From: Anaerolineae bacterium
GTDB taxonomy: Bacteria; Chloroflexota; Anaerolineae; Anaerolineales; E44-bin32
Length of the DNA stretch: 64,000 bases
Direction of reading: 5' to 3'
Assembly (NCBI GenBank): GCA_030605795.1
Contig: JAUWHR010000037.1
Span: 22,670-86,669, forward strand
Position numbers and translations under genes: made by a program. Under the pieces are notes generated by a model. That model saw only the letters and a program-made list of their open reading frames with translations. It was not told the DNA's origin and ran no database searches. Numbering within the stretch: position 1 is the stretch's first letter; each line of letters begins with the position of its first letter. Positions 1 to 64,000 of this stretch are shown here, one piece after another.

Positions 1-2
1 AG

Positions 3-872
3 AGTGTTGGTGTTACCAGTGCGACACCTGAACTGGCTCGTCGGGCGACACTTCTGCTTGCATTCGGTTTTTCAGTCATTATGGCCGTTCCTCCATTTCA
101 CCTGTGGCTTCCCTCTGCTGCTGGAGAAACGAATCCATATTCGCTAGCATTTGTGACCGTGATTCTGCAAAGCGCGGGGTTGTTTTTCTTACTTCGCTTC
201 CTCGACAACTATGCTTGGTTGCGGGCTATGCCGGAGTTGTTTGATGGCATCCGATTGGTCGGAATAGCAATGGTCCTGTTTGGGAGCTTCTTAGTGTTAG
301 CCCAGAAATCGTTCTCCAAAGTAATGGCTTACGCGCTGCTGACTGATTTCGGTGTGATGCTGCTCGCAGTTGGTGCTGGAACACCTGAGGGTTACCGGCT
401 GGCGCTTGGATTGTCGGCGGTCCGGGTAATAAGTTTGTCAGTATGGGCGTTGGGGTTGGCTTGGATGCTCGACCATCCTGGAGGAGATCATTTGCAGTTG
501 TTGCGAGGTGCAGCTCACCGCTCACCCCTTGCCGCAACGGCTGCGCTGGTGGGCATGATGTCAATTGCTGGTTTTCCATTGACGGCTGGCTTTCCTGGTC
601 GCTGGGGGTTGCTATTAACGCTTGCCCCACTCGATCCAATCGCCGGATGGGCGATCTTACTAGCGTTCCTTTGCGTCGGTGCGACAGCAATACGTTGGGC
701 GTATACCCTGTTGAGCGAACCGCGTCTGAGAGAGCGAAAGGCCATAAATTTCAGTGAGCGTCTATTTTTAGGTGGGGGAATAGTCATGTGTCTTGTGTTA
801 GGAGCTTTCCCCCAACTCTTATATCCATGGGTAGTTGAGGTTGCAGCTGGTATGACGCAGTTATTCCCATAG
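3..872 (+). CDS. Proton-conducting membrane transporter / NADH-quinone oxidoreductase subunit N-like (5' truncated by window edge)
   Basis: Open frame runs from the window start in the frame of ORF 81..872. Multi-TM protein with a NuoN/MrpD-like motif (MAVPPFHLWLPSAAGETNPYSLAF). Confidence 0.8.
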   Translation, partial: SVGVTSATPELARRATLLLAFGFSVIMAVPPFHLWLPSAAGETNPYSLAFVTVILQSAGLFFLLRFLDNYAWLRAMPELFDGIRLVGIAMVLFGSFLVLAQKSFSKVMAYALLTDFGVMLLAVGAGTPEGYRLALGLSAVRVISLSVWALGLAWMLDHPGGDHLQLLRGAAHRSPLAATAALVGMMSIAGFPLTAGFPGRWGLLLTLAPLDPIAGWAILLAFLCVGATAIRWAYTLLSEPRLRERKAINFSERLFLGGGIVMCLVLGAFPQLLYPWVVEVAAGMTQLFP

Positions 873-919
873 TGTTGGCTAAACAGTATAATCCGCCGGC
901 ATGAATTTGAGGGCATACA

Positions 920-2095
920 ATGGAGCCTGAGCAGATTGAGAATAGACTTTCCTGGCTGGATGAACAACATCGGAAGGATAGCGAGACTATTCACCGCTTG
1001 AAGGAGAGATTGACTGTTGCAGAAGAGAGTCTCTCTAAGCAATCTCAGCAATTCAAGGAGATATCCAGCGAGGTGGCACGACTGGCAGGCCTGACGACGC
1101 GTATCCATCAGGTTGACGAGGCGATGAGTAAACATCGGCAGGAGATTTCTCGTCAGCTGGGGGAAGCGGAGAAACAGCGCACAGAAAAGGAAAAAGCGCT
1201 TGAGGCACTCCGCAAAGCGGATCACCGGACATTAGCCACCCAAATAGAGAAGTTACGGGATGAGATACAGGCGATAGATGAAATCCAGCAAACACTTGAA
1301 ATTCGACGTGAAGAGGAAATCCGTATTACCCGCAAACTTGATGCTTTCGAGAAGCGCCTTGAGGACCTCGTCGCTAAGGATGAGGATAGAGCACGAGCCC
1401 TAATATCACTGGAGGAAGGAAGGAAGCAGGACGGTCGACGCGTGAGCGAGTTGCAGGATTCTACCTCCGACCTTCGGATTAAGATGGATAATCTTCATGG
1501 GGGGCTGGATATAACCGAGGACCGCATTCGACGTCTCGATGTGCAACTCTCCGATCTGATAGCCAGTGAGAGTGAGAGGCGTGAGATCCAGAGTCTGTGG
1601 ATTGAACAACAGAATCTGAAGTTGGTTGAATTCGAAAGAAGTTGGAAGGAATGGGAGAGTCGCTTTGACCAATTTGACAAGAGAGCAACCGACCTAGACG
1701 AACGCATGCTCTCTTATGAGGAAACCTATCGGGCGCTGAAGCAAATGCGGCTTGATCTAGATAAGGTGCTGGAACGACTGGAACGTCGCATAAACGAAAT
1801 TACCGAGATGCAACGTCTGGCAGAGGATCGCTTGAAACAAGAATGGTCCGGCTTTCAGTCTGACGACCAAAAGCGTTGGAACACCTACAAACTTACGATT
1901 GATGAACATTGGAGAGAGCACAATCGGGTGCATGAAAAACTTGGTCCCGAGCTAGAAATTATTAAGGAGAATGCTACCGAAGCATTGCGTTTGATTGGCG
2001 AAATAAAAGAGATGGATCAGCAACGTGTGCTTGAAATTTATGAAGTATTGCGTGAATGGGCGACAGAGGTTGAACGACGTAGGGGGACAGACTGA
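920..2095 (+). CDS. Coiled-coil protein of unknown function
   Basis: 391 aa, Glu/Arg/Lys/Leu-rich heptad-like sequence throughout; no catalytic motif seen. Confidence 0.75.
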   Translation: MEPEQIENRLSWLDEQHRKDSETIHRLKERLTVAEESLSKQSQQFKEISSEVARLAGLTTRIHQVDEAMSKHRQEISRQLGEAEKQRTEKEKALEALRKADHRTLATQIEKLRDEIQAIDEIQQTLEIRREEEIRITRKLDAFEKRLEDLVAKDEDRARALISLEEGRKQDGRRVSELQDSTSDLRIKMDNLHGGLDITEDRIRRLDVQLSDLIASESERREIQSLWIEQQNLKLVEFERSWKEWESRFDQFDKRATDLDERMLSYEETYRALKQMRLDLDKVLERLERRINEITEMQRLAEDRLKQEWSGFQSDDQKRWNTYKLTIDEHWREHNRVHEKLGPELEIIKENATEALRLIGEIKEMDQQRVLEIYEVLREWATEVERRRGTD

Positions 2096-2154
2096 GTTCT
2101 GACGCCTCTCCTTCTACCAATACCTGACACACCTTTTTTCCAGGCAACGACAAA

Positions 2155-4050
2155 ATGAGAGTATTGGCAACTGCTGGTCACGTGGATCATGGGAAATCAA
2201 GACTTGTGCAGGCTCTTACTGGGATCAACCCCGATCGCTTGCAGGAGGAGCAGGAGCGCCAGATGACTATCGACCTGGGCTTCGCTTGGATGACTCTTCC
2301 TTATGGTGAACATATTGGAATCATCGATGTGCCAGGTCATCGCGATTTCATAGAGAACATGCTGGCGGGTGTTGGTGGCATCGATGCGGCGTTGCTAGTT
2401 GTTGCCGCAGATGAGGGTGTGATGCCGCAGACGCGAGAGCACCTGGCGATCCTCGACCTTCTGGAGGTAGAGAGAGGGGTGGTGGCGCTCACCAAAATTG
2501 ACCTGGTTGAAGATGAGTGGCAGGAATTGGTGTACGACGAGATCGAGCAATTACTGACAAAGACCCATCTGGATGATGTCCCGATCGTGGCCGTCTCTGC
2601 TAAGACAGGTGAGGGGTTGGATTCGCTCGTAACCGCGATGAGCGAGATGTTGCGGGATGCGCCACCTAGGCGAGATATTGGTCGTCCACGCCTTTTTATC
2701 GACCGCGTTTTCACTATCTCGGGATTCGGAACGGTGGTTACCGGAACGTTGGTTGATGGTAGTTTGAGAGTAGGGCAGGAGGTGGAGATCCTCCCCAGCA
2801 GGATTAAAGTGCGGGTAAGAGGATTACAAACCCACAAGACCAAGATTGAAGAGGCCGTCCCGGGCAGTCGGGTGGCGGCTAATCTCGCCGGTGTTGAAGT
2901 CCGGGATTTATCTCGAGGGGATGTGGTGACCAATCCTGGCACGTACCAACCGACTCAACTTATCGATGTACGCCTGCAACTACTATCAGATGCGGTCAGC
3001 GTGATAAAGCACGATCAACAAGTCAAACTATTTCATGGAACGGCGCAACGATTGGCTCGTGTTCGTTTGTTGGGAATGGAGACAATGCGCCCAGGCGATC
3101 AGCGATGGCTGCAGTTAGTTGTAGATAAGCCGTTGATCGTATCGCGTGGAGATCGCTTTATCTTGCGTCGGCCATCCCCGGGAGCCACACTAGGCGGTGG
3201 GCGCGTCGCAGATGCTCACCCAGCACGCCGGCACCGCCGGAAAGACCCAGAGCTGATGGAGCGCCTGGAGCGGTTGCTTCAAGGGACGCCAAGTCAGGTG
3301 CTCGCTCAATCATTGATGTCCCTCGGTCCTACATCACTCCGTCGGGCAATACGTCATTCAGGGTTGGCTACTGAAGCGGCTTCACAAGCGATGGATGAGC
3401 TGCGTGCAGCGGGTGAATTGATAGCTTTGGAAGATGGACCGCTTGACCTGAGCTCTGAGGTCCTGGTCATTGATGTAAAGACATGGGAAGGTCTACGGGA
3501 TCGGATTGAATGGGAACTGCAATCCTTTCACCAATTAAATCCCCTCAAAGCGGGGATACCCAGAGAAGAACTAAAGAGCCGGCTGATGCTGGATGGGAAG
3601 GTTTATTCTGCTGTAATACGATTAGCGGCTGAAAAAGGGATTATCGTTGTTGATGGGACACGAGTGCGTTCAATTCATCATGCTATTACCTTGACCACCT
3701 CACAGCAAGGAGATGTGGACGCCTTGCTCGAGCGCTTTCACGCGTCACCCTACAGCCCGCCGTCGATAAAAGAATGCAATCAGGCGTTAGGTAGCGATTT
3801 GATGGCTTATCTTCTGGAGAGTGGAAGATTAGCCCAGGTCTCGCCGGACGTGGTTTTCACTACGGAAGTGTATGACGAAATGGTCGAAGAGGTTCAGCAT
3901 GCCTTGAGGGAAAGAGGCATGATAACTGTGGCGAAGGTTCGCGACCGTCTAAATACTTCTCGTAAATACGCCCTGGCGCTGATGGAACACTTAGACGCGA
4001 TTGGCATTACTGTACGAGAGGGGGATATTCGTCGTCTGGCGAGGAAATAA
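2155..4050 (+). CDS. selB: Selenocysteine-specific translation elongation factor SelB
   Basis: GTPase motifs [16 protein letters not shown] and TKID, with C-terminal winged-helix-like repeats ending [32 protein letters not shown]. Confidence 0.9.
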
Positions 4051-4082
4051 GGGGCACTGGTTCGAAAATCCCAGCGTTAGTC

Positions 4083-5663
4083 TCAAAATTCCCGATAGCG
4101 CCAGGTACCTCCGACCATGGTTCCGATCGGCATTATTTCAGCCAGCGCCTTTTCATCACAGCAATATGGGTCATCCTCCAGGACTATCAAATCGGCCATA
4201 GAGCCAATCGCCAGGCGACCGACGATCGGGCTCAATCCGGCGGCGTAGGCGGGTCCATGGGTGTAACCGAGCAAAGCTTCATGAACACTTAGTCGCTCGG
4301 TGGGTGTCCAACCCACTGGGCCAGGGCTTCCATCGAGTCGTCGGCGTGTTACCGCAGCATGCAAGCCCAAGAATGGGTTGGGGGATTCCACCGGCGCGTC
4401 AGAACCGAAAGCCAGGGTTGCCCCAGCCTGGAGTTGGCTGCGCCAGGCGTAAGCATACTTTACTCGGGAACCCCAATAGCGGTCAGCCATTTCCATATCC
4501 GACGTGGCATGGATTGGCTGCATGGAAGCGATGATGTCATATTCTGCTGGACGAGAGAGGTCATCCGGGTGCAGAAGTTGCAGGTGTTCTATCCGGTGAT
4601 GGAGATGGGTTAAATAGTTGTCCGTTTCAAAGCTACGGAGGTCTGCTAACGCATCCAGCACATTGCGATTGGCCAGATCACCGATGGCGTGAACTGCCAT
4701 GGCTAAACCACCCTTCGCTGCACGGATGAAGATCTCAAGCAACTCCTCTCTATCGCGCAGGCACATCCCGGTATTATCAGGGTCCCCCTCATATGGAGCC
4801 AACATGGCTGCAGTACGTGTGCCTAGAGCGCCGTCGGCAAAAACCTTAATATTACCAATTCGAATCCATTCATCGCCATATCCCGTTCTTAGGCCTATAC
4901 CGAGGGCATGTTCAAGATCGTCGACTAGGATATTATTAACTACCCGCAGTCCAAGCTGACCCCGCTCACGCAAAAGCTGAATGGCCCGGAAGCAGCGGGA
5001 ACCATCGAAATCATGAACGGCTGTGATCCCATACCGCCATAATTGGGCTTGAGCTTCGGGGAGTGCATCGCAGGTGCTCTCTGCAGTTGGCGTGGGGATG
5101 ACTTTAGATACTAATCGCATAGCCTCTTCGAGAAGAATACCGGTTGGCGCTCCACTGGCGTCACGTTGAATCTTGCCCCCAGGGGGATCTGAAGAAGAAG
5201 AAGTTATCCCCGCGCGCTCGAGGGCGAGGGTGTTTCCCCATCCTGCATGAAGTGACTTCGCTGTAAGATAAACCGGGTTGTTGGGGGACACGCTGTCGAG
5301 ATCAACCGCAGTGCCGAAGCGTTCCCATTGGTTTTGGTTCCAACCGTGACCCAGGATCCATTTTCCTGGTTCGGTCTCCTGTACCCGCTGACGAACGCGT
5401 TCTAAGCAGGCTTGTAAGCTCGAAACCTCAACATCGACTTTATTCAGGTTGTGGGTATACTTTTCGAGATGTATGTGTGCGTCTGTCAGACCGGGCAGGA
5501 CGATTCGACCTCCGAGGTCTACGACTACCGTTCCAGTAACGGTGATGTCCGCAAGCTCATCGTCGGAACCAACAGCCACCACGCGATCTCTGTCGATGGC
5601 TAGGCTTTCGGCTAACGGGATGAGGTTGTCGAGCGTCCGAATGATACCGTTGCGTAGGATCAT
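4083..5663 (-). CDS. Amidohydrolase family protein (YtcJ-like)
   Basis: Metal-binding DAHIHLEKY, HAIGD, HRIEHLQ and FGSDAPVESPNPFLGL motifs. Confidence 0.85.
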   Translation of the reverse strand: MILRNGIIRTLDNLIPLAESLAIDRDRVVAVGSDDELADITVTGTVVVDLGGRIVLPGLTDAHIHLEKYTHNLNKVDVEVSSLQACLERVRQRVQETEPGKWILGHGWNQNQWERFGTAVDLDSVSPNNPVYLTAKSLHAGWGNTLALERAGITSSSSDPPGGKIQRDASGAPTGILLEEAMRLVSKVIPTPTAESTCDALPEAQAQLWRYGITAVHDFDGSRCFRAIQLLRERGQLGLRVVNNILVDDLEHALGIGLRTGYGDEWIRIGNIKVFADGALGTRTAAMLAPYEGDPDNTGMCLRDREELLEIFIRAAKGGLAMAVHAIGDLANRNVLDALADLRSFETDNYLTHLHHRIEHLQLLHPDDLSRPAEYDIIASMQPIHATSDMEMADRYWGSRVKYAYAWRSQLQAGATLAFGSDAPVESPNPFLGLHAAVTRRRLDGSPGPVGWTPTERLSVHEALLGYTHGPAYAAGLSPIVGRLAIGSMADLIVLEDDPYCCDEKALAEIMPIGTMVGGTWRYREF

Positions 5664-5702
5664 AATTGGATGTGAGTAGGTTATTGTCGGTCTCCTTTAT
5701 CT

Positions 5703-6932
5703 TCAAGGTTGGATATCCATCGCACGGGCCATGATTTCAAGCGGATGGTATACCGGGAGACCCGTGTGTTTGGCAATCCACCAGCGGCAGGTCTCGGAGT
5801 CACAAATTACGAAATCGAGCTCGAGCTGGCTAATCTGGTTAAAGAGACCCTGGCCCACCTCGTACGCCACAGGGAACTTTTCAAGTTTCATGCCGTAGGT
5901 GCCTCCGGCGCCGCAGCACTCTGATTCTGAAAGGTGCAGTTGTAGCTCGGGGATTTGTCTCAGGATGCTGAGCGCTGGGGCGCCGATTCCGTGGTTGCGA
6001 AGTTTGCATGGAGGGTGGTAGAGGGCGCGCGCGTGGAGTGAGTTGAACTTGATGCGATTGATTTCATTTTTCACAAAAATGGTAAGGAATTCGAAGAAAT
6101 CGTAGGTTGAAGTGGCAATTGTCTCGACATCTTCACCGCGTATTCCCAGTATGGTTCGATAATCATGCTTGAGCATCAACGTACATGAGGTCGATGTTCC
6201 CACAATTGGTATTCCTTGCTTGGCGAAGGGTGCTAACCAGGTGATATTGGCTTGTGCGTGACGGCGAGCGGCGTCGAACAATCCATTGGATTGCAGGGGA
6301 AGTCCACAGCATATTTGAGGCGGGATGACCACTTCGTATCCCAACCGCTCGAGGATAGCAATCGTCTGCTCACCTAGTTCAGGCTCGTAGTAGTTGCTAC
6401 TGCAACCGTGAAAGAAGGCTACAGTGTGGTCGATGTCATGTTTTATATCCAGTGGAGTGTCGAAGCAACGATCACGAAAGCGCTTACGAAGTGGGATTCT
6501 GGTGAAGGTCGGAATAGGCGCATGGCGACTGATACCTATTGTTTTCTCCAGTAGCCATCGGGCTGGACGTAAATGTATCGAAGTGTTGGCAACAGGAGCG
6601 ATTGGGGAGGCGATACGCCCGAGTAGTTCAGGGTGAGCAATGAGTTGGTCACGTAAAGGCGTATGCCTCTCTTTGGTTAAGCGCCCTTTGGCTAAGATGT
6701 TAATTTCTGCCACTGCAACACCATGTGGGCAAACACGTGAGCATATACCGCACCCTGAGCACCAGTCGACCGACACGTCCGGCATTGATAGACGAGGGTG
6801 GCGGTAACGCTCTGCTTGAGGACCGACGAACTTGGGTCCAGGGAACAGATCAGTGACGGCTGCAACCGGGCAGGCCGCGGTGCAGATATTGCACTTCAAG
6901 CACAGGTCGGTAGTGAACAAGGGTAGGTTCAT
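5703..6932 (-). CDS. glpC: Anaerobic glycerol-3-phosphate dehydrogenase subunit C (Fe-S/CCG-domain protein)
   Basis: Two 4Fe-4S motifs (CLKCNICTAACP, CSGCGICSRVCP), CCG domains (CCGLPLQ, CCGAGGTYG), and position in glpABC. Confidence 0.88.
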   Translation of the reverse strand: MNLPLFTTDLCLKCNICTAACPVAAVTDLFPGPKFVGPQAERYRHPRLSMPDVSVDWCSGCGICSRVCPHGVAVAEINILAKGRLTKERHTPLRDQLIAHPELLGRIASPIAPVANTSIHLRPARWLLEKTIGISRHAPIPTFTRIPLRKRFRDRCFDTPLDIKHDIDHTVAFFHGCSSNYYEPELGEQTIAILERLGYEVVIPPQICCGLPLQSNGLFDAARRHAQANITWLAPFAKQGIPIVGTSTSCTLMLKHDYRTILGIRGEDVETIATSTYDFFEFLTIFVKNEINRIKFNSLHARALYHPPCKLRNHGIGAPALSILRQIPELQLHLSESECCGAGGTYGMKLEKFPVAYEVGQGLFNQISQLELDFVICDSETCRWWIAKHTGLPVYHPLEIMARAMDIQP

Positions 6933-8155
6933 CCCAGCGCTACCTCGACTGCACGGTAGGCAGTAGCAAGATCAATACCCTGGCGGGATCCTTCCATAGT
7001 CCGGTCTGCGCCGCCGAGCAGGCCTCCAGCGACGTACAGGTTCTCAAAGATCGGTGCGCCCTTGGCATCTAGGGGCTGCATAAGATCGTTGACCAGAAGC
7101 CCGTAGCCTGAATAAGGTTGGGAATCGAGTGGAGAGGTCGTCGTCCAGTACCCTCTACCCTGATCATAATTCACCGGCAGGTCGAATACAGATTCTTGAA
7201 CACGTCCATCTTGCTGGAAGACAAGTCCTCCGTTCAATATACCGCCGGTTGCCAGTATGACCACATCAGCAGTATGTACCCGTGGACCACCGACAGTTTG
7301 GAGGACTACTCCAGATACGCGGCGGCCGTCCGACCTTCCATCAATCCGGCCAACGACTCGAGGTCCCTCAATGAAATGTACTCCGGTATTAAGCGCTCTC
7401 CGGCGCAAGATGACTTCCAAGCGCAAGCCAGGTAAGGAAGGGGGTAGGGTTGGGATTTCAAACAGAGTCAAGCCAAGCCGTTCCTGCAGGTCTTCAAGGA
7501 CATGCTGCGGATCACGGAGACCGAGTACGGCCGGTAGACCAAGGCGTTTAATGCCTATTAGTTGAGGTTTCCAAACCCGAGCGACTTCTTCTCGCCAATT
7601 GGATTTATCGAATAAATGAGCGAGGTCGGAAGTGTAGAAGTCATGGCGTGTATCATCCAACGGTATGGGGAGATCGAGAACACTTTGGACGGCAATACCT
7701 GCACGACGGAGGTTGGACGCTGCCAGTTGTGGATAGAAATCACGCAGATTGTCGATACCGGCGAGGGTAAAGGGTGTTCCATCGAACAAATCGCCCTGCG
7801 CCAAAGATTGCGGTGCGAGCGCGGTTGGATGAATGGCGCCTAGCGCGGTTGGTAAATGCAGGTTGCGCGAAATGCTGCCGGGAAAAGGATATTCTGCTTG
7901 CTGGGTGATTTCCTCGAAGAATTCAAGCGCCGCATGCAAGGCTGCCGTACCTGCTAAGCGATAAGGATGACTCTTACGCAGGCGACTGAGTGCTCGGGAG
8001 GGTGTTGCACGTCCCCAGATGTCGATGCAGCCATGGGACAGTTCGAGCCCTCCGCGACCTTGGGCCACTAAAGTGACAGCATTGCCACGCTCAGCCACCA
8101 GAAGTGAGGCGAAAAGACCGGTCAACCCTGCGCCAACGATAAGAACCTCCGTCAT
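6929..8155 (-). CDS. glpB: Anaerobic glycerol-3-phosphate dehydrogenase subunit B
   Basis: FAD-binding N-terminus MTEVLIVGAGLTGLFASLLVAERG. Start trimmed from the ORF track (8266) to the ATG at 8155, giving a 4-bp overlap with glpA. Confidence 0.85.
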   Translation of the reverse strand: MTEVLIVGAGLTGLFASLLVAERGNAVTLVAQGRGGLELSHGCIDIWGRATPSRALSRLRKSHPYRLAGTAALHAALEFFEEITQQAEYPFPGSISRNLHLPTALGAIHPTALAPQSLAQGDLFDGTPFTLAGIDNLRDFYPQLAASNLRRAGIAVQSVLDLPIPLDDTRHDFYTSDLAHLFDKSNWREEVARVWKPQLIGIKRLGLPAVLGLRDPQHVLEDLQERLGLTLFEIPTLPPSLPGLRLEVILRRRALNTGVHFIEGPRVVGRIDGRSDGRRVSGVVLQTVGGPRVHTADVVILATGGILNGGLVFQQDGRVQESVFDLPVNYDQGRGYWTTTSPLDSQPYSGYGLLVNDLMQPLDAKGAPIFENLYVAGGLLGGADRTMEGSRQGIDLATAYRAVEVALG

Positions 8156-9711
8156 TTCGTTGGCTCCGGAAGAGAGTGTGTTTGGAGAAGCTCGAGATAA
8201 ATGCGACGGGTCAATTCCATCTGGCGCAGTGTATGTCCCCATCCCAAGGGAACCATTCCACGCCAACGCTCTTCGAGGAAAGGTGTAAGACCGCCACTAG
8301 CTGGCGCAGTCGGCGCCAATTCATGCGCGATGCCGGCCGCACGGAAAGCGCAGAACCCAGCTTGGCAGGGTCCCATACCAAGCCTCAGCTCCCGTCGAAC
8401 CTCGTCTAGGTCAAGTGTTGACGCAAACCGCAAGGCTTCCTCAATTGCTAGGCGGGTTACCAATTCGCATTCGCATACCACCTGCGGTAGATCATGGGAG
8501 GTGGTGACCTCGAGCTTAGCCAACCGGTCAGGTAGCTTGTAGAACGATCGGGATGTCATCGTTAATGGAGTTTCAGCTGTATGGCAAACTGCTGCGATGT
8601 TCATCTGTTTGCACACCAGATCCATCACTTGCTCGGCCATTAGGCGGAAGATGGTCAGCTTGCCACTAAAAACACTTATCAGTCCCTGGAGGCCGTCACG
8701 GTCAGCGTGGTCGAGAATGATTTGTGAGCGGGGAAGCTCCCTAGTCTCTCCAAGTTCACCTGTAGTGGGTCGGTAAAGGGGTCTTACACCAGCCCAGGCA
8801 CGCAGGGGTCGCTGGTAAGCCAACTGGGGAACCAGGATCTCTCCTTGGGCCAGAAGGAAGTCAACCTCCCAGGGTTCAATCGTGGTGTCTGTGGGCTGTT
8901 GGACTTCCACATCGGTTGTGCCGAGCACAGCGACAGTTCCCACCGGGACGATGATATCGCCATCGGAAGAGGGCCTGCAGCGGTTAATGACTGTGTGAAT
9001 CGGTCGGGTGGCCATGGCGACCATTGAGCCCTTGCCAAGAGCGATAGGGACCTTGATATCAGCCAAGGATGCAACCTGACCCGCCCAGGGTCCGGTAGCA
9101 TTGACGAAGAAGTCGGCTCCGATGGTTAGTAATTCGTCGGTGTCAAGGGCTCTAATCTCGGCGGCGACAATTGTGTTGCCGTTCAGTATCAGCTTCTCTA
9201 CCCGGTGCCTGAGCCACACCTGCCCGCCTGCTCGTTTGATCTCCGCGGTAAGGGTGTGGAGCAAATCAAAGGAATCGAGAGAGCCATCCTGGACGCGAAA
9301 GACGCGCGAAATGCGCGGGTTGAGCGCCGGCTCTAGACGTAATGCTTCGGCGGTTGTGATTTCCTCTGCAGATACGCCCAACTCCTGGCAGGCTGCAAAC
9401 CAGCGATCGGGGAAATCGATCGGATCCGTGGGTGTTGCCAAGAAGAGTCCGCCCGTGTCCTCGATGGTATGGGGAACGATTTGACGCAGCACACGGTTCT
9501 CGACCGCGCAGTCACAGGCGGAGGTTGGATCGGAGATGACATAACGGCCGCCGGAATGTAGCAGGCCGTGGTAGCGGCCGGAGGTGCCCTGGCCTAGATC
9601 ACCTTGTTCGACAAGTACAACTTTAAGACCACGCAGACAAGCATCCCAGGCGACACCGAGGCCGGTAGATCCACCACCAATAACGAGAAGCTGGGTTGAT
9701 AACACGGGCAT
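8152..9711 (-). CDS. glpA: Anaerobic glycerol-3-phosphate dehydrogenase subunit A
   Basis: FAD-binding VIGGGSTGLGVAWDACLRGLKVVLVE plus C-terminal BFD-like CECE...GPCQAGFC. Confidence 0.9.
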   Translation of the reverse strand: MPVLSTQLLVIGGGSTGLGVAWDACLRGLKVVLVEQGDLGQGTSGRYHGLLHSGGRYVISDPTSACDCAVENRVLRQIVPHTIEDTGGLFLATPTDPIDFPDRWFAACQELGVSAEEITTAEALRLEPALNPRISRVFRVQDGSLDSFDLLHTLTAEIKRAGGQVWLRHRVEKLILNGNTIVAAEIRALDTDELLTIGADFFVNATGPWAGQVASLADIKVPIALGKGSMVAMATRPIHTVINRCRPSSDGDIIVPVGTVAVLGTTDVEVQQPTDTTIEPWEVDFLLAQGEILVPQLAYQRPLRAWAGVRPLYRPTTGELGETRELPRSQIILDHADRDGLQGLISVFSGKLTIFRLMAEQVMDLVCKQMNIAAVCHTAETPLTMTSRSFYKLPDRLAKLEVTTSHDLPQVVCECELVTRLAIEEALRFASTLDLDEVRRELRLGMGPCQAGFCAFRAAGIAHELAPTAPASGGLTPFLEERWRGMVPLGWGHTLRQMELTRRIYLELLQTHSLPEPTK

Positions 9712-9821
9712 AACGGGTTCATTGTGACATAGAATTAGAAAGTGTCAACGTCAGGATTTATTTGTGTTGCCTATCCGTCAGGGATCTGTGATCCCAACCA
9801 ATGCGTATCTTGAACGTGCCG

Positions 9822-11330
9822 TCATTGCTCTGGGCTAGCCCATGCGCGGCAACGTTTGACCGCCCGCTTCCATTGGTCATACAGGGATCGTCGTTGATCT
9901 TCGGAGATTTGCGGTGTGAATTCTCGATCTTGTCGCCAAAGACTTGAAAGCGCTTCTAAGGAAGGCCATAACCCAACTGCCAGACCGGCAAAGAAGGCGG
10001 TACCAAGGGCGGTGGTCTCATTGATAACTGGTCTTTGGACAGGAACACCGAGGATGTCGGCTTGAATCTGCATTAACAAATCGTTGCGTGCCGCGCCCCC
10101 ATCAACACGTAACGATTCAAGGGGCAAGTCGTAATCTATATGCATCGCCTCAATCACATCTAGGGTTTGATAGGCAATGGCTTCTAGCGTGGCCCGCGCC
10201 AGGTGTCCACTTGAGGAGCCGCGTGTCAGGCCAAGGATTGTGCCCCGAGCGTAGGGGTCCCAGTAAGGGGCCCCTAAACCGACAAAAGCCGGCACAAAAT
10301 ATACTCCCCCGTTGTCAGGGACGGATGCGGCAAGCGATTCGATTTCCTGCGATTGGGAAATTAAGCCTAGCTCATCCCGGAGCCATTGAACCGCTGCTCC
10401 AGCGATGAAAATACTCCCCTCGAGACAGTAGGTCAGGGAATTTTGCGCCCCTAGATCCCAACCAATCGTAGTTAGAAGGCCGGAGGTGGACGTCACCGCT
10501 TTATCGCTAGTATTGAGAAGGAGAAAGCATCCCGTTCCGTAGGTGTTCTTCGCCATTCCAGGGTGATAACAAGCTTGGCCGAATGTGGCAGCCTGCTGGT
10601 CGCCGGCGATGCCGGCTAGTGGAATGGGAGCGCCAAGCAAGTGTGGCTCGATTTCACCGTATATGGCAGAAGAGGGGTGGACTTCAGGCAGAAGGGAGGA
10701 GGGGATGCCCAGATGCTCCAAGATTTCATCGTCCCATGCCTGGGTATGAATGTTGTAGAGCAAGGTACGTGAGGCATTTGATGGATCTGTTATATGAAGA
10801 CGACCGCCAGATAAGCGCCAGAGCAAGAAGGTATCGACTGTGCCGAAGGCCAGCTTTCCTCGATCAGCAAGACTGCGGACTCCGGGAATATTTTCAATGA
10901 GCCAAGCGATTTTCGTGCCCGAGAAATAAGCATCAGTTACTAATCCGGTCTTCTCTCGGATGACTTGGTCGAACCCTTCGGCTTTCAAACGCTCGCACAT
11001 TGGCGCAGTACGACGACATTGCCAGACAATGGCGTTGTGGATAGGCTCTCCAGTTTCTCGGTCCCAAATAATTGTTGTTTCACGCTGATTGGTAACGCCA
11101 ATGGCGGCGATTCGTTCGGGTTTTAGCCGCGATTGAGAAAGTGCTGCTCGCGCGGTTTCAAGTTGTGATGACCAAATTGCCTCCGGATCGTGTTCTACCC
11201 AGCCTGGTTGGGGATATATCTGAGGGAACTCTCGTTGAGCCTGGGCGATAATTTCCCCGCGATGATTGAAAATAATCGCCCGCGAGGATGTCGTACCTTG
11301 ATCCAGGGCCAGGATATGATCTTTGGTCAT
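9822..11330 (-). CDS. glpK: Glycerol kinase
   Basis: [46 protein letters not shown] and DGGAARND motifs. Confidence 0.96.
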
Positions 11331-11455
11331 AAGAATTCCTTGATTGAAAAAATTAGGATAACTAGAATCCTCGATATTGCTCGCCTACAAATTCTGCTGT
11401 TTGAAGTTAGTATCTTAATCGGGTACTCGTTAGCAAGATCACTCCAGTCATTGAC

Positions 11456-12394
11456 TTAGGTGTCCTGCACCTCAGTTCCAAGATATGCGTTAAGGAAATG
11501 CTTGGCGCCACGTGCAAACGCGTCGCCAGGCATTTGTTTACTTCCTGCAGGTTGAACGATATCCAGCACCAACATACCCGATCCTGTTGCTACAGCCGGA
11601 GAACCATCCACCTCGGTGACATGTCCGTGCATGCCGCCGTTTCCCTGTACTGCGTGCGCCTTTCGGATGACAAGACGGCGTTTACCCCAGATGAGAAAGG
11701 AGCCGGGCCATGGTTCATATGCGCGGACCTGAAGGGCCAGCCGCTTGGCGGGAAGTGAGAAGTCTAATCTCCCATCAGACTTTTTAAGCATCGGAGCGTG
11801 GGTAGCTTGTGTATCATCCTGGGGAATTGGTTGAAGAGTTCCCTGAATATATCGGGGAATTATTTCCGACAATAACTCCGCTCCGAGAACTGCCAACCTG
11901 GCAGTGAGGTCCCCACCGGTCTCATCCGGATGAATAGTTATGCTTCGCTGAGATAGGATCGGACCGGTGTCAAGACCAGGATCCATCTTCATAATCGTGA
12001 CGCCAGTTTCGGCATCACCTTGTCGAATAGCAGCCTGGATAGGTGCCGCGCCCCGCCAATGAGGTAGCAGAGAAGCATGAACATTAAGACAGCCCCACTC
12101 TGGAAGGTCTAGCACCGCCGGTGGCAGGATCTGACCATAGGCGGCCACCACAATTATGCTTGGTTTCCAGACGAGGAGCTGATCGATGGCGTCTGGGTCT
12201 TTGAGCCGGTACGGTTGAGCGATTGGAAACCCTCGTTCGAGGCTCCAAGATTTGACTGCTGATTGACGTAGAGCTCGGCCTCTTCCTGCCGGGCGATCAG
12301 GTTGGGTCACTACGCCGACAATAGGGTAAGACCCAGCCAGAGCTTCAAGGCTGGGGATAGCGAACTCGGGTGAGCCCATGAATACAACGCGCAT
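11456..12394 (-). CDS. fmt: Methionyl-tRNA formyltransferase
   Basis: MRVVFMGSPEFAIPSLEAL, NVHASLLPHWRGAAPIQAAI, GVTIMKMDPGLDTGPIL. Confidence 0.96.
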   Translation of the reverse strand: MRVVFMGSPEFAIPSLEALAGSYPIVGVVTQPDRPAGRGRALRQSAVKSWSLERGFPIAQPYRLKDPDAIDQLLVWKPSIIVVAAYGQILPPAVLDLPEWGCLNVHASLLPHWRGAAPIQAAIRQGDAETGVTIMKMDPGLDTGPILSQRSITIHPDETGGDLTARLAVLGAELLSEIIPRYIQGTLQPIPQDDTQATHAPMLKKSDGRLDFSLPAKRLALQVRAYEPWPGSFLIWGKRRLVIRKAHAVQGNGGMHGHVTEVDGSPAVATGSGMLVLDIVQPAGSKQMPGDAFARGAKHFLNAYLGTEVQDT

Positions 12395-12588
12395 GGATTA
12401 ATCGTATCATGATTGAACCCAAGCGAAAAATGATATTCTTTTATTTTCGTTGAATCAGACACATTATGATTGTACTTGCATGATCTCGACGGACGAGTAA
12501 AATTGTTAGTCAATGAGGCAACCCATGGGCCTCGAAATATTTATTAAATAGTATCCGGCTAGTTAAACTCATCTGGAAGGAGAGAGAC

Positions 12589-12918
12589 ATGAATGAGCAA
12601 CCGCAAATTACCAGTGACGATAAGCTATGGGCTTTGTTGGCTTATGTTCTAACACCACTTGTACCAATAATCATATTGTTGATTGAGGAAAAAAAGGATC
12701 GACCCTTTATACGGGCACATAATGCGCAAGCACTAGTATGGGGTCTGTTTAATGTAGTAGGAGGAACCATACTTAGCACTGCTCTATTTTTCTGCTTCGG
12801 TGCACCCTCCCTGATCATATGGGCAATCGGCATATTTTGGGGCATCAAGGCATACCAGGGGGAATATGTAACCATTCCTGTGATTACGGATTTTGTAAAA
12901 AACCAGGGCTGGGTTTGA
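12589..12918 (+). CDS. DUF4870-like small membrane protein
   Basis: 109 aa with DDKLWALLAYVLTPLVPIIILLIE...FIRAHNAQAL, typical of the Tic20/DUF4870 family; RBS aaggagag upstream. Confidence 0.8.
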   Translation: MNEQPQITSDDKLWALLAYVLTPLVPIIILLIEEKKDRPFIRAHNAQALVWGLFNVVGGTILSTALFFCFGAPSLIIWAIGIFWGIKAYQGEYVTIPVITDFVKNQGWV

Positions 12919-12937
12919 ACCGCTAAATAATCTTTGG

Positions 12938-12966
12938 AGGGCCCGCAAAACGCGGGCCCTTTTTTT
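12938..12966 (+). terminator. Rho-independent terminator
   Basis: Perfect stem AGGGCCCGC / GCGGGCCCT with loop AAAAC and a following T-run. Confidence 0.93.
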
Positions 12967-12992
12967 ACAATCTTATGACATAGGAGGTGGCT

Positions 12993-14708
12993 TTGGAGAA
13001 ACGCTGGAAACTAACCCCGCCACTCCCTCCTGAAATTCAGAATTCGCTGGCCGATTATCGACCAGTCGAGCGAGTGATTCTGTTCAATCGCGGCATGGAG
13101 ACCAAACACCAGGCGGACGCTTATTTCGCGTTGGAGGATTTAAAGGATTACGATCCCTTCCTCATGTCAGGGATGGATCAGGCGGTTGAGAGGCTGCTGA
13201 AAGCTGTCCGATCGAGGGAAAAAATCGTGATATACGGCGACTACGATGCAGACGGCGTCACCGCGACAGCACTGCTTGTCGAGGTGCTGCGCAGGATTGG
13301 AGCATCTGTCGAACATTACATCCCCAATCGCTTTGACGAAGGTTATGGCCTGAACCACGATGCCCTAACCAAGATTCGGGAGCGGGGTGGGGAGCTCGTC
13401 ATAACCGTCGATTGTGGTGTGCGGGCGGTTGACGAGATTGAACATGCAGTGAGCCTGGGCCTTGAAGTGATTGTCACTGATCATCATCAACCTGGGTTGC
13501 ATTTACCTCGTGCATTTGCAGTGATCAATCCTTCACAAAAAGGGGATTCCTACCCGTTTAAGGGCTTAGCTGGGGTTGGTGTAGCGTATAAGCTGGCTCA
13601 GGCCTTATTGAGGCGCCTTGGGGAACGGGAGCCAATCGAGAGCCTTGATCTGGTGGCCATCGGCACAGTGGCTGATATTGTCCCTCTTTATGGTGAGAAT
13701 CGACAGCTTGTAAGGATGGGTCTTGAACAACTTAATCATACACAACGTCCGGGATTACGAGCGATCATAGAGACCATCGGATACGAATTTGGACATCTGA
13801 ACACAACGACAATTGGATTTGGTATCGGTCCTCGGCTGAACGCAGCCGGCAGGATCGATTCCGCAGAAAGAGCCTTCAACCTACTGATGGCGATTGAGGA
13901 AATGGAGGCAAAGCGTCTTGCAAACCAGCTAGAGGAGATAAATCGCCAACGGCAGCGTATCACTCGAGAGATGGTCGAAGAGGCGCGTATGCATGGGGTC
14001 GGTAAAGGCCCGCCGCCAATACTAATTATTGCTATTGATCCAGATTTTAACCAAGGTGTGATTGGATTGACCGCCTCGCGTTTGGTGGATGAGTTCTATC
14101 GACCATCGATTGTTGCTTCTTATGGAGATCAAGTAACAATAGGTTCAGCGCGTAGCATCTCTGAGTTTCACATTACCGAGGCTCTCGATGAATGCGACGA
14201 CTTGCTGGAGCGCTATGGCGGGCATTCAGCAGCGGCTGGCTTCTCTGTCCGAAACGAGAAGCTGGACGAATTTATCCAGCAAATAAACAAGGTAGCAGCT
14301 AAGAAACTATCGGGAATAGAGCTCCGACCAACCTTAACTGTTGACACGATAGTACGATTTTCGGATCTAGATTGGTCCCTACTTGAATTTATTGAGAGAA
14401 TGGAGCCCTGCGGATGTGGTAATCCATTGCCGGTATTTGCAGTGCAGGATGTGGAGGTGGTGAGTAAACGGTCTGTTGGTGCTGAAGGACGCCATCTCAA
14501 GTTGACAATGAGGGATGAGCGGAAGGTATTCGATGCTATTGCATTCCGTCAGGGTCATCTCTATAAGAATCTTCCGCAACGTGTTGACCTGGCATTTCGC
14601 CTCGAGCGAAACGATTATATGGGTATATCCAGCCTGCAGCTAAACGTTCTGGATGTGCGCTCAGCTGGCTCATTGGGTGATCTCAATTTAACGATCCAGG
14701 GACCTTAA
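12993..14708 (+). CDS. recJ: Single-stranded-DNA-specific exonuclease RecJ
   Basis: DHH motifs (YGDYDADGVTATALL, TVDCG, VTDHHQPG) and DHHA1 GGHSAAAGFSV. The TTG at 12993 is better spaced from AGGAGG (12982-12987) than the GTG at 12987 used in the ORF track. Confidence 0.93.
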   Translation: MEKRWKLTPPLPPEIQNSLADYRPVERVILFNRGMETKHQADAYFALEDLKDYDPFLMSGMDQAVERLLKAVRSREKIVIYGDYDADGVTATALLVEVLRRIGASVEHYIPNRFDEGYGLNHDALTKIRERGGELVITVDCGVRAVDEIEHAVSLGLEVIVTDHHQPGLHLPRAFAVINPSQKGDSYPFKGLAGVGVAYKLAQALLRRLGEREPIESLDLVAIGTVADIVPLYGENRQLVRMGLEQLNHTQRPGLRAIIETIGYEFGHLNTTTIGFGIGPRLNAAGRIDSAERAFNLLMAIEEMEAKRLANQLEEINRQRQRITREMVEEARMHGVGKGPPPILIIAIDPDFNQGVIGLTASRLVDEFYRPSIVASYGDQVTIGSARSISEFHITEALDECDDLLERYGGHSAAAGFSVRNEKLDEFIQQINKVAAKKLSGIELRPTLTVDTIVRFSDLDWSLLEFIERMEPCGCGNPLPVFAVQDVEVVSKRSVGAEGRHLKLTMRDERKVFDAIAFRQGHLYKNLPQRVDLAFRLERNDYMGISSLQLNVLDVRSAGSLGDLNLTIQGP

Positions 14709-14712
14709 TCTC

Positions 14713-15399
14713 TCAATCGACAAACCGATATTTGAGCAGGGTCCAGGCGGCCATAAATGCATCGCCAAGCCCAATCTTCTTACCTTCGGAATATTCTCGA
14801 GGGTTGAAGGAGATCGGTACTTCAAAGATGCGTATACGGCGTTTTAACAACTTGGCGGTTACCTCGGGTTCGAAGTCAAAGCGACGGGCGCGTAGAGGTA
14901 TGGATTTTATGACTTCACTCTTAAAAAGTTTATAGCCCGTCTCCATATCGGAGAGGATGCTGTTGTAAAGTATGTTGGTCATCAATGTGAGTAGTTTATT
15001 GGCGACCATGTGCCAGAACATCGTTGACCTGCGTGGTGCTCCCAAAAATCGTGAGCCGTAAACTACATCGGCAATACCTTCCTCGATTGGTCTCAGCAGA
15101 TTCGAGTAATCGCGCGGGTCGTATTCAAGGTCGGCGTCTTGGATGAGAATCAATTCGCAACGTGCGGCCTGGATACCGGTACGGACGGCGGCACCTTTGC
15201 CCTGATTATGCTGGTGAAGGATCAGACGCATGATTGGATAGTTGGGCGCAATTTCCTGTAGCAACTCACGCGTTCCGTCGGTCGAGCCATCGTCAACAAT
15301 GATGATCTCATCCACTAAACCTACTGCTTCAACCCTACGGAGGATTTCTTCAATCGTCGCTCGTTCGTTGTAGACAGGCGTCACAATGGAAAGTTTCAT
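14713..15399 (-). CDS. Family 2 glycosyltransferase (dolichyl-phosphate mannosyltransferase-like)
   Basis: MKLSIVTPVYNERATIEEIL, DDGSTDGT and DADLEYDP motifs; start moved to internal ATG. Confidence 0.9.
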   Translation of the reverse strand: MKLSIVTPVYNERATIEEILRRVEAVGLVDEIIIVDDGSTDGTRELLQEIAPNYPIMRLILHQHNQGKGAAVRTGIQAARCELILIQDADLEYDPRDYSNLLRPIEEGIADVVYGSRFLGAPRRSTMFWHMVANKLLTLMTNILYNSILSDMETGYKLFKSEVIKSIPLRARRFDFEPEVTAKLLKRRIRIFEVPISFNPREYSEGKKIGLGDAFMAAWTLLKYRFVD

Positions 15400-15546
15400 A
15401 GAGGGGATTGTACCCAGCAAGTGCGATTGGGACAAATAAGTATTTGCCCGCAACTGAGGCCGTGTATATAATCCATTTGTAAGAACTCTGATAGCTATTA
15501 TGTCGCAGTTATCAATAAAGGGCTATGTAGTTTCTGGAGGCGTAGG

Positions 15547-16896
15547 ATGTCCTTACCGCGAAGCTCTATGAGATCAGCCCATCCTGAGCCGATCCCCACA
15601 ACCTCAAGTCTGCGATTCATCCCTCCCCCAATAAGCCGAATGGAGGATACCGGTTTATCGCAATTATGGTTACAGGACTTGGCGCTCAAGATCCTTTATT
15701 TCCGTGGTAACCTGACCGGCTTTAACGTCGCTGAGGCAATGGCGCTACCTTTCGCTGGGTTAGTGGATCATGTCCTTGAAGCGTTGAAGCGTGAGAAGTT
15801 CGTCGAGGTTAAAACCCAGGTAGGTTTTGGTGAGGGGTCGTATCAGTACGCTATAACTGGGGCAGGCATCGCCCGTGCGCGTGAGGCACTCGAGCGCAGT
15901 CAATATGCCGGACCAGCGCCTGTACCTCTTTCTGTCTATAACGACTCAATCCTTCGCCAGAGTCGTGGTCGTCCTACTGTACATGCTCGTTCGATGCGAC
16001 AAGCTCTATCTGATCTCGTCCTTTCTGAAAGGACATTCAACCAGATTGGTCCAGCGGTTAATTCTGGTACCTCAATCTTTCTATATGGGCCGCCCGGTAA
16101 TGGTAAGACCTCAATCGCCCGTGCGATTGGAAGCATCCTCCTTAAGGAGGACATGTTCATTCCGTACGCCATCGATATCGACGGGCAAGTTGTGAAGCTG
16201 TACGACTCAGTGGACCATGTACTTTCTCCTGAGGATGATGTCACCGAATCCGGCACTGGCACTATGAAGACGGGCGCCAAGCGTGATCCTCGTTGGGTCA
16301 AAATCCGGCGACCGTTCGTCGTGGTGGGTGGAGAGCTGACAATGGCTGGATTGGACCTTGTATTCGACGACGTCAACAAGTTCTACGAGGCGCCGTTCCA
16401 AGTGAAAGCCAATGGAGGTGTGTTATTAATCGATGACTTTGGGCGTCAGCAAGTGCGGCCACGCGACTTGTTAAACCGTTGGATTGTGCCACTCGAAAAC
16501 CGTATCGATTACCTAACACTACATACCGGTCGGAAGGTTGAGCTGCCATTCGATGTTCTGGTGGTCTTCTCCACTAACCTTCCACCCCGCGATCTGGTGG
16601 ATGAGGCTTTTCTCCGCCGCCTTCGTCATAAGATCGAAATTGGCGATCCATCCTATGAATCGTACCGCAAGATTTTTAAGCTTGTCGCTGATGATAAGGG
16701 GATAGCTTACTCAGATAAGGGATTGGCGTATTTATTGCAGGAATGGTATATCAAACGTAACCGAAAACTGCGAGCCTCGCATCCACGTGATATCTGTGAC
16801 CAGATCCTAGACATCTCACGTTATATGAACGTCGAACCTGAAATGAATAAGGATCTGTTAGATCGAGCAGCTGAGGCATACTTCGTCGAACTATAG
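15547..16896 (+). CDS. AAA-type ATPase with N-terminal winged-helix-like region
   Basis: Walker A GPPGNGKTS, Walker B GVLLIDDFGRQ, sensor FSTNLPPRDL. Confidence 0.85.
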   Translation: MSLPRSSMRSAHPEPIPTTSSLRFIPPPISRMEDTGLSQLWLQDLALKILYFRGNLTGFNVAEAMALPFAGLVDHVLEALKREKFVEVKTQVGFGEGSYQYAITGAGIARAREALERSQYAGPAPVPLSVYNDSILRQSRGRPTVHARSMRQALSDLVLSERTFNQIGPAVNSGTSIFLYGPPGNGKTSIARAIGSILLKEDMFIPYAIDIDGQVVKLYDSVDHVLSPEDDVTESGTGTMKTGAKRDPRWVKIRRPFVVVGGELTMAGLDLVFDDVNKFYEAPFQVKANGGVLLIDDFGRQQVRPRDLLNRWIVPLENRIDYLTLHTGRKVELPFDVLVVFSTNLPPRDLVDEAFLRRLRHKIEIGDPSYESYRKIFKLVADDKGIAYSDKGLAYLLQEWYIKRNRKLRASHPRDICDQILDISRYMNVEPEMNKDLLDRAAEAYFVEL

Positions 16897-16898
16897 TC

Positions 16899-17687
16899 AT
16901 GGAAGCAACTTCAATGTGGAATAAAAGCGTCCCGTTGGTGATTGCTCACCGCGGGGCGTCCTTTCATGCACCAGAGAATACAATCGCGGCCTTCCGTATG
17001 GCTGCCGAGCTGGGGGCCGATGCTGTGGAAATGGATGCTAAGCTGACCATTGATGGTCAGGTAGTTGTGCACCACGATCTGATACTAGATCGCACGACTA
17101 CCGGAACAGGGCCTCTTTCAGCCCGAACACTAGAAGAGCTTCAACGTCTAGATGCGGGGTCACATTTCGACCTGAGCTACGCTGGGGAGCACATCCCCAC
17201 TTTACGGGAGGTTTTCAGATCTGTCGCCGATCGGTTGTTGATCAATATTGAATTGTCGAATTACGCCAGTCCTTTTAATACTCTGCCTGAGGCAGTCGTC
17301 AAACTGGTTCAAGAGTTTGGTCTCGAGAAACGGGTGTTGCTGTCCTCGTTTAATCCGGTAGGGTTGAGAAGGGTGCGAAAACTGACAACGAGGATACCGA
17401 TCGGTCTGCTTGTCAGAGCCAAGGAGCCTGGATGGTTGCGCGCGTTCTTTAGTTGGTTGACTCCCAACTACGAAGCTTTCCACCCCTCAATGGCACTGGT
17501 TAGCGAAGAGATAATCGAAGGTCAACATCGGAAAGGCCGTTGGGTCAATGTTTGGACGGTCAATGAGCTGGAATATATCAAAAGGGTGGTTTATTGGGGT
17601 GTGGATGGGGTGATCACAGACGCTCCTGATTTGGCTCGAGAGGTGGTGCGCGAAATTTATCCCGAAAACGGAGAAGGAGACGCTTGA
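16899..17687 (+). CDS. Glycerophosphodiester phosphodiesterase
   Basis: AHRGASFHAPENTIAAFRMAAELGADAVEMDAKLTIDGQVVVHHD. Confidence 0.95.
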   Translation: MEATSMWNKSVPLVIAHRGASFHAPENTIAAFRMAAELGADAVEMDAKLTIDGQVVVHHDLILDRTTTGTGPLSARTLEELQRLDAGSHFDLSYAGEHIPTLREVFRSVADRLLINIELSNYASPFNTLPEAVVKLVQEFGLEKRVLLSSFNPVGLRRVRKLTTRIPIGLLVRAKEPGWLRAFFSWLTPNYEAFHPSMALVSEEIIEGQHRKGRWVNVWTVNELEYIKRVVYWGVDGVITDAPDLAREVVREIYPENGEGDA

Positions 17688-18128
17688 CTAAGGTTACATG
17701 GACGATCGATGAACTAATTTGCGTATGCATCGCCCGACAAGTGCAAGATGGTGAAGCAGTAGCTCAGGGATTAGCAACACCGTTGGTGGCCGATGGCTAT
17801 CTCCTAGCGTGGCATACCCCCGCTCCAAATTTGTACTTCGCTCTCGAATCTAGGCCAATCCGATTTAAACTCTGGTAGGATGCGAATAACTCATCTGCAT
17901 CCCGGAGTGAGCTTTGAGCGGGTGCAGGCGAAGACGGGTTTCGACTTAGATGTTTCCTCACGATTATCGACTACTAAACCACCGTCGAAGGAGGAGGTAC
18001 GTCTTCTGCGAGAGGTCATTGATCCATTGGATATTCGGCAGTTGGAATTGTTAAGTGGGTCGAAACGGCGCAGGTTTTTTAGGGCTGATTTAGAACAGAA
18101 AATTGCGCATAGCCATAATAGAGTTTAG
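17684..18128 (+). pseudogene. Degraded CoA-transferase family I beta subunit (glutaconate-type), internal deletion plus frame change
   Basis: N-terminal piece (17684..17878, TWTIDELICVCIARQVQDGEAVAQGLATPLVADGYLLAWHTPAPNLYFA) and C-terminal piece (17880..18128, ITHLHPGVSFERVQAKTGFDLDV...KPPSKEEVRLLREVIDPLDIRQ) resemble the two ends of one family, in different frames with the middle missing. Confidence 0.75.
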
Positions 18129-18184
18129 GTTTGCTACGCCTATAGCTCTTGTGACGACCCATCGTCAAAGGTATACTATCCATT

Positions 18185-20980
18185 ATGCATCGTCTACTTC
18201 TCACACTTATTTTGTTCTGCATATTGTTCTTACCCACACAGGTCGGACAAACACTGCATGAGCAATATACTAAAGATTCTGCATCAGATCTTTTACAGGA
18301 GATGACACCCGAGGAAAAGGTAGGTCAGCTATTCTTGGTGACCTTCAAGGGAAACGCTCCACAACCAGGTGATCCAATCATTGATCTAATCGTTAATCAC
18401 CATATTGCCGGTGTAATTTTTAAAAAAACTAATAATAATTTTGCTGAATCACCGGAAACCCTGAACGAAGCGAGAGCCCTCATTGCACTGCTTCAGGATG
18501 CTGAATACGAAGCTTCGAAGATTGAAACCGAAGTTAGTGCAGATAATGGTAATTCAAGCTACCCAGCCTATATCCCTTTATTCATCACAATCAGCCAGGA
18601 GAGCGGGGACCCGCAATTCACTGAGATACTCTCTGGTGTCACAGAACTACCCTCTGAGATGGCGATCGGTGCAACCTGGGACATTGAAAAGGCGAGGGAA
18701 GTTGGAGAGGTGCTTGGAGCGGAATTGGAGGCGCTGGGTTTTAACCTTCTACTCGGACCAACTCTGGACGTCCTGGAGGAACATCGTTTAATCGGCCCTG
18801 GCGACCTGGGTGTGAGGTCGTTTGGAGGTGATCCGTACTGGGTGAGCGTGATGGGCCGAGCTTATGTCGCCGGTTTGCATGAAGGCTCCCGTGGTCGGTT
18901 AGGTGTGATAGTCAAGCATTTCCCTGGGCTTGGCAGCGCGGATCGCTCTATTGAGGAGGAAGTTGCGACGGTTCGGAAGTCACTCGAGCAACTGAAGCAA
19001 ATTGAATTAGCGCCTTTCTTTGCCATAACGTGGACCAACCCAGGCGAGGCTGAGGATATAGCTGATGGCTTATTAACTTCGCATATTCGATACCAAGGCT
19101 TCCAGGGCAATATTCGTGACACAACCAGGCCAGTCAGCCTGGACCCTCAAGCTCATGCTCAATTGATGGCGCTTGAACCCCTGGCGACCTGGCGGCAGGG
19201 CGGTGGGGTCATGGTAAGCGACTCGCTGGGGTCAAGGGCACTACGCCGGTTCCGCGATCCACTTGAAAGGACATTTACAGCGCATTTAGTTGCCCGTGAC
19301 GCGTTTCTTGCCGGCAATGATCTGCTTATACTTTCAGACTTCAGAAGCACTGATGATCCGGATGAAGTGACTACAATCCGGTCGACGCTGGATTTCTTTG
19401 CTCAGAAATATCGAGAAGATTCTGTATTCGCCCAACGTGTCGATGAAGCTGTGCAGAACATCCTACAACTGAAATTGCGATTATACGGTGATAACTTCTC
19501 GGGTGAAGCAGTGAGGCCGGCCGAGTCGGGAATAACCGAGATCGGCCAAGGCGAGGAGGTTATCCTCCAAGTAGCCAGAGCCGCTGCTTCTTTAATCAGT
19601 CCATCACAAGAGGATATTGCAGAGAGATTGGGTGGGCCTCCACAGTTGAATGAGAGGATTGTGTTCTTCACTGATGTACGTATGTGGGAGCAATGTTCTA
19701 CCTGTGCCCCACAACCCGGGATTGATACCAATGCACTTATGGACTCAGTTCTTGCGCTGTACGGTCAAGCAGCTGCTGGTCAAGTTAGGTCCTGGTATTT
19801 AGAGTCGTTCACCATGGCGGATCTCGCGCATTTCCTGGGAAAACAACCGCCGGTTGTACCAATTGTACCGCTTACACCAGCAGATGAACTTGAAAAGCCC
19901 TTGCAGAACGCAGATTGGCTTGTCTTCTGTGTTCTTGACAGCACTGATCAGGTATTTGGAGCTGATGCCCTGAAATTACTGCTTGACCAGCGGATGGACC
20001 TTGTGCGTAATAGACGAGTAGTGGTATTCGCTTTCGATGTCCCATATGGATTGGATGCCACGGACATCAGCAAGATAGATGTCTACTATGCGCTTTATGG
20101 ACAAGGGCATGCTTTTATTGATGTGACTGCCCGCTTATTTTTCGGCGAACTTTCGGCTTCGGGAGCTCCTCCAGTGAGTGTACCAGGGATAGGATATGAC
20201 CTAATTGAAGCCACATCTCCTGATCCCGACCAGATGATATCCTTAACTGCCTACGTTGATGAGGAAGAGGTTGCCTCGGAGGATCACCCACCAGAATTAT
20301 TGGTTGGTGATCTGATACCCGTGGAGACAGGGGTTATACTGGATGTGAACGCACACCCTGTACCAGACGGGACTGTTGTGGAATTCATTCTCACTCACCA
20401 AAGAGAGAACATCCCTCCGGTTATTATCAAGTCAACTACCACGGATGGGGTGGCTCGTATTAGCGTACAACTTGATCGTCCTGGCTTATTGACGATCTCA
20501 GCTAGAAGCGACCCGGTGCGGAATTCAGAGACCTTTCAACTTAATGTTCAAGGAGATTTGCAGGCTATAGCTACTTCAATCTCGCCAACGCTCGTACCAA
20601 CTGTCACCCTTCTACCAACCACTACCACCTCTTTACCAACATCCACAGCAGTGGTGGGGATCGAGGAGACGAGCTTTCGGGAGGAAAGGTCTGTAGACAT
20701 GGGTATCTTCGATTTGTTGCTTGGTATATTGGGTGTGGCGATGGTCGCTGGGGCGGGTTATATTTCCGCTGAACGCCGGGACGTTACATTGAGCAGCCGG
20801 GTTCGCAGCACTCTACTGCCGATTGTATGTGGTTTAGTGGGATATAACTACCTTGCATTAAATCTTCCCGGCAGTGATGTCCTCCTACAGTCGATGGGAG
20901 CACTGGCTGGAATGGCTTTCGCTTTGGCCGCGGGAGTTGTGGGGCTTTTGATCGCCCAAATTTTGTGTAGGGGAAAATGA
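18185..20980 (+). CDS. GH3-like (NagZ-type N-domain) exported protein with Ig-like domain, Thr/Pro-rich linker and C-terminal TM segments
   Basis: Signal peptide; MTPEEKVGQLFLVTF, VIVKHFPGLG and VMVSDSLGSRAL (GH3-like); PTVTLLPTTTTSLPTSTAV linker; terminal hydrophobic segments. Confidence 0.8.
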   Translation: MHRLLLTLILFCILFLPTQVGQTLHEQYTKDSASDLLQEMTPEEKVGQLFLVTFKGNAPQPGDPIIDLIVNHHIAGVIFKKTNNNFAESPETLNEARALIALLQDAEYEASKIETEVSADNGNSSYPAYIPLFITISQESGDPQFTEILSGVTELPSEMAIGATWDIEKAREVGEVLGAELEALGFNLLLGPTLDVLEEHRLIGPGDLGVRSFGGDPYWVSVMGRAYVAGLHEGSRGRLGVIVKHFPGLGSADRSIEEEVATVRKSLEQLKQIELAPFFAITWTNPGEAEDIADGLLTSHIRYQGFQGNIRDTTRPVSLDPQAHAQLMALEPLATWRQGGGVMVSDSLGSRALRRFRDPLERTFTAHLVARDAFLAGNDLLILSDFRSTDDPDEVTTIRSTLDFFAQKYREDSVFAQRVDEAVQNILQLKLRLYGDNFSGEAVRPAESGITEIGQGEEVILQVARAAASLISPSQEDIAERLGGPPQLNERIVFFTDVRMWEQCSTCAPQPGIDTNALMDSVLALYGQAAAGQVRSWYLESFTMADLAHFLGKQPPVVPIVPLTPADELEKPLQNADWLVFCVLDSTDQVFGADALKLLLDQRMDLVRNRRVVVFAFDVPYGLDATDISKIDVYYALYGQGHAFIDVTARLFFGELSASGAPPVSVPGIGYDLIEATSPDPDQMISLTAYVDEEEVASEDHPPELLVGDLIPVETGVILDVNAHPVPDGTVVEFILTHQRENIPPVIIKSTTTDGVARISVQLDRPGLLTISARSDPVRNSETFQLNVQGDLQAIATSISPTLVPTVTLLPTTTTSLPTSTAVVGIEETSFREERSVDMGIFDLLLGILGVAMVAGAGYISAERRDVTLSSRVRSTLLPIVCGLVGYNYLALNLPGSDVLLQSMGALAGMAFALAAGVVGLLIAQILCRGK

Positions 20981-20985
20981 GGATA

Positions 20986-21969
20986 TTATTGAAAAGTTGC
21001 AATCGTGGCGACAAGCAGCAGGATCACTGCTGTTGCTGCCAGGAGGCGATCGAATGCCGAAAGTAGAAAAGGTTCAACGAAAGCTGAAGGACTGTGTAGA
21101 AGATAATGTCCTGTAGGTACAGTTTCGAGTAATGCTTGACGAAAGGCCTTAATGTTCTGCGGACGTTTATCTGGATGTAGCTCCATGGCCCATAAAACAG
21201 CGCTCTCCACAGTGGAAGCGATATCAGGGTTTAGATCTCGAAGTGGACGTAATGCGCCTGGCTTAAGGAATCGTTGTTTGGCTTCAGCTGGAGTCTGGTT
21301 GGTCAACAGATGATAGAGCGTAGCACCAAAAGCATAGATATCGCTGCGTACATCGGTGTGGCCCGAATCACCTCCATATTGCTCAAGTGGAGTATATGAG
21401 GCGGTGCCACGACCCTGAATAACCGTGATCGTCATCTCATCGGGAACCAGTTGTTTGACCAAGCCAAAGTCGACTAACTTTAATAGGCCGCTTGGTGTTA
21501 GCTTGAGATTGCTAGGTTTAATATCACGGTGGATTACGGGGGATGGCTGGTTGTGCAAGTATTCCAAAGCATCGGTGAGTTGGGAAGCCCAGGTTAGGAT
21601 ATCTGTTTGTGCAAGGTAACTTCCATCGCGGCGGGTGTTGTCTATCATGGTTTTCAAATCCTCACCTGGGACATAGTCCATCACAAGGTAATCACACTCT
21701 AAGTCGGAAAAAAAGTCCGAAACTTTAGGGAGATTGGGATGATCTAAGCGAGCGAGGAGCGAGGCCTCACGATAGAACTGTTCTCGCCCCTGGTCAAGTG
21801 TTTCCGCGGGAAGGTTAATATCATACTTAACCTCCTTAAGCGCGCAAAGCCGTCCGGGTAGGCGATTGTCTTCCGCCAGATAGATAGAACCCATGCCGCC
21901 ACGGCCAATAATCCGACGGATGATGTAACGATCACGTAGGATCTGTCCTGACTCAAGCGGGTATTGCAA
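20986..21969 (-). CDS. Serine/threonine protein kinase, tail-anchored
   Basis: IIGRGGMGSIYLAED, VIHRDIKPSNLKL, VDFGLVKQL; C-terminal hydrophobic tail LLAATAVILLLVATIATF. Confidence 0.93.
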   Translation of the reverse strand: MQYPLESGQILRDRYIIRRIIGRGGMGSIYLAEDNRLPGRLCALKEVKYDINLPAETLDQGREQFYREASLLARLDHPNLPKVSDFFSDLECDYLVMDYVPGEDLKTMIDNTRRDGSYLAQTDILTWASQLTDALEYLHNQPSPVIHRDIKPSNLKLTPSGLLKLVDFGLVKQLVPDEMTITVIQGRGTASYTPLEQYGGDSGHTDVRSDIYAFGATLYHLLTNQTPAEAKQRFLKPGALRPLRDLNPDIASTVESAVLWAMELHPDKRPQNIKAFRQALLETVPTGHYLLHSPSAFVEPFLLSAFDRLLAATAVILLLVATIATFQ

Positions 21970-22118
21970 GGTTGGGCCTCACTTACACAAGGGCAGAGGT
22001 TGCGTCAGGTGTTGCTCTAGGCGTGAACCCTGCCCCTGAGAACGGGTTCAGAGCACCTGCAGCTCATTTGCATTATACTCTGTCTCGATCATTTTAGGGG
22101 GGTGGGGAAGGTGGTAGA

Positions 22119-22778
22119 ATGCCAGACAAAATGTATAATGTTCCGGTTCTGATCGCCCAAACTGGCAAACTCCATGGACAAAGTTGGAACCTGGGTAAGG
22201 ATGAGATCATCATTGGACGTGAACCAGACTGTGATGTGGTTGTTCCAGATCGCCAGGTATCACGTCATCATGCCCGTGTATGGCGAACTGCTGATGGGTA
22301 TTTCATTGAGGATCTAGACAGCAAGAACGGAACTCATTTAAATGGCGCCCTCATTCAGAGTCCAATGCTGCTCCAGGATGGCGATGTCATCCAAGTAGCG
22401 CTTGCTCTGTATATAACATTTATTGGAACCGAGTCGACGGTGCCGCTCTCGGTGGCTAATGCTGTACAAAATGGATCAGGGCGGTTGCACATGGTTCCAC
22501 AAGCTCACCGTGTGTTGATAGGAGGAGATGATGTGGAACCTCCGCTCTCACCGCCCCAGTACAGGTTGCTTGAATTATTGTACCGTAATCCGGAACGAGT
22601 TGTCTCGCGGGATGAAATTGCTGAATTAGTGTGGCCTGGAACAATGGGCGTGGGAGTCTCTAACCAGGCCATCGACGCGCTTGTAAGACGGGTGCGCAAC
22701 AGATTGGCTGAGGTTGATCCGGATCATGCTTATGTGGTGACCGTGCGGGGTCACGGTTTCCGTATTGACAATCCTTGA
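22119..22778 (+). CDS. FHA-domain protein with C-terminal OmpR-type winged-helix domain
   Basis: FHA motif IIIGREPDCDVVVPDRQVSRHHARV...LDSKNGTHLNG; wHTH LSPPQYRLLELLYRNPERVVSRDEIAELVWP...VVTVRGHGFRI. Confidence 0.9.
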   Translation: MPDKMYNVPVLIAQTGKLHGQSWNLGKDEIIIGREPDCDVVVPDRQVSRHHARVWRTADGYFIEDLDSKNGTHLNGALIQSPMLLQDGDVIQVALALYITFIGTESTVPLSVANAVQNGSGRLHMVPQAHRVLIGGDDVEPPLSPPQYRLLELLYRNPERVVSRDEIAELVWPGTMGVGVSNQAIDALVRRVRNRLAEVDPDHAYVVTVRGHGFRIDNP

Positions 22779-22813
22779 TAAGCAGAGTTTCGACTAGCTC
22801 CTGATAGAAAGTA

Positions 22814-22836
22814 AAATGCCCTCCAAGAGGGCATTT
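22814..22836 (-). terminator. Rho-independent terminator downstream of tmRNA
   Basis: 10-bp perfect stem AAATGCCCTC / GAGGGCATTT with 3-nt loop, just past the tmRNA 3' end; U-run on the minus strand. Confidence 0.75.
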
Positions 22837-22839
22837 AGG

Positions 22840-23238
22840 TGGAGATGGCGGGAATCGAACCCGCGTCCGTAGGTTTCGGTCACAGAGCTTCTACAAGCAT
22901 AGTCGACCTATTATTTTCTCACCGTCAGGTCGCCAGTCGACGGGCTATCCTGAAGGCCAGCCACTGGAGCCCAAAAGCTCCTCTTTCGCGCTTTGCATGG
23001 CCTACCGCGCGGCACCTTGACACTTTGTCGCCTTACCCCACACCGGCCAAGGAAGCTGTGGGGAGGCGGGTCCTTTTGCTTAGGACCGAGCTCCTCTCTT
23101 AGCGGATTTAGGCCGCAAGGGGAAGAGCTGCTAAGTTAGTGCGTTTGGCACTTATTTTATGTGCGCTGATTTTGCGAGTTCGGCGCCTCTCGGCTTGCAG
23201 TTCTGTGCCAGCCACCTCCGTCGAAACCGATCATCCCC
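22840..23238 (-). ncRNA. ssrA: tmRNA (SsrA), tag reading (A)KRTNLAALPLAA
   Basis: Minus strand starts GGGGATGATCGGTTTCGACGG and ends GCGGGTTCGATTCCCGCCATCTCCA; acceptor GGGGATG pairs with CATCTCC. Tag frame GCC AAA CGC ACT AAC TTA GCA GCT CTT CCC CTT GCG GCC TAA is complement of 23108..23149. Confidence 0.96.
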
Positions 23239-23279
23239 ATGATGAAATTATACCATAGAGTATATTTAAAGTATTAAAG

Positions 23280-23352
23280 ATTGCGCATAGCCATAATAAA
23301 TATTAAATTATTATATTTATTTTCAATAAATAATACATAGGCTACACGCAAT
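23280..23352 (+). repeat. 73-bp inverted-terminal-repeat element, copy A
   Basis: Termini ATTGCGCATAGCC ... GGCTACACGCAAT (11/13 complementary); AT-rich 47-bp centre. Confidence 0.7.
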
Positions 23353-23425
23353 TTTGAACATCACTATATGGCTTCTTTCTCTGCTTGATTAAGCTGAATG
23401 ATTGAATAATTTGAGCAGTTGGTTT

Positions 23426-23890
23426 TTACGATCCCCTGCGTCGCAATGCGCGGGAAATCTCGCGTTCAGCATCTCGCTTGGCGATCTCGCGTCGTTTATC
23501 ATATTGCTTCTTACCCCGTGCCAGGGCGATCTCGATCTTTGCCCGTCCTCGTTTTAAGTACATCATTGTGGGTATCAACGAGTAACCACGGATACGAACT
23601 TTTTCGTACAGACGCCGAATTTCACGCTTATGGAGGAGCAATCTGCGCGGGCGTCGAGGTTCATGGTTTAATGTGCTGGCAGGATCATAGGGCGCAATGT
23701 GGGCATTTACTAGCCATGCTTCATGATCATCGATTCGAACATATGATTCACGCAGACTAACTTGACCTGCACGTACAGACTTGATCTCGCTGCCCTGTAG
23801 TGCAATACCTGCCTCTAGCCTATCAAGCAGGAAATAATCATGAGAAGCTTTTCGGTTGGTTGCCACTACTTTCTTCGCTGAGTCTTTCAT
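23426..23890 (-). CDS. smpB: SsrA-binding protein
   Basis: ATNRKASHDYFLLDRLEAGIALQGSEIKSVRAGQVSLRESYVRI...KRGRAKIEIALARGKKQYDKR; start trimmed to internal ATG; adjacent to tmRNA. Confidence 0.96.
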   Translation of the reverse strand: MKDSAKKVVATNRKASHDYFLLDRLEAGIALQGSEIKSVRAGQVSLRESYVRIDDHEAWLVNAHIAPYDPASTLNHEPRRPRRLLLHKREIRRLYEKVRIRGYSLIPTMMYLKRGRAKIEIALARGKKQYDKRREIAKRDAEREISRALRRRGS

Positions 23891-23897
23891 CAGATCC

Positions 23898-25061
23898 TTA
23901 CTGGTCACGCTGAAGCCAATCAACTGCAGCGAGCATGATGGCATCATGTTCCCCATCATCTATCGTAACCGGAACATCAGGTTGTAGTCCATGTAGGTCC
24001 AATGTGATACCCTGTGGTGTCTTCCAACGAGACGCAGTCACATGTAAGCTTGATTGATCGCTAAGTTCAAGAATAAGCTGTACCGACCCTTTACCAAAGG
24101 TCGGCGTTCCGATCAGCGGAGCCCTATGATTGGCCTGTAGAGCTGCAGCGACAACCTCTGCTGCACTAGCCGTATTTCCGTTGATTAGCACCGCTAGGGA
24201 GATATCCACCGCGTCGCCTTCGGTCTCGACTCGATAAACTTCTTTCACCTCGCCCCGTCGCTCTTCGATCAAGATCAAGCCATCTGAGAGGAAGAAACGC
24301 GCCACGTCAATACCTGAATCGAGCAACCCTCCAGCATTGTCACGTAAGTCGAGCACCAAGGTTTCCATCCCTCGGGATTTGAGGTCCAAGAAGGAATCTT
24401 CAACTTCTTGAGGAGTCTTTTCACTGAAGAGGGTGATCACAATCACGCCGATTTTTAGATCGGTTGGTAGCAGGTAACAAGTGACGGAAGGAATGGGAAA
24501 GGCTTCGCGCACAATATCCAAGATGAGGTCATCATCTCCAATGTTGCGTGATTCCAGGATGAGGTTGACCGAGGTTCCCACAGGACCGCGCACCATTGCT
24601 AAGATCGTCTCGAGGCCGGTGTTTTCTTCAATAAGCTGATAGTCCACCGCGATGAGAATATCCCCCTCCATCACGCCTGCTCGTGCTGCAGGTCCATCGT
24701 CGAAAGGGATGAGATGAACTTTCCTATCCTCACCTCGGGAGAGATATGCACCGATACCTCCATATTCACCAGTCAAGTCATCCGTCTGGATTTCATGAGC
24801 AGCTGGTTCGATATAGGTCGTATACGGATCACCTAATTTATCAACCATCCCGTGGATCATCCCCCGTTCGAGCGTAAGCTGCTCGGGCAATTGGCGCAAG
24901 TAATGATTATCCAATAACCGGTGAGCTTCTTTTAATAGTCCATACTCCTCGGAGCTAGGCGGCCAGATCGTACGCAACTGGTAGCCTGCAAACATCGCTG
25001 ATACTGCAAGGATCAAGCTATATAGCATCCCAAATAGTAATGCTCGTCTCTTGTATCTCAT
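23898..25061 (-). CDS. S41-family carboxy-terminal processing peptidase
   Basis: PDZ plus protease motifs: LRDNAGGLLDSGIDVARFFL, VLINGNTASAAEVVAAALQ, GTPTFGKGSVQ. Confidence 0.94.
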   Translation of the reverse strand: MRYKRRALLFGMLYSLILAVSAMFAGYQLRTIWPPSSEEYGLLKEAHRLLDNHYLRQLPEQLTLERGMIHGMVDKLGDPYTTYIEPAAHEIQTDDLTGEYGGIGAYLSRGEDRKVHLIPFDDGPAARAGVMEGDILIAVDYQLIEENTGLETILAMVRGPVGTSVNLILESRNIGDDDLILDIVREAFPIPSVTCYLLPTDLKIGVIVITLFSEKTPQEVEDSFLDLKSRGMETLVLDLRDNAGGLLDSGIDVARFFLSDGLILIEERRGEVKEVYRVETEGDAVDISLAVLINGNTASAAEVVAAALQANHRAPLIGTPTFGKGSVQLILELSDQSSLHVTASRWKTPQGITLDLHGLQPDVPVTIDDGEHDAIMLAAVDWLQRDQ

Positions 25062-25112
25062 TCATCGCCTTCCATAGCGGTGCATTGTAGCATGACATGA
25101 TAATAGCGACCT

Positions 25113-26075
25113 CTAGATCACGGGATACGGAAGGGGTACACCTTTAAGCCCAGCCAGCAGGTTGTCCACGGCCATGTGCGCCATTTTGGTGCGGGTCGCA
25201 GCCCCGGCTGAAGCAATATGGGGTGTGATCAAACAGTTTGGGAGCTCATAAAGGGGGTGGTTAGCAGGTAATGGCTCAGGATCTGTCACATCGAGCCCGG
25301 CGGCATCGATTTCCCTATTTTGCAAAGCATGGAGTAAAGCTTCAGTATCGACCACCTTGCCACGCGAGGTGTTTATCAACAGAGCTGACGGTTTCATCAT
25401 CTTAAGCTGGGGATAGCTGATCAAATGATGGGTCTGATCTGTTAAGGGAACATGTAGTGTGACGATGTCTGCCTGGGTCAGGAGATCATCAAATGCTACA
25501 ATTTTTGCGTTCAACTTATTCTCGACATCGGTTCTTTGTATGCGATCGTGGTAGACCAAATTGGTGCCAAAGGCGGTAATTCGCTCGGCGACTGCCTCGC
25601 CTATTCGACCCATACCTACAATCCCGATGGTCATCCCAAGCAAATCGTGACCAAGGAGAAGACCAGGATCCCAGGTGCTCCACAAACCCGAACGGGCATA
25701 TTCGACCGCCTGTGGTATTCGACGGGCGACACTTAAGATCATAGCCATAGTGAAGTCTGCGGTGGAGTCAGTAAGAACACCGGGTGTATGGCCGACCTGA
25801 ATTCCCCGACGGCGACACGCCTCGAGGTCGATATGCTCATAGCCTACAGACATTGTGCTGATTACACTCAGACGGGGAGCACTTTCCAGAAGATGAGCGT
25901 CAATGCAGTCGGTAAGTAAGCAAAGTAAGCCATCGCAATCTTTGACCATTTGCATCAATTGTATGTGAGCTGGAGGTTGGCGTTCAGTCCAGATAGTAAT
26001 TTTGCCTACGTTGTGAAGTCGCTCAATCGCCGGCTGGGCGATTGTCCGCGTGACAGCAATTCTATGTTTTTCCAT
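25113..26075 (-). CDS. D-2-hydroxyacid dehydrogenase (glyoxylate/hydroxypyruvate reductase type)
   Basis: GMTIGIVGMGRIGEAVAERI, INTSRGKVVDTEALLHAL, TPHIASAGAATR. Confidence 0.92.
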   Translation of the reverse strand: MEKHRIAVTRTIAQPAIERLHNVGKITIWTERQPPAHIQLMQMVKDCDGLLCLLTDCIDAHLLESAPRLSVISTMSVGYEHIDLEACRRRGIQVGHTPGVLTDSTADFTMAMILSVARRIPQAVEYARSGLWSTWDPGLLLGHDLLGMTIGIVGMGRIGEAVAERITAFGTNLVYHDRIQRTDVENKLNAKIVAFDDLLTQADIVTLHVPLTDQTHHLISYPQLKMMKPSALLINTSRGKVVDTEALLHALQNREIDAAGLDVTDPEPLPANHPLYELPNCLITPHIASAGAATRTKMAHMAVDNLLAGLKGVPLPYPVI

Positions 26076-26258
26076 TGTCCCTCCTATTTTGAATGGTCTC
26101 AGTATACATAGGAGCAGCATAGCTAGCCATAATCAATAATCCATGCCTTATACCGCGAGATATCTATAACCCATGATAGCCAAAATTTGATATGGGATAA
26201 TTGGCTCATGTAATTCATCAATAGCTTAGCTGTATAATCAACTTAGAGCTTTACTGGG

Positions 26259-29200
26259 GTGGATCAGGTGGGTAATAATTCGTCAATGGTAGAAAGTATC
26301 ATAGGGAGCGATGGTCAGTCAGCCGCTGAGATAGCATCACTCTTTCAACGGCTAGCTTTGGACCTGGGGCAGATTCATGATACGAATCTGGCGCTTGATA
26401 TTATTTTACGACAGGGTCAGAAGCTGCTCGAGGCAAGCAGCGCAGCTGCTTTTGTGATAGGCGAAGATGGTCATCCTGTCCATCACATCTTGATAGATTT
26501 ACCTCCTAAAGCAGTCAAAATGCTGTCGAATGCCTTCGAAGTCCTTTTCACTGATGCGCCACATGAATTGCTATCCGGCGCGGTGATGATCGAGGATCTG
26601 GCCGCTGAGGATTGTGCTGCTGTGGTTAATTTGGGGGAATTGGGCGTTTATTCTTGCTTGGTTCTCCCTCTGGCTCAGCGTGGTAACCTCCTCGGAGGGC
26701 TTTGGTTCTTATTTACAGAACGACATCATCTAACTAGAATGCGATTAAATTGGGCAGTGGTTCTAGCGGGGCATGCGTCGCTCACTCTTGAGAATGCACG
26801 CTTGGTCGATTTGGCGTTGAGACAAGCCACTGAGTTGGGGGCTTTCTATGAGACCGCGGCGGCTGTCGAGAGCAAGCACGACCAATCTTTCTTGCTCAAT
26901 CAAATCATCGATCAGATGACGACATTGCTTGACTGCCGGATGGGCATCATTTTCCTGGCTGATGAAGAAAATCAAATGCTGAGACCCGTGGTCCACCGCG
27001 GGATCCACGATGGTTTTCAGGTTATGGAATGTCCGTATGGCGAAGGAGTGGCGGGAAGGGTAGCCGAAACCCGTGAGCCTCTCGTAATCGATGAATGCAA
27101 TAACTGGGAGGGGACTACAGAATCCTTAGATGAGACCAGCAATAGTGTGCGGGTGTTAGCTATGCCCATGATATGGAATCAGCGCCTGATAGGCGTCTTG
27201 GATTTGGCAGCGAACATCACTAGAATGCCTTTCTCAGATACAGATGTTCGGCTGGCAAAGTCAGTGGCATATCAGGCAGCGAATGCGCTTGGGATTGCTA
27301 ATCTCATTGAGTCAGAACGTAGACAATTTCGCATGGCGGAAGCTCTGCAAGAGGCTTCTCTGGTTATCAGCCATCAAGTCGAACTAGATGAAGTTCTTGA
27401 TCGTATTCTTGAGCAGGTGATGCATGCTTTCCCCTGTGACGCCGCAAATGTCCAATGTATTGAAGGAAACCGAGTACGGATCATACGCCATCGGGGTTAC
27501 GAGCGATTCGATCTGTCAACAGGGTCGATTAGTGATTTCTCTCTGGTGATTGAAGATGATCTGAACCTGCGACGTTTGATGGCTGGTGAAGTTGTCGTCA
27601 TACCTGACACCACTCAAGAACTTTCATGGAACTTCCGTCCTGGGTGGGAGTGGGTTAGGTCGTGGGCTGGTGCACCGATCCAATATGGTCAGGAAATGCT
27701 CGGTTTTATCAATCTTGACAGTTCTACCTCAGGTACGTTTGATGATGCCACCATTCAATTGCTCGCAGCCTTCGCTGCTCATGCTTCAGCCGCGATGCAT
27801 AAAGCAGAACTCTACCGAAGATTGGCAACAGAGCATCGGAGGTTGCGAACGCTTTATGAGATTGAACGATCGGTCACCGTAAGCCTTGAACCAGATGAGA
27901 TCTTGACTCATTTGCTAGAGGGCGCCCTAGACGCTGTCGAGGGTGTATATGCCCAGGCTTTCATGGTTGTGGATGACAAAGAAGATCCGCTTAAGCGCGG
28001 ACCGAGAGTGGATCGCCTAGGGGATGATGATTTAGCATTTCATCCCCAAGCGATACAGTTGGTAGAACAGTCAATCAACCAGGTCACCCCTGTGCAGGCT
28101 ACGTTGATTTATCCTTCACGAAGCTATAGCGTTCTTGCTTTCCCCATCGCCGCGGGCGGGCATGTTTGGGGGGGTGCTCTTATATGGGTAGCAGACGATG
28201 AGGAAAACCTAGAGGCATGGCTTGAAGTCTTTCGTGCAGCTGGTCAACAGGTTGGCTTGGCATTGACCAATGCGGATCAACATGCACAGGTGGAGCGTCG
28301 CCTAGCTGAAATGACGCTCCTTCAGCGAGTGGTCAGAGCTATTGCTGGAAGATTGGAAGTAGAATCCATGCTTCGAGAGGTGACCGAACAGCTTCATAAT
28401 AACCTGGGGTTCCCGGCCGTGCAAATATATCGGCGAATTGGTGAGGAGTTAGTGCTGGTAGAGGCTAGCGGACCTCGACCCATATTGGAGCGGTTACAGA
28501 TCCAGCGAGGGATCATGGGCCGGGTTGCACGAACAGGTCATCCCGCACTGGTTGAAGATGTCCACGAAGATCCGGACTATGTGGCCGGATTAGTAGGAAC
28601 GCAAGCCGAGTTGACGGTTCCAATCCGGCTAGATGAAGAGATCATTGGCGTGTTGAATATTGAAACTTCTGATCCGTCTCAGATCGACAATGGCGCGCTG
28701 GAATTGCTAATGCTTGTTGCTGATCAGGTATCTGTGGCATTGCAAAATGCTATGTTGTATGAACGTGTACAAGATAGCGTCGTCCATCTTGAAGAGCAAA
28801 TCAAGATCCGGACTATCGAATTGGAGCAAGCACTAGAGCAAGCACAAGAAGCGGATCGCGCCAAAGCCCAGTTTGTTGGAGATATTTCACACGAATTGCG
28901 TACTCCGTTGACAAACATCGGTCTCTACCTTGATTTAATCGAGATGGGTGACGAGGGACGCTATATGGAGTATATGACTACCTTGAGGCGTGAAACGGAA
29001 CGTCTGGGATCACTCATTGAGCAGTTATTGGCTATCTCTCATCTTGATACCGGTCAGGTAGAGCTTAAGCCTCAACCAACCGATATTAATTCGTTGGTTC
29101 AAGTTTTGGTTTTGGATAGGGCACTTATGATCGGAGAGAAAGGCCTGGATCTAAGCGTGATGACAGGGAAAGATATCCCATTGGCATATGTCGATCCACA

Positions 29201-29564
29201 ACTTATCATTCAGGCGATGACTAGTTTACTAACTAACGCAATAAACTACACGCCCTCCGGCGGAAAGATCAGAATTGAAACCCAACAGCGCACCTGGAAA
29301 GGCAGACCATGGGTGACGGTTGCGGTGGGAGATACCGGTTCAGGAATCCCGGAGGATGAGAAGAAACGGATCTTCGATCGTTTTTATCGAGGGTTGGTGG
29401 GTCGAACCAGTGGGATCCCTGGCACCGGGTTGGGGTTGCCAATCTGCAAAGAAATTATCGAACGTCATGGAGGGAGAATTATGGTCGTAAGTAGAAGCGG
29501 AGAGGGAACCCGCTTCACCATGTGGTTACCAGTGGCCGACATGACACCTCATGACCATCAATGA
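26259..29564 (+). CDS. Multi-GAF sensor histidine kinase (soluble)
   Basis: Repeated GAF-like segments; HisKA FVGDISHELRTPLTNI; HATPase motifs NAINYTP, DTGSGIP, GTGLGLPICKEII. Confidence 0.93.
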   Translation: MDQVGNNSSMVESIIGSDGQSAAEIASLFQRLALDLGQIHDTNLALDIILRQGQKLLEASSAAAFVIGEDGHPVHHILIDLPPKAVKMLSNAFEVLFTDAPHELLSGAVMIEDLAAEDCAAVVNLGELGVYSCLVLPLAQRGNLLGGLWFLFTERHHLTRMRLNWAVVLAGHASLTLENARLVDLALRQATELGAFYETAAAVESKHDQSFLLNQIIDQMTTLLDCRMGIIFLADEENQMLRPVVHRGIHDGFQVMECPYGEGVAGRVAETREPLVIDECNNWEGTTESLDETSNSVRVLAMPMIWNQRLIGVLDLAANITRMPFSDTDVRLAKSVAYQAANALGIANLIESERRQFRMAEALQEASLVISHQVELDEVLDRILEQVMHAFPCDAANVQCIEGNRVRIIRHRGYERFDLSTGSISDFSLVIEDDLNLRRLMAGEVVVIPDTTQELSWNFRPGWEWVRSWAGAPIQYGQEMLGFINLDSSTSGTFDDATIQLLAAFAAHASAAMHKAELYRRLATEHRRLRTLYEIERSVTVSLEPDEILTHLLEGALDAVEGVYAQAFMVVDDKEDPLKRGPRVDRLGDDDLAFHPQAIQLVEQSINQVTPVQATLIYPSRSYSVLAFPIAAGGHVWGGALIWVADDEENLEAWLEVFRAAGQQVGLALTNADQHAQVERRLAEMTLLQRVVRAIAGRLEVESMLREVTEQLHNNLGFPAVQIYRRIGEELVLVEASGPRPILERLQIQRGIMGRVARTGHPALVEDVHEDPDYVAGLVGTQAELTVPIRLDEEIIGVLNIETSDPSQIDNGALELLMLVADQVSVALQNAMLYERVQDSVVHLEEQIKIRTIELEQALEQAQEADRAKAQFVGDISHELRTPLTNIGLYLDLIEMGDEGRYMEYMTTLRRETERLGSLIEQLLAISHLDTGQVELKPQPTDINSLVQVLVLDRALMIGEKGLDLSVMTGKDIPLAYVDPQLIIQAMTSLLTNAINYTPSGGKIRIETQQRTWKGRPWVTVAVGDTGSGIPEDEKKRIFDRFYRGLVGRTSGIPGTGLGLPICKEIIERHGGRIMVVSRSGEGTRFTMWLPVADMTPHDHQ

Positions 29565-29648
29565 CTCACTTATCCATAATTCGAAGCGGAGCAACAATTA
29601 TTCACTTCGCAATAGACATGGTTAATTTGGCTCAGCTCTTGCACGAGA

Positions 29649-30695
29649 ATGATAGATATGACCGACCAAGATAACAACCATTCCGGCTTAACCCTGCTTG
29701 TAGTTGAAGATGACCTCGCCTTGCTTAAGGCGTTACACGACATCTTGGAAGCGGAAGGGTATCAGGTGCGGACAGCTACACACGGGGAAGAAGCGCTGGA
29801 GTCCTATCGGGAGAAGAAACCCGACCTGATTCTTTCCGACATCTCGATGCCGGTTATGGATGGGCTTCAACTTTTCGAAGCCGTACGCAGGCAGCCGGGA
29901 GGCATCGCCATTCCCTTCATCTTCCTCACCGCACACAGTAGTGGTAGAAGAGAAGATAAATTCCACGGCAGATCGTTGGGGGCTGACGATTACATCACTA
30001 AACCGATTAGTAGTCATGAATTGCGAAACGTGGTGCATGCTCGCTTAAGACGGGCTGATGAGCTAATGGTGGAGCAAATTAAAATTGCTTTTAAGAAAAG
30101 CTTGTCCACTTTTGCGAACGCAATTGAGCTGAGAGATCCATATACCTATAACCACGTAAAACGGATCAATGAATACGCACAAGCGATGGCAAATGAGCTA
30201 GGGTGGGATGAAAATCGGCGAGAGGCGCTGGAGTTCGGCGCAATTTTACATGATATCGGCAAGCTCGAAGTGTTTATCGACATACTATCCAAGAAGGATG
30301 AATTAACTCCGGAGGAATGGGAAGTAATGCGTCGACATCCCGAGTTCGGTGCGCATATGATCGAGAAAATTGATTATTTGGCACCTGTGGTTCCTATGAT
30401 TCTTCATCACCACGAGCGATGGGATGGTTCAGGCTATCCAGGTGGATTGGTTGGGGAAGAGATCCCTGAAGAAGCGCGTCTGCTTGCTGTAATAGACAGT
30501 TTTGATGCCATGACAACCGATCGACCTTATCGATCAGCAATGCCACCTGAGGTCGCATTGGAGGAAATTAAGCAACGGGCTGGAGTGCAATTCGATCCTT
30601 ACATGGTGGCAATCTTCAATCGTATTTGGGAGAGTGGTGCAGTTCCGTCAATCATAGAAGAACGGAAGAATAATAGAGAAAATAATATTGAATAA
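29649..30695 (+). CDS. Response regulator with HD-GYP domain (predicted c-di-GMP phosphodiesterase)
   Basis: REC domain VVEDDLALLKAL...DLILSDISMP; HD-GYP motifs ILHDIGKLEV, HHHERWDGSGYPGGLVGEEIP. Confidence 0.94.
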   Translation: MIDMTDQDNNHSGLTLLVVEDDLALLKALHDILEAEGYQVRTATHGEEALESYREKKPDLILSDISMPVMDGLQLFEAVRRQPGGIAIPFIFLTAHSSGRREDKFHGRSLGADDYITKPISSHELRNVVHARLRRADELMVEQIKIAFKKSLSTFANAIELRDPYTYNHVKRINEYAQAMANELGWDENRREALEFGAILHDIGKLEVFIDILSKKDELTPEEWEVMRRHPEFGAHMIEKIDYLAPVVPMILHHHERWDGSGYPGGLVGEEIPEEARLLAVIDSFDAMTTDRPYRSAMPPEVALEEIKQRAGVQFDPYMVAIFNRIWESGAVPSIIEERKNNRENNIE

Positions 30696-30843
30696 TAAGG
30701 TGACTGAATGGAGAGGGGGAGGGAGTTTGTAATGGGATGGTAAATATCAAGAAAGATATTTGATAGCAATTAATATAAGACACAATCCTCTAGTAAAAAA
30801 AGCAACATATGAAGAAAGTAGAATATACGTGAAAGTAGGGGGC

Positions 30844-30907
30844 TTGACATGATGGTTGAATTTCTGGTAAAATATTTATGCTTTCGATAAGTATCATTAA
30901 CGAAAGC
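30844..30907 (+). promoter_or_regulatory. Sigma-70-like promoter plus downstream inverted repeat ahead of recombinase gene
   Basis: TTGACA (30844-30849), 18-bp spacer, TAAAAT (30868-30873), then perfect IR GCTTTCG (30880-30886) / CGAAAGC (30901-30907). Confidence 0.5.
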
Positions 30908-30955
30908 TAGTATTTTTCAATTACAACTATCCAATATGCATACGGATGTTGTGAA

Positions 30956-31936
30956 ATGCCTAAAACTACCATAAAAAAAACGATAAGCGATTATCTGGAG
31001 AATGTCTCCTTGTCGCGTAGTCTCAATACTGCCCGTACGTACCGTAATGCCTTGGGATCGTTTACTGCAACACTCGAGGCTATAGGTATCGATATTGAAA
31101 ACACCATGGCGTCACAAGCCTCTGAAGATTGGATTGCTGACTTTTCTACTGCACTTAAAAGCTACGCACCAGCGAGCGAGCGGCTCTACCTTACCGCGGT
31201 TACTGGATGGTATGAGTTCCTGGCCGCCGAGAGATTAGCCGACATAAATATTCCCCGTATACGCTTACTGATTCGACAACGGGCACGCCGACCAGGACAA
31301 CGCCTTCCCCAATTTCCACGAGAACACATTGAATCAGTATTACAATATGCAATTAATCTTACGAATGCTCCGACGAAGGACGGGCGGGAACACCTGCGCA
31401 ATCTGCGCGATCGGTCTTTCTTACTCACCTTAGCCGACACCGGGCTTCGTGTTCATGAGGCCTGTAATCTGCGCCGAGGAGACCTCGATTGGAACGAGGG
31501 ACGAGCCCAATTGGTAGGGAAAGGAAATCGCGAGTCTTTGGTCCGCTTCTCAAAACGCGCTATCTCGGCGATGAAACAATACCTTACTGCTCGAGCTAAG
31601 TTGGACGGTGCCTCTGGCAGACCTCTGAGCTCCCTCCCCCTCTTTGCTCGGCATGATCGTGGCGCGGGAAAAAAAGTTCTCCCAATTAGTACGACGACCG
31701 GTCGAGCAATCGTCCACCAGCGCACTCGCGAGTCTCTAGGAGTTGAATGTAAGGGCGTCATCACCCCCCACTCATTCCGACATTATTTTGTTACCACTGT
31801 TCTGCGCGCTTCAGGTGGCAATCTCAAGCTAGCCCAGGAACTTGCCCGTCACCGTAACATCGCCGTCACCCAGCGCTACGCTCATTTATCAAACGATGAG
31901 CTAGACCGTGGTTATTATGAGATCTTCGATTCCTGA
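30956..31936 (+). CDS. Tyrosine recombinase (XerC/XerD-like)
   Basis: SAM-like N-domain; catalytic motifs DTGLRVHEACNLRRGDL, HSFRHYFVT, LARHRNIAVTQRYAHL. Confidence 0.92.
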   Translation: MPKTTIKKTISDYLENVSLSRSLNTARTYRNALGSFTATLEAIGIDIENTMASQASEDWIADFSTALKSYAPASERLYLTAVTGWYEFLAAERLADINIPRIRLLIRQRARRPGQRLPQFPREHIESVLQYAINLTNAPTKDGREHLRNLRDRSFLLTLADTGLRVHEACNLRRGDLDWNEGRAQLVGKGNRESLVRFSKRAISAMKQYLTARAKLDGASGRPLSSLPLFARHDRGAGKKVLPISTTTGRAIVHQRTRESLGVECKGVITPHSFRHYFVTTVLRASGGNLKLAQELARHRNIAVTQRYAHLSNDELDRGYYEIFDS

Positions 31937-32251
31937 AAATCTAATAACCAGTGGGTTTACCTTACAAGTAGACCCAATGTACCATTGAGAGGGTCTAGAC
32001 GACTCCCCTATGATTTGGTGTGGTCAGGCTAGCATTAACCTATATTTCGTTGGCATACCGCCAGATTTCTGAGGGGTGAAGACGCAAGGATTAGAGGGGT
32101 TATAATCCAACTAGAATCAATCCTGGCTTCTGAGAACGCCAAATCTCTCTAGTTCATATAGCTAGGCGGGTGAAGGATGGTCCGGGCCCTAATAATTTGT
32201 TTACCATCTAGAGCAACGGGCCTGTTTTCTTCCAGGAGAGCAAAGACGGTG

Positions 32252-32647
32252 AAAAAGAAAATCATTCTGGGCATTTTGGTTACCATCATTCTGAGTGCAA
32301 CAAGTGTGGCGTGGGCGGAAGAGCAAGAACGCTATCGAATAATTGACCTGCATCCCACGTCATCTTTAATTTCTCCAGTAGTCAGCACAAATGACACTCA
32401 AGAGATCTTTATCACCGTACGTGATCAGAACCTCAATCCTGTTTCAGGTGCAGCTTCGATGGTCACCATTCAACTTCCAAACGGAGATCAGAGCATATTG
32501 ATGCCCTTGACAGACGAAAATGGTGTCAGCAAGCTTAAACTTAGCATTAATAATCAAACTCCAGGCGCTATCGTTTCTCTTGAATATCGAGTGGTCTATG
32601 GTGATCTCCAGGCCACCACGCGCGATTCATTCCGCATATGGTGGTAA
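32252..32647 (+). CDS. Exported Ig-like domain protein of unknown function
   Basis: Signal-peptide-like KKKIILGILVTIILSATSVAWA and a beta-rich region; GTG start at 32252 suggested in place of the ORF-track start 32177. Confidence 0.6.
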   Translation, partial: KKKIILGILVTIILSATSVAWAEEQERYRIIDLHPTSSLISPVVSTNDTQEIFITVRDQNLNPVSGAASMVTIQLPNGDQSILMPLTDENGVSKLKLSINNQTPGAIVSLEYRVVYGDLQATTRDSFRIWW

Positions 32648-32683
32648 ACCGACATCAGTAATATCAAGCTATCCTTGCCAAAG

Positions 32684-33484
32684 ATGAAAACAATTGCCGT
32701 CGCAAACCAAAGAACGGGCGTAGGAAAGACAGCCACAACATTATCTCTTGGCATGGCGCTGGCCGAGCGGGGTATGCGGATTCTCATGGTCGATCTTGAT
32801 CCTCAAGCCGCACTTAGCGCCGCCTGTGGTGTCGAGGAGGTACAAGGTGCGAGTATGGCCAATGTGCTTGGTGGATCAGGGCCAGGAACAGTTGAAATAA
32901 GGGATATCTTAAGAGAAGTTCATCCGGGCCATCGTTGTTCTTTAGCTCCTGCCGACCTCGAATTAACTCTCTCAGAATTGGGTTTGAATTTCAGGATAGG
33001 TCGAGAAAGTGTGTTAGTGAAAGCTCTGGAAACTGTATCTAAAGAATTTGACCTGGCGGTTGTAGATTGCCCATCAGCCTTAGGGATGCTGGCGGTCAAT
33101 GCGCTGAACTCAGCCCAGGCAGTGCTCATTCCAACTCGACCAGAGATAGCTGATCTGCGAAGTGTAAAGCTGTTCCTGACCGTGATTGAAAGGATTAAAC
33201 AAGAAATCAATCCTGATCTTGAAACACTCGGTGTCTTGGTGACATATTACAATCGTGAGCTAGGCCCCCATAAGGCTGCGATTCAGGCGATGCGAGATGC
33301 TGGCCTTCCTTTGCTGACGGTGGGGATTGAGGAAGAAGATCACGATACCGAGGCTCAGTTGAGTGGAAGGTCGCGCCCGATTGACATACCAGGTAATCCT
33401 CGAACCATAATCCAATTGGCCAAATTAGTCGAACAATGGTTAGCTGGTTGGCGAACTTGGCAACCCTCAATCGCAGAACCTTAG
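32684..33484 (+). CDS. ParA-like ATPase with atypical Walker A
   Basis: ANQRTGVGKTATTLSLGMALAERGMRILMVDLDPQ, VVDCPSALGMLAVNAL. Confidence 0.88.
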   Translation: MKTIAVANQRTGVGKTATTLSLGMALAERGMRILMVDLDPQAALSAACGVEEVQGASMANVLGGSGPGTVEIRDILREVHPGHRCSLAPADLELTLSELGLNFRIGRESVLVKALETVSKEFDLAVVDCPSALGMLAVNALNSAQAVLIPTRPEIADLRSVKLFLTVIERIKQEINPDLETLGVLVTYYNRELGPHKAAIQAMRDAGLPLLTVGIEEEDHDTEAQLSGRSRPIDIPGNPRTIIQLAKLVEQWLAGWRTWQPSIAEP

Positions 33485-33630
33485 GTAAAAGTAATTGCGA
33501 CTAACCTAACTTCAATGGTATCCTTTGCCGAGGATACAGGATTCACAGCCCGCGAGAACTATGTCATAATATGCGCTCGTGCAACTCTGTGGACCTAATA
33601 TCGTCTTCCGGCTTTACCTGAGGGAAAAGC

Positions 33631-34395
33631 ATGAGGCGTCGTGCCTATATCGCGTTTCTGATTATTATTCTTATTTGTTTTGGGATAGGAATATTTTCCA
33701 CCCTCCTTTCCAATAACAATGGTACCCCATCCATTTCCCTGGATACTCCCACGCCAACCGAAGTTCCTTCAAATAGGACTCTTTTAATTCTTGGGGTTGA
33801 TCAATTCGATATTCCTAATCCAATGCTCTATGCGATTTGGTTTGTAATTCATAGGATACCTGAAGAAGAGGTGGTTCTCTTTGGAATTCCGTTAAATTAT
33901 GAGGTGAACGAATCTGGAACGGACACTCTGAGAAGTATCTTCTCGTGGTCTGTGGAGGAAGGCGTGGAGGGTATATCTACGAGGTTTATGAACGAGCTGC
34001 AAAACGCGGTTCCACATGTTAATCTGGACATGGTGGTAATCATGGATGAAATCTTCTTTTCAGCTTTGGTAGATTATATGGGCGGTATCCCCGCGGGTGA
34101 TATTATTCTTCCTGGGCTAGAAGCGATAGCTGCCCAAAGGTTGATGACTAACCAGCCAGATGCCTTGTTGGAATTTCAAGCCAATATGCTTGAAGCGCTG
34201 CGTTTTCTATTACCGACGAAGGATCCATCAATGTCATCGTCAGGTGATGATTTAAGACCTTTATTCGATATGATACCCGAGCATTGCATCGTTCCAGTTG
34301 ATCCGGGCCAGCTGGTATTACAGGCGCCTCGTTTCTTATTCAACTATCCCGAAGCAATCCGTATCGAACTCATGCCCCACGGACCTGATCGGTGA
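33631..34395 (+). CDS. Membrane-anchored LytR-CpsA-Psr-like domain protein
   Basis: N-terminal TM, Thr/Pro linker, RTLLILGVDQFD...VVLFGIPLNYEV; divergent LCP-like pattern. Confidence 0.55.
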   Translation: MRRRAYIAFLIIILICFGIGIFSTLLSNNNGTPSISLDTPTPTEVPSNRTLLILGVDQFDIPNPMLYAIWFVIHRIPEEEVVLFGIPLNYEVNESGTDTLRSIFSWSVEEGVEGISTRFMNELQNAVPHVNLDMVVIMDEIFFSALVDYMGGIPAGDIILPGLEAIAAQRLMTNQPDALLEFQANMLEALRFLLPTKDPSMSSSGDDLRPLFDMIPEHCIVPVDPGQLVLQAPRFLFNYPEAIRIELMPHGPDR

Positions 34396-34473
34396 GTGGA
34401 TCTGAGGTTGCCCCCAAAACGATATATCAAATTTTACCTTAGCCGCCAGTGATATTAATAATTCGATGACCCA

Positions 34474-35337
34474 TTACACAGGGAAGTAACATAGACCGGC
34501 TGTCCCTGGGCCGGTGTGAACGCCTAATGCAGGTGATAGCTCGGCGATTAACGACTCGACGCATGTCAGTCGCTCCTCGATCAATGCCTTAATCTTCTCC
34601 GCTTCTTCCCTAGCTGCTGCGTGAACGTAAGCAATCTTAATCTTGCCCTTGTAGCCTACCGCTGCCTCAACCATTTTGACCATTTTCTTATATGCTTGTT
34701 GACGACTGCGTGTTTGACCTAAAGGTACAATAATCCCGTCTCGCATCCCGATGAGGGGTTTGATATTTAGCAGGCTCCCAAATAGTCGTTTTGCCTTTCC
34801 TATTCTCCCGCCCATATAAAGATATTTCAGCGTATCCGCGGTCTGAATCATATGGGTGATTGGAATCATGCTCTTAACCAGGTCTACTACATCGGACATC
34901 GTCTTTCCTGCCAACGCCGCCCTGGCAGCTTCGATCACCATCCAACCCTGACACAAGGAGACGTTGAGCGTATCGATGACTTCGATCTTCAAATTCGGGA
35001 GCAACTCCTGAATCATACTTTTTGCTGAACTGGCTGCTTGATAAGCACCACTTCCGTGCGACGTCATGTGGATGCTGACAATCTCGCTAACCCCCATTTC
35101 CTCAGCCAGTGATTGATAAATCTTGATGTAATCTCCTGGACCTGGGTTGGCTGTTGTAGGCAGAATTTTCGCTGTTGCCAGCCAGCTATAAAAAGAGTCC
35201 CGATTGATGGTGACGAGATCTCGCAACACCTCTTTCCCACGATGGATGTAGTAGGGAACCCAGTGGATGTTCAACTTGTCCAAAATAGGATTTGGAATGC
35301 TGGCACAACTATCAGTCACTACAGCTATTTTGGGCAT
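34474..35337 (-). CDS. DegV family fatty-acid-binding protein
   Basis: KIAVVTDSCASIPNPIL, SIHMTSHGSGAYQAA, TGPGTAGLCYFPV. Confidence 0.92.
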   Translation of the reverse strand: MPKIAVVTDSCASIPNPILDKLNIHWVPYYIHRGKEVLRDLVTINRDSFYSWLATAKILPTTANPGPGDYIKIYQSLAEEMGVSEIVSIHMTSHGSGAYQAASSAKSMIQELLPNLKIEVIDTLNVSLCQGWMVIEAARAALAGKTMSDVVDLVKSMIPITHMIQTADTLKYLYMGGRIGKAKRLFGSLLNIKPLIGMRDGIIVPLGQTRSRQQAYKKMVKMVEAAVGYKGKIKIAYVHAAAREEAEKIKALIEERLTCVESLIAELSPALGVHTGPGTAGLCYFPV

Positions 35338-35384
35338 GACATTCTCCTTGTCATAGCTTAATTTTACTACGTAGCTATGAGCGG

Positions 35385-36698
35385 TTAGTTTATGTATTCT
35401 ATAAATTGGTTCAGTAAGCGATCAGGAACACGTCCTTCAATGATCACCGCATTCTGGCCATGCTGGATATTTTCAATCATGCCCTGTTCGTGGATGAGGT
35501 TAATCAACCGGCCCTCCTTATATGGTAAATGGACTATAAGTGGCGACATCGCATTAAATAATTCTTGCTCGGTAATAGTCAGCAATGTCGGGATGCCATC
35601 ACCGGTGAGTGCTGAAATCGGGACCGCGCGCTCAAACTCATCTACACTATAGACAATCGATTGAGGATTGCTGAGCAAGTCAATCTTGTTGAGAGCAGTC
35701 ACCATTGGCACATCTGTTACCTCAATCTCCTCCAGTGTGGCCCGGACAGACTTGGCCTGAGCGACAGCATTAGGATGAGTGATGTCTACAACATGAAGTA
35801 GTAAATCAGCTTCGCCAATCTCTTCAAGCGTTGCCCTAAATGCGGCAACAAGAGTCGTCGGAAGTTTTTGAATGAATCCCACCGTGTCAGTGAAGAGGGC
35901 CTGTCGACCCTTGGGCAAATCGACCTTTCGTGTTGTAGGGTCAAGCGTGGCGAAAAGCTTATCAGCAACAAGAACATTGGAATTCGCAACACGATTTAGG
36001 AGAGTTGATTTACCTGAATTTGTATATCCAACCAGCGCTATAGTCGGTATCTCCGCGCGGCGCCTACGCTCTCGATAACGACTGCGATGAGCCCGGACCT
36101 TATCGAGTTGACGTCGCAGGTGGGCAATACGTCGTCTAATATCGCGTCGGTCGACCTCCAGCTGGGTCTCACCTGGCCCGCGTAAGCCAACCCCGCCAAC
36201 TGATCCTGCTCGGCCCCCTCCCCCACCTGCTTGTCGTGCGAGGTGTGTCCAGGCGCGCGTCAGGCGCGGTAATCTATACTCATACTGCGCTAGCTCGACC
36301 TGGAGTGAACCTTCGTGTGTGCTCGCGTGTAATGCGAAGATGTCAAGGATGAGTGCGGTTCGGTCTACGACTCGAACATCTTCCCCGAAGAACTTTTCCA
36401 ACTCACGTTGGTGACGTGGAGAGAGTTCGTCGTCAAATAATACGATGTTAGTAACTGTTTCATGAACAAGACTTCTGATTTCCTTAATTTTTCCCGAACC
36501 GAGAAGAGTTTTTGGATTCGGGTGTCGAATTCGTTGTGTTGCCTGGCCCACGACAATGAGCCCAGCTGTTTGAGCCAGTAGGCTTAACTCTATAAGCGAA
36601 TCCTCAGTTGACAATATTCTGAGTTCATCGTGTAGTTCTACCCCGACGAGGAAAGCCCGTTCTTTTGGTAATTCGGTTGGACGGGTAAATTTTTTCAT
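35385..36698 (-). CDS. hflX: GTPase HflX
   Basis: GSGKIKEIRSLV, GGGGGRAGSVGGVGLRGPGETQLEVDRR, VGYTNSGKSTLLNRV. Confidence 0.95.
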   Translation of the reverse strand: MKKFTRPTELPKERAFLVGVELHDELRILSTEDSLIELSLLAQTAGLIVVGQATQRIRHPNPKTLLGSGKIKEIRSLVHETVTNIVLFDDELSPRHQRELEKFFGEDVRVVDRTALILDIFALHASTHEGSLQVELAQYEYRLPRLTRAWTHLARQAGGGGGRAGSVGGVGLRGPGETQLEVDRRDIRRRIAHLRRQLDKVRAHRSRYRERRRRAEIPTIALVGYTNSGKSTLLNRVANSNVLVADKLFATLDPTTRKVDLPKGRQALFTDTVGFIQKLPTTLVAAFRATLEEIGEADLLLHVVDITHPNAVAQAKSVRATLEEIEVTDVPMVTALNKIDLLSNPQSIVYSVDEFERAVPISALTGDGIPTLLTITEQELFNAMSPLIVHLPYKEGRLINLIHEQGMIENIQHGQNAVIIEGRVPDRLLNQFIEYIN

Positions 36699-36794
36699 AT
36701 GTTAATTATAACCATTAATCCTCTACACACTTGTATCTTTATTACTATGTTCTAAATATCATAAATCCTATCAATTTGTATCAAAAAGAGTCTC

Positions 36795-36867
36795 ATTGCG
36801 CATAGCCTGTATTTTGTTATTGACAAAAGTAAATATAGTATTGTTAGATTAAGTGGCTATGCGAATT
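36795..36867 (-). repeat. 73-bp inverted-terminal-repeat element, copy B (inverted relative to copy A)
   Basis: Termini ATTGCGCATAGCC ... GGCTATGCGAATT; same 73-bp length as copy A; interior aligns to copy A when reverse-complemented. Confidence 0.7.
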
Positions 36868-38218
36868 AATTATTAAACTCATCTAGAAACAGCTCCAGAT
36901 CATTCGAGGAACGATTTGCATAAGCTTGAGAACGCTGTCGCCTATTCCTCTTAGTACCATCATCAAGAGGCGGCATGATACCAAAATTAGCTTTCATCGG
37001 CTGAAATGATTTCGGCTCAGCATGGCTAATATAATGACATAACGAGCCAAGCATCGTAGTCTGGGGAAAAATAATCGGGTCGTATCCATGGGCTAGGCGA
37101 GCCGCACTCCAACCTGCATACAAACCAGTCGCAATGTTACCCAAATACCCTTCTACTCCGGTAATTTGACCAGCAAAAATAATGCTAGTTCGCTTACAAA
37201 ATTGGAGAGTCGGTAAAAGTACCCTTGGTGCATTTATAAATGTATTTCGGTGCATCTGACCATAACGGATGAACTTTACCTCTTCTAAACCAGGTATCAA
37301 GCTGAACACCCGATCTTGTTCATAATACGTAAGATTCGTTTGGAACCCAACTATGTTATAGAGGTTCCCAATAAGATTATCTTGACGCAATTGGACAACT
37401 GCATAAGGCCGCTTTCCACTCCGTGGATCGATCAAACCAACCGGACGCATTGGTCCGTAAGCAAGCGATTTCCGGCCTCGTTCAGCGATAACCTCCACCG
37501 GTAAACAACCCTCGAAATATCCATGTGGACCAGCACGCACACCTGTTTTTACCGCAACCTCAAAATCACGGAGAGGGATCTTTTCTGCCCCTAGTAAAGC
37601 ATCTATAAAAGCCTCATATTCAACTTCATTCATTGGGCAATTGATGTAATCTCCCTCTGCAATTTGACCACGCCCATAGCGTGATGCGCGGAAAGAAACC
37701 GACATATCGATGCTCTCAGTCTCAACAATTGGTGAGAGAGCGTCAAAAAAGTATAAATGCTCTTCGCCGGTTATGCGTGACAGTTCATTTGCAAGCTTGT
37801 CAGAGGTAAGTGGACCGGAGGCGACAATCACAATTCCATCAGGGATACGACTGACTTCCTCACGAATCAATGTTATGTGTGGTTGTGTGTCTATTTGTTC
37901 TGTCACACCTCGGGCAAAGGCTTCTCGGTCCACCGCAAGCGCTCCCCCGGCTGGCACTGCCTCCCTTTCAGCGATACTCAACAACAAAGATTTCAAGCAC
38001 CTAATCTCGGTCATGAGAACCCCTGATGCCCTATCTGGCAACCGAGAACCTAGCGAGTTGGAGCATACCAGTTCCGCCAAATACCCACTTTGATGAGCGC
38101 CGGTCTGTTTCAGGGGACGCATTTCATAAAGCACTACATCTACACCACGCTTGGCAACCTGCCAGGCGGCCTCACTTCCTGCCAATCCCCCACCTATTAC
38201 GATTACTTCTTTGGTCAT
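36866..38218 (-). CDS. trmFO: Methylenetetrahydrofolate--tRNA-(uracil-5-)-methyltransferase TrmFO
   Basis: VIGGGLAGSEAAWQVAKRG, YEMRPLKQTGAHQSGYLAELVCSNSL, GQITGVEGYLGNIATGL. Confidence 0.95.
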   Translation of the reverse strand: MTKEVIVIGGGLAGSEAAWQVAKRGVDVVLYEMRPLKQTGAHQSGYLAELVCSNSLGSRLPDRASGVLMTEIRCLKSLLLSIAEREAVPAGGALAVDREAFARGVTEQIDTQPHITLIREEVSRIPDGIVIVASGPLTSDKLANELSRITGEEHLYFFDALSPIVETESIDMSVSFRASRYGRGQIAEGDYINCPMNEVEYEAFIDALLGAEKIPLRDFEVAVKTGVRAGPHGYFEGCLPVEVIAERGRKSLAYGPMRPVGLIDPRSGKRPYAVVQLRQDNLIGNLYNIVGFQTNLTYYEQDRVFSLIPGLEEVKFIRYGQMHRNTFINAPRVLLPTLQFCKRTSIIFAGQITGVEGYLGNIATGLYAGWSAARLAHGYDPIIFPQTTMLGSLCHYISHAEPKSFQPMKANFGIMPPLDDGTKRNRRQRSQAYANRSSNDLELFLDEFNN

Positions 38219-38242
38219 ACACAGATTCTAACACGTTACTAA

Positions 38243-38258
38243 CGGCATATTTCTTGCA
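38243..38258 (+). promoter_or_regulatory. Sigma-54-type (-24/-12) promoter upstream of rpoN
   Basis: CGGCATATTTCTTGCA; the -24 G to -12 C distance is 12 nt. Confidence 0.65.
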
Positions 38259-38311
38259 ACATGATTGCGCACAACTTATACCCATTGTATAATTTTCATC
38301 CGAGGCTACCT

Positions 38312-39721
38312 ATGCTTCAAATACAAAACCAATCACAACGTCCACTTACCACCGCCCACCTGGCACAGACCATGAGCCTTCTCTTGCTCTCGAACATTGA
38401 ATTGCGTGATAAGGTGATGGCGGAGTTGTCAGTTAACCCAGCACTCGAGTTGGTCGAGGAGCGCATCTGTCCTAACTGCCGACGTCGTCTCACAAGTCCC
38501 GGAGCTTGTCCGATCTGCAGTCTTCATCAGACTGATGAAGGTCCGATCGTTTTCCTCTCACCACGCGAATCCTACCGCTCTACCCCTCCAGCGGTGCAAC
38601 AGGACACTCCCCCCGATCAGGAACCGGCAGCACCTGAGGATCTGACGACCTATGTCCTTCAACAGTTGTCGTCAAACCTAAACCCCGATGACCGACGTTT
38701 GGCGATCTACATCCTTTCCAGCCTCGACGAAGATGGCTTTCTCCAGGACCCGCCCGCCTTCATTGCTCGAGCAACACGTTCAACACTCTCACACGTCGAC
38801 CGCATCTTGCAGCTAGTCTCGCATGCTGAGCCTCCTGGACTGGCAACCACCGGGCCTCGTCAGGCGCTTTTAGTTCAACTAGACCTGTTTCCTCAGGATA
38901 GTCCCATACTTCAATTGGCTCGAGGCATACTGGAAACGTTCTTCCGTGAGCTTGGACACCGCGAAATTGAGAAGATCGCAGCAAACTTGGAAGTTAGCTC
39001 CAACCGGGTACGAGAAGCCGCTGCATTCATTCACGATAACCTTAACCCCTATCCCGGGAGAGCCTTCTGGGGGTCAGGCAGACAACCCCAGAAAGGTGAT
39101 CCAAATGTCTACCATTCTCCTGATATTCTCATCTCCCATAATTCATCCGATGTAAGTGGCCCGCTGATGGTAGAAATCTTCGCCCCGGTATCAGGATGGC
39201 TACGGGTTAACCCCATGTTTTCACAGGCGAAGTCCAAGACCAATAACAATCAAACAGATGAGTGGGCCAAGCATATTGAGCGCGCCTCGTTATTCGTCAA
39301 GTGCCTTCAGCAGCGCAACAACACGATGCGCCGCCTCATGCAATCATTAGTGACCCAGCAAAACCAATTCATATTGAATGGTGACCGCCACCTCATACCG
39401 ATAACACGCGCCAAGGTAGCCAAAGAGATCGGCGTCCACGAATCCACCGTCTCGCGTGCTGTTGCTCACAAATCGGTCGCTTTACCAGATGGTCGGATCA
39501 TCCCATTATCCCGATTCTTTGACCGTAGCCTGGCTATACGCGACCGAATCAAAGAGATCATCAAAAACGAGTCTCGCCCCCTCACTGATGACCAAATTGC
39601 CACCCTTTTACGACAGGCAAACGTGTGTATTGCGCGGCGTACTGTCGCCAAATACCGATCCATCGAGGGCATTCTCCCAGCTCGTCTACGTCATCGCAAA
39701 GGTGCCCGTACTATAGAATAG
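38312..39721 (+). CDS. rpoN: RNA polymerase sigma-54 factor with zinc-ribbon-like insert
   Basis: Region I MLQIQNQSQRPLTTAHLAQTMSLLLLSNIELRDKVMAELSVNPALE; HTH AKEIGVHESTVSRAV; RpoN box ARRTVAKYR; CPNC-X9-CPIC after region I. Confidence 0.95.
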   Translation: MLQIQNQSQRPLTTAHLAQTMSLLLLSNIELRDKVMAELSVNPALELVEERICPNCRRRLTSPGACPICSLHQTDEGPIVFLSPRESYRSTPPAVQQDTPPDQEPAAPEDLTTYVLQQLSSNLNPDDRRLAIYILSSLDEDGFLQDPPAFIARATRSTLSHVDRILQLVSHAEPPGLATTGPRQALLVQLDLFPQDSPILQLARGILETFFRELGHREIEKIAANLEVSSNRVREAAAFIHDNLNPYPGRAFWGSGRQPQKGDPNVYHSPDILISHNSSDVSGPLMVEIFAPVSGWLRVNPMFSQAKSKTNNNQTDEWAKHIERASLFVKCLQQRNNTMRRLMQSLVTQQNQFILNGDRHLIPITRAKVAKEIGVHESTVSRAVAHKSVALPDGRIIPLSRFFDRSLAIRDRIKEIIKNESRPLTDDQIATLLRQANVCIARRTVAKYRSIEGILPARLRHRKGARTIE

Positions 39722-39730
39722 GTCTGTACT

Positions 39731-41740
39731 TTGCCAATCGACTCTTCAACCCTTACCTCCATCGCTCGTTTCTTCAGACCTGACCCATATCGTGACATCT
39801 TCCGTGTTCTAGCTGATTCACTCGATGATGCAGTTCTCGTCATTTCGAGTGATGCATCTCAGATCTTAACCTGTAACCATGCATTCCTTCTTCTCTCTGG
39901 TTATGCACGCGCTGAAATTGAGAAGCTTACTTTCGCTGATCTACTAACCGAGGAAGAAGAAGGAAAACAAGCCTTGAGTCAACTCCTTCAGTGCTCTAAG
40001 ACCCCGGATTGCATAATAGAAGAAGTACCCATCCGAACACGAACTAGAGAGATTATCCCAATCGATCTCCACGTCCGACCAGTAGGACTTGTCTCTTCTG
40101 CATTGCTCCTCATTGGTCGTCCTGTTAGTGCTCGAATCCAGGTAGAGGACCAACGTCGCGCGCAGCAAGACCGTCTCGACACCTTAGCCCAAATCTCGAC
40201 CCTAATCCTCGACGAAATGGTTGCTGCCCTCCCCACTGCCCTCGACCTCGCTAAACGGCTGCTTTGCGCCTCATCGATTGGTCTCTATCGAGTGTCTGCA
40301 ACGACAACAGATTACATCCTGGACGGCTCATTACCCCCCGAATTTCCCCAAACACTCCCCACCTCTGATTTGATCTCTTTTCATCAAACAAACTTGTGGT
40401 CACTTGGACAACGCCCTGAACTTACGCTGCATAAGTCTGCCCGCGCCGCTGGTTTTGGCGCGCTTCAGACTTTTCTCATAGGTGACCCTACAGCTTGGGC
40501 AGGTCTTCTAGTCGTCGGCTGGCAGAAACAGGTTGCCACCCCGGATTATTCCAAGTCACTTATCCCGGTAATTGCTAATCTTTGTCATGTAGCTATCACA
40601 CTCAGCTTACAACGAGCTTCGGTTGCAGAAGCCGAGAAATCTCTTGAGCAACTTCGAGCCGAAGTAAACGACCAATTCGCAGCCGTACCTGATATACTCC
40701 TCTCGCTTGACGGCGACCTTAATGTAATCCAGGCCAACCCAGCCATATCCAGAATGCTTGGCTACCAGCCAGAAGAGGTAGTTGGCTTACCAATACAGGA
40801 TGTGCTTGTTAGCCCTGAGGATGTTCGTCCAATCTTGCTCGACGCGTTAGACCATAAGCGGGTGGCAGAGCTGATGCGTGTCGTTTTACATCGCCGTGAT
40901 GGGACCCCTCTCCCCGTACACCTGCTCGCTACACCCTTATCAGATCAGGCTCGATCTCGTTTGCTAGTCATCTTGAAGGATCAATCCGCGCAACAGAAGA
41001 TTGAAGATCAAACGGAAACACTTACTCAACGTGCATTACTAGGTGAGGTCACAGCTACATTCGCTCATGAAGTCCGCAACCCGATCAATAACATCAGTAC
41101 CGGGGTCCAATTGGTCGCGTCTCGCCTAGGTAAGGACCACCCGCTCCATTCATCTCTCGAGCGGGTGCACAAGGAATGCAACCGTCTGGACCAACTTATG
41201 AGCGATGTCCTAGTCTTCGCCCGACCCCTCAAACTCAAAATAGAGCCCCTCAACCTAACTGAATTTTTGGAACTAATCCTCTCCCGCTGGACTCCCCATC
41301 TCAAACAAGTAGGCATTCGCTGTCATAAATCTTATAATCCCGACATCCCCATGGCACTAGCTGATGAACGTACATTGGAGCGGGTTATCGTTAATCTAAT
41401 CACTAACTCAATACAAGCCATGCCCGAGGGTGGAACGCTTTCTATCGCACTCGATTCGACTCAAACTGCCCAAGGTGAAATGGTGGAGCTAAAAATCATT
41501 GATACTGGTCCCGGTATTTCGCCCGATGTAAAGGATCGAATCTTTGATCCGTTTTTTACAACCAAGAAAGACGGTACAGGACTAGGGCTAGCCATCAGCC
41601 GGCGCATTCTAACCGCTCATAAAGGCACTATCCAGTATGAAAGTTTCACCGACGCCGGCACAGTATTTACCATTTGCCTCCCGTCGGTAACCCAATCCTC
41701 GGAGGAAGCAAACCATGAGCGCGACTGTCCTGATCGTTGA
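39731..41740 (+). CDS. PAS-domain sensor histidine kinase (NtrB-like, no obvious TM)
   Basis: PAS segments; HisKA FAHEVRNPINNI; HATPase NLITNSIQAMPEGG, DTGPGISP, GTGLGLAISRRI. Confidence 0.92.
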   Translation: MPIDSSTLTSIARFFRPDPYRDIFRVLADSLDDAVLVISSDASQILTCNHAFLLLSGYARAEIEKLTFADLLTEEEEGKQALSQLLQCSKTPDCIIEEVPIRTRTREIIPIDLHVRPVGLVSSALLLIGRPVSARIQVEDQRRAQQDRLDTLAQISTLILDEMVAALPTALDLAKRLLCASSIGLYRVSATTTDYILDGSLPPEFPQTLPTSDLISFHQTNLWSLGQRPELTLHKSARAAGFGALQTFLIGDPTAWAGLLVVGWQKQVATPDYSKSLIPVIANLCHVAITLSLQRASVAEAEKSLEQLRAEVNDQFAAVPDILLSLDGDLNVIQANPAISRMLGYQPEEVVGLPIQDVLVSPEDVRPILLDALDHKRVAELMRVVLHRRDGTPLPVHLLATPLSDQARSRLLVILKDQSAQQKIEDQTETLTQRALLGEVTATFAHEVRNPINNISTGVQLVASRLGKDHPLHSSLERVHKECNRLDQLMSDVLVFARPLKLKIEPLNLTEFLELILSRWTPHLKQVGIRCHKSYNPDIPMALADERTLERVIVNLITNSIQAMPEGGTLSIALDSTQTAQGEMVELKIIDTGPGISPDVKDRIFDPFFTTKKDGTGLGLAISRRILTAHKGTIQYESFTDAGTVFTICLPSVTQSSEEANHERDCPDR

Positions 41741-42890
41741 CGACGAAGAGACCGCTCGCAGTTTCATCAGTGAAGCTTTGTGTGATGCCGGCTACGAAGC
41801 GGTAGAGGCTGGGGATTTAGCCGAGGCTAATAAGTTTGTCGATACCGGCGCGGCGGATATCGTACTGTTAGATGTTATGCTACCTGACGGTTCGGGACTT
41901 TCGTTGTTGGACCGCCTTTCGATGGAGAACCCAAGCCCGCCTGTAATCCTTATCACCGCATACGGTGAGGTCGATACTGCGGTTGAGGCGATGAAGAAGG
42001 GCGCCCAGGACTTCCTACAAAAACCACTGGATCTAGATCGCCTGATACAGGCAGTTGAACGGGCGGATGAAATAGTCTCGCTTAGGCGGGAATTAACCTT
42101 GTTGCGCCAATCCTCTGGTGACCAGACGGAAATGGTCGTCGGAGAAACACCGGCCATGCAACGAATCCTTGAGGAAGCTCAACGGGCGGCGGCAGCCTCA
42201 GTGTCGGTCCTGATCACCGGCGAGACCGGCACAGGCAAGGAGGTCTTGGCGCGCGCTATACGCACTATGGGAACGCGGTCTGACAAACCCTTCATCCCCA
42301 TTAATTGCCCTGCCCTTCCAGAAACGATGATCGAGTCCGAATTGTTTGGACATGAAGCCGGCGCCTTCACCGGCGCTCAGAAGAAAAAGCCTGGTTTGAT
42401 CGAAATTGCTGACGGAGGGATCCTATTCCTCGACGAAATTTCCTCCACTAAGACCGATATGCAAGCTAAGCTATTACGCGTCCTTGATGAACATCGTTTC
42501 CGTCGTGTTGGTGGGGTAAAAGAAATTGATGTCGACATCCAAATTCTGGCTGCGTCCAATCGGGACTTGCAAGCGATGATGGAAGAAGGAACTTTCCGGG
42601 AAGATCTCTTTTATCGGCTCAAAGTAGTTGATCTCCATTTACCTCCCCTGCGCGATCGAATCGTCGACATCCCCGCACTGACCGGCACCTTCATCCGCCA
42701 AATTAATATGCGAACTGGAAACATTATTCAAGGGATCACACCACGCGCGATCAAAGCTCTGAAAGCACATGATTGGCCCGGGAACATTCGTGAACTACGA
42801 CATGTCATTGAACGAGCCATGCTTTTCTGCGATGATGAGGAAATCGATATCGCCCATCTCTCGCCAGATATTCAGGCTCTCGCTTCATAA
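41715..42890 (+). CDS. Sigma-54-dependent response regulator (REC-AAA+), lacking a C-terminal Fis-type HTH
   Basis: REC VLIVDDEETARSFI; AAA+ GETGTGKEVLARAI, GAFTGA, GGILFLDEIS; ends 391 aa at DIAHLSPDIQALAS. Confidence 0.93.
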   Translation: MSATVLIVDDEETARSFISEALCDAGYEAVEAGDLAEANKFVDTGAADIVLLDVMLPDGSGLSLLDRLSMENPSPPVILITAYGEVDTAVEAMKKGAQDFLQKPLDLDRLIQAVERADEIVSLRRELTLLRQSSGDQTEMVVGETPAMQRILEEAQRAAAASVSVLITGETGTGKEVLARAIRTMGTRSDKPFIPINCPALPETMIESELFGHEAGAFTGAQKKKPGLIEIADGGILFLDEISSTKTDMQAKLLRVLDEHRFRRVGGVKEIDVDIQILAASNRDLQAMMEEGTFREDLFYRLKVVDLHLPPLRDRIVDIPALTGTFIRQINMRTGNIIQGITPRAIKALKAHDWPGNIRELRHVIERAMLFCDDEEIDIAHLSPDIQALAS

Positions 42891-43048
42891 ACCTTCAGTA
42901 CATTTGATTCGCAAAAGATTGACCAACTCGTGAGCCAGGCGAATTCCAGGAAGCGCCAGGTTTTTTTCTGCTTGATCTTCTTTCCCTTATAGATACTTCT
43001 CTATAGCTGCCTCATTCCCTAAAGTTAAGTTTTCCCCCATAACTCATA

Positions 43049-43064
43049 TGGCATGTTCCTTGCA
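43049..43064 (+). promoter_or_regulatory. Sigma-54-type (-24/-12) promoter
   Basis: TGGCATGTTCCTTGCA, 41 bp upstream of the ATG at 43105; matches TGGCAYG-N4-TTGCA. Confidence 0.8.
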
Positions 43065-43104
43065 ACTTCATACTCCAGATTGAATAAAAGAACTGGAGGT
43101 AAAA

Positions 43105-43440
43105 ATGATCCCCCTGTCGATGAATGATCTGCAAATTTTCATTGCCACCGCTGTTTTCGTTTTGGGATGTATGTGCATCATATTGGGTGCGCTGGTCCTG
43201 GTAAGCCGGGGCTATTCACGCGAAGTACGCGCGATCGCCGTCCACACAGCAAAGCTCGGTCAGAAAGGTGTCGCCTCAGAAGTTGCTGGACTAGTGAATA
43301 GCGCATCGGAATTGGTGGCCTCCCTCAACCAACTGGTTCGAACGGCAAACGGGATTGGTATGTTCCTAATCTCGCTTGGGTTGGGAATGCTTGTGGCCGC
43401 TTATTGGATCATCCAGCAAATTCAATGGCCCGTGAGCTAA
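43105..43440 (+). CDS. Small membrane protein, two predicted TM segments
   Basis: 111 aa; hydrophobic IFIATAVFVLGCMCIILGALVLV and GMFLISLGLGMLVAAYWII; first gene after a sigma-54 promoter. Confidence 0.75.
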   Translation: MIPLSMNDLQIFIATAVFVLGCMCIILGALVLVSRGYSREVRAIAVHTAKLGQKGVASEVAGLVNSASELVASLNQLVRTANGIGMFLISLGLGMLVAAYWIIQQIQWPVS

Positions 43441-46400
43441 ATAGCGTGGAAGCCCAGATGCTTTCAGACGCTGAAGTCCTCGCTGCGTTAAGTGAGGTGC
43501 TCTCGCCTGGCGAATTGTCACAGGCGATGGAGCGGATCCTGCGCGTTCCCGAAGCTTGGAACCAACTTCATGATCCAAGCTTGCTTGAACAAGTGACGCG
43601 GCAGAACGCCGCTTCTTCAACTGTGCCAAGTCACATGGCATTCATGGTCATTGGAATTCCCGACCTGGCTGAACATGATCGACCTTTAACCGAAGCGCAC
43701 GAAGCCCGTTTAGATCAGCTATGGAAGGACGCGTTAGAGGGTTTGGTGGACGATCTCGACTTCGAATCTGTCGCCTTGTTGACCATCGGATTGCTACGTG
43801 AATACAGCAAAGAGAACGGTCCACAAAGTATCGCTCGTCTGGCGCTAGAAGAACCTGATGTGTGGCGTTCAAGCCTCTCCTGTGCTTGGCCTCATTTAAC
43901 CCAACCCGAACAACTGCTCTCCAACCTGATCAGAGAGGGTCGTTCAAGCGGTGTATCCCTAGCCGCTCATATCTTGCTCGCCAACATCTCGCCAATAGAA
44001 GCTGCTGAAACCTTGTTCATCAGCTCTCCTCATACCTCCAATAAAATTCTGCTAGCACTTCAGGAGATTGGTGAGTGTACCCTTGCCAAGTCATTTGCTA
44101 AAACCACTGCCAGTATTTTAGTTGATCCAAACGTAGAGTTGACATCAGATTCAGCGATGAATCTACTTGCCTCTACCACTCGCAACCTTCTCAGCGATGA
44201 TTTAGAAAAAGCACATCAAAACTTGAACAAAGCTTGGGAAACGGCGTCTCACACAATTGGCTTAGTAGCGGATAAGGTAGCTGAAATCGCTCTCCTGGAG
44301 GGTGACCCGGTCGTTGAGGTGGAAGCGAGACAGCAAGCTTTACGATCCCATTCCTCCTCGGTTCGCCGTGCTTGGCTTGGTTTCGCATTGCTGCAACTTG
44401 GCCATCCGCAGGATGCATTGGCTTCGCTACAACACGATCCAGAAACTTTAGAGGAACTGATTGCAGTTGGATTGATTCTCTCTAAATTGGGTGAAACAAC
44501 TCAGGCTACTCAATCATTAAACCAGGCCGTTCTGCAATTGTCCAAAGCTGAAGGTTGTGATGATCGACTGCTTAAATATTTACTCGATGGCCTGAAATCA
44601 ATCGGTGAAATTGAACAAGCTCTTCTTGTAGCTCGTTTTCGGGTCCACTGCAAACCGACCAGCATCGAGAGCCGGATCGACCTCTCGGAAATGCTTAATT
44701 TAGCTGGGGATTCACAGGCAGCCGCCAAACAAGCCCACCTCGCATTGGTGCTAGACCCGAGCTCTACCCCCGCCCGGTTTGCACTAGCTCATAGCCTGCA
44801 GGCAGACGGTCGCCCTGAAGCTGCCCTACCTCACTGGCAAACCCTGGTAACAACTGAGCCGGAGTCGCTTGCCAACCTTGCCAATTGCGCGCTGGATGCT
44901 GGACAAATGGACCTGGCTCGGGAAACAGCACAGTGTCTTCTCCAAGAAGATCAAAACTCGTTCCAAGGTCAAATTGTACTCGGTAAGGCACTTGTCGCCT
45001 TGGGTGAACACGAAAGTGCGCGCGGCTACCTTGATAAGGCTATCCAAATAGCGCCACAGTACCCGGAACCATGGATTGCACTGGCAGAGTTCCAGATGAC
45101 CTCAGGTGACGACCAGGCTGCTGGTGCTACGCTATCCGCTGGGACCCAAGCTGCACCCAATCATGGAAGCCTATATATCGCGTTGTCCCGCTGGCTGAGA
45201 AACCAGGGGCGCTTGAGCGATGCGCTTAAGGCTGCCAAGAAGGCGACCAACCTGGATCAAAATCAAGCACAGTGGCTGGTCGAGTACGGAGACCTTCTTC
45301 GAAATTTAGGTCACCACGACCGCGCACTTTTAGCATTGAGGAAAGCTCTATCCCGCCAGCCAGCGAATTGGGAAGCTCGTCTGGCATTAGCCCTAACCTA
45401 TGAACAGCGTGGCGAGGTGGCATCCGCTGCCCGTTTATTGAAAGCCCTTCCCCCTGAAACCAGCCCAGAAACTCATTTTCTCGTAGGAAGAATATTGGCC
45501 AAATCTGGCAAGCAGGGCGAACATTCTCTATTAAACGATGTTGTGACCCACCTTGAGCATGCTCGATCGGGTGGTTGCCAGGACCCCTCCATCGACTATT
45601 GGCTTGGGCTGGCTCACGAACACGCCGGTCAAGCCGACGAAGCTTTTCATGCCTATCAGCATTACTTACAGAATGACCCTGAAGAAAATCTGGATCTCCG
45701 TCGGGAGGCTGTTCTTGGCTTTGCCAGATCTGCCTTAGCCACGGATTTGGTCTCACTTTCCCTCTCCACACTGGAAGAGGAGCGCAAACGCTATCCTACT
45801 TCAACCGAAATACTTGTGTTGTTGTCTGAGGCATATCTTAAGGCGGATTTACCGGCACAAGCGCTTCGTACTGTCCGCCAGGCTGCAGACCTCGATCCCA
45901 CCTCCGAAGAGATCCTGCGTATGTTAAGCCGTGCTGCAACTGAGACTGGCGAAATTACAGAAGCAATCGAGGCAGTCAAACGCCTTGTGGACATCCGCCA
46001 GGATGATGCTATCGCATGGCTAGAACTAGCAGAGCTTTCACAGAAGGCCGGGAAGAGTATCACGTCCCGGAATGCACTCGCTCAATCTCTCCGCTTGGAA
46101 CGGCGTCAACCTAATGTGCTGCGGCGAACAGCTGAAGTCCTTCTGGATATGAATAATGGTTCCGCCGCTCAACGTATGCTCCGACAAGCCTCTATCCTGC
46201 AACCTGATGATCCAGCAACCTACCAAAAACTGGCGATCCTCAGCGAACAACTTGGTGATTTGGAGACTGCCCAACAAGCCTGGCGACACTGCTCAGAACT
46301 AGAGCCGGAGAATCACAATCCGCTTGATCATGCCGCCCAAGCTCTTTGGGGATTGAATCGCCGTTCAGCAGCCATCGGACTTTGGCAGCATGCAGCGGCG

Positions 46401-48611
46401 CTTTGTCCTGAGGATGGAGTTATACAAACGAAGCTGGCTAAAGCTTATCTGGCAAACGGGGAAACAGAACGAGGCCTAAACCACTATTCTTCAGCACTTG
46501 AACTAATTACGGATGATGCCGACCTCACTCTCGAAGCGGGTATAGCCGTTCTGAGACACGGATCACCGCTGGAAGCGCTTGAATTACTGCAAAGAGCAGC
46601 TCGCTTGGCGCCAAACAAGACTGATCCGCTCATCGTCTTAGGAGAATGCCTCCTGAACCTTGATCAGCCCAGCGAAGCACGAGATGTCTTGAAACAGGCT
46701 ATTCAATGCGACAAACCCCCACAACAGGCATATGCGCTGCTTGCGCTCGCTGCGCTGGGTATGGACGATTTCTCTTCTGCTAAGGCTACGCTAAATTCCG
46801 CTAAAGCTATTACTCCCCAATCTCGAGAGGATGCTGTCTGGCTCTCAAGAGCAGCCTTACGGATGGGATTCTGGCAGCAGGCTGTCAAATCACTTGAAGA
46901 ATGGCTTGCATTTGAAGATGACATTTCGACAGTCCTCGAGCTAACCCAACTCAGGTTACGCCTCCTGGATGCTCACTGGATCTACGCCGTTGCCGCGAAT
47001 GCTCATAGACATGCTCCTGGTCCTGGCTTTACAACTGATCAAGCTCGCCAGACCATCCAGACACTGATCGAAACCTGTCGCCAGAAAGGTGCACCAAAGA
47101 CTGCACTTGATGCGCTTACACTCTGGTCGTCAATATCTGAAGGCAATTTTGATGATGAAGCCCTTCAAGCGCTGAAGACGACTAACCCAAAGGATGCTTC
47201 ATCGGAAATTACCCAGTCACTCGCCATTGTATTCCTACGCGAAAGTCACCCAGAAGACGCCGAGAAGACACTCAGGTCCTACGACGAGGCCCTTAATCCA
47301 GACGCCTGGGGTGCAATTCTTCTTGGTTTGGCCCACGCAGCCAAAGGGCAGCATACACAAGCACGCCACGCTTTCCAAATGGCCGCTCGCAACCCTGCCA
47401 TACGACCACTTACCTCATACCTTATCGCTCGCTCCTGGTGGGTAGAGGACCAAGCGAAGAAGGCTGCCGACAGCTTCAACGCTGCAATTGCGGCTTGGCC
47501 AAACGAGCCGGCCTGGCATTTCCAGCTTGCCTCCCTTTATCTAGAAGAGGGTGAACTTGACGCCGCCCTTCCTCATCTATATCAATCTGTTGAGTTGGAA
47601 CCAGAGGAATCCGATCACCTCCTCGCCTATGCTCGGGCACTACGTGATACGGGTCAACTATCGGAAGCTGAGAAGATCTACTCTCGTATTCTTGAGGCAA
47701 AGCCTGCTATTGGTCAGATATGGAAAGAAGCCGGGCAGATCGCCATGGCAGCAGGACATGCCACCCAAGCAGATACATGGTTCGAGCGCGCTTGCACTCT
47801 ATTGCCATCCGATGTCCATTGTCTTATTGGCTCCGCTCGCTCAGCGATGGCGCTCGGACAGGATCGACAGGCGTTAGAGCGCGCACAGGCTGCGCTGCGC
47901 CTAGCTCCAGATGACTACCAAGTGCTGCTCGGCATGGGTGAGATCTTCGCTGCTCAAAATAAATTTGAAAAGGCTCTTCATGCCTATGACCAGGCGTTAG
48001 AGCGCACAAGCAACCCACTTAATGTTCAGCTAGCACGGTGCAAGCTGCTGGTCAAGATCGGAAACGCCAACCAGGCTAGTGCAGTCTTACACAATGTTTT
48101 GGAGGCGAATCCTGATGACCAGCGCGCCTGGGCTGCGCTCGCTGAAGCCTGCGAAGCGGCCAATCAACTGGATTCAGCACTCGATGCTGCCGCCCAGGCG
48201 GTTCGTCTCTCCCCACGCAATCCATCCTATCGTCTACATCTAGGACGCCTTTGTCGCAAGAGCGGTCAACTTGATCGCGCGTTGGATGAACTTGCTCATG
48301 CCCAATCATCCGGGCTATATGACGCTAATTTTGCCTTGGAGCTGGGCCATATTTATGAAGCCCGTCGCGAATCAAAACAAGCCCTTGAAGCCTACAAACA
48401 AGCCATCGCCATTGATCCCAATTGTGACCAGGCGCACTTTCTTGCCGGTTTGATTCTGAAGCGACAAAAGGAATATCAACAAGCAGCCAACATGATTGAG
48501 CGAGCTGTAGAACTCAACCCTAGAGATCCCGATGTGTTGCATCAATTAGCTGCAGTGCGCGCCCTGGAATTGATTCACGGTGGAACTTTGAAGTCGGCGG
48601 TGTCCTTATGA
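43425..48611 (+). CDS. Giant tetratricopeptide-repeat protein (~1728 aa)
   Basis: Dozens of TPR-like units (e.g. PSSTPARFALAHSLQADGRPEAALPHWQTLV, DANFALELGHIYEARRESKQALEAYKQAIAIDP). Start set to an internal ATG overlapping the previous stop. Confidence 0.9.
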   Translation: MARELNSVEAQMLSDAEVLAALSEVLSPGELSQAMERILRVPEAWNQLHDPSLLEQVTRQNAASSTVPSHMAFMVIGIPDLAEHDRPLTEAHEARLDQLWKDALEGLVDDLDFESVALLTIGLLREYSKENGPQSIARLALEEPDVWRSSLSCAWPHLTQPEQLLSNLIREGRSSGVSLAAHILLANISPIEAAETLFISSPHTSNKILLALQEIGECTLAKSFAKTTASILVDPNVELTSDSAMNLLASTTRNLLSDDLEKAHQNLNKAWETASHTIGLVADKVAEIALLEGDPVVEVEARQQALRSHSSSVRRAWLGFALLQLGHPQDALASLQHDPETLEELIAVGLILSKLGETTQATQSLNQAVLQLSKAEGCDDRLLKYLLDGLKSIGEIEQALLVARFRVHCKPTSIESRIDLSEMLNLAGDSQAAAKQAHLALVLDPSSTPARFALAHSLQADGRPEAALPHWQTLVTTEPESLANLANCALDAGQMDLARETAQCLLQEDQNSFQGQIVLGKALVALGEHESARGYLDKAIQIAPQYPEPWIALAEFQMTSGDDQAAGATLSAGTQAAPNHGSLYIALSRWLRNQGRLSDALKAAKKATNLDQNQAQWLVEYGDLLRNLGHHDRALLALRKALSRQPANWEARLALALTYEQRGEVASAARLLKALPPETSPETHFLVGRILAKSGKQGEHSLLNDVVTHLEHARSGGCQDPSIDYWLGLAHEHAGQADEAFHAYQHYLQNDPEENLDLRREAVLGFARSALATDLVSLSLSTLEEERKRYPTSTEILVLLSEAYLKADLPAQALRTVRQAADLDPTSEEILRMLSRAATETGEITEAIEAVKRLVDIRQDDAIAWLELAELSQKAGKSITSRNALAQSLRLERRQPNVLRRTAEVLLDMNNGSAAQRMLRQASILQPDDPATYQKLAILSEQLGDLETAQQAWRHCSELEPENHNPLDHAAQALWGLNRRSAAIGLWQHAAALCPEDGVIQTKLAKAYLANGETERGLNHYSSALELITDDADLTLEAGIAVLRHGSPLEALELLQRAARLAPNKTDPLIVLGECLLNLDQPSEARDVLKQAIQCDKPPQQAYALLALAALGMDDFSSAKATLNSAKAITPQSREDAVWLSRAALRMGFWQQAVKSLEEWLAFEDDISTVLELTQLRLRLLDAHWIYAVAANAHRHAPGPGFTTDQARQTIQTLIETCRQKGAPKTALDALTLWSSISEGNFDDEALQALKTTNPKDASSEITQSLAIVFLRESHPEDAEKTLRSYDEALNPDAWGAILLGLAHAAKGQHTQARHAFQMAARNPAIRPLTSYLIARSWWVEDQAKKAADSFNAAIAAWPNEPAWHFQLASLYLEEGELDAALPHLYQSVELEPEESDHLLAYARALRDTGQLSEAEKIYSRILEAKPAIGQIWKEAGQIAMAAGHATQADTWFERACTLLPSDVHCLIGSARSAMALGQDRQALERAQAALRLAPDDYQVLLGMGEIFAAQNKFEKALHAYDQALERTSNPLNVQLARCKLLVKIGNANQASAVLHNVLEANPDDQRAWAALAEACEAANQLDSALDAAAQAVRLSPRNPSYRLHLGRLCRKSGQLDRALDELAHAQSSGLYDANFALELGHIYEARRESKQALEAYKQAIAIDPNCDQAHFLAGLILKRQKEYQQAANMIERAVELNPRDPDVLHQLAAVRALELIHGGTLKSAVSL

Positions 48612-51307
48612 TTAATCGCGATAACATCATCAAATTGATCCAAGCAGCTAAGCTGGCAAGCCGGCACGATTTCGCTAGCGCCGCAGCCGCAGATTGGCTT
48701 GCTTTGTGGCCGGGCGATCTTGAAGTTCAATTCCTTAATGCTCAAACGGAAATGGATCAACTTCACCACCAACCCGCAATACAACGTTTGATTAATGTCG
48801 TAACAGTAGATCCCGAGTATGTGGAAGCATACGACCTCCTCTCTGATGCTCTCCATGCTGCTGGTGAGCCAACCCGAGCTCGAATCTATGCAGCATGTGC
48901 TGAGGTATTTCGAGGTGCGGAGCTAAATAAGGCACAGTACCCGTCTTGGGCGATCCATCTCAACCAAGCGATATCTGCTCTCGCCTCAGGTGATCCTCAT
49001 ACAGCCACTTCTGATTCCCAAAGAGCGCTAACTGCAGATCCCGATCTGCCTCTGATTACACTTGTGGCAATGAAAGCACAATTGGCTGCCGGTGATCGTC
49101 CTGCAGCATTAATGCTCGCTCGAACAGGTCACAACCGCTGGCCAGAGTGTCTGGCTTTCCGTCTACTCTTAGCTGATGAACTCCTCTCACATGGTGAAGT
49201 TCGACGTGGTGTTGAGTATTTTCATCAAGCAGCTAGTGATGATCCTACCGGTCGGGTAACAGATCGCATTCTAGGGCCGTCTAATCCCTATCGGAGCCTG
49301 TGGCCAACTCAGTTGGAAACCCGCCTCAGCCGTCCGGTGCCTGCTATAGTGGCCGCCGTTCTTGGCAACAATCGTTTGGCAAGTGGAAGTTTGGGCCAAG
49401 TTGATCTAAAGACATCTTGTGGTAGTGAGCAGTCTAAAGTAAGTCAGGGTGTTGCAGGTAGAAAAAAGGCGGTAAAGGAACCTGCAACCTCATGCAAGAA
49501 GCCTGATGCAACCAACCTTGACATCGGAGTACAACCATCAGATGGGGACGATTCCCTACCTGTGCCTGAGCCGTGGGAATCCTTTCAGGGTCCTGATCCA
49601 GGGAATGATGTGTTACCTGAACACGATCAGGATGCGGAGATACTACTCGAGATCGAGCAGGATTTTAACTGCATAGCGGCGCGGGTAAATGCTCGCCAAC
49701 GTCATCGCGATGAAGATCGCCGGGTTCCGGCCTATATCATCCTATCAAGCCATACCCGGCTGATACAGTCCTTTGGTGATGACTGCTTCCAACGCATAGA
49801 CCAAGCTATAATGTCCCTGGTGGAATCAGTTCGCCGCCGATCAGGATGGACAGCTTATCATCTGTACATCGACGATTCCAATAGCTCCGAGCCATTTGGC
49901 TTATCACCCGCTGATCCTGCCAATGCATGGCAGATCAAACTGCGTTTGGCAGATTTAGACCAAGCCCTCGGTCGTCGCGGCGAAATGATTGGTGCACTTC
50001 TCATCGTCGGAGGGGATCGCATCGTGCCGTTCCATATGCTCCCCAACCCAACTGATGATGATGATGAAGTTATCCCTTCGGACAACCCCTACGCTACTAC
50101 TGATGAAAACTACTTCGCGCCTGAGTGGCCTGTCGGTCGTTTACCGTCAGCCAATGATCCTGACCTTCTCGTTCGCCTACTTCGATCATATGCTGACGAA
50201 CATCGCGTTGCTGTGAAAGCCCTCAACCCATTTTTACGCTTCCGTATATGGCTTGCGACTAAGCTTGGTAGACTTTTCCGCAACAGCTCTCAAACGCTTG
50301 GTTATAGCGCTAGTATTTGGCGAAAGGCTTCGCTGGCAGTCTATAAAGTCATCGGCGATCCGGTCTCCATGCTTATTTCACCCCCAACTGAAGCCGACCG
50401 TCTTCCCCCTATTGCCATGCGTCCGGCTAAGTTTTCCTATTTCAACTTGCATGGTCTTGAAGATGCCCCTGAATGGTTTGGTCAAAGAGACCCTGTGCGC
50501 GACGAAGGTGCAGGGCCAGAATACCCTATTGCTATGCGCCCACAGGATATTGTGAACAACAACAATGCACCAAAGATCATCTTCACCGAAGCTTGTTATG
50601 GGGCTAATATCCTCGGTAAGACCAGCCAATCCGCCCTCTGCCTTAAGTTCCTGGACGCTGGAAGCCGAGCTGTTATTGGCTCGACGAAAATCTCTTATGG
50701 CTCAATGACCACCCCTTTGATCGCCGCTGACTTGCTCGGCCGTCTGTTTTGGGAGTATCTCAACCAGCCGCTTCCGGTGGGAGAGGCCTTACGTCGGGCG
50801 AAACTCAAGCTGGCAACCGACATGCACCGCCGCCAGGGCTTTCTCGATGGCGAAGACCAAAAAACGCTTATTTCATTTGTATTGTATGGAGACCCGCTTC
50901 ATTGCCCAACCTATGTCACGGTCCGGCCTGGCCATAAGATGATCATTCGGCGAATGACCCGCCCAGAGCATTTAAAGACCGTCTGCGCACTTGGAGGACC
51001 GTGTATTGATTCTGAGAACCTCGATCAAGCTTACCTCAAGCGGGTAAAAGCCATCGTTTCTCAGTACCTCCCAGGCATGGCCGATGCCCAATGCCGGATC
51101 CATCCCCAACATCATGGATGTAATGGTAGTGATAATCTCTGCCCCACACATCAGCTTGGGATCAAAAGTCTTGAAGCCGAAGGTAGAGAGAACCTAGTGG
51201 TTACTTTCTCAAAACATGTTCGCGATGGGGCTCTACAGCATCCCCACTTCGCCCGTTTAACCCTGGATCCCACCGGCAAGGTCCTTAAACTAGCTGTTTC
51301 TCGGTAG
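48608..51307 (+). CDS. TPR protein fused to a C25 (gingipain)-like clan CD cysteine peptidase domain
   Basis: N-terminal TPR; then ALLIVGGDRIVPFHMLPNPTDDDDEVIPSDNPYATTDENYFAPEWPVGRLP, candidate His615 in FNLHGLED and Cys663 in IIFTEACYGANI. Confidence 0.75.
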   Translation: MINRDNIIKLIQAAKLASRHDFASAAAADWLALWPGDLEVQFLNAQTEMDQLHHQPAIQRLINVVTVDPEYVEAYDLLSDALHAAGEPTRARIYAACAEVFRGAELNKAQYPSWAIHLNQAISALASGDPHTATSDSQRALTADPDLPLITLVAMKAQLAAGDRPAALMLARTGHNRWPECLAFRLLLADELLSHGEVRRGVEYFHQAASDDPTGRVTDRILGPSNPYRSLWPTQLETRLSRPVPAIVAAVLGNNRLASGSLGQVDLKTSCGSEQSKVSQGVAGRKKAVKEPATSCKKPDATNLDIGVQPSDGDDSLPVPEPWESFQGPDPGNDVLPEHDQDAEILLEIEQDFNCIAARVNARQRHRDEDRRVPAYIILSSHTRLIQSFGDDCFQRIDQAIMSLVESVRRRSGWTAYHLYIDDSNSSEPFGLSPADPANAWQIKLRLADLDQALGRRGEMIGALLIVGGDRIVPFHMLPNPTDDDDEVIPSDNPYATTDENYFAPEWPVGRLPSANDPDLLVRLLRSYADEHRVAVKALNPFLRFRIWLATKLGRLFRNSSQTLGYSASIWRKASLAVYKVIGDPVSMLISPPTEADRLPPIAMRPAKFSYFNLHGLEDAPEWFGQRDPVRDEGAGPEYPIAMRPQDIVNNNNAPKIIFTEACYGANILGKTSQSALCLKFLDAGSRAVIGSTKISYGSMTTPLIAADLLGRLFWEYLNQPLPVGEALRRAKLKLATDMHRRQGFLDGEDQKTLISFVLYGDPLHCPTYVTVRPGHKMIIRRMTRPEHLKTVCALGGPCIDSENLDQAYLKRVKAIVSQYLPGMADAQCRIHPQHHGCNGSDNLCPTHQLGIKSLEAEGRENLVVTFSKHVRDGALQHPHFARLTLDPTGKVLKLAVSR

Positions 51308-51315
51308 AAATAATT

Positions 51316-51331
51316 TGGCACCAATCTTGCA
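51316..51331 (+). promoter_or_regulatory. Sigma-54-type (-24/-12) promoter
   Basis: TGGCACCAATCTTGCA, 31 bp before the ATG at 51363; correct 12-nt GG-GC register. Confidence 0.8.
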
Positions 51332-51362
51332 CTATTGATGATCAAAGAGGAAGAACAGTCAA

Positions 51363-52670
51363 ATGTCTTCACCGAACAGTCGCCTCGGTTTCTATTATTC
51401 TCCAGATGACCAGCACTACACTCAGCTAGATCTTGACACCTGGTTGCCTGTTTTAGGGGGGTTAGGAGCCCGTTGGCTGACCTTACAGGCATCGCCTGAA
51501 CGAGCCATCCCAGAATCCTTTATCCGAGGCTTGCTAGACTCACAAATCGAACCCATCATTCACATCCCCTGCACCGTGGGGAGTGTGTCAGCCACGAGCT
51601 TAACCCCCCTGCTAAGCAGCTATGCCCGTTGGGGGGTTCACTACGTGGTCGTCCATGATCGACCCAATATTAGATGTAACTGGGAGGCATCTGATTGGGG
51701 GAAAACAGGTTTAATTGAACGCTTTATTGACTATGTATTACCGATCTTGGAGACTCAACAATCCATCGGGCTTCAGCCTGTCCTTCCCCCACTCGAACCT
51801 GGAGGGGACTATTGGGATACTGCCTTCCTTGAATCCGTTCTCGAATCCTTAATACGGCGAGGTAAACAAGATCTTCTCCAAGAGCTGACACTGGCTATTT
51901 ACGTCTGGACATATGGTAAACCCATTGATTGGGGTGCTGGCGGGTTCGAACGTTGGTCAGAAGCACGTCCATATCATACACCACCTGGTTGTCAGGATCA
52001 GTTGGGATTCCATATTTATGAATGGTACTCCGAAATTGTAGAGAAAACATTGCATAGTTCGCTGCCGATGCTGATCATTGCTGGTGGAGAATTGCCCTCC
52101 CTCGAGGCTGTTAACCTCGGGCCTGACCCTCACACTGAGCAGAATCTCACCATCGCCCGCGCCCTTACCAGCGATGAAGTTCCAAATATCGTCTTAAATT
52201 TCGCCTTTTATCACCTCACCTCGACACCTGACCAATCGGATCACCATTCTGCTTGGTACCCATCCGTCGATCAACCATTACCTGTTGCCGCGGCTATCAA
52301 TCAATTAGCAAATTTAACGATTAAAAAGCCACCAGTGTCGGTCGGAAAACCTCTCCAACATTATGTCCTGCTGCCCCCGCAGTCCAGCCCTGATTACAAC
52401 CAAAACTGGAGTGCGATTGGTCAGTTCGTCCTCGCAGTTCAACCAGTGATTGGTTTTTCACCTCAGGAAGCACGCCTGGCAAAACGAGTCACACTTTTTG
52501 GAGATGAGCAGGCCATTCCCAAGATAGTAGAAGATGAACTTCGTGACGCTGGATGTTATGTAAAACGCTACGGTGCAGTGGGTCGCGAATTCTTCACCAA
52601 CAAAAGCCCCACTGTAGCCACTGCATCCCCTGCTTCATACTTCTCAACCCAGGGAAAATCTAATGAATGA
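51363..52670 (+). CDS. TIM-barrel glycosidase-like protein of unknown function
   Basis: 435 aa; LGFYYSPDDQHYTQLDLDTWLPVLGGLGARWLTLQASPERAIPESFIRGLLDSQIEPIIHI suggests a (beta/alpha)8 glycosidase-like fold; assignment tentative. Confidence 0.6.
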   Translation: MSSPNSRLGFYYSPDDQHYTQLDLDTWLPVLGGLGARWLTLQASPERAIPESFIRGLLDSQIEPIIHIPCTVGSVSATSLTPLLSSYARWGVHYVVVHDRPNIRCNWEASDWGKTGLIERFIDYVLPILETQQSIGLQPVLPPLEPGGDYWDTAFLESVLESLIRRGKQDLLQELTLAIYVWTYGKPIDWGAGGFERWSEARPYHTPPGCQDQLGFHIYEWYSEIVEKTLHSSLPMLIIAGGELPSLEAVNLGPDPHTEQNLTIARALTSDEVPNIVLNFAFYHLTSTPDQSDHHSAWYPSVDQPLPVAAAINQLANLTIKKPPVSVGKPLQHYVLLPPQSSPDYNQNWSAIGQFVLAVQPVIGFSPQEARLAKRVTLFGDEQAIPKIVEDELRDAGCYVKRYGAVGREFFTNKSPTVATASPASYFSTQGKSNE

Positions 52671-53781
52671 AATCGCCCAAGTAATCGCCCGGTCTCGCAC
52701 CACTGCTGTCGACGAACTCCAAAAAATAGGTCGGGTTAGGATTAAAGTGCTTGGCCTGGGTGGCGGGGGTTCGAACGCAGTCAATCGTATGATTGAACTT
52801 GGCTTAGCTGATGTCGACTTTATCGCTGCTAATACCGATAAACAGGCCCTGGCATCGAGCCTGGCGCCTTGCCAGATACAATTGGGACCGCGAGTAACGC
52901 GTGGACTCGGCGCCGGTGGCGACCCTAGAGTCGGTGCTTCTGCTGCCATGGAAAGCAGTCGCGAATTGGCTGCCGCCCTTCGCCATGCGGACATGGTATT
53001 TATTACAGCTGGTATGGGTGGTGGAACGGGAACCGGAGCTGCGCCAGTCGCGGCTGAGATCGCTCGTGAAATAGGCGCCATCGTGATCGCCATTGTCACC
53101 ATGCCTTTCGCTTTCGAAATGAATCGCCGTGCGCAGAATGCCCTCGATGGTGTGAAACGACTCCAACCTCACACGCATACCCTGATTACCGTCCCTAATG
53201 ACCGACTGCTCCAAGTTGTTCCCCACGATCTCAGTCTTGAGATTGCTTTCCGTCTGGCGGACGATGTGCTGCGCCAGGGCGTGCAAGGGATCGCTGAATT
53301 AATCACCCGACCTGGTCTGATCAACGTCGATTTCGCTCACATTCGACAACTGATGCTGAACGGAGGCGGCGCATTCATGTCGATCGGCCTCGGTGAAGGC
53401 CCCGAAAAGGCTAAGGCAGCCATTCATCAGGCGCTTAATCATCCTCTACTGGAGATCAATAGCCTAGAACAAGCGTCAGGCATTCTGGTTCACTTCACCG
53501 GTGGTGCAGACCTCACACTGCACGAAGTTGGGGAGGCAGTAACTGAATTGCGCAAATCCCTTGCGCCTGATACAGACCTGATCCTGGGAGCGACCTCGGA
53601 GGAGATTATGACCGGGCGCGCTCAAGTGATCTTGATTGTAACCGGCATTGGCGGCAGACCAATTGGTATGCTGAACACGATGGAAACCGATACCCGATTA
53701 CTGAGTGTTGAGCAAGTATCTTCAGTAGCGGACGATTTGGATCTACCCACCTTTCTACGCAGACGAGCTGCAATCGGATAG
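52663..53781 (+). CDS. ftsZ: FtsZ homologue with atypical T7 loop
   Basis: VLGLGGGGSNAVNRMIE, GGGTGTGAAPVAAEIAR, C-terminal DDLDLPTFLRRR; T7 loop reads NVDFAHIRQLM. Confidence 0.92.
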   Translation: MNEIAQVIARSRTTAVDELQKIGRVRIKVLGLGGGGSNAVNRMIELGLADVDFIAANTDKQALASSLAPCQIQLGPRVTRGLGAGGDPRVGASAAMESSRELAAALRHADMVFITAGMGGGTGTGAAPVAAEIAREIGAIVIAIVTMPFAFEMNRRAQNALDGVKRLQPHTHTLITVPNDRLLQVVPHDLSLEIAFRLADDVLRQGVQGIAELITRPGLINVDFAHIRQLMLNGGGAFMSIGLGEGPEKAKAAIHQALNHPLLEINSLEQASGILVHFTGGADLTLHEVGEAVTELRKSLAPDTDLILGATSEEIMTGRAQVILIVTGIGGRPIGMLNTMETDTRLLSVEQVSSVADDLDLPTFLRRRAAIG

Positions 53782-53790
53782 GCGAGAGTC

Positions 53791-54024
53791 ATGAAGCGTT
53801 CAATAATCGCCAAATTAAATTGTCAAGTTACTGAGAAGTTCCCTGAGATGAAAGGTGTATGCCCTACTGTGCGTCGCGGCCCACAGCTCAAAGGCGGTGA
53901 TCAACGTTATACACTCACTTACAAAGGAAAGGCAGATCTGCCAGGAGGGCGGAAGATAAGTCGGATAGTGCGCGTGGTTGCTGACGAAGAAGGGCGCATC
54001 CTCCGAATTAGCACCTCAAAATAG
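53791..54024 (+). CDS. Small basic protein of unknown function
   Basis: 77 aa immediately downstream of the ftsZ homologue, same strand, tight spacing. Confidence 0.55.
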   Translation: MKRSIIAKLNCQVTEKFPEMKGVCPTVRRGPQLKGGDQRYTLTYKGKADLPGGRKISRIVRVVADEEGRILRISTSK

Positions 54025-54026
54025 CC

Positions 54027-54215
54027 ATGGATAAAAATTACCCCCACACAATAGATATGATGAAGGCAACTTTCTGGCGGATAGCTGCCTCCTTGATCGG
54101 AATAGCCATCCGCAGAAGAAAAGTCTTCGATCGGGTGATGACTTACACACCATTCGCGATTGCCGGCATCGTGGCTTACATGTTGGGCCGCTTGATTGGA
54201 GAGCTACTGTTGTAG
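54027..54215 (+). CDS. Small membrane protein of unknown function
   Basis: 62 aa; hydrophobic C-terminal half (FAIAGIVAYMLGRLIGELLL); 2-bp gap from previous ORF. Confidence 0.5.
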   Translation: MDKNYPHTIDMMKATFWRIAASLIGIAIRRRKVFDRVMTYTPFAIAGIVAYMLGRLIGELLL

Positions 54216-54216
54216 A

Positions 54217-54258
54217 GAAAATCTTCACAATAATCACTAGATTATTAAAAAGATTTTC
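54217..54258. other. Two-tier stem-loop at end of sigma-54 operon
   Basis: GAAAATCTT (54217-54225)/AAGATTTTC (54250-54258) enclosing AATAATC/GATTATT. Confidence 0.6.
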
Positions 54259-54330
54259 CAACTCCTCACCTACGCCTTTATACTTATTACCCCCTCTAGA
54301 TGAGTCTTTTGCAGGTGTTGATGCGACACC

Positions 54331-54364
54331 GCCCCCCTGAAACTGAAATCGGGGGAGCTTTTTA
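54331..54364 (+). terminator. Probable Rho-independent terminator
   Basis: CCCCCC...GGGGGAGCTTTTT, GC stem followed by T-run. Confidence 0.6.
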
Positions 54365-55834
54365 TTATTCGTTCAAGCCCGCATATTTACAGACAATTTC
54401 CACCGCCTTGACGAGCGTCTTTGCCGCCAGAACGGCGTATTCAATGATCAAGTTCCCATCTTCATCTAAAGTGCCCAGGCCCGGCCCGAGGAACATATTC
54501 CCACCATAAATAGTTGCTGGCTCAACGCCCATCTCGACTTGGGCAGAGCAGATGGGATTGGTGTTAGCCCACAAATCCTCGAGCGTAAAAATAGGGATCC
54601 CATACTCATCGTCTTCCCAGGTACGTTCGTAGTTTAATTCTGTTCCGCCAAGGTGATAGCTCTTGGTGAAGATTAGCTTTTCCCTGAACCGGCTTGGCTT
54701 GAGAGATTGAAATTGCTCCACTATGATCTCGTGAAATTTATCAATAGGATCTTTCACAATGTGGGGCATGTCGCGCAATACCTTCATGTACGCTACCAAC
54801 CCGATTACGGTATCCCGACCCGGGTCGCTGAACGTGAAGACCGCTTTCCCATGTGAAGAAAGCTCGCCATAACGTTGTCCACCCAGCCCCATACCTTTTC
54901 GTATAGGATTGATAACTTCGTCTTTCCCTATGATGAGGCCACAGGTGGGCGAACGGCCAGCCTTGTCCATGCTGTATGTCATAATGTCGGCGCCGATATG
55001 GCGAGGATCCAGGCCAATTATGGGCAGACAACTAGCATTATCGACGATAAACGGTATGTCGTAGTCTTTGGCTAATTCACCTAGCAGTCGCTTCAGCGTA
55101 GGCGCTCCATTATCGTCTTTTTGGGTATAACCATAGCTCGGAGTATCGTATCCCAGACACGCTACACCGGATAAAAGATGCTCATGCCGGGCTGCGACCT
55201 TCCTGACGTTCTGCATGGTTTTTTCAACGTCTATCTGAGTCAACAAAGAAGTAGGATTGAAGCGTATCCCATGCGATTGGTACTTCGCTCCCGCGAAACG
55301 CACATATAACGCGTCGAGGTTGGCTAAGCTTTTGCCCTCAACTCCCAATTCACCCGCCGCGACAGTGCGATCAACCAACAGATTTTTATACTTCGGGGGA
55401 AATGCTCGACCATAGCCTCCCATCCACTCGTAATCTTCTCCGTAGAGCATAAGGAAACGCGAGCGGTAGGCGTCGCCCCGACGCAGAGCCGGCGGTGCAC
55501 ACAAGGTTTCGAAGCATATTCGCAGCGCAGCCTCGCAGGTATTGGCCACCGCGGCATCGTACTCGTCGCCATAAACATCCTTCACCACTTGTCGTAATTC
55601 ATCTTCTACCTGGCGCAGCGTCAGCGTCCAGTTGCTTCGATTGCCTTTGACTATTTCGTCAAGTACATAGTTAGGCAGATTGCCCGGGCGGGATGAAGTT
55701 CCAGCGTAGAGCCCGATGTCGGCACCTAATTTATCAAGTCCTAATTCCTTTCCGTATTTGCGGGCTTCGATATGGATTCTTGGAATGTTTTCGTAGATGT
55801 CTTGGTACCATTGATAAAGATACTTTCTGCTCAT
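54365..55834 (-). CDS. PLP-dependent fold-type-I enzyme (aminotransferase/SelA-like superfamily)
   Basis: IPFIVDNASCLPIIGLDPRHIGADIMTYSMDKAGRSPTCGLIIG resembles the PLP-lysine region of fold-type-I enzymes. Confidence 0.7.
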   Translation of the reverse strand: MSRKYLYQWYQDIYENIPRIHIEARKYGKELGLDKLGADIGLYAGTSSRPGNLPNYVLDEIVKGNRSNWTLTLRQVEDELRQVVKDVYGDEYDAAVANTCEAALRICFETLCAPPALRRGDAYRSRFLMLYGEDYEWMGGYGRAFPPKYKNLLVDRTVAAGELGVEGKSLANLDALYVRFAGAKYQSHGIRFNPTSLLTQIDVEKTMQNVRKVAARHEHLLSGVACLGYDTPSYGYTQKDDNGAPTLKRLLGELAKDYDIPFIVDNASCLPIIGLDPRHIGADIMTYSMDKAGRSPTCGLIIGKDEVINPIRKGMGLGGQRYGELSSHGKAVFTFSDPGRDTVIGLVAYMKVLRDMPHIVKDPIDKFHEIIVEQFQSLKPSRFREKLIFTKSYHLGGTELNYERTWEDDEYGIPIFTLEDLWANTNPICSAQVEMGVEPATIYGGNMFLGPGLGTLDEDGNLIIEYAVLAAKTLVKAVEIVCKYAGLNE

Positions 55835-56348
55835 GCAATATCCTTCCTTCTATGTTATCCGCTAAGAAACGACTACTACTATTCAGTCCCCCTCTTTTTA
55901 ATAAAAATATGCCGGCCTAAAAAAATATCATATCCTACTTCATCAGGAGTTCAACGATGCACAAGTCAGTCCAACCACTAACAATTCCTATAAGCGCTAT
56001 TACTTCACTCTATCCGGATGAACCTTCGGTTCGGCAGTATATCAGAGATGTGGTTGCATGTGTTGTTTACAGTCCACATTCGTTTTGGATGATGGTTGGC
56101 TTTCTTAATCGACTTAAAAATGATAATGATTTATTTGACTATATTACAAATTACCAATAGAATGATCAAAGTCCAATTACTTATTTATATGGCAGGTAAT
56201 CGAAACTAGCTCATACCATTTCCTAAACATGATTTTCATGTTTATTGGCGATCACTATCAGTTAAATTATTTAGAAACCGCGTCTAGATTTTAAATTTAC
56301 TTGAATTAGTGCACTAAAAATAATCCCCTCGATGAGTGGGGAGGGTAA

Positions 56349-56383
56349 ATGTGGGTGTGCAGGCTGCGCCCGCACACCCACAT
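56349..56383. other. Strong hairpin upstream of ABC transporter operon
   Basis: Perfect 12-bp IR ATGTGGGTGTGC / GCACACCCACAT with 11-nt loop. Confidence 0.7.
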
Positions 56384-56561
56384 CTAGCGGTCCTCTTATC
56401 GCAGTTGACCTTTTTTCAGTGGAGTCATCAATACATTTCTTTTAGGTTAGACATTCCTAATACTACAGAAATCAGTTGATGAGGAGGTGAAATAGGAGAA
56501 AAACACATCGGATAATCCATATTGGAAGATCTAAAGAACAATATATATGGAGGAGATTTCA

Positions 56562-57392
56562 ATGAGAAGAAATGCGTATTGGGCTATCCTCATTCTAGTA
56601 GGCCTAACTATAGCTAGCTGCGCCCCAGCAGCAGAATGCCCAGAATGTCCAGAAGCCCCAGAGTGTCCACCTGTTGGACCACAAACCGATCTTGGAGGCC
56701 GAGAGGTCCGCATGGCGGTAGAGAACGCCTATCCGCCCTTCAACTACATTGATGAGGAGACCAATGAGGCGGTGGGTTGGGACTACGACGTCGGGCGTCG
56801 TATCTGCGAATTACTGAACTGCACCCCGATCTTTGTGGAAACCGCCTGGGAGGGCATATTTGAGGCGATGGCAGCGGGCGAGAACGACGTACTCTTCGAC
56901 GGCGTCACCATTTACCTGTCCCGATCTTTGAAGATCGACTACTCCGATCCCTACATCGAGTACGGCCAGGTAATCGTAGCCCAAGTCGACGATCACCGTT
57001 CAGAGCTCGCCGACGAGGACAGCTTCGTGGCCTCGGATATGATACTCGGCACCCAGATCGCGACCACCAATGAGATCACCGCCATCAAGCTCATCGGCGA
57101 GGACAGGATAATGAGCTTCGATACCTTCGACTTGCCTATGGTGGCCTTGATGGCCGGCGAGGTAGATGGCGTCATCATTGACGAGGTCGCAGCCATTGGC
57201 TTCATGGGAGCGAACCCTGGCAAATTGAGGATCGCCTTCCCTGTGACCAGTGGCGAGTACCTGGCCTTCGTCTTCCCGCCCCTCAGCGATCTTGTCGTGC
57301 CCTTCAACTGGGCCTTGGAACAGATGTTCGCCGACGGCTCGTTGGATTCGATCTGTGAGGAGTGGCTCCTTCGACCCTGCTCACCGGAGTAG
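56562..57392 (+). CDS. Amino-acid ABC transporter substrate-binding lipoprotein (SBP family 3)
   Basis: Lipobox-like TIASCAPA; VRMAVENAYPPFNYIDEETNEAVGWDYDVGRRICELL. Confidence 0.93.
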   Translation: MRRNAYWAILILVGLTIASCAPAAECPECPEAPECPPVGPQTDLGGREVRMAVENAYPPFNYIDEETNEAVGWDYDVGRRICELLNCTPIFVETAWEGIFEAMAAGENDVLFDGVTIYLSRSLKIDYSDPYIEYGQVIVAQVDDHRSELADEDSFVASDMILGTQIATTNEITAIKLIGEDRIMSFDTFDLPMVALMAGEVDGVIIDEVAAIGFMGANPGKLRIAFPVTSGEYLAFVFPPLSDLVVPFNWALEQMFADGSLDSICEEWLLRPCSPE

Positions 57393-57426
57393 ATCGGGGA
57401 ATACACTCAGAATCTGAAGAGATGGG

Positions 57427-57455
57427 GCTGCGGGGCGCCCCTGGCGCCCCGCAGC
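57427..57455. other. Very stable intergenic hairpin between SBP and permease genes
   Basis: Perfect 13-bp stem GCTGCGGGGCGCC / GGCGCCCCGCAGC, 3-nt loop, no T-run. Confidence 0.85.
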
Positions 57456-57502
57456 TGCTGTAATTCTTCGAATCTCCCGCTGGCTTCATACAGGAGTGCC
57501 CA

Positions 57503-58375
57503 ATGGCTATCACTAGTGATATTGAGAAGCCCAGTCCCAAGTTGATCCCTTGGACCGAAAAACTGGCGCAGGTTCCCTGGTGGGCTTTGATCATCCTGCT
57601 ATTGGGTGTGCTCATCGTCTACTTCATCTTTACATCCCCTACCTATGAGGATGCCTTCTTCTTCCTAATCGCGGGCGTTCGACTCACTATCCAGGTGAGT
57701 CTCATCTCCTTTGGCACAGCCCTGGTTGTCGGGCTCATCGTCGGCCTGGGACGGGTCTCGAAGAATGTGGTTTTCTACAATCTCTCTTCCCTGTACGTCG
57801 AGGTGGTGAGGGGTATCCCTATCCTGGTCATGCTCATCTACTTCGCCTTCGTGTTGACACCCCTCGCCCTCCAATTATTGCACTGGTTGAGCACAGCGAT
57901 GCTCCAGAACCTGGCCATCGGTCCTGTGGTAGGGCTGGCCGAATCCATGGCTAATCTCAACATCCGGGATGTGCCCATGGTGGTCAGAGCCATTGTCGGG
58001 CTGGCCTTCTGCTACGGCGCTTTCGAGGCGGAGGTATTCCGCGCGGGGATCGAGGCCATCGAGAGAGGACAGATGGAGGCTGCCCGTTCCCTGGGCATGA
58101 GCTATTTCCAGGCAATGCGTTACGTCATCCTCCCTCAAGCCATCAGAACGGTTTTACCCCCCCTGGGCAACGACTTCATAGCTATATTAAAAGACTCCTC
58201 CTTGATATCAGTTCTGGCGGTTAGAGAACTGACCCACCTGGGTAAACTCAATCGGGCTCGAACCTTCCGCACCTTCGAGACCTGGAACACGGTCGCATTT
58301 CTCTATCTCATTCTGACTCTCAGCCTATCAATATTGGTTAAGTTTATAGAGAGGAGGATGACCTATGAAAAATAA
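57503..58375 (+). CDS. Amino-acid ABC transporter permease
   Basis: [70 protein letters not shown]. Confidence 0.95.
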
Positions 58376-59132
58376 TATGGTTGAGCCTATTCCGGTGGAT
58401 GACGACATCATCATAATCGACCATGTCTATAAAAGCTTTGGAAAGACCAAAGCCCTGGTGGATGTCAGTCTGAGGGTAAAGAAAGCAGAAGTTTGCTTCA
58501 TCTTCGGCCCCAGTGGCGGGGGGAAGAGCACCCTTCTCCGCTGTATCAATCACCTGGAGGCTCCTGACAGCGGCCGGATCATCGTCGATGGCATCCCCCT
58601 CACCCATGCTAAAACCAACATAGATCTGGTACGCGCCGAGGTCGGGATCGTCTTTCAATTGTTCAACCTATTCCCCCACCTCACAGTTCTAGGGAATGTA
58701 ACCCTGGCCCAGGAGAAAGTTCGCAAGCGTTCAAAAGAGGAGGCGGAACAGCTAGCCATGGAACTCCTGGAGAGAGTAGGGATTCCAGAGAAGGCAAATG
58801 CCTATCCCGGCCAACTCTCCGGCGGGCAGAAACAGCGCGTCGCCATCGCAAGATCTCTGGCTATGAACCCCAAGATCATGCTCTTCGATGAGCCAACCTC
58901 CGCTTTGGATGCCGAGATGATCAAAGAAGTGTTAGACGTCATGCTTGATTTGGCGAAAGAGGGCATGACGATGTTGGTCGTGTCCCATGAGATGGGTTTT
59001 GCCAAAGCTGCGTCGGATAGGATGGTTTTCTTGGCCGAAGGTAAAATCATTGAAGAAGGGTCTTCAAAAGAATTGTTCGCCAACCCCAAGCAGGAGAGGA
59101 CGCAAGCCTTCATCGATCAAATCCTATATTAA
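58365..59132 (+). CDS. Amino-acid ABC transporter ATP-binding protein (GlnQ-type)
   Basis: Walker [10 protein letters not shown], signature [17 protein letters not shown], Walker [13 protein letters not shown]. Confidence 0.96.
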
Positions 59133-59171
59133 GCATGACGCGGGAACCAAAATACATGGTTCCCGCTTGAG

Positions 59172-59253
59172 TGCGCTGGGCGGGAGTTGAACCCGCACGC
59201 CTTACGGCACATGGCCCTCAACCATGCCTGTCTGCCAATTCCAGCACCAGCGC
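59172..59253 (-). tRNA. tRNA-Leu (anticodon GAG)
   Basis: Minus strand GCGCTGGTGCTGGAATTGGCAGACAGGCATGGTTGAGGGCCATG...GCGGGTTCAACTCCCGCCCAGCGC; acceptor GCGCTGG/CCAGCGC; anticodon loop TTGAGGG. Confidence 0.93.
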
Positions 59254-59316
59254 GCAAAATATTTAATCTGCGGTATTATAGCTCACGGGCAAGTATTGTC
59301 AACTTGTTAATTTTAA

Positions 59317-59529
59317 AACCGAATAATTTAGTAACTACTCATGTATCGTCTGGAAAGAGGCAAGCCTAATCATGAGGCGACTTTTGGATGTCATTGCGAG
59401 CCCTTCGATACCTCAGGGCCTTCGGCTCCGCGAAGCAATAACATGTAATCAACGGTGGAGATTGCTTCGTCACTTCGTTCCTCGCAATGACAGACTGAGT
59501 AGTTACCCGAATAATTTAGTGACTAATCA
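59317..59529. repeat. Nested palindromic CATTGCGAG-type repeat flanked by imperfect 25-bp direct repeats
   Basis: TCATTGCGAG (59391-59400)/CTCGCAATGA (59481-59490), inner CGAAGCAAT (59431)/ATTGCTTCG (59461); flanking direct repeats 59317-59341 and 59505-59529 (22/25). Confidence 0.75.
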
Positions 59530-59625
59530 CCCTCCCGCAGTTTTAGATGTTGTTTTGACATACAATCGCGTCTCGACCGGATATTCAAACCAATAAATAC
59601 TTTCAATCATAACCTGCGGGAGGGT
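59529..59625. repeat. 97-bp segment bounded by perfect 12-bp inverted repeats
   Basis: ACCCTCCCGCAG (59529-59540) and CTGCGGGAGGGT (59614-59625). Confidence 0.7.
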
Positions 59626-59698
59626 AGGCTGAGTAGCCACAATTGCCTCAGACGAGCAATGAAGCCCCATTCTTGTGCCATTCTGGAGGTAAGCAATC

Positions 59699-60718
59699 AT
59701 GAGAATCGTATTGGATGCAATGGGCAGCGATACCCATCCGGGACCAGAAATCGAAGCCGCCGTTGAATCTGCACGCCACTGGGGCGATACGATCTTACTC
59801 ACTGGTCCTGAGGGTCTTCTCCAACCCAAACTAGATGCGCTAGGGATACCTAAGTCGATAGTTGAGGTCGTACACGCGCCTGAGGTGCTGGAGATGACTG
59901 ATAAACCGGCCGAAGCCGCTCGTGGCAAAGCGGCAAACTCTATGGCGGTCGGCATTGATCTTTTAAAGGGAGGTAAAGCCGACGTCTTCGTCACCGCCGG
60001 CAACACCGGCGGTGCGATGGCCAACGCGCTCTTCCGCCTTGGTCGTATCCGTGGCGTTAAACGCCCATCTCTCGCTATAATCATCCCGGTTCGCGGAGGA
60101 TATACTGCTGTTCTTGACATCGGAGCAAACGCTGATTGTAAGCCCATTTTCCTTGTTCAATTTGCTATTATGGGCTCAATCTACGTTGAGAAGATGTTGG
60201 ATATACTATCGCCTCGTGTTGGGCTTTTATCCATCGGAGAGGAGCCTGGAAAAGGGAACATGTTGGTCAAAGAGACCTTCCCGTTGCTTGAGAATGCGGG
60301 GGTAAATTTTATCGGCAATGTAGAGCCTAAGGAGATATTCGCAGGTGAAGCAGATGTTGTCGTCACCGACGGCTTCTCTGGAAACGTGTTCATCAAAACC
60401 AGCGAAGCGGTATCCCGGTTCATTAGCGACATCATACGGGATGAAATTAAAGCCTCCCCTATCTCCTCCGTTGGTGGATTGCTGGCTAAGCCAGCTTTCC
60501 GTCGTGTAGGATTGATGCTGGATCCCTCTGAATATGGCGCTGCGCCCTTATTAGGTGTCGATGGTCTGGTTTTTATTGGCCACGGTCGCTCTAACGCCAA
60601 AGCTCTTGTATCTGCTATCCGCGTAGCCAGGCAGGCAGTCTCGAATAGACTACTAGAAGCCACGCGGGAGGCTATCCAAAGACGTTTGGCAGATTTAAAT
60701 CGAAAGGAGGAAGCGTGA
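59699..60718 (+). CDS. plsX: Phosphate acyltransferase PlsX
   Basis: MRIVLDAMGSDTHPGPEIEAAV, GNTGGAMANALFRLGRIRGVKRPSLA, DGFSGNVFIKTSEA. Confidence 0.95.
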   Translation: MRIVLDAMGSDTHPGPEIEAAVESARHWGDTILLTGPEGLLQPKLDALGIPKSIVEVVHAPEVLEMTDKPAEAARGKAANSMAVGIDLLKGGKADVFVTAGNTGGAMANALFRLGRIRGVKRPSLAIIIPVRGGYTAVLDIGANADCKPIFLVQFAIMGSIYVEKMLDILSPRVGLLSIGEEPGKGNMLVKETFPLLENAGVNFIGNVEPKEIFAGEADVVVTDGFSGNVFIKTSEAVSRFISDIIRDEIKASPISSVGGLLAKPAFRRVGLMLDPSEYGAAPLLGVDGLVFIGHGRSNAKALVSAIRVARQAVSNRLLEATREAIQRRLADLNRKEEA

Positions 60719-61980
60719 AGAAGCCCTCCTCCCATCCACAAACCCGGGTCGTCATCACCGGTTTGGGTGTCATCACTCCTATCGGAAGCGAATTGGACAC
60801 CTTCTGGCAGGCATTACTGGATGGCAAGTCCGGTGTACGACGAATCACCCAATTTAACGCCGAAGATCTCCCATGCCAGATTGCTGGTGAAATCCCAGAT
60901 TTTGATCCCACTGATCATATGCTAGCCAAGTACGCTCGCCGGATGTCACGTTCTTCCCAACTCGCCCTAGTTACCGCAAAGAAAGCTATGGCGGACTCAG
61001 AACTACCAAACCCTCTGCCTGACCCCGAGCGTGTTGGAGTGTACTTTGGAACGGCAATCGGTGGCCTGGAACGAGCAGACCAGGGAATGCAAGTTCTAAG
61101 AACCCGAGGGCTGTCGAAGGTGAATCCATTTATCCTTCCTTCTGCTCTGCCTAATATGCCGGCCTTTTTTATTACGCTTGAGTTTGGCGCCCTTGGACCC
61201 AACATCACAATCAGCACGGCCTGTGCCACCGGCACACAGGCTATCGGTGAGGCTGCACATGCGATTAAAGCTGGCCGGGCGGATGTCATCATCACTGGAT
61301 CTTCAGAGGCACTAATTCAGGATTTCGCGATTGCTGGTTTTTCTAAAATGCGCGCTCTTCCCACCAATTTCAATGACGATCCTGAGCGAGCATCACGCCC
61401 CTTTGACGCCCAGCGAGAGGGATTCGTCTTATCAGAAGGCGCTGCCTGTATGATCTTGGAAAGCCTCGAACATGCTCAAGCACGAAATGCCCATATCTAC
61501 GCTGAGATCTCCGGCTATGCCAGTTCAAGCGATGCATTCAACATCGCCGCCCCGGATCCCTCCGCACGTGGCGCGATCCGAACCATTCAATGGGCGCTCG
61601 ATGACGCCGGTATCTCTCCCAATCAAGTGTCATATATCAACGCCCACGGGACCTCAACACCTGCCAATGATGCTGTCGAGACCCTGGCCATCAAGCGTCT
61701 TTTTGGTGATCTGGCCTATCAAATTCCGATCTCATCCACAAAATCAATGATCGGCCATGCCATGGGCGCTTCGGGCGCGATCGAAGCTGTTGTCTGCGCC
61801 CTCTCCATTGAGCATGGCGCTATCCATCCGACGATAAACTACGAGTATCCTGACCCGGAGCTGGACCTAGACTATGTACCAAACCATCCTCGGAAACTAC
61901 CGGTGGATTACGTTCTGTCGAATTCCTTTGGTCTTGGTGGTCAGAACGCCTGTTTGTTGATTAACCGATTGGAGTTGTAA
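60715..61980 (+). CDS. fabF: 3-oxoacyl-[ACP] synthase II
   Basis: RVVITGLGVITPIGSE, STACATGTQAIGEAAHAI, NAHGTSTPANDAVE, SSTKSMIGHAMGASGAIEAV. Confidence 0.95.
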   Translation: MKKPSSHPQTRVVITGLGVITPIGSELDTFWQALLDGKSGVRRITQFNAEDLPCQIAGEIPDFDPTDHMLAKYARRMSRSSQLALVTAKKAMADSELPNPLPDPERVGVYFGTAIGGLERADQGMQVLRTRGLSKVNPFILPSALPNMPAFFITLEFGALGPNITISTACATGTQAIGEAAHAIKAGRADVIITGSSEALIQDFAIAGFSKMRALPTNFNDDPERASRPFDAQREGFVLSEGAACMILESLEHAQARNAHIYAEISGYASSSDAFNIAAPDPSARGAIRTIQWALDDAGISPNQVSYINAHGTSTPANDAVETLAIKRLFGDLAYQIPISSTKSMIGHAMGASGAIEAVVCALSIEHGAIHPTINYEYPDPELDLDYVPNHPRKLPVDYVLSNSFGLGGQNACLLINRLEL

Positions 61981-62666
61981 TGAGACAGTATATAAACCGT
62001 CGCATGGTCAAACGTAACAACAACCTAAGTAAAGCCATGATCCTCATCGGCTTAATACTCTTGATAGGCGCCCTTGTGCTCTCCTTCACTCGTCCTGAAA
62101 CAATGAACCAACTTCTGATAGGGGTTATTGTTGGAACACTGTTCTCTCAAGCCGGTCTGGCTTTGAACAACCGTTGGGGCAGGCAGCCACGTATTGACCA
62201 GATCTTCGACGCGTCATTAAAGGGCCTCGACAATCGCTATGCCATATTCCACTATAAGCTAGGCACAAGCCACGCCCTTATTTTCCCAGCAGGGGCTTTT
62301 GCCCTCATACCTTGTCAAGATGAAGGGGAAATCACCTTCGTTGAAGGAAAGTGGTGGAAGCAAGTTGGGAAGCGCGGTGTATTCCGCCGATCGGGACGAA
62401 AGCGTCTCAGCAGAATAGAGGATAGCGCCAAAGCACAAGCTCGTATAATGCAGCGTTCTTTACATAAAGCTCTATCTGAAAGAACTGATATCTCAGTACG
62501 ACCAATTCTCGTCTTCGTCAGCAAGGATGCTTTGGTTAAGGTTGATCATGCTCCAGTTCTCGCTGTTCACATCAAAAAGCTGAAGTCTGTGGTCCGCCGC
62601 CTTCCAAGCAACAAATCTTTAGACGCGGTGGAGATTGAGCGTCTAGCGAAGGCGGTAGGCTTCTAG
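61980..62666 (+). CDS. Membrane protein with NERD-like C-terminal region
   Basis: Two N-terminal TM segments, then a soluble region; between two fabF-like genes, overlapping the stop of the first. Confidence 0.6.
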   Translation: MRQYINRRMVKRNNNLSKAMILIGLILLIGALVLSFTRPETMNQLLIGVIVGTLFSQAGLALNNRWGRQPRIDQIFDASLKGLDNRYAIFHYKLGTSHALIFPAGAFALIPCQDEGEITFVEGKWWKQVGKRGVFRRSGRKRLSRIEDSAKAQARIMQRSLHKALSERTDISVRPILVFVSKDALVKVDHAPVLAVHIKKLKSVVRRLPSNKSLDAVEIERLAKAVGF

Positions 62667-62725
62667 CTTATATTACTCGATCTGTTCATAGAATAACCTG
62701 ATCATCATTGAGGAGGATAAGTGTA

Positions 62726-64000
62726 ATGATGGGCTTCAATACCCGACTAAATCCCACATTGCAAACTGCATCCAACAAAAATAGACGCCGAGTTGTAGTC
62801 ACCGGTATTAGCGCCATCACACCAGTTGGTCACACTGCGTCAGAGACTTGGGAGGCTCTTAAAGCTGGCTGTTCGGGTGCGGCACGGATCACATTACTCG
62901 ATCCTAGTCCTTATACGTGTCAGATCGCTTGTGAACTGAAGGATTTTCAACCTGAACAATATATTACCCATAAGAAGATCCGACATATGGCATATTCCAG
63001 TCAGTTGGCGGTCATCGCCGCCGGGCAGGCGATTGATGACGCAGGTCTTGACCTGGATGTAATGGACCGAGACCGAATTGGAGTGATTATTGGCACCGCT
63101 GGGGGAAGCACCGTTGAGGAAACTGAGCTAGCTATTCGACAGCTACTATCAAAGAAATTACGCAAGCTGTCTCCTTTCCAGATTCTACGATTCTGGCCGA
63201 ACATGCCTGCATTTTTCATCGCTGAAAGATACCATCTCCGAGGATATAATAGCACTGTTGTCACCGCCTGTGCATCAGGCACGCAGGCCATTGGTGACGC
63301 GGCCAGGATGATTCAATGTGGTAAAGCAGAGGTCATACTTTCTGGTGGCACTGAACGCCTGGTTTCAGATACAGCCCTGGCTGGCTTTTCCGCAATGCGC
63401 GCACTATCCACAAACTCTAACGACGAGCCCAAAAAAGCTATGCGCCCATTCGACGCAAATCGGGATGGATTTATCCCTGCGGTAGGGAGCGCGATTCTGG
63501 TTATCGAGGAGCTAGAACATGCAAAAACCCGTGACGCCAATATCTATGCTGAGGTACTTGGGTCCGGGGTATCCAACGACGCCTTTAATATGATTATCCC
63601 CGACCCTGAGGGAGATGGTGCTGCGCTAGCGATACATCGAGCGTTGGAAGATGCCAACGTAACAATTGAGCAGATTGACTATATTAACGCTCACGGGACC
63701 TCCACTCCCCTCGGTGATCTATCCGAAACCAAAGCTATTAAATCAGTTTTTGGAAACCGTGCATATGATATTCCAATCAGCTCAACAAAATCGATGATCG
63801 GACACTTGATGGGGGCAGCCGGAGCAGTTGAAGCCGTCGTCTGCATTATGACGATAATCGAGGGTATTATCCACCCGACAATTAACCTGGATACACCTGA
63901 TCCGGATTGCGATCTTGATTACGTTCCCAATAAAGCTCGAGAGATGAAGGTTGATGTCGTGTTATCCAATTCCTTCGGCTTAGGCGGCCAGAACGCCTGC
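62726..64000 (+). CDS. fabF: Second 3-oxoacyl-[ACP] synthase II-like protein (3' truncated by window)
   Basis: RRVVVTGISAITPVGHTASETW, VTACASGTQAIGDAARMI, NAHGTSTPLGDLSETKAI, SSTKSMIGHLMGAAGAVEAV. Confidence 0.93.
   Translation, partial: MMGFNTRLNPTLQTASNKNRRRVVVTGISAITPVGHTASETWEALKAGCSGAARITLLDPSPYTCQIACELKDFQPEQYITHKKIRHMAYSSQLAVIAAGQAIDDAGLDLDVMDRDRIGVIIGTAGGSTVEETELAIRQLLSKKLRKLSPFQILRFWPNMPAFFIAERYHLRGYNSTVVTACASGTQAIGDAARMIQCGKAEVILSGGTERLVSDTALAGFSAMRALSTNSNDEPKKAMRPFDANRDGFIPAVGSAILVIEELEHAKTRDANIYAEVLGSGVSNDAFNMIIPDPEGDGAALAIHRALEDANVTIEQIDYINAHGTSTPLGDLSETKAIKSVFGNRAYDIPISSTKSMIGHLMGAAGAVEAVVCIMTIIEGIIHPTINLDTPDPDCDLDYVPNKAREMKVDVVLSNSFGLGGQNAC

Follow-up and report, generated by a model that had tools for sequence, protein, structure and literature searches.

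In an uncultured Anaerolineae bacterium the sigma-54 gene, rpoN, is preceded by the -24/-12 element CGGCATATTTCTTGCA (38243-38258, + strand), which is almost certainly a genuine sigma-54 promoter. An equivalent site stands before rpoN in all 54 evaluable genomes of the order, where ∼0.014 would be expected by chance. We consider it likely that this site and an overlapping sigma-70-type promoter together place sigma-54 under signal-gated feedback by its own product. Coordinates refer to the window, the whole 64-kb stretch of DNA analysed, which is part of a draft genome (G000; 81% complete, 98 contigs).

CGGCATATTTCTTGCA lies 54 bp before the rpoN ATG (38312), with GG at 38244-38245, GC at 38256-38257, and N10 spacing, in the same register as two further sites at 43049 and 51316. 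Sequence, position, distance, and register had been described in an earlier note on this DNA, and all were confirmed. The element conforms to TGGCAY-N5-TTGCA, with C replacing T as the first base in the source genome, and YGGCAYN5TTGCA was used as the strict pattern. The strict pattern has exactly three matches in the window (38243, 43049, and 51316); all of them lie on the + strand, 40-70 bp upstream of the start of a gene. The bare GG-N10-GC signature means nothing taken alone, as it has 557 matches in the window. A consensus search allowing three mismatches performed at chance (78 matches versus 92 in shuffled sequence) and was rejected. At the rate of strict sites in order members without detected rpoN, ∼1.4e-4 strict matches are expected in the 94-bp gap between rpoN and the divergent GIDA-family gene labelled trmFO (36866-38218, - strand), whose promoter lies in the same gap. 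Genome-wide, the strict pattern has 12 matches in the source genome versus 2 for the reversed pattern, and most other rpoN genomes show a similar enrichment. These counts were dropped as evidence because order members without detected rpoN show an equal excess; use of the sites is thus supported by position and conservation, not by abundance.

Conservation was assessed among 61 genomes of the order, 56 of which have a detected rpoN. Two were left out, one with a contig end inside the site (G032) and one with only an rpoN fragment (G021). Exact GG-N10-GC is present in 53 of the 54 remaining sites, and the last has GT at -12. The distance from site to start codon ranges from ∼50 to 233 bp, and the orientation is always toward rpoN. 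Among order members outside the family, the information content reaches or approaches 2 bits at GGCA and TTG.A and is ∼0-1 bit in the internal N5 and the flanks. The site is also retained at ∼10 loci where trmFO was not detected next door. In family f9, tandem strict sites occur before rpoN, two at locus L230 and three at L232. Of the rpoN genes examined beyond the order, only some one in five is preceded by a convincing site, and the feature is therefore not claimed for the whole phylum.

The two other strict sites in the window are placed before operons unrelated to rpoN. TGGCATGTTCCTTGCA (43049-43064, + strand) is the predicted sigma-54 promoter of a 111-aa protein of unknown family (ORF 43105; 43105-43440, + strand) and the TPR protein gene that follows it in the operon. 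TGGCACCAATCTTGCA (51316-51331, + strand) is predicted to serve a 435-aa protein without a Pfam or NCBIfam match (ORF 51363; 51363-52670, + strand) and the overlapping ftsZ (52663-53781, + strand; TIGR00065 above cut-off). Orthologues of the two leading proteins were gathered at the protein level before the DNA upstream of their genes was scanned, which avoids choosing genes by the motif. Sites in the register of CGGCATATTTCTTGCA were found before 30/30 orthologues of ORF 43105 and 27/30 of ORF 51363. Both proteins are absent from four genomes without detected rpoN (G030, G036, G043, and G049). Sites recurring in several relatives precede an ftsL-like/ftsI pair in the mraZ-mraW cluster, a transglycosylase, a PD40 protein, and a LysM protein; these are weaker evidence because they were found through the motif. 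The conserved regulon, as predicted, includes ftsZ operons and, in fewer genomes, ftsI and peptidoglycan genes. At locus L086 the site (1501-1516) lies inside the mraZ-mraW-ftsL-ftsI cluster, directly before the ftsL-like gene, and the arrangement is repeated at L171, L191, L198, and L212. We also observed, at 48608-51307 of the window, an 899-aa protein with a TPR-like N-terminus and a caspase-like Peptidase_C25 domain; it adjoins a 1735-aa TPR protein in the putatively sigma-54-driven cluster leading to ftsZ.

Downstream of CGGCATATTTCTTGCA, a Shine-Dalgarno-like GAGG (38302-38305, + strand) is followed by rpoN itself (38312-39721, + strand). The 469-aa product has the AID, CBD, and DBD domains and the RpoN box ARRTVAKYR, although the AID is weak and exceeds the cut-off only when the N-terminal fragment is used. 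Where the part of rpoN encoding this box could be read, the box is intact at almost every locus. An AlphaFold model (mean pLDDT 57) was too weak for interpretation. A PAS-HisKA-HATPase histidine kinase (39731-41740, + strand) starts 9 bp after rpoN, and its gene overlaps by 26 bp that of an NtrC-family activator (41715-42890, + strand), consisting of a receiver, a sigma-54 AAA+ domain with GAFTGA, and a lid. Judged by this spacing, the three genes form a tight operon. In 49 of the 56 rpoN genomes the strand of rpoN carries a strong activator match 2.36-2.9 kb downstream, and the other seven rpoN genes lie at contig ends. The presence of the GAFTGA activator, the intact RpoN box, and the conservation of the site, whose GG/GC the earlier note had expected to be lost in relatives if its reading were wrong, together give strong support to its proposal that rpoN has its own sigma-54 promoter.

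The activator appears to lack the means of recognizing specific DNA. A C-terminal Fis-type DNA-binding domain was looked for in the window activator and is absent: the NtrC profile match stops at position 381 of 463, and NtrC and AtoC profiles match only up to the DNA-binding part. Readable linked activators end 172-183 residues past GAFTGA, right after the AAA+ lid, as opposed to an unlinked activator with a Fis-like tail, which runs 245 residues past GAFTGA. The linked activator at L069 is longer, with a tail resembling a membrane segment. Outside the order, activator reading frames are mostly 450-530 aa. Exactly one strong sigma-54 activator is present in 48 of 58 genomes; a few genomes have a second one, and the activator of the operon thus need not be the sole input everywhere.

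A second promoter lies between the sigma-54 site and rpoN. It consists of a -35-like hexamer, TTGCGC (38265-38270, + strand), exactly 17 bp before a -10 hexamer, TATAAT (38288-38293, + strand), which ends 18 bp before the ATG. The -35 is weak, matching the consensus at 3 of 6 positions, and for that reason a sigma-70 promoter scan listed no promoter here. Of 26 family loci, 25 have TATAAT or, as in most relatives, TATACT, usually 14-22 bp upstream of the ATG; in most of them TTGC is retained at a distance of 17 bp upstream of this -10. The locus thus has, as far as can be read from its sequence, the basal promoter plus sigma-54 promoter of an autoactivated rpoN operon. From the GG/GC register, the sigma-54 start is predicted at ∼38269, inside the TTGCGC hexamer. 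Given this overlap and the known footprints, we infer that the two polymerases could hardly bind together. The sigma-54 site and the -10 are 8 bp apart in genus g3, both at rpoN (L023, L024, and L025) and at the PD40 gene (L216), compared with a distance of 27-29 bp for most other members of the family. The shortening in g3 is parallel at the two promoters. Helical phasing of this distance (8/18/29 bp) was considered and dropped (Rayleigh p ∼0.14).

We propose that the sigma-70-type promoter would supply a basal amount of sigma-54, kinase, and activator. On a signal, the kinase would phosphorylate the activator, which, acting from solution, would engage sigma-54 polymerase at all of its promoters, including 38243-38258, from which the rpoN-kinase-activator operon would be transcribed. 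An activator of this kind, lacking a DNA-binding domain as CtcC of Chlamydia does, should be able to work without an enhancer site. Sigma-54 and activator would then both be raised, and the loop is likely to be positive under activation. In the absence of a signal, sigma-54 polymerase waiting at -24/-12 would encroach on the sigma-70 -35 and keep the operon repressed, a negative loop, and the operon probably occludes itself in this way when the activator is unphosphorylated. The earlier note had inferred positive autoregulation; the sigma-70 promoter, the lone operon-encoded activator lacking a DNA-binding domain, and the division and wall regulon are additions to what it described. That sign is retained here for the active state of the activator; for the inactive state, the overlapping sigma-70 promoter makes negative autoregulation by occlusion equally plausible. 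Bistability of the loop is possible, and its gain could be superlinear, since sigma-54 and a presumably hexameric activator would both come from it.

The principal alternative is that the site is an operator only, where sigma-54 polymerase binds, hardly fires, and blocks the sigma-70 promoter, so that autoregulation is purely negative. The predicted start within the -35 hexamer and the -10 merely 8 bp past the site in g3 are in keeping with this, as is the negative autoregulation reported for rpoN1 of R. etli and rpoN of R. leguminosarum. We nevertheless regard it as unlikely: the rpoN sites match the consensus as well as those of ORF 43105 and ORF 51363, where no sigma-70 promoter was seen, and the activator comes from the same operon and should work without an enhancer site. 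It is much less probable still that the motif is constrained by the divergent trmFO promoter or by an unrelated DNA-binding protein. Such a constraint is suggested by the gap of just 94 bp common to trmFO and rpoN, but the site stays in place at loci with no trmFO detected alongside, always points toward rpoN, and recurs as the same motif ahead of unrelated operons that accompany rpoN across genomes. A chance match beside a sigma-70 promoter that alone matters, as might be supposed from the frequency of loose GG-N10-GC and the chance-level mismatch search, is in effect refuted by the conservation of CGGCATATTTCTTGCA.

Sigma-54-driven rpoN has already been reported in other phyla (PMC12316311, PMC6925177). 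According to PMC6925177, which cites Cullen 1994, the nifU2-rpoN superoperon of Rhodobacter capsulatus has an autoactivated rpoN; as proposed here, a weak constitutive promoter is joined by an amplifying sigma-54- and activator-dependent one, located in that case upstream of nifU2 and requiring NifA. Here, by contrast, both promoters lie within ∼70 bp of rpoN, whose operon also encodes the activator, a protein with no DNA-binding domain. A 2025 study predicted sigma-54 sites before rpoN in Bacilli, Clostridia, Planctomycetia, Proteobacteria, and others, inferring rpoN autoregulation, as we do, from the gene's own promoter type (PMC12316311); its text makes no mention of Chloroflexota. To these predictions the present analysis adds near-fixed conservation in one order and an operon with kinase and activator. 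CtcC of Chlamydia is likewise an NtrC-type activator with receiver and AAA+ domains and no DNA-binding domain (PMC7482065). A word search of that paper's text gave no mention of rpoN autoregulation; the activator described here is encoded directly behind rpoN. In rhizobia the rpoN level is also set by its own product (PMC3916325, PMC3538637); the feedback there is negative, whereas its sign here probably depends on the state of the activator. No relevant paper on the clade was found in the open literature searched. What is new is the combination in one clade of near-fixed conservation, an overlapping dual promoter, a single operon-encoded activator without a DNA-binding domain, and ftsZ in the regulon.

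In 2011, sigma-54 was proposed to control the cell exterior, peptidoglycan included, and in this clade sigma-54 is linked to ftsZ. We tentatively suggest, as a reading that may well prove too strong, that sigma-54 in the order acts as one closed, self-amplifying switch, in which a lone kinase-activator pair made by the operon, without DNA-binding specificity, fires rpoN together with all other sigma-54 promoters, among them the promoters of ftsZ, ftsI-type, and peptidoglycan genes. If true, this would tie cell division and wall growth to a single autocatalytic signal. The system is minimal as visible by sequence, with one sigma factor, mostly one activator, one operon, and a small regulon. The sign of rpoN autoregulation, whether positive, negative, or signal-dependent, thereby becomes directly testable.

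RpoN of the window has a further feature. Directly after Region I, residues 53-69 (38468-38518) form a CxxC-x9-CxxC motif that replaces the variable Region II. A zinc-knuckle sigma-54 would be unusual, and no report of one was found in a limited literature look-up touching on the subject. The CxxC pair is present in all loci of the order and in most of ∼50 other Chloroflexota loci checked, and is missing from the RpoN of a Thermodesulfobacteriota relative (L100) and from that of a further bacterium (L101).
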